Origin: Candidatus Fermentithermobacillus carboniphilus
GTDB lineage: Bacteria > Bacillota > Sulfobacillia > Fermentithermobacillales > Fermentithermobacillaceae
Direction of reading: 5' to 3'
NCBI GenBank assembly: GCA_018208355.1
Contig: CP062796.1
Span: 1,210,494 to 1,274,493, forward strand
DNA length: 64,000 bases
Below are positions 1 through 64,000 of the stretch, one piece after another. Positions within the stretch are counted from its first letter, which is position 1. Each line of letters starts with the position of its first letter. The notes under the pieces are model-generated. The model ran no database searches and was not told where the DNA came from. It saw only the letters and a list, made by a program, of their open reading frames with translations. The position numbers were made by a program, and so were the translations under genes.

Positions 1-1507
1 CAAGCCTTACCCTGGCGATAACCGTTCCTGGCGGGACAGCGGGCCCGACCGGACAGACGGCGGTTCCCAGAGGTACCAGTGCCTCCCGTAGTAGTATTTC
101 CTCAGCAGCCTCAGGGTCTACATCGACCAATACGCCCAGATGCGGCAACAGGAACTGGCTGTCGACAAAAAGATCGGTGACCCCTTCCGGCTGAAAGCCA
201 TCCAGGAGGATCATGGCGGCCTGACTGCGCCTCGGCGCATACGATAGGACGCCCCCCGATCCCACTATGGCTCCGATTTTCAAAAGGTCCACCAGAGTTT
301 CGCCGGTACCCTCCTGGTTGAACACATCACCCACGCTTCTCTTTTTCTTGATCCCTTTAAGGCCCCTTATCAACGAACGGTGGTGCCCCAAAGAAAGTCT
401 CAGAGCTTCTCGCGAGACAGCCTGTTCCAGAACAAGCTCTTCGATTGTCTGCGGCAGGGTCGTCGGTCTTATCATTTTATTGAAATTCCAATTCCTCACG
501 AGGTTTTCATCAGCATCAAAGGGCAACCAGCGCAAGACCGCCTCCGGACTTGCCTCTGCCAGGACGTTGCCCATGCTGTAAGACATACCGAGGTTAGCCG
601 ACACAGTCCGGTACAACTTCCCGTCGATGACTGAAAATACGTCGGTCGTGGCTCCCCCGACATCCACCCCCAGGACGTCCTGATTCCGCATCCTCGAAAA
701 ATAGGAAAGAATATTCCCGACTGCCATGGGAGTCGGCTTCACGTTGCCTTCGGCCCACGAAAGCACCGTCTTGTACCCGGGCGCGTGCATCATCACGTGT
801 TCTAAAAAGAGCCTGTGGATTTCCCTTCTTGCCGGGTCCAGGACTTCCTCCTCAAGCACCGGCCGGACGTTGTCCGTGTAAGTGACGTCCATGACATCTT
901 TGAATACGTCGGCGACGTAGCTGCGGGCGTCGACGTTTCCCGCGAATACCACGGGTATCTTGAAGTCCTTGCCGAATCGCGGTTCCGGATTGGCCATAGC
1001 CACCATCTCGGCCATGGCGGCCACTTCAGAGATGTTACCGCCATCGGTCCCACCTGTAACCAGTATCATGTCCGGCCGAAGTCTCTTGAGCCGGTCTACC
1101 CTTTCCACGACAGACCTCGTATCGTCCAGGGATATAACGTCCGAGACCACCGCGCCTGCACCTAAAGCGGCCCTGTGTGCTGATTCAGCGGTGATCTCTT
1201 TCATGAGCCCCGTGACCACCATCTGCAGGCCGCCACCGGCGCTGGAAGTGACAAGGACCAGGTCCACACCTTCTCCCGCGCCTGAAGGTTTAATCAGGCG
1301 CGAACCATGGAGCACCGTGACGCCGGTTCGCTTTTCAAGTTTTCCGATGGCGCTCTTAAGACCTATCATGACATCGTTGTGAGGAGCCTCGACAGTGGTG
1401 GGGGCCATCGTCTTTCCCAATAGGACCCAACCACCTGAGGTCTTTTCGAAAAGGATCGTCTTGGTCGTGGTGCTTCCGATATCGACAGCCAGTATCCGCC
1501 TGGTCAC
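1..1507 (-). CDS. GlmL/MutL-family ATPase, partial (3' end beyond window)
   Basis: Open frame of 502 codons with no stop before the left edge. The GTG start at 1507 follows AAGGAGG at good spacing. The N-terminus reads TRRILAVDIGSTTTKTI, the phosphate-binding loop of the actin/Hsp70-type ATPase fold, and a second glycine-rich signature, GVDVGGATTDVFSV, lies further in. This pattern marks the GlmL/MutL family, which is found beside adenosylcobalamin-dependent mutases such as glutamate mutase and is thought to reactivate or chaperone them. A second, shorter paralogue sits in the ornithine operon at 32565-33920. Here the partner enzyme would lie to the left, outside the window, so the substrate mutase cannot be named. 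Family assignment is firm; the reactivase role is inferred. Confidence 0.85.
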   Translation of the reverse strand, partial: MTRRILAVDIGSTTTKTILFEKTSGGWVLLGKTMAPTTVEAPHNDVMIGLKSAIGKLEKRTGVTVLHGSRLIKPSGAGEGVDLVLVTSSAGGGLQMVVTGLMKEITAESAHRAALGAGAVVSDVISLDDTRSVVERVDRLKRLRPDMILVTGGTDGGNISEVAAMAEMVAMANPEPRFGKDFKIPVVFAGNVDARSYVADVFKDVMDVTYTDNVRPVLEEEVLDPARREIHRLFLEHVMMHAPGYKTVLSWAEGNVKPTPMAVGNILSYFSRMRNQDVLGVDVGGATTDVFSVIDGKLYRTVSANLGMSYSMGNVLAEASPEAVLRWLPFDADENLVRNWNFNKMIRPTTLPQTIEELVLEQAVSREALRLSLGHHRSLIRGLKGIKKKRSVGDVFNQEGTGETLVDLLKIGAIVGSGGVLSYAPRRSQAAMILLDGFQPEGVTDLFVDSQFLLPHLGVLVDVDPEAAEEILLREALVPLGTAVCPVGPAVPPGTVIARVRL

Positions 1508-1623
1508 AGGATTTCCCTCCTTTTGAAGATTGCGAAAAGGAGTGCCACCCGCGATTTCTACGAATCTTTTAGGATTTCCTGTCCCGTCTCCGTCTTTGTG
1601 GTATCATTTTGTGGGTGGTGAAG

Positions 1624-2997
1624 ATGGGTCTTTATTCATTCCTGCACGGAAAATACTCAAGGTTGAAAGCTTGGCACAGAAGACATACCGCAACCCGCAT
1701 GACGCGGACCAGACGAATAGACCGGGTATTTCCCCCTCCTTCGATGCGTGTGGTAGCGATGACCTTTGACGACGGACCCACGGCAGCACCCGCCCGCCCT
1801 TTTTCAGAACGCGGGATCACCGAGTCCATTTTGGAGATAATGGCCTTCTTCGGGGCCCACGGAACTTTTGACGTCATCGGGAGCACGGCTGAAAACTACC
1901 CCGATACCTGCGGCAAGGTCGGAAGCTCCAGGTGGAGCGGGACGAGATTCGATCACTACCCCGAGTTCGGCAAAGACGTCCTGGCTGGAGCCGCCAACCA
2001 GAAAGATCTCCTGCGTAAAGTGGTCAATGCCGGGCACGAGGTCGCCAACCACGGCTTTCGTCATCTCGCTTTCGGCCCGGAAAGGTTTGTATACAGAGGA
2101 AGGGCGCATTTTTCCTGTATCGACGAGGTGGTCTCCGACCAGAAAAGGCTACACGATCTCGTGGTTTCCGAGACCGGATACAGGATGGTTCTGGGAAGAC
2201 CTCCTCACTACATCGACAAGATCCCAGACGGGATGGATGCCTACGCGGTATATGAAACCATGGGTTATCAATACCTTGCCGCCAGCTTCGATGGCGGCGG
2301 GTGGAAGCCCTCTTCCGGAAATCCCCGAAAAGATGTCGAGGACATGATAGCTCCCCTGAGAGAGGCCCTGGAGAAAGACCCCGATTCTTTGAACGGCCAG
2401 ATCATTTTTGAAAAGGACGGTTACAACATGTCTCTCCAGGCGCCCGTAGTCGCGGCCCTTCCGGAAAAGCTAAAGATCCTGAAAAAGTACGGATACCGGG
2501 TCGTCACCGTGAGAGAGCTTTTAAGATACTCCGCATTCAGGGATTTAAGCCCGCGGCATCCTGCCTACGAGGCCGCGGTAGCTCTCCTTCAAAGAGATGT
2601 GCCTGTCGCCTACAGGGACAACACGGTCCGTCCCGACGAACCATGCAGGGTCAGCGAGATGCTGGTCTGGTTGAGCCAGTCCCAAAGCACCTCTTCCGGC
2701 GTGCTTCGTGAAGGGGTCCTTGCTCAAGGCAAATCTGCCGGAACATACTCGCCGCCGAAGGGTCTCGAAAAGATAATTCCACCGGAAGAAGGAATCCTCA
2801 CCTACCGGAAGCTCAACCGGATCGTCTCGGAACTTGGCCTTCCCCATAATTCTCTCTCACAAGACGTCCGAGACGAACCTGTTGCCCGATGGAAAGCGAT
2901 ATTGGCCGCCGTCGAAATCCTGGAACTTATCCCCTTGACAGAGACACGATATGCTGAATCAACGCAGGACCCTGCCCGGACCCGGATATCCTGTTGA
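1624..2997 (+). CDS. Polysaccharide deacetylase-family protein with degenerate SLH-like C-terminus
   Basis: 457 residues. The NodB deacetylase motif MTFDDGP lies near residue 50, and the zinc-ligand motif GHEVANHGFRH follows about 100 residues later, giving the usual Asp-His-His metal site. Family members remove N- or O-acetyl groups from peptidoglycan, chitin or xylan. After about residue 300 the segment AFRDLSPRHPAYEAAVALL followed by YRDNTVRP resembles an S-layer homology repeat, with a second weak copy near the C-terminus. The start at 1624 was chosen because GGTGGTGA lies just upstream; an in-frame ATG exists at 1609. No convincing signal peptide is seen: the N-terminus is basic (GKYSRLKAWHRRHTATRM), which is odd for a protein expected at the cell surface. 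It is transcribed divergently from the MutL-like gene. Substrate unknown. Confidence 0.8.
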   Translation: MGLYSFLHGKYSRLKAWHRRHTATRMTRTRRIDRVFPPPSMRVVAMTFDDGPTAAPARPFSERGITESILEIMAFFGAHGTFDVIGSTAENYPDTCGKVGSSRWSGTRFDHYPEFGKDVLAGAANQKDLLRKVVNAGHEVANHGFRHLAFGPERFVYRGRAHFSCIDEVVSDQKRLHDLVVSETGYRMVLGRPPHYIDKIPDGMDAYAVYETMGYQYLAASFDGGGWKPSSGNPRKDVEDMIAPLREALEKDPDSLNGQIIFEKDGYNMSLQAPVVAALPEKLKILKKYGYRVVTVRELLRYSAFRDLSPRHPAYEAAVALLQRDVPVAYRDNTVRPDEPCRVSEMLVWLSQSQSTSSGVLREGVLAQGKSAGTYSPPKGLEKIIPPEEGILTYRKLNRIVSELGLPHNSLSQDVRDEPVARWKAILAAVEILELIPLTETRYAESTQDPARTRISC

Positions 2998-3027
2998 TGG
3001 CAGTTTTCCGCGAGCACAATTCTTCAG

Positions 3028-3055
3028 TTGTCACAAAATTATCTGTGGTGATAAA
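3028..3055 (+). promoter_or_regulatory. Candidate sigma-A promoter for guaB
   Basis: TTGTCA at 3028-3033 and GATAAA at 3050-3055, 16 bases apart, about 40 bases upstream of the guaB start. The -35 box differs from consensus at one position and the -10 box at two. No purine riboswitch or clear operator was recognised between it and the gene. Confidence 0.4.
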
Positions 3056-3069
3056 CTCTAGAAAATTAA

Positions 3070-4560
<1,491 letters not shown>

Positions 4561-4600
4561 TCGCCATCCAAAGCGGTTGAGGAACGTACACACCAGAAAT

Positions 4601-4632
4601 ACACCCGGAGGCTACCAGCGCCATTCGGGTGT
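4601..4632. terminator. Hairpin between convergent guaB and glycoside-hydrolase-like gene
   Basis: ACACCCG at 4601-4607 pairs with CGGGTGT at 4626-4632, and an inner GGC/GCC pair extends the stem. A T-rich run (TTCTTACTTGTTCTTT) follows on the plus strand, so it most likely terminates guaB; on the minus strand it could also end the opposing transcript. Confidence 0.55.
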
Positions 4633-4634
4633 TC

Positions 4635-5846
4635 TTACTTGTTCTTTGAAATCTCCCGGACATATCGGACCCCTTCAGTGTACGTGTTCGCGGGGTTCCA
4701 GAGGAGGAACGTATCTACGCCGTGCTCAAGGACTGCGTTGATCTGATCCTGGACCTCTTTGGGACCGTACCGTATCCTGAGCGAAAAGTCCTGAAGCCAG
4801 GGGCGTATCCTCGCCCCGAGCCCCTCCGTCCTCTGGATGGCCTCGTCTATGGCTTTTGAAACTACCCGGTATGGATCAGCTTCGGGGACGGCCAGGCCGT
4901 ATATTCCAGGGTTGTAGTAGTGAGATGGGTAAACCATAGGAGATATAAAATCGACGGCGGACGCGATATCTTCGATCTTCTGGCCTATTCCCATGTCGTC
5001 TTTGGCGATAGTGACGAATCCAAACACGTCTGCTGAAAGATAAGCCTTGCCGTGGAGAGCCTCTTTCATGTACTTCAAAAACTCTACTATGGCCTGGGAC
5101 CGCGACGAAAAATTCTCTGAGCCCGGCATGAGGACCCCGCTTTTTTCCAGCCCCATCGCGGAATCCGGGAAACGGACGTAATCAAGCTGGATCTCGTCAA
5201 ACCCCATCTCCTGTGCCCAAAGAGCGATGTTTTTCACAAATTCCCAGTTCCGTTTATCGTAGGGATTGAGCCACAGGCGCCCGTCCCGGTCTCTCCACAG
5301 GCTGCCGTCGGACCTTCGGATAGCGTGATCAGGTTTTAATGCCGCCATGTAAGGATCCTGAAAAGCCACCACGCGGGCGATCAGGTAATAACCCTCGCGT
5401 TTCAGTACCTGGATGAGTCCGGGGAAATGTCTGTACGCGCAAGGTTTTGAAGGCACGCCCTCAGGAGGAGGACAGGGGACTCTTCCCGAATTGTCCTTGA
5501 CGTCTATGACCAGAGCGTTTAACCCTTCATGCTCGCGCACGAATTTGATTATCGACGCGAACCTGGAAGGCGTCCCGGCGGAATCCAGCGTCACGTATAT
5601 CCCTTTCACTCTAAGGGCATCTTCAAGCGGGACCAGGTGAGAGGATGGGGTCTCGGAAGAAACCCGAGTCTCATCTCCCGGAGTTACCAAACCTGCTCCT
5701 TCAGTAGGATTCGCCCGGGATTTTTCAAAAGGGAAAACGCCCGAGAAAAAAGAAGCCGAAATGCTTGCGAAAAGTAAAGCGAAAGTGCCTCCCACGATCA
5801 CGCCCCAAACCTTTTTCCGTTTTCTCCTCTCCGACCGTTCTACCAT
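4635..5846 (-). CDS. Membrane-anchored putative glycoside hydrolase (DUF4015 type)
   Basis: 403 residues. A basic N-terminus (ERRKRKK) is followed by one hydrophobic segment at about residues 12-35, giving a signal anchor with the rest outside the cell. A low-complexity linker leads to a TIM-barrel-like domain. The segments VKGIYVTLDSAG, NALVIDVKDNSG, ARVVAFQDP, DEIQLDYVRFP and ADVFGFV are typical of the putative glycosyl hydrolase domain once called DUF4015. Members are predicted to act on cell-envelope polysaccharides, but I know of no firm substrate. AGGAGA precedes the ATG. It lies 67 bases after cheX on the same strand, so it may be read from the chemotaxis operon, though nothing in it suggests a chemotactic role. 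Confidence 0.8.
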   Translation of the reverse strand: MVERSERRKRKKVWGVIVGGTFALLFASISASFFSGVFPFEKSRANPTEGAGLVTPGDETRVSSETPSSHLVPLEDALRVKGIYVTLDSAGTPSRFASIIKFVREHEGLNALVIDVKDNSGRVPCPPPEGVPSKPCAYRHFPGLIQVLKREGYYLIARVVAFQDPYMAALKPDHAIRRSDGSLWRDRDGRLWLNPYDKRNWEFVKNIALWAQEMGFDEIQLDYVRFPDSAMGLEKSGVLMPGSENFSSRSQAIVEFLKYMKEALHGKAYLSADVFGFVTIAKDDMGIGQKIEDIASAVDFISPMVYPSHYYNPGIYGLAVPEADPYRVVSKAIDEAIQRTEGLGARIRPWLQDFSLRIRYGPKEVQDQINAVLEHGVDTFLLWNPANTYTEGVRYVREISKNK

Positions 5847-5913
5847 GACATCATTCTCCTGGGGTTCTGGGCCGGTTCAAAATTCCAGGACCTGGACGAG
5901 AGGCCGTCCATCA

Positions 5914-6387
5914 TCACCTTCTGGGATCGTATCTCAGCGCCACACATATTTCGAGGTAACCCAGGGGAAGCTCCAGAGGTATCACCAATCTCTGGATATC
6001 CAGGGTCGAAATTACTACACCCTTCCCCGTGATGATGATCGGGGGCGATAGTTTGCAGACATATCCGTGTTCCTCCAACCCGGCTGCCGCATGGCCCGTG
6101 ATAATGTTGCCCATCTCCGCTATGGCGGACTCGGCCAGATCATTGAACACGGGTACTGGTTCTCCGAGCAAGCCCGAGGCGATACTCTTGGCGGTCCTCT
6201 CCGACATGCAGTAGGCCACCGTACCCTCGGCATCGCCCGTCACGCCGATGGCCACGTTAACCTCTCCCGACGTGGCTTTGGAAGGTTCAAGTCTGATCTG
6301 CCCTCTCGTCACTTCCATGTTCAGTTCCTTTTTCAAGAAGGTATAAGCTGATTCAAGAAACGGGTTGACAATTCCTGCTTTCAACAT
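5914..6387 (-). CDS. cheX: CheX, CheY-P phosphatase
   Basis: 157 residues, normal for CheX. The single phosphatase motif ESAIAEMGNIITG carries the conserved Glu91 and Asn94 (ExxN) that act on phosphorylated CheY. CheX dephosphorylates CheY-P and so ends the motor signal. It is the last recognisable chemotaxis gene of the operon, 26 bases after cheR. Together with CheC upstream, the operon encodes two enzymes of the same phosphatase family, as in Thermotoga-type systems. Confidence 0.92.
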   Translation of the reverse strand: MLKAGIVNPFLESAYTFLKKELNMEVTRGQIRLEPSKATSGEVNVAIGVTGDAEGTVAYCMSERTAKSIASGLLGEPVPVFNDLAESAIAEMGNIITGHAAAGLEEHGYVCKLSPPIIITGKGVVISTLDIQRLVIPLELPLGYLEICVALRYDPRR

Positions 6388-6413
6388 AGGTTTTTCCTCC
6401 TCCAGAAGCTGAT

Positions 6414-7271
6414 TTAACCTCGACTGTAGAAAAAGGGAAGCATCTGAGAAAGGCCGTAGTTCTTGGGAGCGAAAATTGCCTCGGTCGCTCCCACAAACAA
6501 TACACCTCCGGGACGGAGCGACCGGGCAAGTTTCCCGATCACGTGCCGTTTGCCCTCTTCGGTAAAGTAGATGAGCACATTCCTGCAGAGGACAAGATCC
6601 ATTCCCTGAGGGTAATCTTCGGACAAGAGATTGTGGGTCCTAAACGTGACCATATCCTTCACGTCATCGTTTACCGCCAGGAGATCTCCTTCGGGGTGGA
6701 AATACTTCCCGACTAAAGACGCAGGTACATTTCTCAGTTCGTCCCTGGAATACTTTCCCCGGGCTCCCTTAGCGAGACTGGGTTCATCGATATCGGTCGC
6801 CAGTATAGATCCCTGAACCGAAAGTTCCCTCAACGTGATGGCAAGAGAATAGGCTTCCTGACCCCCCGATGAACCTGCGCTCCACGCCCGGAGCCATCGT
6901 TTTCCCGATTCCTGCAAAAGACCGGGGATGACCTTTTCGCGCAAGATCTTCCACTGCTCCGGGTTTCTGAAAAACTCAGATACGTTTATGGTCAGAAAGT
7001 CTACAAGAGCGCTCAGCTTGGCCGGGTCTTTCTGCACCACTTTAGCGAAAGTCACGAAATCCGGGAATCCATGCCTCACCCGATAGCCTTCCAGCCTGCG
7101 GTGCATTTGTTGTCCTTTGTAGTTCTCGAGGTTTATCCCGGTGAGTTCCCTAATTTTTCTGCAGAAATACACGTATTCCGGCCCGTAGCGGGTCACGCTG
7201 TCTTCGTCGGCGCTCTTTTGGGGAGGAATGCCAACCCCGTGAACCTTGGCTTTGACGGTTTTCTCTTCCAC
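6414..7271 (-). CDS. cheR: CheR, chemoreceptor glutamate O-methyltransferase
   Basis: Transfers methyl groups from S-adenosylmethionine to receptor glutamates during adaptation. 285 residues with an N-terminal helical domain and a C-terminal methyltransferase domain. The SAM-binding segment reads AWSAGSSGGQEAYSLAI, slightly different from the usual SAGCSTGEEPYSLA. The conserved LCRNVLIYF follows later. The start is GTG at 7271, with GGAG about ten bases upstream overlapping the cheB stop. It works opposite to CheB, encoded just before it. Confidence 0.93.
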   Translation of the reverse strand: MEEKTVKAKVHGVGIPPQKSADEDSVTRYGPEYVYFCRKIRELTGINLENYKGQQMHRRLEGYRVRHGFPDFVTFAKVVQKDPAKLSALVDFLTINVSEFFRNPEQWKILREKVIPGLLQESGKRWLRAWSAGSSGGQEAYSLAITLRELSVQGSILATDIDEPSLAKGARGKYSRDELRNVPASLVGKYFHPEGDLLAVNDDVKDMVTFRTHNLLSEDYPQGMDLVLCRNVLIYFTEEGKRHVIGKLARSLRPGGVLFVGATEAIFAPKNYGLSQMLPFFYSRG

Positions 7272-7275
7272 CCGA

Positions 7276-8370
7276 CTAACGCTCCTCTGTGCCCCGGCAA
7301 AACTCGTTGATGCTGCTCGCTATCCTATCGATGGGCAACAACTTGTCTGCTGCCCCCAGTTCGTAGCAGGCCCTGGGCATACCCCAAACAACTGAGGTCT
7401 CCCGGTCCTGGCAGATTACCCGGGCACCCGTCTTTTTCGAGGCCCAGGCCCCCTTAGCGCCATCGGACCCCATGCCGGTCAGGATCACCACCATCAGCCT
7501 GTCCACAAAAAGAGGTGCTGCATCAAAAAGAGTGACGTCAACCGAGGGCCTCACTCCGTGAATGGGAGGTCCCTGATCGAGATGAACTCGATAAACCCAC
7601 TTTTCCCCCGAAGGAGACTTCTCGATCCTGAGATGATATCCGCCCGGCGCCACCAGAACCCGTCGTGGGAGAAGTAAATCCCCTTCCTGCGCTTCTCGTA
7701 CCCGGATCTGAGACAGAAGATCGAGCCTCCTGGCCAGTGAAGCGGTAAAACCCCTCGGCATGTGCTGGCAGACCACAACCGATGCGGGGAGGTCCGGCGC
7801 CAGGTTCGGGATAACTTCTTCTAGAGCCTGGGGGCCTCCGGTGGAGGATCCTATTACTACCAGGAAGGCGGCTTTTTCAGGAAAATCTGAAATTACTGGT
7901 TTCCTGCCCGCGGTCGTCCGGGGAAAGCGCGCCCTGGCCGGACGTATCCTGGCTCTCGATACCTCGAGGACTTTCTGGCAGAGTTCGGGGCCGATATTCG
8001 CCAGTTCATCCCGTGACGCCGGCTTCAGAAGGAAGTCTACGGCACCGATGGAAAGAGCTTCGAGAGTTACCTGAGCCCCTTTTTCGGTCAGAGACGAAAA
8101 CATGAGAACAGGTAAAGGCCGGGTCTTCATTATCTCCCGGAGAGCAGAAATGCCGTTCATCCCGGGCATCTCTACGTCGAGCACCAAAACGTCCGGCTGA
8201 AGAGAGATGCTTTTTGCCACCGCCTCAACCCCATCCCGGGCTTCATCAATGACGATGATCTGAGGGTGCGCCTCAAGGATCCTGCGGATCTGGTGCCTGA
8301 CGAGCATGGAATCGTCGGCCAAAAGGACTCGGATTTTCTTGCCGGCTCCGGGTACCTCTAGGTCTGACAT
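7276..8370 (-). CDS. cheB: CheB, receptor methylesterase/deamidase response regulator
   Basis: 364 residues in two domains. The N-terminal receiver has the phospho-acceptor Asp65 in LDVEMPGMNG. The C-terminal methylesterase has a Ser/His/Asp triad visible as IGSSTGGPQAL (Ser176), CQHMP (His203) and TGMGSDGA. It removes methyl groups from receptors when phosphorylated by CheA. The ATG start at 8370 lies inside the last codons of cheY (13-base overlap), implying translational coupling. Confidence 0.95.
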   Translation of the reverse strand: MSDLEVPGAGKKIRVLLADDSMLVRHQIRRILEAHPQIIVIDEARDGVEAVAKSISLQPDVLVLDVEMPGMNGISALREIMKTRPLPVLMFSSLTEKGAQVTLEALSIGAVDFLLKPASRDELANIGPELCQKVLEVSRARIRPARARFPRTTAGRKPVISDFPEKAAFLVVIGSSTGGPQALEEVIPNLAPDLPASVVVCQHMPRGFTASLARRLDLLSQIRVREAQEGDLLLPRRVLVAPGGYHLRIEKSPSGEKWVYRVHLDQGPPIHGVRPSVDVTLFDAAPLFVDRLMVVILTGMGSDGAKGAWASKKTGARVICQDRETSVVWGMPRACYELGAADKLLPIDRIASSINEFCRGTEER

Positions 8371-8717
8371 TGCTTCCTCACGGCTTCTATGAGTTTTTCA
8401 GGTTGAAACGGCTTGACTATGAAATCCCGGGCCCCCGCTCTGATGGCCTCAAGGACCATGCTTTTTTGCCCAAGGGCCGTCACCATGATGACCCTGGCGT
8501 CTGGATCCTTTTCTTTGATGCCCTTGAGAGCACCTATACCGTCCAGGACGGGCATGGTTATGTCCATGAGTACTACTTGGGGCTTCTCTTCCACATATTT
8601 TTGAATCGCTTCTTCGCCGTTTGAAGCTTCCACCACCTCATATCCTTGTTCCGCCAATATGCGCGAAGTTTTCGTCCTCATAAACATGGCATCGTCAACA
8701 ACAAGCACCTTTGGCAA
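8358..8717 (-). CDS. cheY: CheY, single-domain response regulator
   Basis: 119 residues, receiver domain only. Asp8 and Asp9, the acceptor Asp52 (MDITMPVLDG), Thr81 and Lys103 (IVKPF) form the complete phosphorylation site. In chemotaxis CheY-P binds the flagellar switch. The TTG start at 8717 is supported by AAGGAG nine bases upstream. It sits between cheD and cheB in the operon, which argues for the chemotactic CheY rather than an unrelated regulator. Confidence 0.92.
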   Translation of the reverse strand: MPKVLVVDDAMFMRTKTSRILAEQGYEVVEASNGEEAIQKYVEEKPQVVLMDITMPVLDGIGALKGIKEKDPDARVIMVTALGQKSMVLEAIRAGARDFIVKPFQPEKLIEAVRKQCQT

Positions 8718-8735
8718 TTACCACCACTCCTTAGG

Positions 8736-9254
8736 CTAGAGATCCTTTTCCCCGTGGCTCACGGAAGAGATTGTGACTCTCCCCGAATTGACGTAAAACC
8801 GCATGGTCCTGCCATACGTCCCACCTACATCTCTGCCGATAATGGGAATACCGGCCTTTCTCAGCATCTCCTCTACCAACCTCACGTTCAGTGCCCCGAC
8901 ATCTCCGATGGGCGAAGACAATCCGGCTATGACGTGGGCCCCACCTGCAACTTTCGCCACCAGCCGCTCCTTACGGCAGCCAATTTCTTCCAGACGCGAG
9001 ATTAGATAAGGTACGGCAAGGTCAGCGTATTTTCCCGGCGTCCTGTCATCAGGCCGGGAACCCTTGGAAATTGAGGAGGCACTACTACCACTAGCGGTCG
9101 GTAGGAAAATATGGGCCATACCTCCCGCTCTTCTCACGGGATCCCACAAGACCAGACCAACGCAGGACCCCAGGGAATAAGCAACCAGAATATCCTCTTC
9201 TCTGCAAGACCATTTGACTTCAGAAAGTCTTACAACTATCAACCGTTGGTCCAT
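8736..9254 (-). CDS. cheD: CheD, receptor glutamine deamidase
   Basis: Deamidates specific receptor glutamines and, in Bacillus-type systems, binds and stimulates CheC. With the ATG at 9254 the protein has 172 residues. AYSLGSCVGLVL carries the catalytic Cys31 and GGMAHIFLP the catalytic His48. The frame stays open upstream to 9392, but that part lies inside cheC and has no family similarity, so the short form is chosen. The start overlaps the end of cheC by 16 bases, which fits the known physical CheC-CheD partnership. Confidence 0.93.
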   Translation of the reverse strand: MDQRLIVVRLSEVKWSCREEDILVAYSLGSCVGLVLWDPVRRAGGMAHIFLPTASGSSASSISKGSRPDDRTPGKYADLAVPYLISRLEEIGCRKERLVAKVAGGAHVIAGLSSPIGDVGALNVRLVEEMLRKAGIPIIGRDVGGTYGRTMRFYVNSGRVTISSVSHGEKDL

Positions 9255-9847
9255 GCAACGCTCCCGTAACCCAAAAATCCGCTGGAATTTGTGCAAATGT
9301 CGGGTAAAAACACGATCTCGAAAAGGGCCTTCCCCTCGCCAGCCGAAAACTTGATGTCCACGACATAAACACGATCGGCCCCCCGAGAGCAAGTCGCCAC
9401 AACCGATTCCAGGATGGCGCCTGACATCTCCCTTATCAGGATGGGAGGCGAGGGCTTTAGCGTCATCCCCGCTCCGTCGGCTATGGCGTTTAATACCGAC
9501 GAACCCACGATATTGGCAACTTCGCTTACGGTCGAATCAAGAAGGCGCGACATGTCTTTCGGATCCACATGCGATGTGAGGTGTGGCGAAAGTACAGAAA
9601 CCAGTTTTTCAGCCGAATCCGGTTTGAACAGTATCATCAGCTGTCCTCTCGCGTCGCCGTCAAAGGTGACATAAGATGCCAGGACCACATCCTCGGGGGA
9701 CCCAGAGAGCGCCGGAATGTCCCCCAGCTCCACAAAACCCATGCTCTGGGAGTTGATGGTCACATCCCTACCGGTGAGGATGGACAACGTACGCCTGGCA
9801 TTTTCCAACCCTGAAGCCGCGCATTTTTTGAACTCTCTGAAGTTCAC
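9239..9847 (-). CDS. cheC: CheC, CheY-P phosphatase / CheD partner
   Basis: 202 residues. The motif DSTVSEVANIVGS holds an ExxN phosphatase site (Glu109, Asn112). CheC proteins usually have a second such site near the N-terminus; here the matching region reads AASGLENARRTLS and lacks a clear ExxN pair, so only one site appears active. The GTG start at 9847 follows GGAGGG at good spacing. CheC forms a complex with CheD and modulates both phosphatase and deamidase activities. Confidence 0.9.
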   Translation of the reverse strand: MNFREFKKCAASGLENARRTLSILTGRDVTINSQSMGFVELGDIPALSGSPEDVVLASYVTFDGDARGQLMILFKPDSAEKLVSVLSPHLTSHVDPKDMSRLLDSTVSEVANIVGSSVLNAIADGAGMTLKPSPPILIREMSGAILESVVATCSRGADRVYVVDIKFSAGEGKALFEIVFLPDICTNSSGFLGYGSVAWTNG

Positions 9848-9881
9848 TCTTTACCCTCCGTTTAAGGAAGAGGGGTACCTT

Positions 9882-11915
9882 CTATATTAACCTTTGAACA
9901 TCAAGGATGACCGCCGGGTCACCCTGTGCCAGTATGGTGGCCCCCGCTATCCCCTTCAGCCGGGACAGGAGACGGCCCATTTCTTTCACCACTACCTCCT
10001 CTTCGCCCAAAAGATCGTCTACTCCGAGGGCCAGTGGTTCATCATTTGTGCGCGTCAAAAGAGCGTATCTTTCGGACGAACCTCTTTTCCACTTGTCATC
10101 CCTGAGGGCGCCGGCAAGGGATATCAAGGGGAATATCCTCCCCCGAACGCTCATAGCAGGTTTACCCTGAATGGTCCGAATATCCCCATCTTTGATGGCC
10201 AAAACCTCTTCCACCGACGAGGTGGGGATGGCATAAGTCAGGTCCTCGCACTTAACAAGGAGGGCACGCATAATGGCAAGCGTCAGGGGGAGTCTCAGGG
10301 TGACTTCCGTGCCTAAACCCACTTGGCTTCTCACTTCCACGTGTCCGTTAATGCGCTCCAAGTTTGTGCGCACTACATCCATGCCCACGCCCCTTCCGGA
10401 TACCTCGGTGGCTTTCTCGGTGGTCGAAAAGCCCGGCATGAAGATGAGCTCAATCGCTTCCTTTTCGGAAAGCTTCCGGACCTCCTCTTCTGTGAGAAGA
10501 CCTTTCTTTACCGCCGCCTTTTTGATTTTCTCGGGATCGATGCCGGCGCCGTCGTCCTCGACCCTCACGAGCACTTGATTTTCTTCGTGCCAAGCTAAAA
10601 GCCGAATTCTTCCCTTAGGTGGTTTACCCCGGGCGACTCTCTCGTCGGGCGTCTCGATGCCATGGTCGATAGCGTTCCTGAGTATATGTATGAGAGGATC
10701 ATCTATGACCTCGAGCACCGTCCTATCAAGTTCGGTGTCCTCACCGGCCATCTCAAATTCAACCTGCTTCCCGCAGCGTTGGGCGAGATCTCGGATCATC
10801 CTCGGGAATTTCGTGAAGATGTTCTTTAGGGGAAGAAGCCGAGCACGCATGATGCCTTCCTGTAATTCGGCAGAAGTCCTCTGGAGGTGAGCCGCCAAAG
10901 CCCTTATCTCATTGCCTACCGCCGAAGTCTCTCCGCTTCTCTGAAGCCTGGTCGCAATCTGCGTGAGACGGGTCCTATCGATGACAAGTTCTCCCACCAT
11001 ATCCATGAGGAAGTCCAGAAGGGCGACATCTACCCGCACTGTCTTGCCCAGGGTGGTCTTCTTCACCGTATAGCCTTGCGAGGCCGATTCATCGCGGGAA
11101 AAACCGGCTTCGTTACCTGCGCCGCCTGCAACCGAGCCGGACGCAGCAGGGTTATCCCGAGAAACCCGCTGGTCATACCGCTCGAGACTGACTTCCGCCA
11201 CGTCCTGGACGCCCCGGGCGGTCCTCGCCGCTTCTTTGCCATCGTCTTCCGCGGTGAGATAGATCCTCAGAACGTCGCTTACCCTGTCGTTTTCGATGTC
11301 ATCCAGAGAAGGGGCAGAAGACAGGACTTCCGAGACTTCCCCAACGAGCGTCAGCACCTGAAAAGCCCTGACGGAAAGAAGCGGAGCGTCGGATTTAAAG
11401 CGCACTGTTAGGAGGTAGATGCGTTTTCCGTCGCCATCGAGGTCAACCGTTCTGCTCCCATCCCGGGGCACCGCAGAAGACGTACCCTGCTGGGAGACGG
11501 AGTGTGCCACAGAGGATTCATTGCCAGCGAACTCCCTGATCTTCGCCAATATTTTCTCTGGAGAAGGCCGTTCCTTGTCGCCGCCCAGAGCGTTTCGCCA
11601 TTCCCTGAGGTAATCCAGCACCGCAAAAAGGACGTCCACCATCTCGGCGGTGAGTTCTCTGCCTTGCGATCTCACCTCGTCCAGGATGCTTTCCATGAGG
11701 TGAGTAACCTCAACCCCATCTTGAAGCCCCAGCGTAGCGGCACCGCCCTTGATGGTGTGCATTGCCCTGAATACTTCTTGGATTAACGCCGCGTCCGACG
11801 GAGCCTTTTCGAGTTCGACCAGGTTTTCTTCCGTGTTAGCCAGAAGCTCGTCTACTTCCGAGAGGAATATCTCAAGATCCTGCCTGTATTCTTGGTAATT
11901 GTCTTTGTCATTCAT
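9882..11915 (-). CDS. cheA: CheA, chemotaxis histidine kinase
   Basis: 677 residues with the standard five-domain plan. An N-terminal HPt domain has the phosphorylated His53 in MHTIKGGAATLG. A P2 region follows (about 160-255). The dimerisation helices begin near VDVALLDFLMDMVGELV. The ATP-binding domain shows HILRNAIDHGIE (N box), VRVEDDGAGIDP and SGRGVGMDVV. The C-terminal CheW-like domain ends the protein. It autophosphorylates in response to receptors and passes phosphate to CheY and CheB. It is the second gene of the operon, ten bases after cheW. Confidence 0.97.
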   Translation of the reverse strand: MNDKDNYQEYRQDLEIFLSEVDELLANTEENLVELEKAPSDAALIQEVFRAMHTIKGGAATLGLQDGVEVTHLMESILDEVRSQGRELTAEMVDVLFAVLDYLREWRNALGGDKERPSPEKILAKIREFAGNESSVAHSVSQQGTSSAVPRDGSRTVDLDGDGKRIYLLTVRFKSDAPLLSVRAFQVLTLVGEVSEVLSSAPSLDDIENDRVSDVLRIYLTAEDDGKEAARTARGVQDVAEVSLERYDQRVSRDNPAASGSVAGGAGNEAGFSRDESASQGYTVKKTTLGKTVRVDVALLDFLMDMVGELVIDRTRLTQIATRLQRSGETSAVGNEIRALAAHLQRTSAELQEGIMRARLLPLKNIFTKFPRMIRDLAQRCGKQVEFEMAGEDTELDRTVLEVIDDPLIHILRNAIDHGIETPDERVARGKPPKGRIRLLAWHEENQVLVRVEDDGAGIDPEKIKKAAVKKGLLTEEEVRKLSEKEAIELIFMPGFSTTEKATEVSGRGVGMDVVRTNLERINGHVEVRSQVGLGTEVTLRLPLTLAIMRALLVKCEDLTYAIPTSSVEEVLAIKDGDIRTIQGKPAMSVRGRIFPLISLAGALRDDKWKRGSSERYALLTRTNDEPLALGVDDLLGEEEVVVKEMGRLLSRLKGIAGATILAQGDPAVILDVQRLI

Positions 11916-11924
11916 GAGGACGCC

Positions 11925-12440
11925 TCACCTGACCACCGCTGAAGCTAGGTCTACCTCTTTGAGAGTCCTTTTCTCTGCGTCCGAGATTATCTTCGTGAGG
12001 TCCAAGAGGACAATGAGATTTGAGCCCACTTTGGCGATCCCCTGGATGTACTCGATGTCGTCTCCCGTAATGACGGAAGCGGGAGGTTCTATGGAAGCTT
12101 CGGGTATTCTCAGGACGGAAGAGACCGAATCTACGATCACTCCGATGCTCTCTCCGTCTACTTCGGTGAGGACGATCCTCTGATCCGGGTCTTGCTTTTT
12201 CTTCTCGAATCCGAAGTGGTGCCTGAGATCAAGGACGGGGATGACCCTACCGCGGAGGTTTATTATTCCCTCCACGAAGTCAGGCGCCCTCGGCACCGGA
12301 ACTATCTTCTGGATAGGTATGATCTCGCGGACTTGCGCTATGTCGACTCCGTAGGTTTCGGAGCCAAGACTGAAAGCTACGATTTGCTTTTCTTTCTCTA
12401 TGACTGTTTCTCTACCAGGAGTAGCTTCTCTTGCGGGCAT
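11925..12440 (-). CDS. cheW: CheW, receptor-kinase coupling protein
   Basis: 171 residues, a single CheW domain (IVAFSLGSETYGVDIAQVREI, then IINLRGRVIPVLDLR). It links receptors to CheA. The ATG at 12440 was chosen because GGGGGGAG lies six bases upstream; the frame is open further to 12473. That Shine-Dalgarno sequence is one arm of a perfect 9-bp inverted repeat (12447-12494), so initiation on this first gene of the operon may be controlled by mRNA folding. Confidence 0.93.
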   Translation of the reverse strand: MPAREATPGRETVIEKEKQIVAFSLGSETYGVDIAQVREIIPIQKIVPVPRAPDFVEGIINLRGRVIPVLDLRHHFGFEKKKQDPDQRIVLTEVDGESIGVIVDSVSSVLRIPEASIEPPASVITGDDIEYIQGIAKVGSNLIVLLDLTKIISDAEKRTLKEVDLASAVVR

Positions 12441-12446
12441 AAAATA

Positions 12447-12494
12447 CTCCCCCCTTGTTTTCGTTGTGATCATCGAAAAAGGAGCGGGGGGAGT
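12447..12494 (-). promoter_or_regulatory. Inverted repeat covering the cheW Shine-Dalgarno, or abgB-like gene terminator
   Basis: ACTCCCCCC at 12447-12455 is perfectly complementary to GGGGGGAGT at 12486-12494. Inside the loop TTTTCG pairs with CGAAAA, extending the structure. Read on the minus strand, the 3' arm is the GGGGGGAG ribosome binding site of cheW, followed by ATTTTATG. It could sequester that site, or act as a weak terminator for the amidohydrolase gene ending at 12502, as the tract after the stem is only moderately U-rich. Confidence 0.6.
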
Positions 12495-12501
12495 TGAGGA
12501 C

Positions 12502-13935
12502 TTAATGCCTATTAAACTGGCCCAAAGGTGGCTTCAAACCATCCGGCAGCGGAGACTTGTATCGTTCATCCCCGACCCTCTCCGAGAACTCTTTTTTGGC
12601 CTTTTCCAGGACCGAGGAATTCTCCAGGAGGTCTTTGCCCGTCATAGCCATGACCTTGGCCGCAACGAGCATTCCTCTCAACCCGAGAGCATGCCCGGAA
12701 CACGCTACAATCTGCCAGGAGTGCCCCGGCGTGCCGATGGGCCAGGTAGCCACAGAAACCTGCACAGTCGGCACTATCCAGCTGACGTCGCCGACGTCGG
12801 TGGACCCCGGCATCACTTTTCCCTTATCGAGCGGATCAACCACAGTCGTGTTCATTATCTGGTCATAGAGTTCCTTGGGAGCATTCATGTTCCTGAGCAT
12901 CTCACTCTTCTGACCCTGATCGATTGTTTCCGATACTCTCCTGGCAAATTCCAGTTCCTCCGTGGTCCAATCGGGAGCCCCCACTTTCTTGAAGTTGTCG
13001 AGGGCTAAGAATGTCAGGGTCTCGTTGGGCAGAACATCGTAGCAACCCGCAAGAAACTCTACGTCGAAAGTGGTCCCGGTCATCAGTGCGGCACCCTTCG
13101 CCACATCCAAAAGGCGGGCATAGATCTCTTCGACCTGGCGCCTTCTGGGAGCCCTGACGTAATACCAGACCTGTGCTCGGGCCGGGACAACGTTTGGCTG
13201 GCCTCCCCCATCCGTGATGACGTAATGGATTCGTGCATCGGGGATAATGTGCTCCCTCAGGTAATTGGCGCCTATATTCATGAGCTCCACGGCGTCAAGG
13301 GCACTTCTACCGTTGTGGGGATCTCCCGCCGCGTGCGCCGTTTTCCCGTGGAAATTGAACCTGGCGGAGTTTAGACCGTTTGAGCTTCCCAGCTGAACGG
13401 TATTGATGCAGCCTGGATGCCAGGTGATGGCCGCGTCGAGATCATTAAAGACCCCTTCTCGCGCCATAAAAACCTTGCCTACGAGGGTCTCTTCAGCCGG
13501 ACAACCGTAGTAACGGATGGTACCTCCCATTCTTCGTTCTTCCATGAAAGTTTTCAAGGCAAGGGCCGCTCCCAGGGCGCCCACCCCTAAAAGATTATGG
13601 CCGCAACCGTGCCCGGGAGCCCCTTCCGCCAACGGACGCCTTTCGGCGACGGCATCCTGTGAGAGACCCGCTAGTGCGTCGTATTCTCCTAAAAAGCCTA
13701 TAATCGGACGGCCCTTTCCCCATTCGGCCACGAATGCCGTTGGCATACCGCCCGTTCCTATCGTCACCGAAAATCCTTTCCTGGAAAGGTAGCTGATCTG
13801 TGCCTTGGCCGATTTCTCCTCTTTGAGGCCTACTTCCGCAAAGCGCCAGATCTCTAGGGCGAGGTCCCAAAGATCGCCAGCTAGGCCGTCGACGAGAATT
13901 TCCAGGGGATCTCTAGACCGACTTTTGTCTTCCAT
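12502..13935 (-). CDS. M20-family amidohydrolase, AbgB-like
   Basis: 477 residues. The zinc-site motifs PGHGCGHNLLGVG and CPAEETLVGK, and later ITWHPG, are those of the M20 peptidase family, and the overall pattern best matches the B subunit of p-aminobenzoyl-glutamate hydrolase. Members cleave amide bonds of N-acylated amino acids or aminobenzoyl-glutamate. No AbgA partner lies next to it, so it may work alone on another substrate. GAGGTG precedes the ATG. It lies 106 bases after the GH18 gene on the same strand and directly before cheW, with a hairpin between. Confidence 0.85.
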   Translation of the reverse strand: MEDKSRSRDPLEILVDGLAGDLWDLALEIWRFAEVGLKEEKSAKAQISYLSRKGFSVTIGTGGMPTAFVAEWGKGRPIIGFLGEYDALAGLSQDAVAERRPLAEGAPGHGCGHNLLGVGALGAALALKTFMEERRMGGTIRYYGCPAEETLVGKVFMAREGVFNDLDAAITWHPGCINTVQLGSSNGLNSARFNFHGKTAHAAGDPHNGRSALDAVELMNIGANYLREHIIPDARIHYVITDGGGQPNVVPARAQVWYYVRAPRRRQVEEIYARLLDVAKGAALMTGTTFDVEFLAGCYDVLPNETLTFLALDNFKKVGAPDWTTEELEFARRVSETIDQGQKSEMLRNMNAPKELYDQIMNTTVVDPLDKGKVMPGSTDVGDVSWIVPTVQVSVATWPIGTPGHSWQIVACSGHALGLRGMLVAAKVMAMTGKDLLENSSVLEKAKKEFSERVGDERYKSPLPDGLKPPLGQFNRH

Positions 13936-14040
13936 AGAAACACCTCTTCTGAGAAGCTGATGTTAGGGCATTCTCTCGGATATTCGGAAATTCTCCGAGA
14001 TTATCCTGCTAATCTACTCAAGACTCTTGAGGGCAGGCTC

Positions 14041-15720
14041 TTACTTGATCCCTTCCTCGATGACGGTCCAGATTTCCGGGGCTTCAAACCCTCTCCTCCA
14101 TGCAGCCACTCCGGCAAGACCATAGACTCTCGCCAATTCGAGCCTTTTCTTCATAGATTCCTCATCTTCGATCCAGATCTTGTACGTATGCTGTCCTTCC
14201 TTCTTCTCGGCGTACTTGAGTCCGGTATCAGGCTGGAAAACCGCTGACACGTTCTCAGACCGGAGCCAGTCCCGCGCCTGTGTCATCCCTATGGCTTTGG
14301 GAGACACCCTGGTAGAGCCGTCTTCTTGTGTCTCCTTCCACAACCTGGTATAAAACGGGACACCAAGCACCAGTTTCTCGGCCGGGACTTCTTCCAGGGT
14401 TTTTCTTATGGCCCATTCGGTCCAGGGAATCGTCGAAACGGGTCCAGCTACGCTCGAATTGTGCGGGTACTGATCGTACGCCATCAACATCACATAGTCC
14501 ACAGCCTCGGCCAGCCTGTCCCTCTCGTAACATAGAGACCACGTGGGACTGGAGGATTTGACGGTGATATCGATGGAGACGGTGAGGCCCGCCTCGTGCA
14601 TGAGGGGCACCATCTCCCTGACGAACTGGGTGAGGTAAGGAGCATCTTCCCGGTACACGTTCTCGAAGTCTATGTTTATGCCGTCCAGGCGATAAATCCT
14701 GGCGTAGATGAGCAGCTGAGCGATCACTTTGTCGCGGAGGTCTGAGTTTCTCAAAACAGCCCGGGTTCTTTCCAGCTCGAAGGAATTGGAGAAGAGCGCC
14801 CAAACCTGATAGCCGCGAGAATGAGCCCAATTCACGTACCTCATGTCGGCTCTGTTTTCGACTTCTCCCGGAGTTTTTGCAAGATGAAACCAGGTGGGTG
14901 AAACCACGTTGACTCCCTGCATAGGACCTATCTTGGAAGGATCCGGCGTAGCCACGTCGACCTGTTCCCAGACAAGCACCACTTTGTCTCCCCTCACGGG
15001 GGAAGGAGAATATTCCACCGGCGGCGCCACTTCCGGAGCCTTAACTTCCTCCCGAGTGAGGCTGCTTTTGGGAAGGAATCCACTGAAACCTTCTTTCGTC
15101 TCCACCATTACCCACTTCCCCACGTCATCAAAGATTTGTACCTCGGACCCGGAAAAAACTCTGTGGACACGCCTGGACAGAACCGATGGTTCAGCCCTGA
15201 TTATCGAGGCAACCTTTACCTGGGCGAAACGACGGGGTTCATCCAGTCTCTTTACCAAGAATACACCGTTTTCTTCTATCAGAGAAGTTGCAAGCGGGTA
15301 AAGTATCTCCAGAGTGGTTGCGGGAATGTAGGGCTCTTTCCCTTCGAATATCACCGGGAATTTCAGATTAAGGGGGTGCTGGTTCACGTAGGCGGTAAGC
15401 GACTCGGCCCTGAGTTTTATAACTTTGTCCGCCGTAGTCACGACCACCACGCCCTCCTTATCCCAAAAGGCGTTTTTGTCAAGGACCTCTTTTATGAAGC
15501 GGAACGGCACATACGCTTCGCCATCTTCGACGACTACCGGAAAGTCGTAAACCCTGCCCCGGTATACCAGGTTCGGCCTACCTTCCGGAGGTCTTTTGAC
15601 CCATAGGAAAGACGGGGCAACCATCGAGCCAAACAGGACGGCAAGTACCGCAACGAGAAGAAGCCACTGAAGAGAGGTATTCGGCCTTTTGCGTCTTGGA
15701 TATATGACCGGTGCTGTCAT
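14041..15720 (-). CDS. GH18-family hydrolase with stalk and SH3-like domains
   Basis: 559 residues from the ATG at 15720; a TTG at 15747 is also in frame but lacks a ribosome binding site. A transmembrane signal anchor lies at about residues 18-40. It is followed by a copper-amine-oxidase-N-like stalk domain (DFPVVVEDGEAYVPFRFI), a bacterial SH3-like domain (about 185-240) and a GH18 barrel. The catalytic motif reads DGINIDFENV, with the acid/base Glu present. This layout is typical of Firmicute spore or vegetative cell-wall hydrolases of the YaaH/chitinase type that act on N-acetylglucosamine links. Location is outside the membrane. Exact substrate unknown. Confidence 0.88.
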   Translation of the reverse strand: MTAPVIYPRRKRPNTSLQWLLLVAVLAVLFGSMVAPSFLWVKRPPEGRPNLVYRGRVYDFPVVVEDGEAYVPFRFIKEVLDKNAFWDKEGVVVVTTADKVIKLRAESLTAYVNQHPLNLKFPVIFEGKEPYIPATTLEILYPLATSLIEENGVFLVKRLDEPRRFAQVKVASIIRAEPSVLSRRVHRVFSGSEVQIFDDVGKWVMVETKEGFSGFLPKSSLTREEVKAPEVAPPVEYSPSPVRGDKVVLVWEQVDVATPDPSKIGPMQGVNVVSPTWFHLAKTPGEVENRADMRYVNWAHSRGYQVWALFSNSFELERTRAVLRNSDLRDKVIAQLLIYARIYRLDGINIDFENVYREDAPYLTQFVREMVPLMHEAGLTVSIDITVKSSSPTWSLCYERDRLAEAVDYVMLMAYDQYPHNSSVAGPVSTIPWTEWAIRKTLEEVPAEKLVLGVPFYTRLWKETQEDGSTRVSPKAIGMTQARDWLRSENVSAVFQPDTGLKYAEKKEGQHTYKIWIEDEESMKKRLELARVYGLAGVAAWRRGFEAPEIWTVIEEGIK

Positions 15721-15884
15721 CCTGTACCTGCCTTTCGCTTTACTCAAGTATTACTTCGACAGAGACTGACCTTCTGACCTTCATCTTTTCCTTCCTTTTT
15801 GTGGCATGTCGTGGGATAATGGAAATTCTTCGTACCCGGGATAGTCATGCAGATGGTTGAAAATTGGCCGGGCGTATAGAGTAA

Positions 15885-15908
15885 CCAGGTAGAGGATACG
15901 TAACCTGG
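15885..15908. promoter_or_regulatory. Short inverted repeat in the divergent GH18/beta-lactamase-like promoter region
   Basis: CCAGGT (15885-15890) and ACCTGG (15903-15908) form a perfect 6-bp dyad about 50 bases upstream of the plus-strand gene, in the 237-base region between two divergent genes. It could be an operator; no clear sigma-A boxes were found in the region, so this is weak. Confidence 0.25.
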
Positions 15909-15957
15909 AAAGCGAAATCTAGATCGCAAACGAATCAAAAGACCCCAAAGAAAGGAG

Positions 15958-16821
15958 ATGAAGCGCGGGAAGGGAACCCCTTTTCGCGTGCTTTCTATGG
16001 TGAAGGTACCTCGGGATATACTCTGGCAGAAAATGGAGAAAGACCTTCAGGAATGCTGCGAAGGCGGCGGCGTAGTCGGCTACCATTTGCTTGACCTCGT
16101 CTCGGGACTACGTACCGGCTTTCAGGACGACATCTTATTTCCGACTGCAAGCACGATAAAAATCGCGATCCTCCTGGCTGTCGCGGATAAGGTCCACAGG
16201 GGCCACTTGTCATGGGATGAACGGCATTCGACAACGAACCTCCCAAAAGTGGGAGGGAGCGGCATCCTATCACACCTGAGGTATGCGGTAGACCTCGCCC
16301 TCTGGGATATCTGCGCCCTCATGATCTCCCTTTCCGATAACGATGCCACCAATCTTTGCATTGAACTTACGGGTTTTGACTACGTTAACGGCCTCATGGA
16401 CTCCTTGGGCCTTCCAAACACGAGACTGAGGAGAAAAATGATGGACGCTGAAGCGGTAAAAAGAGGTGACGAGAATACATCGACGCCCCGGGAACTTGTG
16501 ACTCTAATCGAGAAGATCTATAAGCGGGACGGAATAGCCGAACCCGTTGCCCGGGACGTGCTGACTCTCCTCGAACTCCCCAAAAGCGGTCCTTTCACCG
16601 ACGCTTTGCCACATTCGGTCAAAAGGGCCAATAAGCCGGGTGGCCTTTCTCACGTTTCAGTGGATGCCGGGGTTGTTTACCTTCAGGAGCGTCCTTTCTG
16701 CCTTTCAGTCATGGGAAGCTTCCTCGAGCCTCAAGAAGATGAGTCGGTAAAGCGGGTAATCCAAAAAGCCTACAAGTATATGGACCTAATGGCTCGGTGC
16801 ACGGAATACGGCAGGGCATAG
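15958..16821 (+). CDS. Class A beta-lactamase-like serine hydrolase
   Basis: 287 residues. The nucleophile motif STIK (Ser65-Lys68) lies in FPTASTIKIAIL, the second motif SDN at 126-128 (ISLSDNDATN), and NKPGG takes the place of the third KTG box. The family includes beta-lactamases and D,D-peptidase-like enzymes. The omega-loop ExxLN is not evident; DENTSTPRE stands near that place. No signal peptide is seen, which argues against a classical exported beta-lactamase. The start is unsure: AAGGAG directly abuts the ATG at 15958 with no spacer, and an ATG 13 codons on lacks a site. Its job is unknown. Confidence 0.8.
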   Translation: MKRGKGTPFRVLSMVKVPRDILWQKMEKDLQECCEGGGVVGYHLLDLVSGLRTGFQDDILFPTASTIKIAILLAVADKVHRGHLSWDERHSTTNLPKVGGSGILSHLRYAVDLALWDICALMISLSDNDATNLCIELTGFDYVNGLMDSLGLPNTRLRRKMMDAEAVKRGDENTSTPRELVTLIEKIYKRDGIAEPVARDVLTLLELPKSGPFTDALPHSVKRANKPGGLSHVSVDAGVVYLQERPFCLSVMGSFLEPQEDESVKRVIQKAYKYMDLMARCTEYGRA

Positions 16822-16851
16822 GATTTTCTCGCCGGGCATACCTTCACAAAA

Positions 16852-16895
16852 GCCCGGAGAGCGATCTTTCATCAATCAAGATCCCTTCTCCGGGC
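16852..16895 (-). terminator. Long hairpin between convergent genes
   Basis: GCCCGGAGA (16852-16860) pairs with TCTCCGGGC (16887-16895), and GATCTT/AAGATC pair inside the loop. On the minus strand the stem is followed by TTTTGTGAAGG, making it a terminator for the dipeptidase gene; for the plus-strand gene it lacks a T tract. Confidence 0.65.
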
Positions 16896-16920
16896 CCATT
16901 CGCAGATTACAGGCAGTTCT

Positions 16921-17937
16921 CTATCCTAAAACCTCCCTGTAAACCCTCAGCCAGTTTTCACCCAGGACTTTCCTGACCTCTTCCTCGGTGTAACCCCGGG
17001 CCAAAAGCTCTTCGGTGAGCCTCGGAAGCTCGCTGACATCCTTGAGGACTTGCGGCTGGCCAGGGGTTACGGTGAACCCATCGAAATCCGAACCCAAACC
17101 GACGTGATCTATCCCCGCGACTTTCTTGATGTGATCGATGTGGTCGCACAACCTTGATAAAGACACATTCTCTTTTTTGTCGTCCACAAAACCCGGGGCA
17201 AACACCACGCCTATAACCCCGCCTTTTCTTGCGAGAGCTTCTATTTGGCGGTCAGTTAGGTTTCGCGGGTGAGAGGCAAGTTGCCTGCAATTGGAATGAG
17301 AAGCTATGTAGGGACGTTCAGCCACCGCATCGAGAGCCCAAAAACTGGACTCAGATAGATGAGATACGTCCACCAGCATCCCCAGGCGTTCCATTTCCTT
17401 GACCAGGGATATGCCGAAGTCGGTCAACCCCGACCTCGAGCTTCTTTCACCTACTCCGTCTGCTATGTCATTCCTCTGATTCCAGGTAAGACCCATCGCT
17501 CTTACTCCAAGTCTGTAAAAGCTCCTGAGGAGAGACAGGCTACCTTCCACGGCCTCACCGCCCTCGATGCTCAAAAGGGCCGAAACCTCCCCTTTGGCTT
17601 TGGCGGTCGTAATGTCAGAAGCCCGAGTGGCCAGTTTGAAGTCGTCTGATTCGTCGACCAGGCCGTAAAAGGCGTCGAGGAGTTCCAGGGTCCTCCGGGC
17701 AGCACGAGCAGGTTTGTACTGGGGTTCTATGTAAAGCGCCATGACCTGGCAGGTAACACCGCCCTCTTTGAGACGGGGAAGATCTATATGGCCGCTTTCG
17801 CTCTTCTCGAAAAAATTTCGTCTCCCGGAACCGCCGTAATATCCCTGAGCGGGTCCGGTGCCACAAATCTGGAGCAGAGTATCGCAGTGCCCATCTACGA
17901 TGATGGAATCTCTGTGCAGCCCTAAAGCGTCTCTCAT
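16921..17937 (-). CDS. Membrane dipeptidase-family (M19) zinc peptidase
   Basis: 338 residues. The N-terminal zinc ligands stand in IVDGHCDTLLQI (His17, Asp19), a bridging Glu in LLSIEGGEAVEG, and further ligands in VDVSHLSE and IASHSNCRQL. The end of the barrel reads VGLGSDFDG. Enzymes of this family cleave dipeptides, including those with a D-residue, and some act on beta-lactams. No signal peptide is seen, so it is probably cytoplasmic. AAGGAGG precedes the ATG. It starts about 20 bases after the hairpin that ends the ferredoxin transcript. Confidence 0.92.
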   Translation of the reverse strand: MRDALGLHRDSIIVDGHCDTLLQICGTGPAQGYYGGSGRRNFFEKSESGHIDLPRLKEGGVTCQVMALYIEPQYKPARAARRTLELLDAFYGLVDESDDFKLATRASDITTAKAKGEVSALLSIEGGEAVEGSLSLLRSFYRLGVRAMGLTWNQRNDIADGVGERSSRSGLTDFGISLVKEMERLGMLVDVSHLSESSFWALDAVAERPYIASHSNCRQLASHPRNLTDRQIEALARKGGVIGVVFAPGFVDDKKENVSLSRLCDHIDHIKKVAGIDHVGLGSDFDGFTVTPGQPQVLKDVSELPRLTEELLARGYTEEEVRKVLGENWLRVYREVLG

Positions 17938-17958
17938 CTCGCGGCCTCCTTATTTAAA

Positions 17959-17997
17959 TGCCAGGTCCGCCCTTTTCCAAAACGCGGGAACCTGGCA
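17959..17997 (-). terminator. Hairpin terminator after the ferredoxin gene
   Basis: TGCCAGGT (17959-17966) pairs perfectly with ACCTGGCA (17990-17997). On the minus strand the stem is followed by TTTAAAT and then the AAGGAGG of the next gene. Confidence 0.6.
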
Positions 17998-18054
17998 CAT
18001 TTTGGCTTTGCCCACTACGATACCATGAAGGAGAGCGAATCTTTCTAGCTGCTT

Positions 18055-18375
<321 letters not shown>

Positions 18376-18382
18376 CTAGCGC

Positions 18383-19810
18383 TTACTCACCCAAATTCTC
18401 CCCAGGAGGTCTTCCGACAAAGACCGGCAAGGTGAAGGAAAACGCCGCACCCCCTTCGGGGTCTTTCTCTACCCAGATGCTCCCCCCCGATCCCTCGACG
18501 AGGCTCTTAGCGATAGCAAGCCCCAACCCCCAACCTCCAGTTGCCCTTGATCTGGAACGGTCACCCCGGAAGAAACGCTCAAATACCCTGGGCATGTCTT
18601 CGTCGGGTATGCCGGGGCCCGAATCCCGGACGGTGAAGACAACCCACTTGTGCGAACTATCTTTACGGGCCTCGATTTTCACCCACCCGCCCGTAGGCGT
18701 GTACCTTATGGCATTGCTGAGGAGGTTAGAGAAAACTTGCTGGACCCTGTCAGGATCCGCGAAAACGTAAGGTAGGCCACCTTCGATGAAAGTATCAACC
18801 CTGATGGACCTGGTACCCGCCACACCCTGGACGGAGGATGCTGCTTTTTGAACCAGAGACTCAGGGGATACAGCCCTGGGATTGAAGTTGTACCCCGAAG
18901 AAGCCCGGTCCAGCTCCTCGAGATTTGATAAAAGTCCTGATAAGCGAGAAATTTCCCCAGACATGACCTTTAGAGTATCTTCGTCAAGCTCAATGACCCC
19001 GGTCGCTATCGCTTCGAGATTCCCGCTAAGTATCGTGAGAGGAGTCCGGATTTCATGGGCGATGTCTCTCATGAGTTCCTGCCGCTTTTTCTCGACAGAT
19101 TCCAGTTCCTGGGACATGGCGTTGAAAGCCTTTATCAGTTCCTGTATTTCTTGAGGTATGCCCGGGTCTTCGCACTCAACTCTTTCGCCGAACCTGCCCT
19201 TGGCCATCTTTACTGACGCGTCTTTTAAGCGCTCTATGGGCCTTGCCAGCCTCAAGGACATCCGCGCACCCAGAACCAGAGCCATAGAAAAGGATACAAG
19301 TCCGGATACGGTAAGCGCTGATTGCACCTTCGTAAGAAAGTCTTCTTCCAGGCGACCGAGAGCTCCCCTAACCGCGGAAGCGCTGACGACAGCTACATAG
19401 CCCACTGTAATCCCGTTGACCTTTATCTTTTGAGCTGAAGCTTTGAGTTCTTCGGGTACAGGCTCGTAACCCGGTAGAGAGTCGTAGACTACGCTCCCCC
19501 CAGCATCAAACAGGATGATTCGTTCTGACGGTGGGTCCATCATTGAACCCATCCCCCGTCCCATGCCTCTCCCAGAATAGCCCACAGACCCCACCGATAG
19601 GAGAAAACCGACCTGGTCCCAGGAGCCGTAAGTCTCGTAGTACCTGGCCAGGACAAGCGCAATAGCCGAGGCCCGGGCTTGCCTCTGTTTAACAAGGTAA
19701 CTTGCGAAAGTGTTGCGGGTCGCCCAGACAGCACCCGCCCAGACTAGGATGACTGCGACCAGGCTCACCGCCAAGAACTCCAGGACGAGCCGGGCTCTTA
19801 GAGTTTTCAC
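18383..19810 (-). CDS. Sensor histidine kinase
   Basis: 475 residues. Two membrane segments (about 9-30 and 164-186) flank an extracellular sensor region of about 130 residues that holds a glycine/methionine-rich stretch (GRGMGRGMGSM). A HAMP domain follows. The HisKA motif is RDIAHEIRTPLT with phospho-acceptor His252. The ATPase domain shows NLLSNAIRYTP, DSGPGIPDE and GWGLGLAIAKSLVE. GTG start at 19810 overlaps the stop of the response regulator gene by GTGA, so the two are translated together. The signal is unknown; Gly/Met-rich sensor loops can occur in metal sensing, but that is only a guess here. Confidence 0.93.
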   Translation of the reverse strand: MKTLRARLVLEFLAVSLVAVILVWAGAVWATRNTFASYLVKQRQARASAIALVLARYYETYGSWDQVGFLLSVGSVGYSGRGMGRGMGSMMDPPSERIILFDAGGSVVYDSLPGYEPVPEELKASAQKIKVNGITVGYVAVVSASAVRGALGRLEEDFLTKVQSALTVSGLVSFSMALVLGARMSLRLARPIERLKDASVKMAKGRFGERVECEDPGIPQEIQELIKAFNAMSQELESVEKKRQELMRDIAHEIRTPLTILSGNLEAIATGVIELDEDTLKVMSGEISRLSGLLSNLEELDRASSGYNFNPRAVSPESLVQKAASSVQGVAGTRSIRVDTFIEGGLPYVFADPDRVQQVFSNLLSNAIRYTPTGGWVKIEARKDSSHKWVVFTVRDSGPGIPDEDMPRVFERFFRGDRSRSRATGGWGLGLAIAKSLVEGSGGSIWVEKDPEGGAAFSFTLPVFVGRPPGENLGE

Positions 19811-20493
19811 CCTTTCTGTACACCGCCTTTGTACCCCACGCCGTAGACTGTCAGGATATACCTGGGGTCCTGAGGGTTGGCCTCAATCTTTCGTCTCAGG
19901 TTCCATATATGGGTATCAATGGTCCGCTCATATCCTTCGTATGCTTCACCGAAGGCGGCATTGAGAAGTTCCTCGCGAGTAAACACCTTCCCTGGCCTCG
20001 ACAGGAGGGTATAGAGCAGCTGAAACTCGGCCCTGGTCAGATCCACCTTCTTCCCTCCCACCGTGACTTCCATCTTCTCGGCATCGATCACAAGATCCCC
20101 CACGCGTATGACCTTTTCGCCTCCGCCCTTTTGCCACCTTCTCAGGATAGCCCTTATCCTAAAGGTAAGCTCCCTCAAACTGAAGGGCTTTGTCACATAG
20201 TCATCGGCACCCAGTCCGAGTCCCAGGAGCTTGTCGACTTCCTCCGAGCGTGCCGTCAGCATGATGACGGGCACGTCACTTTTGGCTCGAAGTCTCTTTA
20301 GGACCTCAAGCCCGTCCAAGCCCGGTAGCATAATGTCAAGTATGATGAGATCCGGATTTTCTTTTTGCACGATGTCAAGGGCAGTCGGTCCGTCGTAGGC
20401 CTCCTTGACGAGAAAACCTTCCCTGGAAAGAAACTTCTTGATCATCTCCACTATTCCAGGTTCGTCATCAACCACAAGGATCTTGGATGCCAT
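19807..20493 (-). CDS. OmpR/PhoB-family response regulator
   Basis: 228 residues. The receiver has Asp9, Asp10 and acceptor Asp53 (ILDIMLPGLDG). The C-terminal winged-helix DNA-binding domain runs from about residue 130, with LTRAEFQLLYTLLSRPGKV and the recognition region ERTIDTHIWNLRRKIE. It is the partner of the kinase encoded next. The start at 20493 was chosen over a GTG at 20502 because AAGGGTGA lies at the right distance. A perfect inverted repeat lies about 60 bases upstream and may be its operator or part of its promoter. Confidence 0.94.
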   Translation of the reverse strand: MASKILVVDDEPGIVEMIKKFLSREGFLVKEAYDGPTALDIVQKENPDLIILDIMLPGLDGLEVLKRLRAKSDVPVIMLTARSEEVDKLLGLGLGADDYVTKPFSLRELTFRIRAILRRWQKGGGEKVIRVGDLVIDAEKMEVTVGGKKVDLTRAEFQLLYTLLSRPGKVFTREELLNAAFGEAYEGYERTIDTHIWNLRRKIEANPQDPRYILTVYGVGYKGGVQKG

Positions 20494-20552
20494 AACCTTC
20501 ACCCTTCAGGCAAAAGTCATTTTCCGTTGAGCCAACCCACACAAAGTTTAGC

Positions 20553-20576
20553 GCGTGGATATCAAGACATATCCAC
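20553..20576. repeat. Perfect 9-bp inverted repeat upstream of the response regulator gene
   Basis: CGTGGATAT (20553-20561), six-base spacer, ATATCCACG (20568-20576). There is no T tract on either side, so it looks more like a protein-binding dyad than a terminator. A second palindrome, TTAATCGAGATTAA, lies at 20591-20604 across the murI stop. Confidence 0.5.
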
Positions 20577-20600
20577 GAGGATGTCAAGATTTAATCGAGA

Positions 20601-21440
20601 TTAACCGGAAGAGTCATCCTGGAAAGATACTTTTTGGACGCTATAATCTCCCTTGCCGAGGATGACTTCGAGGTTCTTTCGGAATGCGACTTCGTCCCCG
20701 GAGGTATAAAAAAGGTACCGGGGAGCCGCCAATTCGTCTGCAAGAAGGTCTCTCCTGGACAGTTTTTCCTTTAGTTCCAGTACCGCTTCTTCGGCAGGGT
20801 CTACGAGTTTGATGCCAGGTAGTTCTTCTCGTATATACTGCGACAAAAGGGGAAAATGGGTGCAACCCAGTATCAGACAGTCAACCTTTTCCGCGTGGAA
20901 AACACTTAGAAGACGCCTGATTGTGCTTCTCACTTCGTTTTCATCCTGGAGACCTCTCTCAGCCAGGAGCACCAGCTCTGGGCAGGCCTTTTTGACGGGC
21001 GGGAGGTCAAGGCCCAGCCTTTCAAGTTCCATGTCGTAAGCACCACTATCGACTGTGCCCTGCGTGGCGATGAGGCCCACCCTGCCACTGCGCCCGCCGG
21101 CGGCTTTCAGGGCTGCCCTGGCCCCCGGACCTATGACCCCCACTACCGGACCCTTAAAACTTTTCTCGATGAGGTCAAGCGCGGCTGCCGTCGCGGTGTT
21201 GCACGCTATGACGATAGCTTTTGCACCCATTCCGCTCAAAAAATCGACGATCTCCGAAACAAAGCGCCTTACCTCAGATAAGGGCCTGGGTCCATAAGGA
21301 AGCCTCCCCGTGTCTCCGAAATACAGGATGCTTTCATAGGGAAGAACCTCCTTCATTTTCCTCACGACGGTAAGCCCGCCGACGCCGGAATCCAGGACAC
21401 CAACAGGCGCATATCTTGGCTCTAAAACACGCTTCTCCAT
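20601..21440 (-). CDS. murI: Glutamate racemase
   Basis: 279 residues. Makes D-glutamate for peptidoglycan. The two catalytic cysteines are present: Cys80 in VIACNTATA and Cys193 in LGCTHFPLL. The N-terminal GVLDSGVGGLTVV and YFGDTGRLPYG are typical. It precedes the two-component genes on the same strand, with about 100 bases and the inverted repeat between, so it is probably a separate unit. Confidence 0.95.
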   Translation of the reverse strand: MEKRVLEPRYAPVGVLDSGVGGLTVVRKMKEVLPYESILYFGDTGRLPYGPRPLSEVRRFVSEIVDFLSGMGAKAIVIACNTATAAALDLIEKSFKGPVVGVIGPGARAALKAAGGRSGRVGLIATQGTVDSGAYDMELERLGLDLPPVKKACPELVLLAERGLQDENEVRSTIRRLLSVFHAEKVDCLILGCTHFPLLSQYIREELPGIKLVDPAEEAVLELKEKLSRRDLLADELAAPRYLFYTSGDEVAFRKNLEVILGKGDYSVQKVSFQDDSSG

Positions 21441-21540
21441 GCAGGATCACGGTCCTTTCAAAAGCTTTTAAGAGCTTTTAGTCCCCGAAAGCAATTCTCG
21501 ATAGATTGGTCGTGCTCCTTCACCCGAGTCCCCGAGCTCA

Positions 21541-21567
21541 AAAGAAACGGGGAGCTGTACTCCCCGC
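21541..21567 (-). terminator. Intrinsic terminator of the FMN-binding lipoprotein gene
   Basis: On the minus strand CGGGGAG, loop TACAG, CTCCCCG, then TTTCTTTT. Stem arms are at 21549-21555 and 21561-21567. It lies about 35 bases after the stop codon. Confidence 0.8.
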
Positions 21568-21601
21568 ATTTTAAGCCTATCAATATTAAACCAAAAACCC
21601 C

Positions 21602-22309
21602 TTACTTTAGTTTAGCGTTCTGGAGGGCATCGTTGACGGCCTCGATCCACTTGGTGGAGCTACTGGTGGCTCCAGTATACGCATCAACCTGGGGGCCATT
21701 CTTTTCTACGAAGCGCTTCTCCATCTCGGTCTTGGCCTCTAGAGCCTTAGCATAAGGATAAGTTGCCCAGTCCTTGAACTTGCCTTCCTGCGTCACATCG
21801 TCGAGCCGGACCTCGGTGATCTTGTCGCCTTTGATCGTGACCCACGCCACTCCGTAACCGCGGTCGTCGGCCTTGGAACGGCCAAAGAAGGTGCCCTCAA
21901 AATAGGTGCTCTTCATAGTGGGGTTTTTCTTGGCTTTTTCGAGGGCAAACTGTACAGCTTCCTTATACTTCTGGGAAGAGTTGGTTGCACCGGTGACGCC
22001 ATCCACGTTTGCATCCTGTCTGCCCACAAAACGTTTAGCCATTTCGACGTTGGCTTCTTTAGACTTAGCGTATGGATAGGTGTTGAAATCTTTCTCTACC
22101 CCAAATTGGGTGAACTCCGTAAGCTTGACGGCGGTTATCTTGTCGCCTTTCACGGTAACCTCTGCCACCGCATAGCCGTGGTCATCAGCTTGGGATATTG
22201 CTTTGTATGTGCCGTCGTTGTAAAGCTTGGGGCCGCATCCCGATACTAACGTCACCATAACTGCCAGAACTAAGCCCGTTCCGAGTATGAACCAATTCTG
22301 TCTCGTCAT
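21602..22309 (-). CDS. Lipoprotein with two FMN-binding domains
   Basis: 235 residues from the ATG at 22309, which follows AGGAGG. A signal peptide with the lipobox LVSGC places it on the outer face of the membrane. Two similar domains of about 100 residues follow, each beginning with GTY/GTF and a (K/T)ADD-like stretch and ending in a flavinylation-type motif: VDGVTGATNSS and VDAYTGATSSS. In this family ApbE attaches FMN to the Thr of the S/TGAT motif. Likely role is extracytoplasmic electron transfer. No ApbE or membrane redox partner lies in the window. A strong promoter and a terminator frame it as a single-gene unit. Confidence 0.88.
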   Translation of the reverse strand: MTRQNWFILGTGLVLAVMVTLVSGCGPKLYNDGTYKAISQADDHGYAVAEVTVKGDKITAVKLTEFTQFGVEKDFNTYPYAKSKEANVEMAKRFVGRQDANVDGVTGATNSSQKYKEAVQFALEKAKKNPTMKSTYFEGTFFGRSKADDRGYGVAWVTIKGDKITEVRLDDVTQEGKFKDWATYPYAKALEAKTEMEKRFVEKNGPQVDAYTGATSSSTKWIEAVNDALQNAKLK

Positions 22310-22374
22310 ATTTACCTCCTGGATATATGCATGTAATCGAAAATCCCCATTGTGTGGCTCCTTTCGCAAAACCC

Positions 22375-22403
22375 ATATTACGTCCTGCGCTTAACAACGT
22401 CAA
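22375..22403 (-). promoter_or_regulatory. Sigma-A promoter of the FMN-binding lipoprotein gene
   Basis: On the minus strand TTGACG (22398-22403), 17-base spacer, TAATAT (22375-22380). This is close to consensus and lies about 65 bases upstream of the start codon. The leader between has no clear riboswitch fold. Confidence 0.75.
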
Positions 22404-22831
22404 GGTAATGAAAATCTGCTTGTCATGAAAATGTGGTCTATTCGCGTCCCCCGGCCACTTCATCTACTGAAACTTTACACTACCAGGGTCTAATTGGGTC
22501 TGGTCACGTAAGTGGTGATTTCGACACAGGTGCTCCTCGTAAGATTGTAGTTAAATTTGTAGTATTCAAACTATTTAATTCTGTCGCCGCCGTTCGATCT
22601 TTTTCGATGGTTTACAGAAAATACCACTAACCCTGGCTGGGAGGTTTCTAAATCATGTAACCGAGTTACCCAGTTTATGTAGGGATATCCTGTCATTTGC
22701 GGTCGAACGATTCCCTGTTGTCCACAAGGGTATCCACAAGCATTTCTCCGAATTATCCCTCCCACTTCCGGGGGCTAGGGCGCTTTGTGTGGTTTGTAAT
22801 AAAGAAAACATTCAGTGACAGGGGGATTGAA
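22404..22831. other. Gene-free region with DnaA-box-like pair
   Basis: No coding frame with a start and family signal is visible here, and the region is more A+T rich than its neighbours. It holds TTGTCCACA (22718-22726) and GTATCCACA (22730-22738), each one base from the DnaA box TTATCCACA, in the same orientation and four bases apart. A weak dyad lies around the TAGT/ACTA pair near 22560-22575. Part of it must act as promoter for the plus-strand gene at 22832, but no good -35/-10 pair was found. Confidence 0.4.
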
Positions 22832-23158
22832 ATGGCGCAGGCTACCATAAAGAAGAGTACCAGGAATTTTTGGAAAGACGGCAGAGAGTTTCTGGTCAGC
22901 TATGAACTCAAGACACACGAAAGTTCCGGAACCTCGGGATATCTCATTCGCGCGCATCTGAAAGAAAAAAGCCCCGAAGGGAAGGAAAAAGAGACAGGTT
23001 CTTGTGTAGAGCTTTTATACCTGTATCAGGAAGTAAGCGAGAGGATCTTCAACCTAATTGCCAACGCTGAAGAACCGGTTTTTCCTATCCACCTGCCCGA
23101 CATAGTCCGCGACGAGATTTTTGGCGCTCTGGTCAAGAGCGTTGAATCTTACTTTTGA
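22832..23158 (+). CDS. Conserved-looking small protein of unknown function
   Basis: 108 residues, start ATG at 22832 with GGGGGA seven bases upstream. The N-terminal half looks like a beta-rich segment (FLVSYELKTHES, GYLIRAHLKEKS), and the second half is helical (LLYLYQEVSERIFNLIANAEE, then an LPDIV segment and EIFGALVKSV). No signal peptide or membrane segment, no catalytic motif that I recognise. It could belong to the small Firmicute DUF6514-type proteins, but I am not sure. Its last codons overlap the end of the convergent NYN gene by ten bases. Confidence 0.65.
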   Translation: MAQATIKKSTRNFWKDGREFLVSYELKTHESSGTSGYLIRAHLKEKSPEGKEKETGSCVELLYLYQEVSERIFNLIANAEEPVFPIHLPDIVRDEIFGALVKSVESYF

Positions 23159-23775
23159 ACAGGCCAGTTCCTGGCGATCTGCGGCAGGAGGTCATAGAGT
23201 TCCACGAATTCGTCCGCTGCGTCGACCAATTCGTCCGCAGCTTTGAAATTGCACCGAGCGTAAGCATCCGGGTGTTGGGTGGATAGAACCTGTATCCTTA
23301 CGCCCCTTTGAGCCACCGCGCGAACGAGGGGCACGAAATCGCCATCTCCGGAACAAAGTATATACTTATCGCAACGGTCAACCAGAGAGAGCATATCGAT
23401 AGCAAGCTCCAGGTCTAGGTCGGCTTTAATGGTACCTCCTGCAAACACTTTGAGAGGCTTCCTCACTACCATGTAACCGTTCCTGTTGAGGAACCTGTGG
23501 AACGATTGAGAGCGTCTCCGCTGGTTCTCCAGCTCTTCTCTCAACGCCAGAGGATCCGGCGGGGACGTCAGTTTCACGTACTGCTCTATGCTATCGGTGG
23601 TCCATTCACCGGTGTAATAATACGCACGAATCAGGATGCTGTCTTTCTTGAGGTAATCCAGAAGCTTGATGAAGTCCACGTGGATCCCGAAAGAATCGTA
23701 GGTGGCATACTTAAAGTTCCAACCATCGACAAACACGGCAAGTTTGGTGAGGGGATAGGGGATGTCTTGCCTCAT
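23149..23775 (-). CDS. NYN-domain (LabA/DUF88) putative ribonuclease
   Basis: 208 residues. The acidic residues of the PIN-like NYN fold are present: Asp in LAVFVDGWNFKY, Asp in KADLDLELAIDML and Asp in LCSGDGDFVPLV. Proteins of this family are predicted metal-dependent RNases; some act on tRNA or mRNA. GGGGGA precedes the ATG. It lies directly downstream of a tRNA-Arg gene on the same strand, and its 3' end overlaps the convergent small gene by ten bases. Target unknown. Confidence 0.85.
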   Translation of the reverse strand: MRQDIPYPLTKLAVFVDGWNFKYATYDSFGIHVDFIKLLDYLKKDSILIRAYYYTGEWTTDSIEQYVKLTSPPDPLALREELENQRRRSQSFHRFLNRNGYMVVRKPLKVFAGGTIKADLDLELAIDMLSLVDRCDKYILCSGDGDFVPLVRAVAQRGVRIQVLSTQHPDAYARCNFKAADELVDAADEFVELYDLLPQIARNWPVQK

Positions 23776-23835
23776 TTTCTTTCCCCCGCATTGAGATTTT
23801 TTACGGGAATACCTTAAGAGAATTATTTGAGGTAC

Positions 23836-23912
<77 letters not shown>

Positions 23913-23987
23913 ACGGCCTTTTGGCCACCAATAGATTATACCTTGTCACGGAGTTCAAAACAATGCTATCTTCCCGCACCTTCCGGC

Positions 23988-24332
23988 TCAAAGGCGCCCG
24001 GCAAGGATGAGGAGGCCGATGACGAGAAAACCACCGCCCGCCAAAAGCCGGATGACATTAACCGGGACAAAGCGGTACAGGGTGTCACCGACCAGTACAC
24101 CTATAACCGAAGATAAGACAAGCGCGCACGCGGATCCTAGAAATACGCTCCAGGGAGCCTTCTTCGAGGAGGCGATCATCATTGTGGACAACTGGGTCTT
24201 GTCACCTAGTTCCGCCAGGAATACAGCCGCAAATGTCGATAATACTATTTGCCAATCCAACGCGAAAGAGCCTTTCGGCTCTACCCTCCCTTCCGAAATC
24301 CCCGGGATATTTCGCCCACGGTCTCTCCACAT
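23988..24332 (-). CDS. Half-size UPF0016/GDT1-family membrane protein
   Basis: Up to 114 residues with three predicted membrane helices and the signature FLAELGDKTQLST in the first. Full-length family members (TMEM165/Gdt1, MntX-like) have two such halves and move Mn2+ or Ca2+; this gene encodes one half, so it would need to dimerise. The family region starts at about residue 24. A TTG at 24260 (reading LDWQIV) is therefore a possible true start, since no good ribosome binding site precedes 24332. Substrate inferred only from the family. Confidence 0.8.
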   Translation of the reverse strand: MWRDRGRNIPGISEGRVEPKGSFALDWQIVLSTFAAVFLAELGDKTQLSTMMIASSKKAPWSVFLGSACALVLSSVIGVLVGDTLYRFVPVNVIRLLAGGGFLVIGLLILAGRL

Positions 24333-24454
24333 TTTATATCGCGTAGGTGGATAAGTCTACCCTGACGATTTCCGCCCTCCGCCCTTCACCAGGTCCCGGG
24401 TTTTCCTTCGACTTTTTCTTCGACGGCGTCAAGAAGACCTTTCGCGTGAAGACA

Positions 24455-26449
24455 TCAACTTGCGATCCTTGCTTCCTCGGTTCTGGGCGTCTTTACCCAG
24501 GATTTTGGCTCTCTACCCAGGGCCTTGAGTATCAGCGCTGTTGTATAAGGCACCGGAAACATGAAGGCGGCCAAAGGGAGGATGAGGAGGCCGAGATATA
24601 AAGAAAGCTTCCCCAAGAACGTCTCTGGCTTCGCTGAATGGTCGAGATAAGCGCTATAGCGCTTGAACGCGTACAAAGTAAACCCCATGTAGGTCAGGGA
24701 GAAGGCCGACAGAAGCCACTGGCCTAGAGGCGGGATGATCTCGGGGTCGAGGAGGTTCTTGTAGTGCAATACCATCGCCATCGGCGGGACGAAAGTGGCC
24801 ATCTGGTACAGCACCCATTCGAGCTGCCCTTTCATTATGAGACTTCGCTTAAGCTGCCGGCGTCTTGCAGGATCGGAGGAACCGTCCTTTGAGATTTTCT
24901 CCACGACCTGTAAGTGTCCCGTCCCCCACCGGAGGCGCTGTCGAAAAAACGCCTTGAAGTTGGGCGGAGTCTGCTCCGAGGACGAGTACGGAAGGTATTC
25001 GGGCCAGGCGGCGCACTGGAGATAGGCTCTGGCTCCGAGCTCGAGGTCTTCGGTAAGGACCTGGCAATCCCACCCCCCGATGTCCTCGAGAAGGTCTCTC
25101 GCGACGAACACGTTCGTTCCCCCCACAAAAGGTAGGGTCCTGAACAGCCAGGGTAAGTACCAGTCGTGAGCGATTGCCTGATACAGTGCGGCAATCCTGC
25201 AAAAGGCGGTCATCTGATAGAAGTTCCGGACCTGAAAGACGGGACCCTGCAGCAGGCGCGAGGCTTCTGGGTCCGACAGGCGCCTGTACCCAACGTAGAG
25301 GAGGACATCTTTATGTGGCCTTGATTCAGCGTCATAGAAGCCGCAAACCTCCGTCCTCGGGTCGATGAACCTTAATCCCCAGTTCAGGGCCCGCCCCTTT
25401 GTTGACGGCACGGGTTTTCCGGTTCTCTCACCTCCGAGTTTGCCGTCAAAGTCAAAAGGGACAGTTACGTGCTTCACCGCTGGTAAAACCTCTTTTGCCT
25501 CAATATCTTTTTTGACGCGCTCGACCACTTCCTGGGTGGTCGGGTACATATCTTCTAGCGCAGCCATGAGTTTTTCCTTAAATTCCTGTGACCTCGAGGC
25601 TTTTCTGACCAACTCGGTCACCCTCTTTGCGATGAACTCGGTCATCCGCCTGATTATGTCCTGCGTCAGTTCATGGTTGGCCTCGGCGGTATGCTGGATT
25701 GCCTTTTTCAGCACGGAGTAGCTGGAATCGTCACAGAGATCGGCGTACGCCGCAAGGATGGGCATGGCCACCGTCAAAGAAGCGGGGTAAACACGCTCAA
25801 CATCGAGTTCTGAGAGCCAGGGACATGTTTTTTTCACGATGAAGCGAAGTCTTTTTTTGGGAGGTTTGCCCTTGAACGCGAGTATCTCGATGCAGATATC
25901 CCTTATCAGCCGGTGCCTTTCGGGAAGCGGCAGTGAGGAGAGCTCGGGTACGCCCACGGAATAGTTAGCCTGAAACCTCTTGGACATGAACTCGCAAAGC
26001 GCGTAATCGCTGAGAATCGAGAGTATGACGGACCGGGTTTTCTGCATCTCCTCAGAAGGCAGGTGATTTCTTTGCCGTCGATCCTGCAAGATCGCCTCGG
26101 CTGTTCTCAAGATACGGCTTCTCTCGTCCCTCGACGCCATCGTCTCCTTTTCATCTGTTATCACTATGATTTCGTACGAATCTGGAGGATAATCGAGGGA
26201 CCGGAGGTGCTTTATGGTATTCTCGATCACAAGCGATTCGTTCCTAGCCGGGACCAGGATGGTGATAAAGGGTATCGCTTTTCCCATTCTGGCACCTAGG
26301 TCGCGAAGGTAAGACTCTTTCAGAGAAGGGCGGCGGTTCCAGTACTTCTTTTCGCTGTAATGCTTCCAAACGAAAAACCGGGCAAACAGGACGAAAAAAA
26401 TAAGGTAAACCGAAAAGGCCAAAACGTAGAGAGTTTGGGCAGTCGTCAT
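24455..26449 (-). CDS. Family 2 membrane glycosyltransferase with a ~220-residue internal insertion
   Basis: 664 residues. One membrane helix (about 8-28), then a GT2 core starting ITILVPARNES (62-72) and YEIIVITDE (92-100). The core resumes at KPVPSTKGRALNWGL (about 345-359), with the metal-binding DAES at 373-376, TED at 466-468 and QRLRW at 504-508. Three more hydrophobic segments end the protein. This is the BcsA/NodC-like processive or lipid-linked GT2 plan. Between residues about 104 and 325 sits a largely helical, charged segment that ordinary GT2 enzymes lack at this point. Donor and acceptor unknown. It stands alone between a UPF0016 gene and the terminator at 26554. Confidence 0.88.
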   Translation of the reverse strand: MTTAQTLYVLAFSVYLIFFVLFARFFVWKHYSEKKYWNRRPSLKESYLRDLGARMGKAIPFITILVPARNESLVIENTIKHLRSLDYPPDSYEIIVITDEKETMASRDERSRILRTAEAILQDRRQRNHLPSEEMQKTRSVILSILSDYALCEFMSKRFQANYSVGVPELSSLPLPERHRLIRDICIEILAFKGKPPKKRLRFIVKKTCPWLSELDVERVYPASLTVAMPILAAYADLCDDSSYSVLKKAIQHTAEANHELTQDIIRRMTEFIAKRVTELVRKASRSQEFKEKLMAALEDMYPTTQEVVERVKKDIEAKEVLPAVKHVTVPFDFDGKLGGERTGKPVPSTKGRALNWGLRFIDPRTEVCGFYDAESRPHKDVLLYVGYRRLSDPEASRLLQGPVFQVRNFYQMTAFCRIAALYQAIAHDWYLPWLFRTLPFVGGTNVFVARDLLEDIGGWDCQVLTEDLELGARAYLQCAAWPEYLPYSSSEQTPPNFKAFFRQRLRWGTGHLQVVEKISKDGSSDPARRRQLKRSLIMKGQLEWVLYQMATFVPPMAMVLHYKNLLDPEIIPPLGQWLLSAFSLTYMGFTLYAFKRYSAYLDHSAKPETFLGKLSLYLGLLILPLAAFMFPVPYTTALILKALGREPKSWVKTPRTEEARIAS

Positions 26450-26553
26450 TTACGTGTTGGGCCTCCTCTATGTCTTCCTAAGTCTAAGGTCAGGTCTTTG
26501 CCCAAAAACTAGTGTTGCGCTGCTGAACAGGCCCTATTCGTGGAAGCAAAAAA

Positions 26554-26571
26554 GCGGCCCCGGAGGGCCGC
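26554..26571 (-). terminator. Strong intrinsic terminator of the ornithine/AmmeMemoRadiSam operon
   Basis: GCGGCCC (26554-26560), loop CGGA, GGGCCGC (26565-26571). On the minus strand the stem is followed directly by TTTTTTGC. It lies about 70 bases after the stop of the last gene of the block and marks its end. Confidence 0.85.
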
Positions 26572-26639
26572 CATTTTCGAGGGGCGAAGGACGCTTTACG
26601 AGGTTACCCCATCTGACTCTGCCTGGTAACTATAGGTGA

Positions 26640-27962
26640 CTATATTATTCCTCCCACCATTTCGATGGCTTCTTTCAGCGTGGGAGTTCCGATCTCCTGG
26701 AGCTCGTAACGGACTCTTGTAGAGGGTTTGTCGAGCTTCATGACTCTCCTAAGATCTATCGGGGTGGCTACAACGATGAGGTCGCACGGCACCCTGGCCA
26801 CCGTCTCCTCAAGTTCCTGCACCTGTTTGGGCGAGTACCCCATTGCCGGAAGAAGGGGCCCAATGTGCGGGTATTTTTCAAAAGTTTTAGCTATGGAGCC
26901 CACGGCATAAGGTCGAGGATCCACAAGCTCACTTGCTCCCCATTTCCTTGCAGCCATGACACCGGCACCGTACGACATTTCCCCGTGAGTGAGAGTCGGC
27001 CCGTCTTCTATCACTAAGACCCTCTTGCCCGTGATGGCCTCAGGGTTCTCGGGAAACACCGGCGACGCAGCTTCTACCAAGATAGCGGTGGGGTTGACCT
27101 CTCTCACGGTATTCCTCAAAATGTCCACGTTCTCGGGTCTTGCGGTATCGATCTTGTTTATGACCACCACATCGGCCATCCTGAGGTTTGCTTCTCCCGG
27201 ATGGTACGAAACCTCGTGCCCGGGCCGGTGCGGATCGACCAGGACGATGTGACAATCGGGTTGCACGAAGGGGAGGTCATTGTTCCCGCCATCCCAGAGG
27301 ATGACATCTGCTTCTTCCTGGGCGCGACTCAGGATTTCACCGTAGTCGACTCCCGCGTAAACGATGGTGCCCCTGTCGATATGAGGCTCATACTCTTCCC
27401 GCTCCTCGATCGTGCACTTGTAGGTGTCGAGGTCCTGGTAGGACGCAAATCTCTGGCAGATTTGCTCTTCGAGGTTCCCGTAAGGCATCGGGTGGCGTAT
27501 TGCCGCCACTTTTTTCCCGGCGCGTTTGAGGATCTCGGCCACTTTTCGCGTTGTCTGGCTTTTTCCCACACCTGTCCTCACGGCGCATACCGAAACCACC
27601 GGTTTTTTGGACTTGAGCATGGTCTGTTTTGGACCCAAGAGCCTGAAGTCGGCGCCGGCTGCCAGGGCAATAGATGCTTTATGCATGACATTGAGGTGGG
27701 AAGTGTCACTGTAGGCGAATACCACCTCGTCCACGTCATACTTCTTTATGAGATGAGAAAGCTCGTCCTCAGAATAGATGGGGATCCCGTTCGGGTAAAG
27801 TTTTCCCGCAAGACGGGGAGGATAGATGCGTCCCTCGATGTCCGGGATCTGGGTCGCCGTGAAACATACCACTTCAACGTCAGGGTTATCCCTGTATACC
27901 ATGTTGAAGTTGTGAAAATCCCTTCCCGCAGCCCCCATTATTATGACTTTCTTTCGCAACAT
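26640..27962 (-). CDS. Cyclic 2,3-diphosphoglycerate synthetase-like GTPase
   Basis: 440 residues from the ATG at 27962, which follows a GGAGAGAGG site. An N-terminal Rossmann-like domain (KVIIMGAAGRDFHNFN) is followed by a P-loop domain: VCAVRTGVGKSQTTRK at about 125-140, WDGGNND at 223-229 and NKID at 269-272, which favours GTP. The family is named after the archaeal enzyme that makes cyclic 2,3-diphosphoglycerate, but bacterial members often sit beside amino-acid or carbamoyl-phosphate genes and I know of no tested role for them there. It is the last gene before the terminator and follows argF by 115 bases, so a link to ornithine or carbamoyl phosphate metabolism is possible. Confidence 0.82.
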   Translation of the reverse strand: MLRKKVIIMGAAGRDFHNFNMVYRDNPDVEVVCFTATQIPDIEGRIYPPRLAGKLYPNGIPIYSEDELSHLIKKYDVDEVVFAYSDTSHLNVMHKASIALAAGADFRLLGPKQTMLKSKKPVVSVCAVRTGVGKSQTTRKVAEILKRAGKKVAAIRHPMPYGNLEEQICQRFASYQDLDTYKCTIEEREEYEPHIDRGTIVYAGVDYGEILSRAQEEADVILWDGGNNDLPFVQPDCHIVLVDPHRPGHEVSYHPGEANLRMADVVVINKIDTARPENVDILRNTVREVNPTAILVEAASPVFPENPEAITGKRVLVIEDGPTLTHGEMSYGAGVMAARKWGASELVDPRPYAVGSIAKTFEKYPHIGPLLPAMGYSPKQVQELEETVARVPCDLIVVATPIDLRRVMKLDKPSTRVRYELQEIGTPTLKEAIEMVGGII

Positions 27963-28077
27963 TTCCTCTCTCCTCTCTGCGTCTGACCTTAAAGGTTGCT
28001 TCAGTATTCCGCCTAAACCCAAACATCAGCCGGGGTACCAGAGTAGAATAGGTCTCCCCGGCCCAGCATCTTCTCAC

Positions 28078-29007
28078 TCACATAACGAGGGCCAGAAGCG
28101 CCTTCTGGACGTGTAACCTGTTTTCAGCCTGGTCGAAGATAATGGATTGTGGCCCGTCGGCCACTTCGTCTGTGACTTCTTCCCCTCTGTGAGCGGGGAG
28201 GCAGTGCATGAACAAGGCCTTGTCCCCGGCTTTCGTCATTAGGGCACCGTTTACCTGATAAGGCCTCATTACTTTCAGGCGTTCCTCGCGTTCTTTCTCC
28301 TGACCCATGCTGGTCCAGACGTCTGTGTAAATGACATCCGCACCCTTTACGCCTTGATCGATGTCGTTGGTGATCACGATTTTACCCCCGTGCTTTTCCG
28401 CATGCTCTTGGCTCAATCTGGTTATCTCCGGTTTAGGTTCATATCCCGGCGGGGTAACGGCCCTTATTTCCATACCCATCTTGGCTCCGCCTATCATCAG
28501 AGAGTGGCACACGTTGTTGCCGTCTCCCACGTACGCCAGAGTGAGTCCTGAAAGTCTGCCGAACTTTTCTCTCAAGGTCATAAGATCCGCCAAGGCCTGA
28601 CACGGGTGAACCAAGTCAGTCAGCCCGTTGATGACCGGCACCCTTGAGTATTTGGCTAAAGTCTCCACATCGCTCTGGTGAAAAGTGCGGATCATTATCC
28701 CATCACAGTACCTGGAGATCACCCGGGCCGTGTCGGCTATGGTCTCGCCCCGGCCTATCTGGAGGTCGTTCATCCCGAGATAGATGGCGTGGCCCCCGAG
28801 CTGGGTCATGGCTACCTCAAAAGAGACCCGGGTCCTCGTCGAAGGCTTTGAGAAAATCATCGCCAGAGTCTTACCTGCAAGGGGCCTTGGTTGGATCCCA
28901 GCATAGAAATCAGATTTCATTTTCAGAGCTGTGTCCAGTACAGTTTCGATTTCTTCTTTCGACCAGTCATGCAGCCAGACAAGGTGCTTACCCTTTAAGT
29001 TTTTCAT
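28078..29007 (-). CDS. argF: Ornithine carbamoyltransferase
   Basis: 309 residues. Joins ornithine and carbamoyl phosphate to citrulline, or runs in reverse in catabolism. The carbamoyl-phosphate loop SKPSTRTR (53-60) and the ornithine-side HCLPA at 268 are intact; the DLVHPCQALAD motif is present. AAGGAGG precedes the ATG. It sits downstream of the complete ornithine degradation set, on the same strand. No arginine deiminase or carbamate kinase gene is in the window, so whether it feeds ornithine into the pathway (catabolic) or competes for it (arginine synthesis) cannot be told from sequence. Confidence 0.95.
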   Translation of the reverse strand: MKNLKGKHLVWLHDWSKEEIETVLDTALKMKSDFYAGIQPRPLAGKTLAMIFSKPSTRTRVSFEVAMTQLGGHAIYLGMNDLQIGRGETIADTARVISRYCDGIMIRTFHQSDVETLAKYSRVPVINGLTDLVHPCQALADLMTLREKFGRLSGLTLAYVGDGNNVCHSLMIGGAKMGMEIRAVTPPGYEPKPEITRLSQEHAEKHGGKIVITNDIDQGVKGADVIYTDVWTSMGQEKEREERLKVMRPYQVNGALMTKAGDKALFMHCLPAHRGEEVTDEVADGPQSIIFDQAENRLHVQKALLALVM

Positions 29008-29046
29008 GAAGATCCTCCTTCCTGGATAGGATTCGTCATGATACCT

Positions 29047-30060
29047 CTAAGGACTCCATATCGCCCCCTTTACATCCAGGGGCCGGTTACACGCAGGGCA
29101 CAAGCCGTCTTTGAGGTGGGATGCTTCCAGCTGGAGAGCCCCTCTCTCCAGAAGCACCTCACCGCATTCGGGACAGAAGGTATCGGCGTACCCCTTTTTC
29201 CAGACGTTCCCGACGTACACGTAATAGAGGTTTTCCATCGCCACTTCTCTCAGCCTCTCCAGGGTCTTCACGGGAGTAGGAGGCCTGGCAAAGCGGTACG
29301 CCGGAAAATACCTGGATAGATGCAAGGGTATCGCCGGACTGAGCGATTTCAGCCAGGAGGACATGGCCCGCACGTCTTCTTCGCTGTCGTTCTCACCGGG
29401 GATGACGAGATACGTCACCTCCACCCACGACGATTCCAGGGATTTTTCCACCGTTTTCAATACAGGGTCTAGCCTTCCGTGGACGACCCGTTTGTAGAAA
29501 TCTTCTTTCCAGGCTTTTACGTCTATATTGAGGGCGTCGATGTACGGGAGGAGTTCCTCGAGAGGACCTTCGGCGATATACCCGTTCGTCACGAGCACAT
29601 TTGAAAGTCCCGCTTCCTTAGCCTTCCTCGCACACTCGTAGACGAACTCCCACCATACGGTCGGTTCATTGTATGTGTAGGCGATACCTACCGTGTTCTC
29701 GTACCTTTTTCTATGCCCGAGGGCCAGTTTCACGACGTCATCGGGAGAGAGCATGGTGTATTCGGGATTCATCTGGGATATGTGCCAGTTCTGGCAAAAC
29801 TCGCAGGAAAAGTTACACCCGTACGTGCCAATGGAAAGCACTAGCCCTCCCGGATGAAAATGGTAAAGAGGTTTTTTCTCGACCGGGTCAAGCCCGATCG
29901 AGGTCACTCTGCCGTAAGCCCGTGAATACAGTTTTCCCTCGCGGTTTTCCCTCACCCGGCAAACCCCCTGCCCTCCCGGGAGTATCACACAGGTGTTGGG
30001 ACATAGGATACACCTGACCTTTCCATCAGAAAGTCCTTCCCAGTGTCTCGCTTCCTTCAC
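29047..30060 (-). CDS. amrS: AmmeMemoRadiSam system radical SAM enzyme
   Basis: 337 residues from the GTG at 30060, chosen because AAGGAGG lies seven bases upstream. The radical SAM cluster motif is GCNFSCEFC (Cys82, Cys86, Cys89). An N-terminal Cys-rich patch (CILCPNTC, then GVCRVREN) resembles pyruvate-formate-lyase-activating relatives, and the C-terminus carries two CxxC pairs (CPECG, CPACN), a zinc-ribbon. It is the RadiSam member of the widespread three-part AmmeMemoRadiSam system, whose reaction is not known to me. It follows the MEMO-AMMECR1 fusion gene by 23 bases on the same strand. Confidence 0.92.
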   Translation of the reverse strand: MKEARHWEGLSDGKVRCILCPNTCVILPGGQGVCRVRENREGKLYSRAYGRVTSIGLDPVEKKPLYHFHPGGLVLSIGTYGCNFSCEFCQNWHISQMNPEYTMLSPDDVVKLALGHRKRYENTVGIAYTYNEPTVWWEFVYECARKAKEAGLSNVLVTNGYIAEGPLEELLPYIDALNIDVKAWKEDFYKRVVHGRLDPVLKTVEKSLESSWVEVTYLVIPGENDSEEDVRAMSSWLKSLSPAIPLHLSRYFPAYRFARPPTPVKTLERLREVAMENLYYVYVGNVWKKGYADTFCPECGEVLLERGALQLEASHLKDGLCPACNRPLDVKGAIWSP

Positions 30061-30083
30061 GGGCTCACCTCCTTGTTTTCCGG

Positions 30084-31499
30084 TCAATGGTAGCGGCGTA
30101 CCGTGAATCTGTACACCTGAACCCCGGTCTCAGTCGGCCCGATGCCCGCCTTTTTCCTGGCGATGGAAAGTTGTTCCTCGACAGTGGTGACCCCCGGGAG
30201 ATCCGGGAGCAGAAGCCCACGCTTCCACCCTTTTTGACAGATAACGCCGTATTTTTTCGGATCCAGCGTGCTGAGATCGGTGACAAGAGTCGCCTCAGAG
30301 AGAATGTCAACCGAGTAGTCCAGAAGGTCGAGCTCCCGCGGCTCCACAGGAGAGAACCTGGGATCGTTTGTAGCGGCGGAAATCGCATTTGATATGATTT
30401 CTTCCACAATGCTCGGCTTGGTCGGTTCGGTAGTGCCGATACATCCCCTGAGGTCGCCCTCCTTGTGGATGGAGACAAAAACCCCGCTTCTCCCGCGGAA
30501 TTCCTCCGGAACGTCCTTGGGGACATCGATCACTTTCCCTCTGGTAACATACTCCTCCACCGCTTTGCGCGCCAGGGCAACCGGAAAAGACTCGTTCTCC
30601 CTGAGGCTCTTGATGCGGGCTTTTCGTCTCGCATGGATCCGGGCAACCCGTGAAAACTCATCTCCCCATTGGAGAGGATAGAACACCGAGACGCAGTACC
30701 CGACACCGAACGGTCCCTCATAAGAGAGGACCCGGCTTTGGACTTTCGCCCTGTCTAAAGCTCCCAACAGGATGCATACGGGCCTTAACCCGCATTCCCC
30801 TGCTTCTTCCACGAGATCGCGAGGCAAGGTCAGGATTCCTTCGACGTCAAACTCGCCGAGACGAGATACAAGTTCCCTGTCGAAGATTTCTCCCTTCGGG
30901 CTGTAACCTGAAGGCGCTCCGGGTTTCAGCCTGTGGGAAAGGTCGCCGGATGCCAGGATGGCAACCTTTCGCCCGGCCTTCTCGCACGCCCGTTCGATGT
31001 CTTTTCCAAACATGTAAAGGTCGAAGTATGAGAGAAAACCGATGTTGATGACCAGAAGTTTCTTCTTGAACCCGTGTTTTTTCAAGTAATAGAGGGGTAC
31101 GAGGCAGCCGTGATCTAAGTCTTTTTCGATCCCGTAACGATACATGTTCCACTCGTTCAACGGAAGCACCCGGATTTTCGAACCTTTCTCCGCCTCCTCC
31201 CGGATGACATCACAGAGCGGGTTGTCGTTCTCGAATTCGACCTCGACCTGCCCTGCGCCGAAAGCGGCGAGATCCCCGGCTAACCTATCCTGAACCCGGA
31301 TAGACACGGCGTCCGAGAACACGGGACCGTGAGGCGTTACGAGTATCAACGTCTCAAAGTCGTACCGGGAAAACTCATTGCCGAGTTCTTCCATGGCTTC
31401 AACCGTCGACCGAGCGTTTCGCTCTTCACCTCGGCCTACTTCCGGGACGATGATGGGAGGATGCGGGGAAAGACCTGCAAGAACTATATTGCCCCCCAA
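30084..31499 (-). CDS. MEMO1-AMMECR1 fusion (AmmeMemoRadiSam proteins B and A)
   Basis: 471 residues. Residues 1-280 are a MEMO1-type domain, related to class III extradiol dioxygenases, with candidate metal ligands in SPHPPI (His13), VTPHGP (His57) and ASGDLSHR. Residues about 300-471 are an AMMECR1 domain with the hallmark LRGCIGT at 350-356. The fusion puts two of the three parts of the system in one chain, and the third follows immediately. The TTG start at 31499 follows GGTGGTGA and lies one base after the orr stop codon, so it is very likely co-translated with ornithine racemase. Function of either domain in bacteria is not established as far as I know. Confidence 0.92.
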
Positions 31500-31500
31500 T

Positions 31501-32568
31501 TCAAATCACCACCTTTTCTACAAAAGGTGAAGTAAATGCCCTCAAAAGAGAACCGTAACCGGGCCTGAACTCGAGTATGCTCCCGGGTCTCGGCGAAGGT
31601 TCGGCCTCTTCCACGTCGCAGATCAGGTGGTCAGACGATGCTCCCAGAATCCTAACTCCTTTTTCGAGCGGAAAGAGAGAGCCCGGGTCTATATCCTGTC
31701 TTCCGATGGCGCAGATCGCTCTCGTGCGTATCCCCATGTCTTCGAAGACCGGGACGTTCCCGAAGGCATCTTGCCCGATCTCTCCGAAAGGCTTTGATGG
31801 TTTCTTCAACACTTCAATTACCTCGGCTTTTATGACAAAAGCATCCTGGAAACATCCGGGGATGGGAGTGCGTCCTACGGCTTCTGTCCCAAGTAGTATG
31901 CTCTCGCCGATCCGGAGCTCGGTTATGCCCGGCGGCATCTGGCCTGACAGAACCATCAACATGTTGGCCGAATTGCCTCCAGATACCCTCTCCAGAGGAC
32001 GTCCTATGGACCTTTCGATTTCGTTTTTGACCCGTAAGAGCGCATCCATCTTTTCCCTGGTAGGAATGACCCCGCCATAGCATGCAAGATTGGTCCCGAT
32101 TCCTATAAGGTCTATCCCGGGCAAGTCCGTCATCTCTTTGGCGACACAGGGGGCATCTTCGGCCAGGACGCCTTCTCGGAGGTCTCCTAGGTCGACCATC
32201 AAGATTACCTTGTGGCGCTTTCCCATCTTCAGGGCGGCTTCGCCCAACATTCTGACAGTGACCGGGTCTGAATTCAGGCTTACGTCGGCGTAGACGACCG
32301 CCTCGTGGCAGGAAGAAGGAGAAGGAGCTCTCAGGAGGATCGTCTCGCCCCGATATCCGCTTTCCCGGAGCCGCCTGAGATTGTCGATCCTTGAATCGCC
32401 GATGGCCCGGGCTCCGCCGTCCAGCATGGACTCAGCCACACCGGGGTGACACATGGTCCCTTTTGCCACACCGACCAGGCTCATCCCCTGCTCCTTCAGC
32501 AAATTCGAGATCACCCTGGCGTTATGTCTCACTTTGGCCAGATCGATGAACACGGCAGGATATTTCAT
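31501..32568 (-). CDS. orr: Ornithine racemase (alanine racemase fold type III PLP)
   Basis: 355 residues from the ATG at 32568. The PLP-binding lysine lies in [26 protein letters not shown] precedes it and [10 protein letters not shown] follows. The pattern matches the YhfX/alanine-racemase-like enzymes, of which the ornithine racemase of Clostridium sticklandii is one. It turns L-ornithine into D-ornithine, the substrate of the aminomutase. Its ATG overlaps the stop of the MutL-like gene as ATGA, and its stop lies one base before the MEMO gene. The specificity is inferred from the surrounding pathway. Confidence 0.88.
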
Positions 32569-33920
32569 GCTACCAGCCCCAGACTTGAAATCAGGATCGA
32601 AAAAGCCTTGTCGGGGTATTTTCTCGAAAGAACCCCGCACGAAGCCATGATATACTGGCTGTCCAGAATCACTCTCGCGTCCTTAGGGTAAAGTTCCCGT
32701 CCCGGGCCCTGCCCAACCAGACCTTCCAGAGCCTCTTTCCCTCCGGGAAGCCGGGTCAAAGGGCCGCCGGTCCCGATAATCGTCCTCACGCTGGATAGAT
32801 CTTTCCCAACCGCCACGGTTATCCTGCCCTGAGGACCGTAGAGATACTTGATCCTACCGGCATGGCGGGAAAACGCTATGTCGCAGGCCACTTTGGCAAG
32901 GTAGGCCACAAGTTTCTGGTGTTTTTCATCTTTCGGTATCACCTGAAGGTCCTCGAGGACCGGTTCAGGGTCGAATCCTAAGTCCTTTGCGATGCGGTCT
33001 TTGACCATCTCCGCCACGTTCCGGGCATTTACGTGGATGCCCAGGTCACCCTCGACTGTCCTCTTGGCCAGAGGCTCGGGACTTTCCAGGATAGCCTGGA
33101 TTTCGGGACTGCCTTTGGCGACCGAGTGGACATCTGTGGTCGCCCCGCCCACGTCCAGGGCACAAAGATCGCCCAGGAAGGGATGGAGCATTTTGCAGGA
33201 CTCCATCACCGCCCCCGGGGTGGGCATGATGGGACCTCCGACCATGTCCCTTATCCTATCCATCCCCGGCGCCTTCACTATGTGTTCTTCGAACACCTCC
33301 TGGATAACTTTCCTCGCGGGCTCCACGACAAGCTCGTCGACCCTGGGGTACACGTTGTCCACAAAGTATGTCTTGATGCCCCTTTCTCCGAGGATCTTGC
33401 CTACCTCTTTCCTGGCAGCGACGTTTCCGGCGTAGATCACCGGCACATCCAGCCCCAGGCCCGCGATAACTCGAGCGTTGTGGATGGCCGTAGCCTTTTC
33501 GCCGTAATCCACCCCGCCAGCAAGGAGGATCACCTTTGGACGGAGCTTCCTCAGTTCTCCGGCATCGTCCTCCGTCATCTCCCCGGCGGTCACCAGCTTC
33601 ACCACGGCTCCAGCCCCTAAAGCCGCCTCTTTCGCGGCTCTCACCGTCATGTCGTAGACGAGCCCGTGGACGCTCATGGAAAGCCCTCCGGCAGCGCTGG
33701 AAGACGCCATCATCTCCGACCATTCCAGAGATCGAGGCGAAACCCCAAGGTTCCGGGCCAGGTCTTCCACCGCTGCCCTGAGGCCTAAAGTCACATCACC
33801 CTCGTTCACCGTGGTAGGCGACATGCCCTGTCCCACGAGAGCCGGGTTTTCTCCCAGGGTGAAAGCGTTGACCACCGTAGTGGTGCTACCTATTTCCGCG
33901 ACAAGCACGTCCACTTTCAT
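32565..33920 (-). CDS. GlmL/MutL-like ATPase of the ornithine aminomutase operon
   Basis: 451 residues from the ATG at 33920. N-terminal phosphate loop VAEIGSTTTVVNAF, adenosine-side LDVGGATTDVHSV in the middle and GTGGPLTRLPGG near the end give an actin-like ATPase. It lies between oraE and orr, the place where such a gene stands in the known clostridial ornithine cluster. It probably reloads or reactivates the cobalamin enzyme, by analogy with GlmL; that role is inferred. The frame is open back to 34025, but those residues overlap the end of oraE and show no similarity. It is shorter than the paralogue at the left window edge. Confidence 0.9.
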   Translation of the reverse strand: MKVDVLVAEIGSTTTVVNAFTLGENPALVGQGMSPTTVNEGDVTLGLRAAVEDLARNLGVSPRSLEWSEMMASSSAAGGLSMSVHGLVYDMTVRAAKEAALGAGAVVKLVTAGEMTEDDAGELRKLRPKVILLAGGVDYGEKATAIHNARVIAGLGLDVPVIYAGNVAARKEVGKILGERGIKTYFVDNVYPRVDELVVEPARKVIQEVFEEHIVKAPGMDRIRDMVGGPIMPTPGAVMESCKMLHPFLGDLCALDVGGATTDVHSVAKGSPEIQAILESPEPLAKRTVEGDLGIHVNARNVAEMVKDRIAKDLGFDPEPVLEDLQVIPKDEKHQKLVAYLAKVACDIAFSRHAGRIKYLYGPQGRITVAVGKDLSSVRTIIGTGGPLTRLPGGKEALEGLVGQGPGRELYPKDARVILDSQYIMASCGVLSRKYPDKAFSILISSLGLVA

Positions 33921-33985
33921 CTGCAGTTTGACCTCTTGATTTTCTATGATGGCCCAGAACTTTGGGTTAGAAGTACCCTTACCCT

Positions 33986-36199
33986 TTAATCGTCCCGGGA
34001 TTTTTTCCCCTTGCCCTGGGCCCATAGTTCTCTTCTCTTCTTAACCAGGAACGACGCCACGTGGATCCCCTTTGTGCCCCGTCCGAAACCCGCATCCAGC
34101 CCCGCTTCCACGGCAAGTTCGTTTGTGACCTGCGTCCCTCCGCCCACCAGGATGAACCTGTCCCGGACTCCTTTTTCTGCACACAGCCTGGCAAGTCGTT
34201 CCATGTTTTTCCTGTGAATGTCAGCATGGCTTATGATCGTTGAAATGAGGATCGCGTCGGCATCTTCTTCTATCGCCGCATCCACCATTTTTTCCACGGG
34301 AACGGAAGTCCCCAGGTACACCGCCTTGATGCCGAAGCCCTCGATCCCACCGTGTTTTATGTCGATGATCTCCCGCATCCCTACGGAATGTTCATCCTCG
34401 CCCACCGTGCCGCAGACCACCTTCATGGGATGGGCGGCTATCTCCTTTCTGATCTCTTCCTCCGAGAGGATCTCGGGCTTTTCGGGTATCTTCAAAGAAT
34501 CCCGGGATATAGCGAAAGGAACTTTAGCCTTGACCTCCACGAGCGTACCCTCAGCAGGATGCATGATCCCCTTGTGGATCACCTCGGCTTCCTCCAACCC
34601 CAGCCTTCTGGCTATCTCCAGCGCGGCAAACTCGGCCACCCTTTCGGGCTCGGGTATGAACATGGTGAGAGTGATGTACCCGTCCATCGCCCACTGGACC
34701 TCGGGCTTGATGAACCCGGCGGCAAGATCCTTTTCAACCCGGGACAGCCTTTTGTCCACGTTGTCCTCGGGGTCCAGTTCGTCTATAAATACGATCTTGT
34801 CCCTGTTGCACAGTGTGCACCCGCCGATGAGGTCGCAGGGCTTTTCGAGCCCTTTGGGCAGGTTATTGTACCCGAAATGATGGCATACGGGAGCCATGTA
34901 GTCTTTATCCCGCTCAACTATGCTCCCGGCGGCGACTCCCCCCTGGGGGTCCCTGGCGATGCCGTCTCCATTTCTCTCAGGGTAAAACCCGGAATCCACG
35001 AAGAATCCCCTGGCCACAGCCTCAAAGTACCCGATTTCTTTTATCTCTTCGAGAAAGAGGACCGCGCGCTCGGCAAGTTCTCTGACCATCCGAGGCAGAG
35101 GCCCGTCTTTTTTGAACTCAACCATCTCTTTCAATCCGTCCATGCCCAAAAGCGCCTGCTTTGCGGTCTCGATGGCGGCGATATTGTTGTAATGCCAGGG
35201 AACGTTGCGGCCTTCGTCAGGGGTAATGGTGCTCTGGACATCGGCGCTGGTCAGCCGCGAGACCAGGAGATTCAGCACGTGGGTGACCGTGGCTTCCCTG
35301 GTGTCAGACTCGATGTACCTCGTGTTCTGCTGGGCTCGAATCTTGTAGTCTGAGAAAAGCCACCTGACGCATACGGCGTACGGGAGGTCGTACGAAAGGG
35401 CGGGCGCGGGAGGCGCCGTGGGAGGCACCGAAGAAAGAGCCATGTTTTCCTTTTTCATGCCCACCATTTCGGAAAAGGCGCAGTTTATGGCGTGCTGCAC
35501 TAAAAGCTCGGGCATGACCTTCCAGGCTTCTTTTGCGGTGGCGTTGGCATTGTGGGCTCCGTCGATTTGGAGCATCCCGGCGTAGGCCATGATTTTCTTG
35601 GCGACGGCGGCGTCCACGAACGACCTCTGCATGTTCACGTTCCGGTAGAGGATGTTGTACTGGGGGTCCTGGTGAGCCCCGTTTACCCCTTCTTCCGCGA
35701 ACAGGACCGCGATTTCGGGACCGGCCACGCCCGAGACGTAAGAGTGAAAGTTGATGGGACGACCCACTTCGTCCTCGATGAGGTCAAGGGCTTTCCTTGT
35801 AGCCCGGAGCTGTTTCCTCGTTATGGGGATGCCTCCGACTCCCTCGGGAGTTCCCTCCAAAAGGCCATCTATGTGGCTCTGCCCCGTAGTCCTGATGACC
35901 ATCATGTGATCGGCCCCGTGCCAGGCCGCCATGCGCATTCTCCTGATGTCGTCTTCGAACCGGCCCGAAGCTATCTCGGTGGTGATGACGCAATCGGGCT
36001 GGGGATCTATCTCCCCAAAATACTTTGCCGCCGGCAGCGGGATAGACTTTTTCAACGGCTCCGACGTCTCTTTATATGTAAAAGGACCGATTTTCTGCTC
36101 CGGCACTTTTGTCCGCCACGTCCAGCCCATCCGCCGCGGCCGGTAATGTTCGAGATCTTTCAAGATTTCCCTGATATCCATCTTCTCGTTCGGGTTCAA
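33986..36199 (-). CDS. oraE: D-ornithine 4,5-aminomutase, large subunit
   Basis: 737 residues. With OraS it converts D-ornithine to (2R,4S)-2,4-diaminopentanoate using adenosylcobalamin and PLP. A TIM-barrel part includes HGADHMMVIRTTGQSH and SYVSGVAGPEIAVLFAEEG. The C-terminal Rossmann domain holds the base-off cobalamin motif DEHSVG, with the cobalt ligand His604, and Lys615 eleven residues later in IDIKHGG is placed for the PLP aldimine, the same spacing as in the characterised enzyme. The TTG start at 36199 overlaps the oraS stop; GGGGGTGA precedes it. A segment near residue 455, CDLIGGCTLC, has three cysteines I do not recall in the clostridial enzyme. Confidence 0.96.
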   Translation of the reverse strand: MNPNEKMDIREILKDLEHYRPRRMGWTWRTKVPEQKIGPFTYKETSEPLKKSIPLPAAKYFGEIDPQPDCVITTEIASGRFEDDIRRMRMAAWHGADHMMVIRTTGQSHIDGLLEGTPEGVGGIPITRKQLRATRKALDLIEDEVGRPINFHSYVSGVAGPEIAVLFAEEGVNGAHQDPQYNILYRNVNMQRSFVDAAVAKKIMAYAGMLQIDGAHNANATAKEAWKVMPELLVQHAINCAFSEMVGMKKENMALSSVPPTAPPAPALSYDLPYAVCVRWLFSDYKIRAQQNTRYIESDTREATVTHVLNLLVSRLTSADVQSTITPDEGRNVPWHYNNIAAIETAKQALLGMDGLKEMVEFKKDGPLPRMVRELAERAVLFLEEIKEIGYFEAVARGFFVDSGFYPERNGDGIARDPQGGVAAGSIVERDKDYMAPVCHHFGYNNLPKGLEKPCDLIGGCTLCNRDKIVFIDELDPEDNVDKRLSRVEKDLAAGFIKPEVQWAMDGYITLTMFIPEPERVAEFAALEIARRLGLEEAEVIHKGIMHPAEGTLVEVKAKVPFAISRDSLKIPEKPEILSEEEIRKEIAAHPMKVVCGTVGEDEHSVGMREIIDIKHGGIEGFGIKAVYLGTSVPVEKMVDAAIEEDADAILISTIISHADIHRKNMERLARLCAEKGVRDRFILVGGGTQVTNELAVEAGLDAGFGRGTKGIHVASFLVKKRRELWAQGKGKKSRDD

Positions 36200-36561
36200 G
36201 AGCTCTCACCCCCGAAAGCGGCCTTGAGCTCATCCCAGCCTTCCCCTTTGGCCAGTTCTTTTCCGGCCGAAATGTAGTCGGTGCCCTTGAGCTCCGCGTA
36301 CTTTAGTACCAGGTGACCTGCGCCTTTGCCGAGCATTTTCCGCTTTTCGGCAGCCGAAACGATGGCCTGGGAATCAAGGCTCGAAAACCCCATCCGCAAG
36401 AGGACGGACCTTTCGATAGACGGAGAGGTGTGGGTGTACGCGAGGTCGTAGAGGGGTTTGACGATGTCTCTGGCAAGGCTCCAGAACCTCTCTTTGAGTT
36501 CTTCGTCGGATAGCTTAGCAAGGTGTTTTCTCCTCTCTTCGAAATCAGAAGGCCTTTGCAC
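36196..36561 (-). CDS. oraS: D-ornithine 4,5-aminomutase, small subunit
   Basis: 121 residues, the usual size. Helical protein with FEERRKHLAKLSDEEL, ERFWSLARDIVKPLYDLAYTH and SPSIERSVLLRMGFSS, matching OraS. It binds the barrel of OraE and completes the active site. The GTG start at 36561 overlaps the end of ortB by 17 bases and its stop overlaps the oraE start by four, so both mutase subunits are made in a coupled way. Confidence 0.95.
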   Translation of the reverse strand: MQRPSDFEERRKHLAKLSDEELKERFWSLARDIVKPLYDLAYTHTSPSIERSVLLRMGFSSLDSQAIVSAAEKRKMLGKGAGHLVLKYAELKGTDYISAGKELAKGEGWDELKAAFGGESS

Positions 36562-37978
36562 TTACCTTCACCCCCAGGTCTTCCAGCACTTGCTTTACGA
36601 ATTCTTCCGATTCTTTGGTATCTTCGGCCAGAAACCTGATTTCTTCCCCGGAAACCTCTTTGACCTCGTTTTTCTCGATGGCATTCCTGATATATGACCT
36701 CTTGAGCCTCCTGAGGTCAACTTCGGTCACGTGGAGCTGACTGAAGTCCTCGGGGATGACTATGGATTTCCCGGGTACATTCTCCCTGGGGTCGCCCACC
36801 CGGACTTCGATTCCGTTCCTTCTGGCAAAATCGAGCTGGGCCTGGGGATGCTTCCCCGCCCCGGTGTACTCGGTTTCTTGCACTACTACGATTTCGTCCT
36901 CCGGAAGTTCCCTGGCCAGCGGAATTGCAGCTGCCAGCGACGTGTTTCCGGCAGGCCCTCTCTCCATCCCCTCAAGCTGGGCCATCACTTCGGTCACATA
37001 GAACACCTCTCCCTGGGTGACGGTGACGTACCTGTCCATGTACCTCAAAGGCCTCGCTGCATTCTTGGGGACGTCGGTCCTGTCCGGCCACGTGGCAAAA
37101 GGAACGCCGAACCCGGTGTGGCCGGTGGTGAAAGACTTCCTATTGAAATCGTGGTCCGAAGCCATGTGAAGCCCCGTAAGGTCCACGCTGGCGCCGATGA
37201 TCTTCGTGTTCTTGGCACCGGCCTTCAGAATGCCCCGGGCCGTACCCGTGACGTTTCCCCCGCCGGCGTGGGTGACTACCACATATGCCGGATCTTTTCC
37301 GTATCTCTCTCTAACCTGCTGGACCAGTTCGTACCCGAGAGTCTCTATGCCCGATATCCCGAACGGGCTGTACAGCGACGCGTTGAAATACCCGGTCTCT
37401 TCGAGGAGCACCAGGGCCATGTAGAAAAGCTCGGGGCCCACCGTCAGCTGGACCACTTCTGCGCCGTACGCTTCGCATTTTCTGGACTTTTCGATTATCT
37501 CCGGCTGCCCCACGTGGCGAGAGTCGAACACTTCCTGGACAATTATGCACGGCAGGTTTCTCATGGCAGCCTGCGACGCCACGGCTGCGCCGTAGTTGCC
37601 GCTGGTCGCGGCCAGCACTCCCGGATATCCCATCTTCTTGGCGTGATATATGGAAACGGAGGCCCGCCTATCCTTGAAACTGCCGGAGGGGTTGGCCGCC
37701 TCATCCTTGACGCATATCCTCGCCCCGTACCCTTTTTTTGAAGTCCTCCGCACAAGCTCCGTGATGTTCGAAAGTTCCAGGAGCGGGGTATTTCCAACGC
37801 CCGTCTCTCTCTGGATCTCCCTCACCTTCTCCAGGGAGTACCCGGCTTTCTGCATCATGCCCTCGTAGTCAAAGGCTATTTTGGTGCGGATGAATTCGCT
37901 GTACTCGATGCCGAGGGCTTTCTGCATTATTTCGCCCCGCCGTTTCATAACCGCTTCGTAAGAGAGATCGCGCGGCAT
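36545..37978 (-). CDS. ortB: 2-amino-4-oxopentanoate thiolase, beta (PLP) subunit
   Basis: 477 residues of the threonine synthase-like PLP fold. The PLP lysine stands in NPSGSFKDRRAS, and the glycine-rich phosphate loop in THAGGGNVTGTARG. With OrtA it cleaves 2-amino-4-oxopentanoate with CoA to acetyl-CoA and D-alanine, the last step of the pathway. Despite the fold, the operon position between ortA and oraS makes threonine synthase unlikely. It begins one base after the ortA stop. Confidence 0.95.
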   Translation of the reverse strand: MPRDLSYEAVMKRRGEIMQKALGIEYSEFIRTKIAFDYEGMMQKAGYSLEKVREIQRETGVGNTPLLELSNITELVRRTSKKGYGARICVKDEAANPSGSFKDRRASVSIYHAKKMGYPGVLAATSGNYGAAVASQAAMRNLPCIIVQEVFDSRHVGQPEIIEKSRKCEAYGAEVVQLTVGPELFYMALVLLEETGYFNASLYSPFGISGIETLGYELVQQVRERYGKDPAYVVVTHAGGGNVTGTARGILKAGAKNTKIIGASVDLTGLHMASDHDFNRKSFTTGHTGFGVPFATWPDRTDVPKNAARPLRYMDRYVTVTQGEVFYVTEVMAQLEGMERGPAGNTSLAAAIPLARELPEDEIVVVQETEYTGAGKHPQAQLDFARRNGIEVRVGDPRENVPGKSIVIPEDFSQLHVTEVDLRRLKRSYIRNAIEKNEVKEVSGEEIRFLAEDTKESEEFVKQVLEDLGVKVSAKAF

Positions 37979-37979
37979 C

Positions 37980-38285
37980 TCACTTTCCCTCCCTGAGCAT
38001 GGCCCGGAGCTTTTTTCCTATGTTCGAGAGTTCGGGGATCGCCGGACCGAAAGTATGGGTATACCCCGGGTTGACTCTTGTGAGAGTCCCTTTGACGCGC
38101 CTTCCGGCTGGAGTCCGGATCTCTACCTCTTGCCCGATCTCCCCGTCTTCGAGGGCCCAACCTTTTATCCAGGCCTCCAGCGGGACTTTCTTCGTATCGT
38201 CCGGGACGTCTCTTGAACGCTCCTCGGGCTGGAGGATCACGTTATGGATCTCCACCCAATCCCCCCGCCTGCAGCCGCAAGCCAT
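37980..38285 (-). CDS. ortA: 2-amino-4-oxopentanoate thiolase, alpha subunit
   Basis: 101 residues, the length expected for OrtA. Segments GDWVEIHNVILQPEERS, WIKGWALEDGEIG and RVNPGYTHTFG are typical. It is the small partner of OrtB and lies directly before it. It follows ord after a 72-base gap that holds a short tandem repeat. Confidence 0.93.
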   Translation of the reverse strand: MACGCRRGDWVEIHNVILQPEERSRDVPDDTKKVPLEAWIKGWALEDGEIGQEVEIRTPAGRRVKGTLTRVNPGYTHTFGPAIPELSNIGKKLRAMLREGK

Positions 38286-38332
38286 TTCAAATCACCTCTG
38301 ACAAAAAGTCCGTTTTCTTGAATCGCTCCCAA

Positions 38333-38373
38333 CCCGGTCACTTCCGGGCAAATCCCGTTACTTCCGGGTAAAA
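38333..38373. repeat. Imperfect 21-base tandem repeat at the end of ord
   Basis: Two adjoining copies, 38333-38353 and 38354-38373, of CCCGGTCACTTCCGGGCAAAT and a near copy with CCCGTTACTTCCGGGTAAAA. Each copy can fold as a small CCCGG/CCGGG hairpin. The second copy contains the ord stop codon and last sense codons. Confidence 0.7.
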
Positions 38374-39401
38374 AGGCCCGACGCGAAAGAGCCCAGTATG
38401 GCCCTGGGCACGGGCAAGTCAGCCATGGTAAGAAGTCCAGGAGGAGCCACCAGCACCAGGGGGATCATGTTCACCGCGATGGCGATGGTCCCAATCCCGC
38501 CCGGTATCTCGGGCTTAATCGAGAGGTTGACAGGAGGATCTCCATCTATCGTTATATAATCCCCAGTCTCGATTCCCTCGGCCTCTGGACATATTTGTTG
38601 AGGGTGCTCGAGAAAGATAACCTCGCGACCGCCTGAGTAGGCCCTGGCGGTGTGCCTGCAGCCGGCAACATCCCCTGGCATAACGTGAGCGTACTTGGTC
38701 TTCCTCTCAACCCTGGTTATTATGGGTTCCCGCTCCTCGACCACTTCGTCTATCTCCCAGCCCACTGCCCTGCCGATGAGCCGGGCCGACTGCTGGAACC
38801 CTACGTGCCCCACGATTTCTCCGGTATTTAGCCCTTTCTTGAACTCCTCAGGAGTAGTCCCGACCCCTTGCGTTCGCATGACCGTGGGCCCGAAAGGAGC
38901 CAGGTTATTCACCCTCTTGGCGTGGATGTGCTTTACATCCCGGCAAATGCCGGTCAGGGCTATCACAAGTGTGTCCAGCACGAAACCGGGGTTGATCCCG
39001 GTGCCCAGAACCGTCTTTCCACGTTCTTTTGCGATCCTGTCGATCTCGTCGGACAGCTCTTTCGAAGCAGCCCAGGGGAACGACATCTCTTCGGCGATGG
39101 TTATGACGTCAGCGTCGTGCTCAAGTGCGGTCTTTATCTCGGGAAAGACTTCTTTGACGAAAGAAGCGGTGTTTATGAGGACGATGTCAGGTTTCGACTT
39201 AAATGCCTCATCGGGATCAGTGGTTACTTTGACTCCGGTGGTACCCTTTCCGATGATGTCTCCCAGGTCCTTCCCTGCTTTGGAAGGCGTCCTGGCCAGA
39301 GCGGCTACGATCTCCACGTCTTTCTTGTCCAGGAGCATCGAAGCCATCCCGCTTCCCATGGCTCCCAGGCCCCATAAAAGGACTTTTACGGCGTTTTGCA
39401 T
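38358..39401 (-). CDS. ord: 2,4-diaminopentanoate dehydrogenase
   Basis: 347 residues. The N-terminal NAD(P)-binding motif is [12 protein letters not shown], then [14 protein letters not shown], as in the dihydrodipicolinate-reductase-like fold of this enzyme. It oxidatively deaminates 2,4-diaminopentanoate to 2-amino-4-oxopentanoate and ammonia. It is the first gene of the ornithine block. A GGGGGG site lies nine bases before the ATG. The upstream 190 bases down from cwlD hold no clear promoter that I could name. Confidence 0.95.
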
Positions 39402-39591
39402 CTAGCACTGCCCCCCAATAGTATCCCGGCCACTTTGAACCAAAGCCATTCCGAATAAGTCTCCGGGACACTCGTCTCCTCCTTTATACATTCTTGCATA
39501 GGAGAAAAATTCCTGCCTTCCCGGTGAGAAAAAGGGGGGGCGAGATGGGACCTTTTGCTTTGAGAAACCTCGAGGAGATTATCGGTGGTTT

Positions 39592-40314
39592 TTATACTCC
39601 CCGGTTTACGTACTTCAACACGCCGCGGTAGATACATTCTGCGAGCTTCTGCTGATATGATGGAGACCCCAAAAGATCTTCTTCAGAGGGGTTCGATAAA
39701 AAGCCCAGTTCCACCGTAACAGCTGGGACGGTGGCGTGGTTCAATATGAAATGATCCAGCCTTGCCGATATTTCCCGGTCTGTCCCGGTTTCTTTCACCA
39801 GCTCTTCTTGTATGAGGGCGGCAAGTTTCTTGGAACCCGGGTGTCCTGAAGCGTTATAAAAAGTTTGGGCACCTCTTTCATAGGGACTCGTGAAAGCGTT
39901 GCAGTGGATAGATATGACTATCGTGGCCTTGGACGACTTCATGAGCCGTAATCTTGCGGTGAGATCGTCGACTTCCGCGGTCTCCAGATCGTAATCGCCG
40001 GTACGGGTATAGACGACCTTCGCCCCGCTCTTTTGAAGCCTGACCCCAAGGTAGAGAGCAACGTTCAAGGCAATGTCCTTTTCCAGGTACTTCTTTCCGC
40101 AGGCTCCCGGGTCTATCCCACCGTGGCCTGGATCTATGTACACGATTTGTCCCTGAAGGGGCCCCCTGGCTCCGGCGGGTGTGATGATCCCTCGAGATAT
40201 TAGGATGGAAAGGAGCAGAGCGACCCCGAAGATACCCCAGATAAGCGCCCCGCGAAGCGTTACAACAAAAAGGGGCCGGCCTCTTCGGCTGCCCCTCCGT
40301 CTTGGCCTGTGCAT
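39592..40314 (-). CDS. cwlD: N-acetylmuramoyl-L-alanine amidase, CwlD type
   Basis: 240 residues. A basic N-terminus and one membrane segment (about 22-42) are followed by an amidase_3 domain. Zinc ligands are visible in YIDPGHGGIDPG (His64) and ISIHCNAF, and the catalytic Glu in TVELGFLSN. CwlD starts formation of muramic-delta-lactam in spore cortex, and its place after rpsI is common in spore-forming Firmicutes. The sequence does not prove sporulation. Confidence 0.9.
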   Translation of the reverse strand: MHRPRRRGSRRGRPLFVVTLRGALIWGIFGVALLLSILISRGIITPAGARGPLQGQIVYIDPGHGGIDPGACGKKYLEKDIALNVALYLGVRLQKSGAKVVYTRTGDYDLETAEVDDLTARLRLMKSSKATIVISIHCNAFTSPYERGAQTFYNASGHPGSKKLAALIQEELVKETGTDREISARLDHFILNHATVPAVTVELGFLSNPSEEDLLGSPSYQQKLAECIYRGVLKYVNRGV

Positions 40315-40406
40315 CCCTGGTTTTACCCCTCTTGGTGACCCTTCTTACGCAAGAGATATATTTAACTCGAGGCAACAATATGCGGTGAGTCGAGATGAGG
40401 CGTCCT

Positions 40407-40796
40407 TTAACGCTTGGAGAACTGAGGCGCCTTCCTGGCCTTTTTGAGCCCGTACTTCCGCCGCTCTTTCATGCGTGGGTCTCTCGTTAAAAACCCGGCT
40501 TTCTTCAAAGGCGCTCGCAGGTTCTCGTCAAACTTCAAAAGAGCCCTGGCCACTCCATGTCGGCACGCGCCCGCTTGACCGCTCAGGCCTCCTCCGGCAA
40601 CTTTCACCACCACATCGAATTTGCCTTCTGTCTCGGTCACGCGGAACGGCGCGATGACTTCCTGCTCTAGAACCTGATTAGCGAAGTAGCTGGAAAGGTC
40701 CTTGTCGTTGACCGTGATTTTTCCGGTTCCCGGGAACAGCCTGACTCTCGCCACAGCGTTCTTGCGGCGGCCGGTTGCGAAAATCGCTTCTGCCAT
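40407..40796 (-). CDS. rpsI: 30S ribosomal protein S9
   Basis: 129 residues from the ATG at 40796. Begins [19 protein letters not shown] and ends with the conserved basic tail KAPQFSKR that reaches the P-site tRNA. It follows rplM directly, the usual L13-S9 pair. Frame extends a few codons upstream into the ribosome binding site, so the ATG at 40796 is preferred. Confidence 0.97.
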
Positions 40797-40798
40797 CG

Positions 40799-41236
40799 TT
40801 ACTCCCCTCCTTGCCACACTGATGGTTTCTGAGCTTGGTGAGGATGGGTCGAGCCTCTGTACACGAAAAGGTGCTTTATGAGTTTTCTTCCGAGACGATT
40901 GTGGGGGAGCATGCCCTTGACCGCGGCTTCTATGACACGTTCAGGATGCCTTTCCAGCATCACTTTGTAAGGGGTGTACCTGGCGCCGCCCGGATAACCG
41001 GAATGGGTGAAGAAGATCTTCTGCTCTCTTTTCTTTCCGGTAAGTTTGACCTGTTCGGCATTTATGATGATCACGCTATCCCCCGAGTCACAGGAGGGGG
41101 TATACGTGGGTTTATGTTTTCCCCGAAGTATCCTCGAAGCCAAAGATGCCACTCTACCCAGGGGTTTGTCCTTGGCGTCAATGATCCACCACTTCCTGGG
41201 AACCTCTCCCGGTTTGGCCATGTAAGTAGAACCCAC
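40799..41236 (-). CDS. rplM: 50S ribosomal protein L13
   Basis: 145 residues with the GTG start at 41236, supported by AAGGAGG eight bases upstream and by the family N-terminus (here [16 protein letters not shown]). An ATG five codons later would lose this match. [17 protein letters not shown] near the end is typical. First of the L13-S9 pair. Confidence 0.96.
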
Positions 41237-41299
41237 TATCAAAACCTCCTTCTGCCGCCCTACGAGCAACATACATTCTAACTATGGTAACTTACCGGG

Positions 41300-42079
41300 T
41301 CAAGAGAACACTACCCTCTCGAGACACAACCCTCTGGCCGGAGCGCATTTGCCTACCTTTACAGTTCGCCCTCTTGCGCCGGCCAATAGCGCCTCTCTGA
41401 CGATACCTTCCGGAAGATATCCACGCCCCACGTCTACGAGAGTCCCGACGATGAGCCGTACCATCTTATAAAGAAAACCGTCTGCCGAGATCCAAAATTC
41501 CCACAGCGCTTCTTCCGAGCCCTCCACATCCTTTCTAACCCACCTGGCCTCGAAAATCTGCCTCTCGGTAGTCCTGGCTGATGACCACAGAGCCCTGAAG
41601 TTCATGAAATCGTTCTTGCCGATGAGCGCCTCGGTCTCTTTCACCATGACGTCAAAATCGAGAGCATCCGGGTACCACCAGGCGTATCTTTGCCAGAAGA
41701 TAGATGGCCTTTCGGACCTTAAGAGCCGGTAGCAGTAAGTCTTCATCACGGCATCTTTCACCGGGTCGAAATCCAGGGGCACTTCTTCAGCCAGGTCAAC
41801 TACAATGTCTCCCGGCAGTATCCCCGAAAGCGCTTTGGGAATCCTAACGGCAGGGATGGGGTTTTCGGTATTGAACGCGATAACCTGACCCCTTGCGTGA
41901 ACCCCCGCATCGGTTCGCCCGGCCCCCTTTACCCTCACAGGGTGGCCCAGGAGCTTTTCGAGACACCTTTCAAGGGTCTCCTGTACCGTGTTCGCGTTCT
42001 TCTGTCTCTGGAATCCCGCGTAAGCCGTGCCGTCATACTGTACCCTGGCCCTTATTCTGCGATAAGGCTTCCTTTGCAC
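41300..42079 (-). CDS. truA: tRNA pseudouridine(38-40) synthase
   Basis: 259 residues. The catalytic aspartate is Asp57 in GAGRTDAGVHARGQ. Modifies U38-U40 in the anticodon arm of many tRNAs. It stands in the standard Firmicute position between the ECF transporter module and rplM. Confidence 0.96.
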   Translation of the reverse strand: MQRKPYRRIRARVQYDGTAYAGFQRQKNANTVQETLERCLEKLLGHPVRVKGAGRTDAGVHARGQVIAFNTENPIPAVRIPKALSGILPGDIVVDLAEEVPLDFDPVKDAVMKTYCYRLLRSERPSIFWQRYAWWYPDALDFDVMVKETEALIGKNDFMNFRALWSSARTTERQIFEARWVRKDVEGSEEALWEFWISADGFLYKMVRLIVGTLVDVGRGYLPEGIVREALLAGARGRTVKVGKCAPARGLCLERVVFS

Positions 42080-42097
42080 TTCGACCCCTCTTCAAAG

Positions 42098-42928
42098 TTA
42101 GAAGGTTCCCGGGGAGATGACGGGACCAAACCTCACCCTCGTGTAGATCACAAGGACCAGCATGACCAGGGTAACGGCAAAGGCCAAAAAATCTTTCGCG
42201 CCAAAGCGCAGTTGCCTCATCCTGGTCCTGCCCTCCCCTCCCCGGTAACACCTCGCCTCCATAGCCATGGCGAGATCGTCGGCTCTCCTGAATGCGCTCA
42301 CAAAGAGGGGGACAAGGAGGGGAACAAGGCCCCTTGCCCTCTGTATCATGTTACCCGATTCGAAGTCGGCCCCTCTTGCCATCTGAGCTTTCATGATCCT
42401 TTCCGCTTCCTCGAGGAGCGTGGGGATAAATCGCAGAGCGATGGTCATCATCATGGCTATCTCGTGCGCCGGGACCCCCAGCCTGGAAAAAGGTTTCAGG
42501 ATGTCCTCCAAACCATCGGTAAGTTCGATAGGTGATGTCGTCAAAGTCAGGAGCGACGTGAAAAGAATGAGTATTATCAACCTCACCCCTATGAAGACAC
42601 CCTGCACCAGTCCTGACCACGTGGCTTTCAGAGGACCCAGCTGAAAGAGAACTGGACCGGGAGTAAGGAAGAGATGTAGTACCAGGGTAAAAAGCATTAT
42701 GAAAGCGATCGGTCTCAGGCCCCTCAAGACAACCGTCCACGGCACTTTTGAGAGAATGATTGACGCGGCGGCGTAGATCCCCACGACCAGGAAAGCGTAA
42801 AAGTTGTTTCCCGAAAAGAGGATTATCATAAACATTATCGATATGAGTATTTTTGCCCTGGGATCCATTGAATGGACGAACGATCTCGCAGGGTAATACT
42901 GCCCGATAATCACGCCGCCCGGCATCAT
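42098..42928 (-). CDS. ecfT: ECF transporter transmembrane (T) component
   Basis: 276 residues with several membrane helices at the N-terminal half and the C-terminus. The two coupling motifs that dock on the ATPases appear as QMARGAD and MEARCYRGG. It forms the shared energising module with EcfA1 and EcfA2 and accepts different vitamin-binding S components, none of which is encoded here. The start ATG begins ten bases after the ecfA2 stop. Confidence 0.94.
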   Translation of the reverse strand: MMPGGVIIGQYYPARSFVHSMDPRAKILISIMFMIILFSGNNFYAFLVVGIYAAASIILSKVPWTVVLRGLRPIAFIMLFTLVLHLFLTPGPVLFQLGPLKATWSGLVQGVFIGVRLIILILFTSLLTLTTSPIELTDGLEDILKPFSRLGVPAHEIAMMMTIALRFIPTLLEEAERIMKAQMARGADFESGNMIQRARGLVPLLVPLFVSAFRRADDLAMAMEARCYRGGEGRTRMRQLRFGAKDFLAFAVTLVMLVLVIYTRVRFGPVISPGTF

Positions 42929-42938
42929 CTGGCTCCTC

Positions 42939-43790
42939 TCATCCCTTTCCGTTAAGCTCCCGTACTATCTCCTCGTATGCCTCTTCTACGGTCAGGACGT
43001 CGGTTCGGACCTTCCACCCTTTCTGTCTGAGCCTCTCCATGAGGGACACCACATCAGGAGGGCGAAGACCTACTGACCGGAGAAGGTCGCCACGGGTGAA
43101 TACTTCCCTCGGCGAACCATCCGCCACGAGACGCCCTTTATCGAGCACCAGGATACGCTGGCACAATCGCGCAACGTCTTCCATGTTGTGAGAGACCAGG
43201 ATGACAGTGAGGCCCGATTCGTGAAGTCTTTTCACGTTTCCCAAGATCTCGTTTCGACCCCTCGGGTCAAGTCCCGCGGCAGGTTCATCGAGGATAAGCA
43301 CTTTTGGTTCCATAGCGACGATCCCGGCGATGGCTACCCTCCGGAGCTGGCCTCCGGAGAGTTCGAAAGGGCTCCTCGACATGATTTCTTCGGAAAGCCC
43401 CACCATTTGTCTCGCCCGTTCGACTCTTCTCTTCACTTCGTCCTCGGAAAGCCCCAGGTTCTCGGGACCGAAGGCGATATCGTCAAAGACCGTTTCTTCG
43501 AAGACCTGCTGCTCCGGAAACTGAAATACCAGCCCCACCTTCCTCCGGACCTCCTTCAGGCTTGACCCTTTGGCCCAGATATCCATATCGTCCACGAGCA
43601 CCGTGCCTGATGTCGGCTTCAAAAGACCGTTGAGGTGCTGGATAAGCGTCGATTTGCCGGACCCCGTGGCGCCGATGAGGCCTACGAATTCCCCGTCCTC
43701 TATCCTGAAGGAGATATCCGACAAGGCAGTTACTTCCGAAGGAGTCCCCCGCATGTAGACATGAGTTAGGTTCCTGACTTCAATCGGCAT
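42939..43790 (-). CDS. ecfA2: ECF transporter ATPase A2
   Basis: 283 residues. Walker A GATGSGKST, signature LSGGQLRRVAIAG, Walker B VLILDEPAAGLD and the switch histidine in LVSHNMED. Second ATPase of the ECF module, overlapping the end of ecfA1 by 25 bases. Powers uptake of micronutrients such as vitamins or metals. Confidence 0.94.
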   Translation of the reverse strand: MPIEVRNLTHVYMRGTPSEVTALSDISFRIEDGEFVGLIGATGSGKSTLIQHLNGLLKPTSGTVLVDDMDIWAKGSSLKEVRRKVGLVFQFPEQQVFEETVFDDIAFGPENLGLSEDEVKRRVERARQMVGLSEEIMSRSPFELSGGQLRRVAIAGIVAMEPKVLILDEPAAGLDPRGRNEILGNVKRLHESGLTVILVSHNMEDVARLCQRILVLDKGRLVADGSPREVFTRGDLLRSVGLRPPDVVSLMERLRQKGWKVRTDVLTVEEAYEEIVRELNGKG

Positions 43791-44623
43791 AATTCATCCA
43801 CCAGTTCATCCACGCTGAAGGCATCGGGCCTGATGCTTATCCCGGAAGAAGCTAGCATCTGGGCAAGTTTCCCGAGAGGCGGCACGTCGAGACCAAGAGC
43901 GGAAAGCCGGTCGCTTTCCCTGAAAACCTCCCTCGGAGTACCTTCCATAACCACTTTCCCTTCGTCCATCACAAGGACTCTGTCGGCATACAGCGCTTCA
44001 TCCATGTGATGCGTTATGTGGATGATCGTCATCCCCAGTTCCCTGTTGAGTTGGCGCACCGTCTTCATTACCTCTTCCCGGCCTTTCGGGTCCAGCATGG
44101 CAGTGGGTTCATCGAGGATAATGCACCTTGGCTTCATGGCCAGGATACCCGCTATGGCAACCCTCTGCTTCTGTCCCCCCGATAGAAGGTGCGGCGCGTG
44201 GCGCTTGAAGTCTTCCATGCCGACCGCCCGAAGGGCTTCATCAACCCTCTCTCGGATCTCTTCCGGTTTCACCCCGAGGTTTTCCGGGCCGAAAGCCACG
44301 TCCTCTTCGACCACGGTTGCCACTATCTGGTTGTCGGGATTCTGAAACACCATCCCGGCGTTTCGTCTTATTTCCCACGTATACCGCAGATCTTTGGTGT
44401 TCATCCCGAATACCAGCACATCACCCTCGGAAGGAAGCAAGAGGGCGTTCAAATGTTTGGCCAGGGTAGACTTGCCAGACCCATTTGGCCCGATTATGAC
44501 GAGAAACTCGCCCTGCGATATTCTGACATCCACCCCGGCCAGCGCGGTAACGGCCTGGGCCTCTTCCAGTTCGTACCGATGGAAAAGTGCCCGTGTCTCG
44601 ATGACTCCGGTCTCCTCAACCAT
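43766..44623 (-). CDS. ecfA1: ECF transporter ATPase A1
   Basis: 285 residues. Walker A GPNGSGKST, signature LSGGQKQRVAIAG, Walker B CIILDEPTAMLD and HITHHMDE. It directly follows rplQ, the usual order, and precedes ecfA2. Confidence 0.94.
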   Translation of the reverse strand: MVEETGVIETRALFHRYELEEAQAVTALAGVDVRISQGEFLVIIGPNGSGKSTLAKHLNALLLPSEGDVLVFGMNTKDLRYTWEIRRNAGMVFQNPDNQIVATVVEEDVAFGPENLGVKPEEIRERVDEALRAVGMEDFKRHAPHLLSGGQKQRVAIAGILAMKPRCIILDEPTAMLDPKGREEVMKTVRQLNRELGMTIIHITHHMDEALYADRVLVMDEGKVVMEGTPREVFRESDRLSALGLDVPPLGKLAQMLASSGISIRPDAFSVDELVDELCRLKSGT

Positions 44624-44634
44624 TTTTGACGTCT

Positions 44635-44985
44635 CTACTTTTCAGGACGGATAAGTTCAACTATGGCCATGGGAGCACCGTCGCCCCGCCGGACCCGAGT
44701 CTCTATAACCCTCGTATAGCCTCCCTGACGATGGGCATACCTCGGGCCTATCGTGTCAAATAACTTTTTCACCACGTCTTCCTTGGTCAAGAAGGCTAAC
44801 GCTCTACGTCTTGCCGCAAGACTGTCTTCTTTGGCAAGGCTGATCATCTTATCGCAAAGGGACTGAGCCTCTTTCGCCTTCACGAGCGTCGTCTCTATCC
44901 GCTCTTTTTCCAGAAGCGAAGTCACAAGGCCACGAAGAAGGGCCTTGCGCTGCGCTGTGGGTCTATCGAACCTGGAATACGCCAA
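44635..44985 (-). CDS. rplQ: 50S ribosomal protein L17
   Basis: 116 residues with a TTG start at 44985: GAGGGGG lies upstream and the following residues AYSRFDRPTAQRKALLRG match the L17 N-terminus. Last ribosomal gene of the alpha operon, next to rpoA. Confidence 0.95.
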   Translation of the reverse strand: MAYSRFDRPTAQRKALLRGLVTSLLEKERIETTLVKAKEAQSLCDKMISLAKEDSLAARRRALAFLTKEDVVKKLFDTIGPRYAHRQGGYTRVIETRVRRGDGAPMAIVELIRPEK

Positions 44986-44998
44986 CGTCTCTTCCCCC

Positions 44999-45949
44999 TC
45001 ATTCTTCTTCTGGGCGGAACGCAAGTCCCAGCTCTGCAAGCTTGTTCTTTACTTCTTCGAGGGATTTCTTGCCCATATTGCGCACTTTCGAGATCTCTTC
45101 TTCGGTTTTCTGTATGAGCTCACCCACAGTGTTGATCCCGGCCCTCTTGAGGCAGTTGAAAGACCTCATCGAAAGCTCCAGTTCCTCGATGGGCATCTCC
45201 GAAAGTCTTTCGAGTTCCGACTTCTGCCCAACTTCTTCCTGGATGCTCTTCTCCCTGACCTTGGCCGATAGATTCTTGAAAAGCTCCAGATGATCGATGA
45301 GTATGCTGGCAGCCTTCTCCACCGCCTCGTCAGGTCTGATGCTCCCGTCGGTCCAGACTTCCAGCGTGAGTTTGTCGTAGTCGGTTCTCTGGCCGACGCG
45401 CGTCGCGTCGATCGTGTAGTTCACCTTCGTAACCGGCGTGAATTTGGAATCGATGGCGATGACCCCTATAGGCTGGTTGGCCACCTTGTTGGCTTCCGCA
45501 GTGACATAACCCCTGCCTTCCTCGATGGTTAGCTCGATAAACAGCCTTGCATCTTTATCGAGGTCCGCTATGTGGAGCTCGGGATTGACGATCTCCACAT
45601 CGGGATCGGCTATGATGTCCCTCGCTGTGACCTCGCCCTCGCCTTCTTTCTCGATCCTGGCAAGTTTGGGTCCGGGACTGTGCAACTTGATCGCCAGGGA
45701 TTTCAGGTTGAGGATAATGTCGGTGACGTCTTCCCTCACGCCTGGAATGGTCGAAAACTCGTGGAGAACCCCGTCGATCCTCACTCTGGTCACAGCGGCG
45801 CCCGGCAAAGATGACAAAAGCACGCGTCGCAAGGAATTGCCTATGGTTACGCCGTACCCTCCTTCAAGCGGCTCCACAACGAAACGTCCATATCGCTTGT
45901 CAGCGGAAATCTCTTCGCATTCCACTTTCGGCTCGATAATGTCAAACAC
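44999..45949 (-). CDS. rpoA: RNA polymerase alpha subunit
   Basis: 316 residues. N-terminal assembly domain ([27 protein letters not shown]) and C-terminal domain with helix-hairpin-helix motifs ([31 protein letters not shown]) that contacts UP elements and activators. Placed between rpsD and rplQ as expected. Confidence 0.98.
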
Positions 45950-45991
45950 CTGTGAGCCCCCCTTGTCTCTTACACATTACCCGGGGTACGG

Positions 45992-46612
45992 TTACTTGGA
46001 ATACAGCTCCACGATTAGACGTTCGTCTACCGGAGCATCCACTTCGTCGCGTTCAGGCAACCTCAGGATCTTGCACTTCCAGTTCTGCGGGTCCAGCGAC
46101 ATCCAGGCCGGAACGGTATGTCCTTCCAGAGATTCGGCAAGAGCCTTGAACATGTCCAGCTTCAGGGAGCGAGGACGCACCGCGACTTCGTCCCCTGGAG
46201 AGACCTGGTAAGACGGAATGTCAACTTTGTGACCGTTCACGGCTATGTGCCCGTGGCGGACGATCTGCCGGGCTTCTCTCCTGGACCGGGCAAACCCTGC
46301 GCGATACACGACGTTATCGAGTCGTCTTTCCAGAAGCTGCATTAACATCTTCCCGGTGACGCCGCGCACTTTGACGGCCTTCGCGAAGTAGTTTCTGAAC
46401 TGGCGCTCTCCGACTCCGTAAAACCTCTTGGCTTTCTGTTTTTCCCGGAGCTGGAGGCCGTACTCGCTCGGCCTTCTCACTCTCCCGTGCATCCCCGGAG
46501 GTGCGGGCCTTTTCTCGAGGGTGCACTTGGTGAAACACTTTTCCCCCTTGAGATACAGTTTCTGACCCTCGCGCCTGCATAACCTACATACTGGTCCTGT
46601 GTATCTGCTCAT
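45992..46612 (-). CDS. rpsD: 30S ribosomal protein S4 (zinc-binding form)
   Basis: 206 residues. The N-terminus has four cysteines, Cys9, Cys12, Cys26 and Cys30 ([14 protein letters not shown]), the zinc-binding form of S4; the C-terminal S4 RNA-binding domain ([16 protein letters not shown]) follows. Early 16S rRNA binder and usual autoregulator of the alpha operon. Confidence 0.97.
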
Positions 46613-46624
46613 TGTTTGCCTCCC

Positions 46625-47014
46625 TCATACTCTCCGTCTCTTGGGCGGGCGGCACCCGTTGTGGGGAACTGGGGTGACGTCCTTAATCAGGCTCACCTCA
46701 AGACCCGCCGCCTGCAGAGCGCGGATCGCCGCTTCTCGACCCGCGCCCGGCCCTTTGACGTACACTTCTACTTCCCTCATACCCTGGTCAAGCGCCTGTT
46801 TCGCCGCGGCTTCCGCGGCCATCTGTGCCGCAAAGGGCGTACTCTTTCTGGATCCTTTGAAACCCTGCCTACCCGCCGACGACCAAGCGATAGCTGCGCC
46901 CTGGCTGTCGGTAATCGTCACTATAGTGTTGTTGAAAGTGGACTTGATGTGGGCAATGCCCTTTTCAACGACGCGCCTTTCTCTTTTTCTGGCCCTTTCC
47001 TTCTTTTTAGCCAA
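46625..47014 (-). CDS. rpsK: 30S ribosomal protein S11
   Basis: 129 residues. [15 protein letters not shown] and the C-terminal [11 protein letters not shown] are typical. Platform protein of the small subunit, between rpsM and rpsD. Confidence 0.97.
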
Positions 47015-47036
47015 AGCTTATCTGTCCTCCCTAGCG

Positions 47037-47408
47037 TCACTTCTTCCGTTTTACGCCCACGGTCTTCCTGGGGCCTTTTCTAGTCCTCGCGTTGGTTTGA
47101 GTCCTCTGGCCCCTTACCGGGAGACCTCTTCGGTGCCGAAGACCTCTATATGTCCCCAAGTCGATGAGGCGCTTGATGTTGAGTTGCACTTCGGCCCGGA
47201 GGTCCCCTTCGACCTTGTAATTCTTATCAATGAAATCCCTGATACGAGCAATCTCTTCTTCGGTCAGATCTTTGACCCTCGTGTCCGGGTTGACACCGGT
47301 AGCAGCCAGAATCTCTTTCGCCCTGGTACGACCGATCCCGTAAATGTAAGGAAGCGCGGCTTCCACCCTTTTCTCTCTAGGCAAGTCCACCCCTGCGATA
47401 CGAGCCAT
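47037..47408 (-). CDS. rpsM: 30S ribosomal protein S13
   Basis: 123 residues from the ATG at 47408 ([15 protein letters not shown]). [20 protein letters not shown] near the C-terminus is typical. The frame opens a little upstream, but that part is the ribosome binding region. It follows rpmJ by 14 bases. Confidence 0.97.
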
Positions 47409-47422
47409 TACTTCACCCCCAA

Positions 47423-47536
47423 TCAACCTTGTTTCTGCTTGTGTTTAGGATTCACGCACAGAACCATGACTCTGCCGTGGCGTCTTATCACACGGCATTT
47501 CTCACAAATCCTTTTCACAGAAGGTCTGACCTTCAC
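47423..47536 (-). CDS. rpmJ: 50S ribosomal protein L36 (zinc form)
   Basis: A 37-residue gene with a GTG start at 47536 and AGGGGG upstream. The peptide begins [18 protein letters not shown] and ends NPKHKQKQG. Cys11, Cys14, Cys27 and His32 form the zinc knuckle. It lies in the usual place between infA and rpsM. Confidence 0.96.
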
Positions 47537-47574
47537 GCGAGTAACCCCCTTCTCGAGGGAAGTACCCCTCTCGT

Positions 47575-47793
47575 CTATTTCAACCGACGGATTATCCTGC
47601 CGCGGGTAAGGTCATACGGACTGAGTTCCACAAGAACTCTGTCGCCTGGTAGGATCTTAATGAAGTTAATTCTCATCCTCCCCGAGATGTGAGCGAGAAC
47701 CTTGTGCCCTCCCTCGACCTCCACCCGAAACATGGCATTGGGGAGCGGCTCCACAACGCGGCCCTCAACCTCAATGCTGTCTTGCTTCGGCAT
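47575..47793 (-). CDS. infA: Translation initiation factor IF-1
   Basis: 72 residues from the ATG at 47793, preceded by GAGGGGG. Compact OB fold with [22 protein letters not shown] and the C-terminal [16 protein letters not shown]. Binds the A site during initiation. Confidence 0.97.
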
Positions 47794-47841
47794 GCTATTC
47801 CCCCTCATTTTACAAGAAAAGTCTATCCATTCGCTGGTAAA

Positions 47842-48585
47842 CTATACCAGAGTGAGCAACCTGGCACCCTCGCCGGTGACAGCCACCGTGTGTTCAAAGT
47901 GCGCCGACAGCGATCCGTCCCTGGTTACCACGTGAAGGTCCGGATAAGTGATTACCTCAGACCCACCCGCGTTCACCATGGGTTCTATAGCTATTACCAT
48001 CCCTTTTCTCATCACAGGCCCCGTGCCCGGTTGTCCGTAATTGGGCACCGACGGGTCTTCGTGCATGTTTCTGCCGACTCCATGTCCCGCGTAATCCCGC
48101 ACAACGCTGTAACCGTGTTTCTTGACGTAGCTCTCAATTGCATACCCGATATCTCCCAAACGCGCACCTTCCCTGACGGCGGCGATGCCTCTCGACAGGG
48201 CTTCCCTGGTAACCTCCATGAGACGCTCCGCTTCCCTGGATACCCGGCCCACAGGAAAAGTGGCAGCTGTATCCCCAACGAATCCCATATAGGTCGCACC
48301 CACGTCGATGGAAATGATGTCCCCTTCTTCCAGGATGGTCTCGTCAGGGATACCGTGGACCACCACTTCGTTTCTGGAAGTACATATGGTCGCGGGAAAA
48401 CCCATGTATCCTTTGAAAGTGGGAATTGCCCCACACTTACGTATGAATTCCTCAGCCACCTTGTCAAGCTCTTTCGTGGTTATGCCGGGCCTCAACATGT
48501 CCCTGAGCACAAGCAAGCACTCACCGGCTATCCTACCCGCTTTCGCCATTATTTCGATTTCTTCGTCGGTCTTCAAGATAATCAT
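47842..48585 (-). CDS. map: Methionine aminopeptidase, type I
   Basis: 247 residues. Removes the initiator methionine. Metal-site residues lie in ISIDVGATYMGFVGD, VVRDYAGHGVGR and MVIAIEPMV. The ATG directly adjoins the adk stop with no gap, so the two are translated in coupling. Confidence 0.96.
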   Translation of the reverse strand: MIILKTDEEIEIMAKAGRIAGECLLVLRDMLRPGITTKELDKVAEEFIRKCGAIPTFKGYMGFPATICTSRNEVVVHGIPDETILEEGDIISIDVGATYMGFVGDTAATFPVGRVSREAERLMEVTREALSRGIAAVREGARLGDIGYAIESYVKKHGYSVVRDYAGHGVGRNMHEDPSVPNYGQPGTGPVMRKGMVIAIEPMVNAGGSEVITYPDLHVVTRDGSLSAHFEHTVAVTGEGARLLTLV

Positions 48586-49257
48586 CTACACCGCTTCTTC
48601 CGGAACAAGTCCTTTCCTGGTTATCTCCTCCAGGATATGGGAGAAGACGGTCCCCACATCCTCACGACCATCTATAGATACCACAATTCCTTTCTCTGCG
48701 TAATACTGGACGAGAGGCCTGGTTGACTCGTTATAGACCCTGAGACGCTCTTTCACGGTTTCTTCACGGTCATCCTTTCTCGTGATGAGGTCCCCGCCAC
48801 ATACGTCGCACTTGCCGGGCGTTTTCGGGGGGTCAAGCCTGAGATTATAAGGTTTCCCGCATACAGAACAAACTCTCCTGGTCCTCGCGCGCTCCAAAAG
48901 CTCGTCCTCAGGCACCACGAGGTTTATTACAAGGTCGAGCCCCTCGCCGCTCTTCTCGAGGAGGGCGTCAAGGGCCCTGGCCTGGGCAATATTCCTCGGA
49001 AATCCGTCAAGGACAAACCCTTTTCTAGCCTCTTCCGCAAAAAGCCTCTTCTCGATGACTTTTAGGGTAATATCGTCGGGGACCAGTTCCCCGCGGGCCA
49101 TTATACCTTCGACAAGTTTACCCAATTCGGTTCCGGCCTTGACTTCCTGCCGGAACATGTCGCCCGGAGCGATATGGCAAAGGCCGAACTTCTCGGCGAT
49201 CAGTTTCGACTGGGTCCCTTTACCTGCCCCCGGCGGCCCCAAAAACAGGATCTTCAT
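48586..49257 (-). CDS. adk: Adenylate kinase (zinc-lid form)
   Basis: 223 residues. P-loop GPPGAGKGTQSKL at the N-terminus. The LID domain has CSVCGKPY and KCDVCGGD, the four-cysteine zinc site of Gram-positive and thermophilic enzymes. Balances ATP, ADP and AMP. Between secY and map. Confidence 0.97.
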   Translation of the reverse strand: MKILFLGPPGAGKGTQSKLIAEKFGLCHIAPGDMFRQEVKAGTELGKLVEGIMARGELVPDDITLKVIEKRLFAEEARKGFVLDGFPRNIAQARALDALLEKSGEGLDLVINLVVPEDELLERARTRRVCSVCGKPYNLRLDPPKTPGKCDVCGGDLITRKDDREETVKERLRVYNESTRPLVQYYAEKGIVVSIDGREDVGTVFSHILEEITRKGLVPEEAV

Positions 49258-49267
49258 GGAAATCTCC

Positions 49268-50530
49268 TCACTTCAGGAAACCTTGATAATTCCTCATGAC
49301 CAGCTCGGCCTCTATCTGCTTCATGGTCTCTAAGGCGACACCTATCACGATCAGGAGGGCAGTTCCTCCCAGCGCGTGGAACCCGGGAAGTCCCGTGATC
49401 TGGATCATGAAGTTGGGTAAAACCGCTATCACCGCCAGGAAAACCGCCCCAACGGCAGTGATCCTGGTCACGACCCTAGACAGGGCATCTGCTGTGGGCT
49501 TGCCCGGGCGGATTCCCGGGATGAATCCTCCGTACTTGCGCATGTTGTCCGCCACATCCAGCGGGTTGAATATCATCGCGGTATAAAAGAACGTGAACCC
49601 GAAGATGAGAAGAGCATACAGAGCTGTGTACCATGGCTGCTGGTAGTCAAAGATGGCTCCGATCTTCTGGGCCCAGGGCGCGTGGACGAACGACGCGATG
49701 GTGGCCGGGAATGCCAGGAGCGATGAAGCGAAGATGACGGGTATAACACCGGCCTGGTTGATCCTGATCGGGATGTGGGTGGAATACCCCCCCATCATCT
49801 TCCTCCCCACGACTCGCCTGGAGTACTGGACGGGTATCCTTCGCTCCCCCTCCGTGATCCATATCACGAGAACCAGCGTTACCAGGGAGACCGCAGCCAG
49901 CCCGAGAACGTTGTACCACCTGGTCTGATTACTCTTGAGAAGAGCATAGATCCTCAGCAATTCTCTGGGCATCCCTGATATGATGCCGGCGAATATGAAC
50001 AGAGATATACCGTTGCCGATCCCTTTCTCGGTTATGAGTTCGCCAAGCCACATCAAGAACGCGGTGCCGGCTGTTAGGCTCAAAACCGCCTCGATGAGCA
50101 CCCAAATGGAATTCGAAACGAGAGCCCCCTGGGCCCTGATGGCAAGGGTCATGCCCGTGGCTTGGAGCAACCCCAGAATTATGGTCCCGTACCTCGTGTA
50201 TTCCTGCAGCTTCTTCCGGCCTTCTTCTTCTTTGGACATCTCTTCCCATTTTGGAATAACCATGGTGAGAAGTTGTACGATAATGGAACTGTTAATGTAC
50301 GGATAAATGCTCATGGCAAACACCGAGTAACTGCTGAGGGCTCCGCCGGAAAAGAGGTCCATGAACGTAAAAAGCGTTCCCTCGCTGAACAGCCCGGCAA
50401 TGACATCCCGGATGATACCCGGGACCGGGACTGCCACCCCGGCCCTAAAAACCACGAGCATGGCGATGGTGAATAGGATCCTTCTCCTCAGATCCGGTAT
50501 TCGCCAGGCGTTTCTGAGCGTACCGAACAT
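49268..50530 (-). CDS. secY: Preprotein translocase subunit SecY
   Basis: 420 residues with ten predicted membrane helices. FRAGVAVPVPGI near the plug, MGGYSTHIPIRINQAGVIPVIFASSLL and the C-terminal helices match the family. Forms the protein-conducting channel. In the usual place after rplO. Confidence 0.97.
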   Translation of the reverse strand: MFGTLRNAWRIPDLRRRILFTIAMLVVFRAGVAVPVPGIIRDVIAGLFSEGTLFTFMDLFSGGALSSYSVFAMSIYPYINSSIIVQLLTMVIPKWEEMSKEEEGRKKLQEYTRYGTIILGLLQATGMTLAIRAQGALVSNSIWVLIEAVLSLTAGTAFLMWLGELITEKGIGNGISLFIFAGIISGMPRELLRIYALLKSNQTRWYNVLGLAAVSLVTLVLVIWITEGERRIPVQYSRRVVGRKMMGGYSTHIPIRINQAGVIPVIFASSLLAFPATIASFVHAPWAQKIGAIFDYQQPWYTALYALLIFGFTFFYTAMIFNPLDVADNMRKYGGFIPGIRPGKPTADALSRVVTRITAVGAVFLAVIAVLPNFMIQITGLPGFHALGGTALLIVIGVALETMKQIEAELVMRNYQGFLK

Positions 50531-50974
50531 CTATATCACCTCGGCCTTGCCGCCAGCGGCCTCAATTTTCTGTCTGGCAGACTCAGAAAAGGCGTGCGCC
50601 TTGACGGTAAGAGCCTTGTTTATCTCCCCTTCTCCGAGGATCTTAAGATAACGGGAGTTCTTCCGGACAAGGCCTGCCTCTTTAAGCTCGTTAGGCCCTA
50701 CTTCCGTTCCCGGTTCGAACCGGTCCAGGTCCCCAACATTCACGAGATCGTATTCGATCCCGAATATATTGCGGAATCCCCGCTTGGGCAGCCTCATGGT
50801 CAGTCGCATCTGTCCGCCTTCAAAGCCGGGACCTTTAGCCCCCCCGGAACGCGCTTTTTGCCCTTTGTGTCCACGCCCGGCGGTCTTTCCGTTCCCGGAA
50901 CCCAGTCCCTGGCCTTTTCTCTTGGCCTTTTTGACCGAACCCGGAGCCGGCGGCAGAATCTCATGCAATTCCAT
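50531..50974 (-). CDS. rplO: 50S ribosomal protein L15
   Basis: 147 residues. [20 protein letters not shown] and the glycine-rich [20 protein letters not shown] are typical. The start overlaps the end of rpsE by 14 bases, so no rpmD (L30) gene can lie between them as it does in most bacteria. Confidence 0.97.
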
Positions 50975-51536
50975 TGGACATGACCTCCGCTTCTTCTCCT
51001 TGTTGGGTTCTCTTGGCTTTACCTCTGATTTCCGCTATCTCGTGGGCACTGCGAAGGCTCTTTAAAGCTTCAATAGTCGCATATACCACGTTGTACGGGT
51101 TTGAAGAACCCAGAGACTTGGCCAGCACGTCCTGAATACCCGCAAGTTCCATCAAAGGCCGCACGCCTCGGCCGGCGATGATGCCGGTACCCGGAGACGC
51201 CGGACGCAAGAGAACCATGCCTGCTCCAAAATGGCCTATTACTTCGTGCGGGATGGTGTTGCCGTTCCTGGGGACTTCGATCAGGTTCTTCTTGGCATCT
51301 TCGATGCCTTTGCGTATGGCATCCGTAAGGTCCTGAGCTTTACCCAGACCCGCACCGACTTTGCCGTTTCCGTTCCCCACCACGACCAGAGCACGGAAGC
51401 TTCTCCTCCGCCCGCCTTTCACAGTCTTCGAAACGGGACCGAAGGCAACTACGTGGTCCTTGAATTCTTCCACCGCTTCGCCTTTGGAATCATCTCTTAC
51501 AGGATTGTCTTTCCTAAGCAAGTGATCACCCCGCAT
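50961..51536 (-). CDS. rpsE: 30S ribosomal protein S5
   Basis: 191 residues from the ATG at 51536, which overlaps the region of the rplR stop (TGATATG). A TTG five codons on, with GGGGTGA before it, is another possible start. [33 protein letters not shown] is the S5 double-stranded RNA-binding part (quoted in two pieces: to RRRSF, and [11 protein letters not shown]). The C-terminal extension is a little long. Confidence 0.96.
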
Positions 51537-51537
51537 A

Positions 51538-51903
51538 TCAGAAATCCAGTCCGCCCTCCCTCGCGCCATCAGCCAGAGCCTTGACTCTTCCGTGGTAGAG
51601 ATAGCCGCCCCGGTCAAAGACAACCTTCTTGATCCCCTTTTCAAGGGCTCTTTTGGCTATAATCTTGCCGACGATGGAGGCAGCCTCTACATTACCCCCG
51701 GATTTCCCCGTTTCCCGGAAGGAAGGTTCAAGCGTCGACGCAGATACAAGAGTTTTCTGACTCATATCGTCGATAATCTGGGCATATATGTGTTTAAGGC
51801 TCCGAAAAACGCAGAGCCTCGGACGCTCTGGCGTGCCTATCACCTTCTTACGGACCCTCAGGTGGCGTCTCTTTCTTTTCTCTTCTTTCGTCTTAACAGC
51901 CAT
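51538..51903 (-). CDS. rplR: 50S ribosomal protein L18
   Basis: 121 residues. Basic N-terminus ([16 protein letters not shown]) and [20 protein letters not shown] typical of L18, which binds 5S rRNA with L5. Between rplF and rpsE. Confidence 0.97.
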
Positions 51904-51932
51904 CTACCATCGTCCTCCCCTGCCAGTGCCTC

Positions 51933-52469
51933 TTACTTGGCGCTCTTTGCGACCTTGCGCCTGATCTTTTCGCCCACATACTTGATGCCTGTCCCCTGGT
52001 AGGGTTCAGGAGGCCTCAGTTTTCTGATGTTAGCGGCCACCTGACCGACAAGTTCCTTGTCGATTCCCCGTATAACGAGTGAAGTCGGGGTAGGCACCTC
52101 GATCTGAATACCGCTGGGAGGCACTATCTCACATGGCTTTGCGAACCCCAGGTTCAGCACAACTTTATCCCCCGTCTTGGACGCACGGTATCCAACCCCG
52201 GACATCTCGAGGGCCTTCTCGTACCCCTCGGTAACCCCCGTTATCATGTTGGAGATCAGGGTCCGGGTCAGGCCGTGCAGAGCCCGGTGGAGCCTTTCGT
52301 CCGTGGGTCTTTTGACCCGCAGTTCGTCCCCTTCTATCTCTACCTTCATGTCCGGGTGTAGAGCTCTTTTCAGCGTCCCTTTGGGCCCTTTGACCGTTAT
52401 CGTGTTGCCTTCAAGGGTAACGGCAACCCCTTTAGGTATCTTGATAGGCTTGGTTCCGATTCGAGACAT
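51933..52469 (-). CDS. rplF: 50S ribosomal protein L6
   Basis: 178 residues from the ATG at 52469 (SRIGTKPIKIPKGV). Two L6 domains; the C-terminal motif RKLRPPEPYQGTGIKY is intact. The upstream extension of the frame runs into rpsH and is not used. Confidence 0.97.
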   Translation of the reverse strand: MSRIGTKPIKIPKGVAVTLEGNTITVKGPKGTLKRALHPDMKVEIEGDELRVKRPTDERLHRALHGLTRTLISNMITGVTEGYEKALEMSGVGYRASKTGDKVVLNLGFAKPCEIVPPSGIQIEVPTPTSLVIRGIDKELVGQVAANIRKLRPPEPYQGTGIKYVGEKIRRKVAKSAK

Positions 52470-52491
52470 AGCGAAAACCTCCCGTCGATTC

Positions 52492-52887
52492 CTACCACAC
52501 GTAGCAGATGACTTCCCCGCCGAGCCCAAGAGCGCGCGCCGCCTTATCAGTCATTATCCCTTTTGATGTAGATATGACCGCTATTCCAAGACCGCCTAAG
52601 ACCTTGGGGATCTCGTCTTTTTTGGCGTATACCCGCAGCCCAGGCTTGGAAATTTGTTTTATCCCGGTAATGGCCCTGGTCTTCCCCGGACCGTACTTCA
52701 AGTAAACCCGAAGCTTGGAGACCGGTTTCCCGGGAACCAGCTCGTAATCCCTGATGTAACCCTCTTCCTTGAGGACAGCAAGGATGTTCTCTTTAAGCTT
52801 GGAGGCCGGTATCTCAACCCTCTCATGCCTTGCCATGCCGGCATTGCGGAGTCTTGTCAGCATATCCGCAATAGGGTCGTGTATCAT
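52492..52887 (-). CDS. rpsH: 30S ribosomal protein S8
   Basis: 131 residues. [14 protein letters not shown] at the N-terminus and [20 protein letters not shown] near the C-terminus. Central-domain 16S binder and usual autoregulator of the spc operon. Confidence 0.97.
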
Positions 52888-52899
52888 CTAGTCTCCCTC

Positions 52900-53085
52900 C
52901 TACCAGCTGGCTTTCTTGACGCCAGGAATCTCTCCGCGGTGAGCCAACCGCCTGAAACAGTGCCTGCACAGGCCGAACTTTCGCATGTAAGCGTGGGCCC
53001 TTCCGCAGATGTTGCAGCGGTTGACTTTTTGAGTCCGGAACTTAGGCTCCTTCTTGGCTTTCAGGATCTTCGCCAGAGTTGCCAA
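52900..53085 (-). CDS. rpsN: 30S ribosomal protein S14, zinc type (type Z)
   Basis: 61 residues with [20 protein letters not shown]: Cys24, Cys27, Cys40 and Cys43 bind zinc. This is the ancestral short form common in Gram-positive bacteria. Confidence 0.97.
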
Positions 53086-53097
53086 GCGATCTCCCCC

Positions 53098-53634
53098 TTA
53101 CTGTCTGAAGGGCATACCTAGGGCTTTCAAAAGGTAACGCCCTTCTTCGTCGGTTTTCGCAGTAGTAGTGATGGTGATGTTCATTCCCCGGATCTTCGAC
53201 ACCTTGTCGTAATCTATCTCGGGGAATATGATCTGTTCCCTCAGCCCCAGGGAATAGTTCCCTCGCCCGTCGAAGCCATCGGGCGACACTCCCCGGAAGT
53301 CTCTCACCCTGGGAAGTACCACGTTAAAGAGCTTCTCGAGGAAATCGTACATGCGCTCTCCTCTCAAAGTCACTTTGCAGCCCACGTTCATCCCGGCCCT
53401 GACCTTGAAAGCGGATATAGACCTTTTGGCCTTTGTTATTACCGGTCTCTGCCCCGCAATTTTCATGAGGTCCGAAACCGCGCTTTCCAGCGCGTCCGGG
53501 TTCTGAGTGGCTTCTCCCACCCCCATGTTGATGACCACTTTTTCTACCCGGGGCACTTCCAAGGGATTCTTGTACCCAAAGGCCTTCATCATGGCCGGCA
53601 CAACTTGTTCACGGTACACTTCCTTCAACGACAC
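53098..53634 (-). CDS. rplE: 50S ribosomal protein L5
   Basis: 178 residues with the GTG start at 53634, since GAGGTC lies nine bases upstream. Another GTG at 53649 overlaps the rplX stop (GTGA) and is possible. [20 protein letters not shown] and [20 protein letters not shown] are typical. Binds 5S rRNA. Confidence 0.95.
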
Positions 53635-53645
53635 GGCGCTCGACC

Positions 53646-53957
53646 TCACTTGTCAATGGCTTCGCCGCACTTGGCGCAAGCCCTAACTTTCTTGCCGTCT
53701 ACCACTTTAGCCCTAATACGAGTCGGTCTCGAACATCTGGGACATACGAGCATCACGCATGCCCTGTGTATCGGGCTTTCCTTCTCGATGATGCCACCCT
53801 TCGGGAGGTCCTTCGTCGGCCGTTGGTGTTTCTTGTGGATATTTACGCCTTCTACGACCAAACGATCCTCTCCCGGTATCGCTTTCAGCACTTTACCTTT
53901 CTTGCCGCGGTATTTGCCGCTTATCACAAGTACCGTATCGTCCTTGCGGATGTTCAC
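53646..53957 (-). CDS. rplX: 50S ribosomal protein L24 (with CxxC pairs)
   Basis: 103 residues. KOW-type RNA-binding N-terminus ([20 protein letters not shown]). The C-terminus has CPRCSRPTR and CAKCGEA, two CxxC pairs for a zinc ribbon seen in some Gram-positive L24 proteins. Confidence 0.96.
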
Positions 53958-53981
53958 TCTGCTCCACCACCTTCCGGGTCC

Positions 53982-54350
53982 TCATATAACTTCGGGAGCG
54001 AGCGATATTATCTTGGTGAAATGCTTGTCTCGAAGCTCCCTGGCAACAGGCCCGAAAATACGCGTGCCCTGTGGCTCCGAATCATCTCTCAAGATCACCG
54101 CCGCGTTATCGTCAAACCTGATGTAGGTGCCATCAGGCCTGCGCACGTTCTTCTTCATTCTGACAACCACGGCACGCACTACCTGACCCTTCTTGACAAC
54201 GCCTCCGGGAGTGGCCTCTTTCACCGATGCCACGATGACATCTCCAAGGCCAGCGTACCGGCGGTAGCCCCCGCCAAGCACCCTGATGCACATGATCTCT
54301 CTGGCGCCGGTGTTGTCAGCGACGTTCAACCTGGTCTGCGCCTGAATCAC
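53982..54350 (-). CDS. rplN: 50S ribosomal protein L14
   Basis: 122 residues, the universal length. [20 protein letters not shown] at the start and [22 protein letters not shown] at the end. Overlaps the rpsQ stop by four bases. Confidence 0.97.
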
Positions 54351-54625
54351 GCACGTTCACCCCCCACCAGGCCTGCGCCTCTTTCGAGGATTTCAGCTAT
54401 CCTCCACCGCTTTTCTTTGGAAAGCGGACGCGTCTCCACAAGACGCACCTTGTCGCCGGTCCTTGAGGCGTTTTCTTCATCGTGGGCCTTCACCTTGCGC
54501 GTAGCACGTACTCTCTTTCCATATATAGGGTGGACCTTCCAGGTCTCTATCGCGATGACCCGGGTTTTATCCATCTTGTCGCTGACGACCACGCCCGTAA
54601 GTTCCTTTCGCCTTCCCCGTTCCAT
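54347..54625 (-). CDS. rpsQ: 30S ribosomal protein S17
   Basis: 92 residues. OB fold with [20 protein letters not shown] and [17 protein letters not shown]. Two bases after rpmC. Confidence 0.97.
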
Positions 54626-54627
54626 GC

Positions 54628-54837
54628 TTAACCCCCCTGGGCGAGCTTTCCGAGTTCTCTTTGCCGCTGAATGGTCTTGATGCGCGCGATGGATCTTTTG
54701 ACCTCGCGAATCCTCATCACGTTATCAAGCTGCCCCGTAGCTAACTGAAAGCGCAGGTTAAACAACTCTTCTTTGAGCTCCGAAAGCTTCTTTTCCAATT
54801 CGCTGTCGGTCAAATTCCTAATCTCCTGCACTTTCAT
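54628..54837 (-). CDS. rpmC: 50S ribosomal protein L29
   Basis: 69 residues, two-helix protein: [18 protein letters not shown], then [12 protein letters not shown]. Overlaps the 3' end of rplP by 20 bases. Confidence 0.97.
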
Positions 54838-55282
54838 CTTCCTTCACCGCCTTTTCCCCAGGCTCAGCAAGGGTATCCTGCCGTTTCTGGAACTTGGTCT
54901 TAATGGGAAGCTTGGTGCCCGCGAGCCTCAGCGCCTCGTAAGCTTCCTCTTCAGGGACACCCGCGATCTCAAAAAGGATCCTGCCAGGTTTGACAACCGC
55001 TACCCAGTACTCGGGGTTCCCCTTGCCGCTACCCATCCTCGTCTCGGCCGGCTTCTTGGTTATCGGTTTATCGGGGAAAATCCGTATCCAGACCTTCCCA
55101 CCCCTTTTGATGTACCGGGTCAGGGCAACTCTTGCGGCCTCGATTTGTTTATCACTGATCCACGCCGGCTCCAGGGCCATAAGTCCGTACTCGCCGTAGA
55201 ATATCTCGTTCCCTCGAGAGGCCTTGCCTTTCATGGTGCCCTTCTGCTGCTTCCTGTATTTCACTCTCTTCGGCATCAACAT
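54818..55282 (-). CDS. rplP: 50S ribosomal protein L16
   Basis: 154 residues. [13 protein letters not shown] at the start, [23 protein letters not shown]-type core (here [16 protein letters not shown]). The acidic tail after TKFQ ([19 protein letters not shown]) is about ten residues longer than usual. Confidence 0.96.
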
Positions 55283-55288
55283 GACTGT

Positions 55289-55945
55289 TTACTTCCCTCC
55301 CTCAGCCGCCTGAATTTTGGACGGGAGGATATCTCCTTTGTAAATCCAGACCTTGATTCCGATGCGTCCATAGGTCGTATGGGCTTCGGCGAATCCGTAG
55401 TCGACGTCTGCTCGCAGCGTGTGAAGCGGGACCGTACCCTCACCTATACGCTCGCTCCTGGCGATCTCGGCACCCTGGAGCCTTCCGGACACCCTGATCT
55501 TAATGCCCTTGGCTCCCAACCTCATGGCGCGGCTGACCGCCTGCTTCATCGCCCTTCTGTAAGAGACTCTCCGTTCGATGGCTTCCGCCACGTTCTCGGC
55601 AACAAGCTGGGCATCCAGCTCGGGGTTTTTCACTTCGAGGGCGTGTACTATGACCCTCTTGCCGGTAAGATCGGACAGTTCTTTCCGCAGGGTCTCGATT
55701 CCGGTCCCGCCTCTGCCTATGACAACACCAGGTTTAGCTGCGTGGATGATTAGGGTTATCTCCTGCGGTTTCCGCTCGATCTCTATTCTGGAAATCCCGG
55801 CCCCACTGAGCTTTTCCCTGACAAAATCCCGAATCTTCTTATCCTCGAGGAGGAGCTGGGAAAAATTCTTCCGGGCAAACCACCGGGAATCCCAATCGTA
55901 GATGATACCGATCCGGAGCCCTTTCGGATGAACTTTCTGTCCCAA
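55289..55945 (-). CDS. rpsC: 30S ribosomal protein S3
   Basis: 218 residues. [14 protein letters not shown] at the start, KH domain with [18 protein letters not shown], and the C-terminal domain with RMGAKGIK-like [19 protein letters not shown]. Helps form the mRNA entry site. Confidence 0.97.
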
Positions 55946-55948
55946 GAC

Positions 55949-56290
55949 TTAACCCTCCTCTCTTTCTTTGACCACGACGGTAAGGTGAGACGTCCTCTTC
56001 AGAATGGGAAAAGCCTGCCCTCTCTGACGGGGATGGTACCGTTTGAGAGTGGGGCCCTGTCCCACGTGGATCTCGGATACAATCAGAGAATCTTTGTCCA
56101 TGTCGAAATTGTTCTCGGCATTAGCTGCCGCAGAACGAATCGCTTTCTCCACCACGATGCTTGCCCTCTTGGGTGTGAACTTCAAGATCGCCAGCGCCTC
56201 TTTAACCGGCTTCCCCCGTACGAGATCAGCCACTATGCGCACTTTTGTGGGGGATATCCTTACATGACGTACACAAGCTCTTGCTTCCAT
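55949..56290 (-). CDS. rplV: 50S ribosomal protein L22
   Basis: 113 residues. [20 protein letters not shown] at the start and the tunnel-lining loop near [20 protein letters not shown]. Lies between rpsS and rpsC. Confidence 0.97.
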
Positions 56291-56308
56291 GAGACAATCG
56301 TTCCCCCC

Positions 56309-56593
56309 TTATTTCAGTGCAGTGGAACGCTCAGTGTGCGCTCCATGGCCCCTAAACGTACGCGTGGGAGCGAATTCGCCCAATTTATGGCCGACCGCAT
56401 CTTCGGTGATGTAGACCGGAACGTGCTTGCGTCCGTCGTGCACCGCGATGGTGTGTCCCACCATCTCAGGGACTATGGTTGAATCTCGGGACCAGGTCCG
56501 GATAACCCGCTTTTCCCCTTTCTGGTTCATCTGCCGTATCTTCTCGAGGAGTTTCGGATCGACGTAAGGTCCCTTTTTCTTTGACCGGCTCAT
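56309..56593 (-). CDS. rpsS: 30S ribosomal protein S19
   Basis: 94 residues. [18 protein letters not shown] at the start and [16 protein letters not shown] near the end. Small-subunit head protein. Confidence 0.97.
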
Positions 56594-56617
56594 AATCGCC
56601 CCCTCCTTCCTTCAGTG

Positions 56618-57445
56618 CTATCTCCTTCGTTTCACGATGAGCTTATCAGACGCCTTGTTCTTCTTGCGGGTCTTGTACCCGAGGGTAGGTTTACCCCAAG
56701 GAGAAAGGGGTCCCGGATGTCCGATGGGCGACTTTCCTTCGCCACCGCCGTGAGGATGATCCACGGGGTTCATGGCTGAGCCCCTGACTTCCGGCCGCCA
56801 ACCCTTGTGACGCGAGATACCGGCTTTCCCCAGAGAAATGTTCTCGTGCTCCACGTTTCCTACCTGTCCAATAGTGGCCTTGCACTGTAGCGGAACCTTC
56901 CTCTGCTCTCCGGAAGCGAGTCTCAAGAGAGCGTACCCACCCTCTTTGGCCATCAGCTGCACCTGGGCACCGGCCGCGCGAGCCAGCTGCCCGCCTTTCC
57001 CCGGCACAAGTTCGACGTTGTGCACGAAGGTACCGGTGGGAATGTTTTCCAAAGGCAGGGCATTTCCGACTTTTATGTCGACGTCCGGCCCCGACATCAC
57101 CGTATCTCCAACCGCAAGGCCGACGGGTGCCAGGATGTACCTCTTCTCGCCATCGGCGTACGTCAGAAGAGCTATCCTCGCCGACCTTCCTGGATCATAT
57201 TCGATGGCGGTCACTTTCGCCGGTATCCCGTCTTTATCTCGCTTGAAGTCGACTATCCTTACTATCTTCCTGGCACCGCCGCCTCTGTGCCGGACCGTGA
57301 TGCGTCCTTGAGCGTTGCGTCCGGAGTTTCTCTTCTTCGAGATCACAAGACTTCGTTCAGGCTCTTCTTTGGTGATCTCCTCGAAAGTGCTAACCACCCT
57401 TTGCCTGATACCGGGCGACGTTGGCTTATAGCTCTTAACCGGCAA
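56618..57445 (-). CDS. rplB: 50S ribosomal protein L2
   Basis: 275 residues. [14 protein letters not shown] at the start; the peptidyl-transferase-centre segment [18 protein letters not shown] is intact. One of the earliest large-subunit binders. Confidence 0.98.
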
Positions 57446-57469
57446 CTTTGGTTCCCTCCCTCTCTCGCC

Positions 57470-57760
57470 CTATACGCCTTCAAAGAACTGTATCCTTTGA
57501 CCGGGTGCCAGGGTTACCATAGCCTTTTTCCAGCCGGGAGTACGTCCGACGTGCAAACCCATCCGCCTCGGCTTACCTTTCACGTTGGCCGTATTGACTT
57601 TAACCACCTTTACCTTGAAGATCTCCTCCACAGCGTTGTGGATGTCAGCCTTGGTAGCAAGAGGGTGCACCCTGAACGTGTACGTCCCGCGCTCCATGGC
57701 CTTATGAGTCTTCTCAGTGACAAGAGGTTCAATGATGATATCTCTCGGCGAAAGGTTCAC
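57470..57760 (-). CDS. rplW: 50S ribosomal protein L23
   Basis: 96 residues. IIIEPLVTEKTHKAMERGTY at the start. Docking site for trigger factor and SRP at the tunnel exit. Its start overlaps the rplD stop by four bases. Confidence 0.97.
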   Translation of the reverse strand: MNLSPRDIIIEPLVTEKTHKAMERGTYTFRVHPLATKADIHNAVEEIFKVKVVKVNTANVKGKPRRMGLHVGRTPGWKKAMVTLAPGQRIQFFEGV

Positions 57761-58380
57761 GATAATACCTCCTCAAGTTTCTTCAGCGCGTCCTCAGTCA
57801 CAAAAAGGTATCTCTTGGCCATGGCGTCGTAAGCGTTGAGTTCCCGAGCCGTGGTCACTTTCACACCGGGAATGTTACGGGCAGACAGCACCACGTTGGG
57901 CTCATGCTCACCGGTAATTATCAGAGAGCTCTTTTCGGCGCCGAATTTCTTCAACATCGCATAAAGGTCCCGGGTCTTCGGCACATCCATCTTGAGTTCT
58001 TTCAAGACAATCACTTTTTCCGCACGCGCTTTGGCCGAAAGCGCGGAGATTAAAGCCAGTTTTTTCACCTTCTTGGGAAGATCCCAGCCGTAGTCCCGAG
58101 CCACAGGCCCGAATGCCACCCCTCCGTGCCTCCAGAGAGGAGACCTTATGGAACCCTGTCTCGCCCGGCCGAGCCCCTTCTGCCTCCAGGGCTTCCTGCC
58201 GCCTCCCGAAACTTCCGCTCTGGTCTTCACCGCTACGGTACCGACTCTGGAATTGTTCAGGTGTGCCAGCACGGCGGCTCTAAGCAAGCCCTTGTTCGGT
58301 TCTTTACCGAACAGATCCGGGGAAAGGCTGATTTCGCCGACCCTATCCCCTTGTGTGTTGTAAACCTGTACCTGCGGCAC
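57757..58380 (-). CDS. rplD: 50S ribosomal protein L4
   Basis: 207 residues. The tunnel loop with GGGRKPWRQKGLGRARQGSI and SPLWRHGGVAFGP is intact. In many bacteria L4 also regulates this operon; no regulatory leader was checked here. Confidence 0.97.
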   Translation of the reverse strand: MPQVQVYNTQGDRVGEISLSPDLFGKEPNKGLLRAAVLAHLNNSRVGTVAVKTRAEVSGGGRKPWRQKGLGRARQGSIRSPLWRHGGVAFGPVARDYGWDLPKKVKKLALISALSAKARAEKVIVLKELKMDVPKTRDLYAMLKKFGAEKSSLIITGEHEPNVVLSARNIPGVKVTTARELNAYDAMAKRYLFVTEDALKKLEEVLS

Positions 58381-58410
58381 GAGGCTCCCTCCTTAACCAG
58401 CTGTATTGCT

Positions 58411-59031
58411 TCACCGAGAAGCCTCTCTGATCATCACCAGGGACCCTCTGGTACCCGGTACCGCTCCGTGTACCAGGAGCAAGTTCTTCTCGGGATCCAC
58501 GCTCACAACGCGCAGTTTCTTCACAGTTACCCTCTCATCTCCGAGGTGACCCGGCATCTTCCGACCCGGGAAGACCCTAGCCGCGTCCCTAGACTGAAGG
58601 GAACCCGGCCCTCTGTGGTACTTCGAACCGTGAGCCATTGGGCCGCGCTTGAAATTCCACCGTTTCACTCCGCCCGCGAATCCTTTTCCGATGGAAGTCC
58701 CGGTCACGTCAACATAGTCCCCGGACTTGAACACGTCCACTTTGATTTGCTGACCGACTTCCAGGTTCTCACCCTCTTCGAGCCTGAACTCTCTTAAGTA
58801 TTTCAAGGGTGAGAGACCCTTCTTCTTAAAGTAACCTCGGAGAGGCTTTGAAACTTTCTGTTCTTTCACAAAGCCGAATCCCAGCTGCACGCCGGCATAA
58901 CCGTGCTTTTCGGGTGTCCTGACATCTACGACTGTGCAGGGACCGGCTTCTATGACGGTGACGGGGACAAGTTTCCCTTCCTCGTCGAAAATCTGGGTCA
59001 TCCCCAGCTTCTTCCCAAGGATGGCCTTCAT
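58411..59031 (-). CDS. rplC: 50S ribosomal protein L3
   Basis: 206 residues. AILGKKLGMTQIFDEEGKLV at the start and RGPMAHGSKYHRGPGSL in the extension that reaches the peptidyl transferase centre. Confidence 0.98.
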   Translation of the reverse strand: MKAILGKKLGMTQIFDEEGKLVPVTVIEAGPCTVVDVRTPEKHGYAGVQLGFGFVKEQKVSKPLRGYFKKKGLSPLKYLREFRLEEGENLEVGQQIKVDVFKSGDYVDVTGTSIGKGFAGGVKRWNFKRGPMAHGSKYHRGPGSLQSRDAARVFPGRKMPGHLGDERVTVKKLRVVSVDPEKNLLLVHGAVPGTRGSLVMIREASR

Positions 59032-59064
59032 GGAAAAAGCACCTCCTCCATCAAAGAAGCGAGT

Positions 59065-59376
59065 TTACACAGTCTTAATCTCGATGTCCACGCCGGCGGG
59101 CAGATCCAGCCTCGTGAGAGCATCCATAGTCTTGGTGGTCGGTTCCATTATGTCTATGAGACGCTTATGGACTCTCATCTCGAATTGCTCACGGATGTCT
59201 TTCTCGCCGTTGGGCGCCACCAGGATCGTATAGACGCTTCTCTCGGTAGGAAGAGGGATAGGCCCTGAAACCAGAGCCCCTGTCCTCTTCGCGGTCTCGA
59301 CAATCCTGGCTGCCGACTGGTCGAGAATCTCGTGGTCGAACGCCCGGAGCCTGACTCGAATTTTCTGCCTCCGCAC
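59065..59376 (-). CDS. rpsJ: 30S ribosomal protein S10 (NusE)
   Basis: 103 residues with the GTG start at 59376: GAGGAG of the tuf end lies eight bases upstream and the family N-terminus ([20 protein letters not shown]) then begins at residue 2. In-frame starts at 59385 and 59382 are too close to that site. S10 also acts in transcription antitermination. Translation is probably coupled to tuf. Confidence 0.96.
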
Positions 59377-59381
59377 CGTCA

Positions 59382-60584
59382 TCACTCCTCGATCTTGGTA
59401 ACTACGCCGGAGGCTACCGTCCTGCCACCTTCCCGGATAGCAAACCGCAGTCCTTCTTCCATGGCTATCGGAGCGATCAGTTCTGCCTTGATCCTGACGT
59501 TGTCCCCGGGCATGACCATCTCCACCCCTTCAGGGAGAATCACGGTGCCCGTAACGTCTGTGGTCCTGAAGTAGAACTGCGGCCTGTACCCCGAGAAGAA
59601 CGCGGTGTGCCTCCCGCCTTCCTCCTTCGTCAAAACGTATATCTCCGCCTCAAACTTCGTGTGCGGCTTTATGCTGCCGGGCTTCGCCAGAACCTGCCCT
59701 CTCTCTACCTCGTCCTTGGCTATACCCCGCAAAAGACACCCGACGTTGTCCCCGGCAACTCCTACGTCCAGCGTCTTCCGGAACATCTCCACCCCCGTTA
59801 CCACCGTCGACTTCGGCCTGTCGGTGAACCCGACTATCTCAACGGTATCTCCTACCTTAACCTGCCCTCTTTCGATCCTCCCGGTGGCAACAGTACCGCG
59901 CCCCGTAATGGTGAACACGTCTTCCACTGAAAGCAAAAACGGCTTGTCAACGTCTCTTACAGGTGTCGGAATGTAATTGTCCACTGCGTCCATGAGTTTC
60001 CATATGCCTCCGCACCACGGGCAATCTTCTTTCCCGCACCCGCACTCAAGAGCCTTCAATGCCGAACCCCTTATCACCGGCACCTCATCACCGGGAAAAT
60101 CGTACTTGGAAAGAAGCTCACGGACTTCAAGTTCGGAAATCTCCAAAAGTTCCTCGTCATCAACCAGGTCTACCTTGTTCAAAAACACTACCATCGCCGG
60201 AACTCCAACCTGCCTCGCCAAAAGAACGTGCTCCCTGGTCTGAGGCATGGTCCCGTCTGCCGCCGAAACAACCAGGATGGCTCCATCCATCTGGGCGGCT
60301 CCAGTAATCATGTTCTTGATGTAGTCCGCGTGTCCCGGGCAGTCAACGTGGGCATAGTGCCTCTTCTCGGTCTGGTACTCGACGTGGGAAACCGATATGG
60401 TAATGCCCCTCGCCTTCTCCTCAGGCGCCTTGTCGATCTGGTCGAAAGGCGTGTAGTCGGCAAGTCCTTTCGTCGACAAAACCCTGGTGATAGCCGCGGT
60501 CAGAGTGGTCTTCCCGTGGTCGATATGTCCGATGGTGCCTACGTTAACATGCGGCTTTGTCCTCTCAAATTTCTTCTTAGCCAT
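59382..60584 (-). CDS. tuf: Elongation factor Tu with four-cysteine insertion
   Basis: 400 residues. GTPase motifs [17 protein letters not shown] and NKVDLVDD; domains 2 and 3 follow with [10 protein letters not shown]-type [17 protein letters not shown]. It brings aminoacyl-tRNA to the ribosome. At the end of the G domain (after SALKALE) lies [14 protein letters not shown], with Cys181, Cys183, Cys188 and Cys191, in place of the usual short acidic loop. Such a metal-binding-like insertion is known to me from some anaerobic Firmicutes, not from Bacillus. Single tuf copy in the window. Confidence 0.97.
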
Positions 60585-60612
60585 TAGATTAATCCTCCTT
60601 TGACTATTTTCT

Positions 60613-62700
60613 CTACGACTCCACCTGTCCCAGATACCTGGCGACTATCTTATCCGCTTCCGCGGGTGGAACCACATCGTAATTAGAGAATTGCATGGTG
60701 TAAGTGCCCCTCCCCTGAGTGCGCGAGCGGAGGTCCGTAGCATAGCCGAACATGGTGGCGAGAGGGACCATACCGTCTATGACCTCGTATGAATCTCTCG
60801 TCTCCATACCCGTAATCTGACCTCTCCTGGCATTGAGGTCCGCCAGAACCTCTCCCAGGTACTCAGAAGGAACGGTCACCTCCACCTTCATGATGGGCTC
60901 GAGGAGTACCACGCTGGCCCTGGAAAGCGCATCCTTGACAGCCATCGAACCGGCGATTTTGAAGGCCAGTTCCGATGAATCAACTTCGTGATAGGACCCA
61001 TCTTCTACAACGACTTTTACATCTACCACAGGATTTCCAGCCAGAACTCCGCTTTCAAGAGCCTCCCTGACGCCGGCTTCCACGGCGGGCATGAATTCGG
61101 CAGGGATAGCACCACCTTTTATCGCGTTTTCGAAGGCAAAACCTTCTCCGCGGTTCAACGGCTCTATCCGAAGCTTGACGTGCCCATACTGGCCTCTTCC
61201 GCCAGTCTGCCTCACGTACTTGCCTTCTCCAAAGGCCGTGGCGGTTATCGTTTCTTTGTAAGCTACCTGAGGTCGTCCAACTGTGGCGCTAACCCCAAAT
61301 TCCCGCAAGAGCCTATCACAGATAATCTCCAGATGCAACTCACCCATTCCGGAAATGAGCGTCTGTCCCGTTTCGTCGTCTGTCTTGAACATGAAGGTGG
61401 GATCCTCTTCGGCGAGCTTTGCCAGGGCAGTTCCCAGTTTGTCGAGGTCTTGCCTGGTATTTGCCTCGATGGCTACAGATATGACGGGCTGGGGAAATCG
61501 GATCGGTTCCAGTATGATCGGGTGCTTTTCGTCACAAAGCGTATCGCCGGTGGTCGTGAACTTGAGGGCCACCGTTGCCACTATATCCCCGGTAGACGCC
61601 TCCTCCACATCCTCACGGTGATTGGCATGCATGAGGAGAAGTCTCTGGATACGCTCGGTTTTCCCCTTAGTGGCGTTAAATACGTAAGAACGGTTGTTCA
61701 GTACTCCGGAATATACCCTGAAGTAAGTCAGCCGCCCCACGTATGGGTCGGTCATGACCTTGAAAGCGAGCGCGCTGAAAGGCTCCTCGTCGCTGGCAGC
61801 TCTCGTGGTCTTTTCGCCGGTGCCCGGGACCTCGCCCTCTACCGGCGGTACGTCGAGGGGTGAAGGAAGGAAATCTACGATCCCGTCGAGAAGTTTCTGA
61901 ACCCCTTTGTTCTTGAAAGATGAACCACAGAAACACGGGACTATCTTGTTCTGGAGGGTCCCTTTGCGGAGAGCCTTCTTCAGAGTCGCTACCGGTATCT
62001 CTTCTCCCTGGAGGTATGCCTCAAGGATCGCATCGTCGTAGTCCGAGGCAGCAGAAAGAAGGGCCTCGCGATACTCTTCGAAAATCTCTCTCATTTCCTC
62101 GGGCACAGATCCTTCCTCGATCTCAAGACCCAGTTCGTCTTTCCAGTAGAATGCCTTTCCCTCGAGTACGTCGACGACTCCGACGAACGTGTCTTCAACC
62201 CCAATGGGGAGGCAAACCACCACGGGACGCGCTCCGAGCCTGGTTTCTATCATTTTAATTGCACGGTAGAAGTCCGCCCCAACAGCGTCCATTTTGTTGA
62301 CGTAGGCGATGCGCGGGATACCGTACTTGTCAGCCTGTCGCCAGACCGTTTCTGATTGGGGTTCGACACCGCCTTTCGCGCAGAAAATCGCCACGGCCCC
62401 ATCCAGAACCCGCAGGCTCCTCTCAACCTCCGCCGTGAAGTCAACGTGTCCTGGCGTGTCTATAATATTTATCCGGAAGCCTTTCCAGTAACACGTGGTG
62501 GCAGCCGAGGTGATGGTAATACCTCTTTCCTGCTCCTGGACCATCCAGTCCATGGTAGCAGAACCCTCATCGACTTCGCCCATGCGGTGAACCTTTCCGG
62601 TATAAAAAAGGATCCTCTCCGTGGTAGTAGTCTTCCCCGCGTCGATGTGGGCCATTATCCCGATATTCCTTATGCGTTCCAATGGAAAATTGCGCGGCAT
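60613..62700 (-). CDS. fusA: Elongation factor G
   Basis: 695 residues. GTPase motifs [22 protein letters not shown] and [10 protein letters not shown]; the five-domain plan is complete, ending with [12 protein letters not shown]. Drives translocation. Between rpsG and tuf as in most bacteria. Confidence 0.98.
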
Positions 62701-62750
62701 CGAATTCCCCCCTTTCGGCTATCGTCCGGATGACCGACACCGGGCCCCGC

Positions 62751-63221
62751 TTACCACCGGTAATGGGCGAAGGCCCTGTTAGCTTCCGCCATCTTGTGCA
62801 TTTCTTCTTTCCTTCTCACCGTGTTTCCGGTATTCCCCGCTGCGTCCATTATCTCGGCCGCTAGCCTGTTTTCGAATCCTCTCTCAGAACGCTCGCGGGC
62901 AAAGTCCACCAGCCAGCGTATGGCCAAAGAAAGACGCCTTTCGTTCCTCACTTCGATCGGAACCTGGTAGGTGGCGCCCCCAACTCTCCTCGGCCTCACT
63001 TCCAAGACCGGCATGGCATTTTTCACAGCCTGGTCGAGGACTTCCAGGGGATCTTTTCCCGTCTTTTCTCTTATGATGTCCATAGCCCTGTATACCAGCT
63101 TGCGGGCCAGGGACTTCTTGCCGTCGTACATCACCTTGTTGGTGAGCCTTGTAACCAGGACCGAATTGTACACCGGATCAGGCGTCCATGACCTTGCCGG
63201 AGCTCTACCTCTTCTAGGCAC
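62751..63221 (-). CDS. rpsG: 30S ribosomal protein S7
   Basis: 156 residues. [20 protein letters not shown] at the start and [21 protein letters not shown] at the end, with the conserved terminal tryptophan. Head-domain organiser and usual str-operon regulator. Confidence 0.97.
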
Positions 63222-63242
63222 TGACTTACACCTCCAAAAACA

Positions 63243-63617
63243 CTACTTCTTCGGCTTCTTAGCCCCATAACGGGAGCGCCCCTGTTTCCGGTCGGCCACC
63301 CCGGCTGCATCAAGGGTACCTCTCACGATGTGATACCTTACCCCCGGTAGGTCCCTCACGCGTCCGCCGCGAACGAGGACAACCGAGTGTTCCTGAAGGT
63401 TGTGGCCGATGCCCGGAATATACGCCGTAACTTCGATCCCGTTTGTAAGGCGCACGCGGGCGATCTTGCGCAGAGCCGAGTTGGGTTTCTTCGGTGTGGT
63501 GGTCCTGACCACGGTACATACTCCACGCTTGAAGGGATTACCCCTCAAAGCCGGAGCCTTCGATTTCTCCACGGCCTCCTGCCTTCCGTGACGGATTAGC
63601 TGGTTGATCGTCGGCAC
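63243..63617 (-). CDS. rpsL: 30S ribosomal protein S12
   Basis: 124 residues. [12 protein letters not shown] at the start; the decoding-site loops [17 protein letters not shown] and [20 protein letters not shown] carry the wild-type lysines linked to streptomycin sensitivity. Confidence 0.98.
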
Positions 63618-63657
63618 GTCCGACCCTCCTTTTGACTTTCAAGGTCTTTGCGCTCGT

Positions 63658-63945
63658 CTAATTCCCCTGTTTACCCTGTGACTTTGCCGCTTTCAGGATA
63701 GCGCAAACCGATGCGGCTACCCTGAGTCCTGCAAATTCTCCGAGTTCCTTCATCGTGTCAACGTAAACTACCTGTACGCCCTTTTCCTCAGCAAGACTCA
63801 CCACGCCCCTGGTGATCCTCTCTTCGGCATCTTTAGCGACATACAGTTTTTCGACAAGATCATTCAGTAGCGCCTTTTGCGCCGCTCTCGCCCCGGCAAC
63901 CTTCCTTTTCCGGGTAAGTTCATTGTAGGCGGGATCCAGGAACAC
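63658..63945 (-). CDS. rplGB: L7Ae/YbxF-family ribosomal-type K-turn binding protein
   Basis: 95 residues with a GTG start at 63945, seven bases after AGGAGG. L7Ae fold: KRKVAGARAAQKALLNDLVE, LYVAKDAEERITRGVV and VVYVDTMKELGEFAGLRVAA. In Firmicutes a gene of this family stands between rpoC and rpsL and its product binds kink-turn RNA. The frame stays open to the right edge, but no better start is visible. Confidence 0.9.
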   Translation of the reverse strand: MFLDPAYNELTRKRKVAGARAAQKALLNDLVEKLYVAKDAEERITRGVVSLAEEKGVQVVYVDTMKELGEFAGLRVAASVCAILKAAKSQGKQGN

Positions 63946-64000
63946 AGCCTTCCCTCCTGTACCAGCACAAAAAGCACGCTTTATGAGTTTAGCACCGGCA

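Follow-up and report, generated by a model that had tools for sequence, protein, structure and literature searches.

The window analyzed here, a 64,000-nucleotide stretch of DNA of Candidatus Fermentithermobacillus carboniphilus, from the heat-loving Bacillota, contains on its minus strand the gene for a family 2 (GT2) membrane glycosyltransferase (24455..26449) whose catalytic domain is interrupted by about 190 additional residues. According to a confident structure prediction, the interrupting segment is a separately folded, all-alpha domain. Its probable role, although with considerable room for doubt, is that of a peripheral, non-catalytic module of the GT2 synthase that acts in docking, self-assembly or regulation. 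The earlier note on this DNA had described a GT2 enzyme with a helical segment lodged between its donor-binding and DxD-bearing halves, and domain hits, homologues without the insert and structure prediction agree on that point.

The base enzyme is probably an active membrane-anchored glycosyltransferase

The gene is a single open reading frame with an ATG start and encodes 664 amino acids. An N-terminal membrane helix is predicted at residues ~1-35 (26345..26449, minus strand), where a hydrophobic window spans residues 1-30 and a low-confidence model places a helix at 3-35. It is followed by the N-terminal half of the GT-A domain at residues 60-102 (26144..26272, minus strand), which contains T98-D99, with D99 as the first catalytic-site Asp, and which PF00535, the N-terminal GT2 half, matched at residues 63-105 with 22.2 bits, just below the 23.3 cut-off. 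The C-terminal half of the GT-A domain, residues 346-530 (24860..25414, minus strand), carries STKGRALN (349-356), DAE (373-375), TED (466-468) and QRLRW (504-508). The protein finishes with a C-terminal membrane region at residues 531-660 (24470..24859, minus strand), with a hydrophobic window at 609-644, helices at 527-643 in the low-confidence model, and the end KTPRTEE.

Two Pfam models identified the protein as GT2 with scores over the gathering cut-off of 27 bits, PF13632 at residues 373-561 (62.9 bits) and PF13641 within residues 294-510 (44.1 bits), and the same search of the whole protein found no accepted family between the two GT2 halves. The motifs D, DxD/E, (T)ED and Q(x)xRW are all present and in order, as D99, D373-A-E375, T466-E-D468 and Q504-R-L-R-W508. 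Across 40 distinct proteins that were aligned, D99, D373, E375, T466-E467-D468, Q504, R505, R507 and W508 were invariant. The best NCBIfam models were the equivalogs PgaC_IcaA (TIGR03937) and CelA (TIGR03030), with 53.9 bits against a curated cut-off of 422.3 and 34.2 bits against 699.1, respectively, so neither assignment was reached. Judged from its sequence, the protein is probably an active, membrane-anchored GT2 glycosyltransferase with a PgaC/cellulose-synthase-like layout, in which one N-terminal membrane helix would precede a cytosolic GT-A domain and then the C-terminal membrane helices. The QxxRW and TED motifs together with the membrane helices are only suggestive of a processive, polymer-exporting synthase.

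The insertion follows the first catalytic Asp

The donor-binding half ends with VITDEKE at residue 102, where the earlier note had placed it, and the interval compared across members runs from E102 to P303. In the window protein this interval covers residues 103-302 (25544..26143, minus strand), which is 200 amino acids with T103 as the first and Y302 as the last. Among 68 distinct members, a set that leaves out one copy with internal stops (L064) as well as readings cut off at contig edges in L025 and L027, the interval measured 183-220 amino acids in 43 and 7-11 amino acids in 20 shorter homologues from the same phylum. It was 158 amino acids in three others, and 95 and 292 amino acids in one each; the flanks could be aligned in all of them. 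The insert-less group represents 20 of the 22 places where such proteins occur, the remaining two lying in G134 and, as one of its two, in G266. Because 20 close homologues bridge E102 and P303 with 7-11 residues, the insertion proper amounts to about 190 residues within 103-302, and the first estimate of about 220 residues was slightly high.

The segment at residues 303-345 (PTTQEVVE...VPxDFDGxLGG; 25415..25543, minus strand) is kept with and without the insertion, and by sequence comparison it belongs to the base enzyme. The DxD half had been said to resume at about residue 345; STKGRALN starts at 349, and the base enzyme already resumes at 303. The earlier note expected GT2 enzymes to cross this gap with some 30 residues. 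In five ordinary GT2 proteins from this class, the matching profile interval was bridged with ~10-36 residues, compared with ~240 here.

The insert is predicted to be an independent all-alpha domain

When residues 98-325 were modeled alone, the result had a mean pLDDT of 84.5 and a pTM of 0.82 and was all-alpha (12 helices, no strands), in line with the "mostly helical" segment described earlier. A full-length model built from five sequences was much poorer (mean pLDDT 55.6; residues 374-517 below 50), which leaves the placement of the insert relative to the active site without a prediction. Most 10-residue blocks of the insert within that model had a pLDDT of 75-88. The best VIA matches of the full-length model were GT-A enzymes, namely PcManGT (Z 10.5), GtrB (Z 8.6) and CESA3 (7ck2, Z 7.8).

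Searches with the insert model returned only weak matches in the PDB (Foldseek, best E 0.13), in BFVD (best E 0.16) and in VIA (best Z 5.0), where nuclear-receptor, TetR and FtsH chains appeared at Z ~4, a level at which helical bundles may match by chance arrangement according to the tool's note. Weak matches of a predicted helical bundle are not evidence for a new fold, and the domain may have a known one. At the sequence level, the window insert had one Pfam match, at 15.8 bits against a gathering cut-off of 27, and no named domain. A Pfam search with 41 inserts found no family that matched more than three members, the best E being 0.0043 with cut-offs seen for the first member only. A profile of these 41 rows, drawn from 48 inserts by omitting the near-duplicates L051 and L063 and the odd-length L035-L038 and L040, found no solved chain among PDB sequences at E < 0.1. 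Across Pfam, NCBIfam, PDB sequence and fold searches, no known GT2 sub-domain of a described subfamily turned up in the segment, in which the earlier note had recognized no motif; the weak fold matches leave room for a known fold. A literature search, mostly without subscription journals, did not find a description of the insertion in work on GT2 enzymes or on the plant-conserved region (P-CR) of cellulose synthases.

An intein or intron was also considered and rejected. Inteins have a Hint beta fold and characteristic splice-junction residues; this segment is in frame, its model is all-alpha without strands, its ends are T103 and Y302-P303, and no intein family was found in Pfam.

The insertion recurs within the class and is absent from one clade

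The same insertion recurs in relatives. When 61 genomes, the organism's own and 60 relatives, were searched at the protein level, 44 gave matches, and a profile of the 40 distinct proteins aligned from these matched 32 of 299 genomes of the phylum. Eleven of these 32 had the full profile, including the stop-broken copy of G223, and 21 had short proteins at 22 places, with open frames of 472-543 amino acids and matches that skip from profile position ~106 to ~299. Within the class, 46 of 154 genomes have the GT2 enzyme. The 41-row insert profile matched 50 places in 44 of the 154, at the same site, and the two GT2-bearing genomes that it did not match carry either a 95-amino-acid insert (G034) or a divergent protein with an insert of its own (G047). 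Since all 50 profile matches sit within GT2 matches, a stand-alone or mobile insert domain was rejected, as was a frameshift fusion or assembly artefact, given the single open reading frame and an insert that stands at the same position in 44 of the 154 genomes. No viral relatives were found.

All 20 insert-less proteins fall into one clade (support of 0.986 in the core tree and 93 in an outgroup-rooted tree), which suggests a single event of gain or loss. In the outgroup-rooted tree, which has very long branches and very distant outgroups, the insert-bearing copies are basal with node supports of 91, 39 and 71. This rooting would imply an early gain of the insert and one later loss, an order that is only tentative with such basal supports and outgroups.

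The insert diverges fast but is constrained in close pairs

Over long distances, no other part of the protein sequence diverges as fast as the insert, with identities to the window protein among distant class members of 23-31%, compared with 58-73% for residues 345-530, as expected of a peripheral module. In eight close standard pairs with a core dN < 0.11, which were picked after the table of pairs was seen (L062/L063, L027/L051, L004/L002, L002/L003, L004/L003, L007/L012, L011/L008 and L012/L015), the insert dN/dS was ~0.05-0.17 in all eight, or ~0.9-4.3 times the value for residues 303-530. These values point to purifying selection on the insert in close pairs, looser as a rule than on residues 303-530. 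When 113 pairs were pooled, dN/dS came to 0.905 in the insert and 0.31-0.42 in the other parts; this was not taken as a sign of absent constraint, since the pairs are mostly distant ones whose synonymous sites have become saturated or are biased by composition. Most of the conserved insert positions in the 43 standard members hold structural residues (L, P, G, Y, A), and the polar ones are T262 (91%), R219 (79%) and H259 (77%).

Several copies depart from the standard form. The inserts of L035-L037 (158 amino acids) and L038 (95 amino acids) show no significant similarity to the standard one, with hhalign probabilities of 8% and 0.5%, respectively, and the core is kept in all of them. The paralogue group of the organism's own genome with the 158-amino-acid insert had an insert dN/dS of ~0.5-0.76, so constraint on the insert is not uniform. 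The second GT2 copy in that genome (L035:6921-8777; G000:C1 ~613926-615776) has this different insert under relaxed constraint, and the genes beside it, judged from their N-termini, are presumably rimP-nusA-infB. In L040 (3129-5381) and L118, ~95-120 extra residues, Ala/Pro-rich in L040, lie before or in the helical insert, suggesting that the site tolerates further growth. A 677-amino-acid open frame on the minus strand in L113 (G047:C18) is very divergent: its DxD, TED and QxxRW motifs are changed and it has its own insert. It is perhaps an inactive paralogue. Tandem duplicate GT2 genes occur in L050 and L052, with the insertion in both, and G223 has a GT2 copy with three internal stops (L064).

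Gene neighborhood offers a positional lead

The gene order in the window is GDT1 - GT2 - cDPGS-like - OTC - radical SAM - LigB/AMMECR1, and it is partly repeated in other families. The cDPGS-like gene encodes a 460-amino-acid protein resembling cyclic 2,3-diphosphoglycerate synthetase (26640..28022, minus strand; PDB 9sxb at E 5e-7 and 8oru at E 8e-5). By coordinates, such a gene lies within ~3 kb of the GT2 gene in 22 of the 46 GT2-bearing class genomes, across seven families, and it is near GT2 in 9 of 29 insert-bearing loci, odd-length copies included, compared with none of 14 insert-less loci. A copy is directly downstream of GT2 in L038, L045, L046, L047 and L053. In L038, L045 and L053, two copies flank the GT2 gene, and the gap to the downstream one is tens of nucleotides or almost nil. 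A cDPGS-like gene was present in 65 of 154 class genomes, including some without GT2 (e.g., G002, G006 and G009), and the protein was accordingly rejected as a partner by co-occurrence, leaving a positional link. Because the gene occurs without GT2 and taxonomy confounds the contrast between loci, we treat this neighborhood as a lead only.

The single-repeat GDT1 neighbor (23988..24332, minus strand; 114 amino acids; PF01169, 83.9 bits) belongs to a divalent cation/proton antiporter family, and a gene of this family was also near GT2 in L002, L003, L004, L038, L045 and L053. The antiporter might supply or clear metal for the transferase. On the plus strand of the window, a 153-amino-acid open reading frame (22697-23155) matched no Pfam family.

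Possible roles of the insertion

The insert would be a family-specific all-alpha domain that splits the GT-A domain just behind the strand with D99 at its end. Because both of its ends meet just after D99, it would sit on the cytosolic side at the entrance to the donor site; the topology of GT2 enzymes would place such an insertion on the cytoplasmic face. It would take no part in the basic transfer reaction, since 20 homologues do without it, and would control access to the synthase or its organization through docking, self-assembly or regulation. Fast divergence, absence from one clade and decay in a paralogue all fit a non-catalytic accessory role. The earlier note's suggestion that the insertion could bind a regulator or partner is plausible.

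A narrower version, possible yet doubtful and resting on analogy, is that the synthase homo-oligomerizes through this domain, a role also put forward for the P-CR of plant CESA. The insertion separates the first Asp from DxD and is predicted to be all-helical, and the full-length model has CESA3 as one of its best matches; moreover, the rice CESA8 P-CR crystal has a 3-fold contact and AtCESA1 central domains trimerize (PMC6508838). The same source also describes the P-CR role as not yet proven and a trimer by that contact as thought impossible with the membrane domain (PMC6508838), and the insert profile, which found no solved chain at E < 0.1, picked up no CESA chain even up to E 1. The P-CR is also described as two parallel helices (PMC4921827), against 12 predicted here. 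A bolder proposal, which we consider unlikely, is a new family-specific helical regulatory domain that arose as an independent bacterial counterpart of the P-CR and couples the synthase to a cytosolic partner, possibly the cDPGS-like neighbor.

That the domain is instead a substrate-handling lid, which would help to bind the acceptor or gate the donor and so set product specificity, seems quite unlikely: the insert does exit and re-enter the fold at the donor-site Asp and has a few conserved polar positions, but the family core persists without it in 20 homologues, its conserved positions are mainly structural, and no part of the protein diverges faster. Least probable of all would be a passenger of little function, an old insertion in a permissive loop that was retained since it folds. 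Such a passenger would suit the copies in which the core is kept while the insert is shortened or replaced (L035-L037 and L038) or enlarged (L040 and L118), and it sits poorly with the low dN/dS of the insert in all eight close pairs and with a near-constant length in 43 of 68 members from many families. We favor a peripheral docking, self-assembly or regulatory module.

Comparison with known systems

The window enzyme resembles the processive GT2 synthases PgaC/IcaA and BcsA/CelA in its D, Dx(D/E), TED and QxxRW motifs and in having a GT-A domain between membrane helices. It differs from them in scoring far below the equivalog cut-offs and in having 200 amino acids between the first-Asp and PTTQ segments.

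The P-CR of plant cellulose synthase likewise interrupts a catalytic domain as a helical insertion. In CESA it stands between the first Asp and the DxD motif, and in the window enzyme the 200-amino-acid interval from E102 to P303 likewise falls between D99 and D373. The two differ in size and build, since the P-CR has ~125 residues and two helices and the window insert has ~190 residues and 12 predicted helices; the profile search of PDB sequences detected no homology to the P-CR, with no CESA chain up to E 1. From its position and its description as peripheral and cytosolic (PMC4921827), the P-CR appears to be the nearest analogue of the insert. For the P-CR, too, the role of such an insertion is described as unproven (PMC6508838).

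A further comparison is with the insert-less homologues (463-482 amino acids as read; e.g., L066, L086 and L092), which share 47-53% identity with the window enzyme in matched parts and match the same Pfam GT2 models, but have 7-11 residues in place of the 200-residue interval and a different gene neighborhood. Such natural pairs with and without the insertion (~660 versus ~470 amino acids, with a core ~50% identical) provide a clean system for asking about the effect of a large insertion at the donor-site entrance of a GT2 enzyme.
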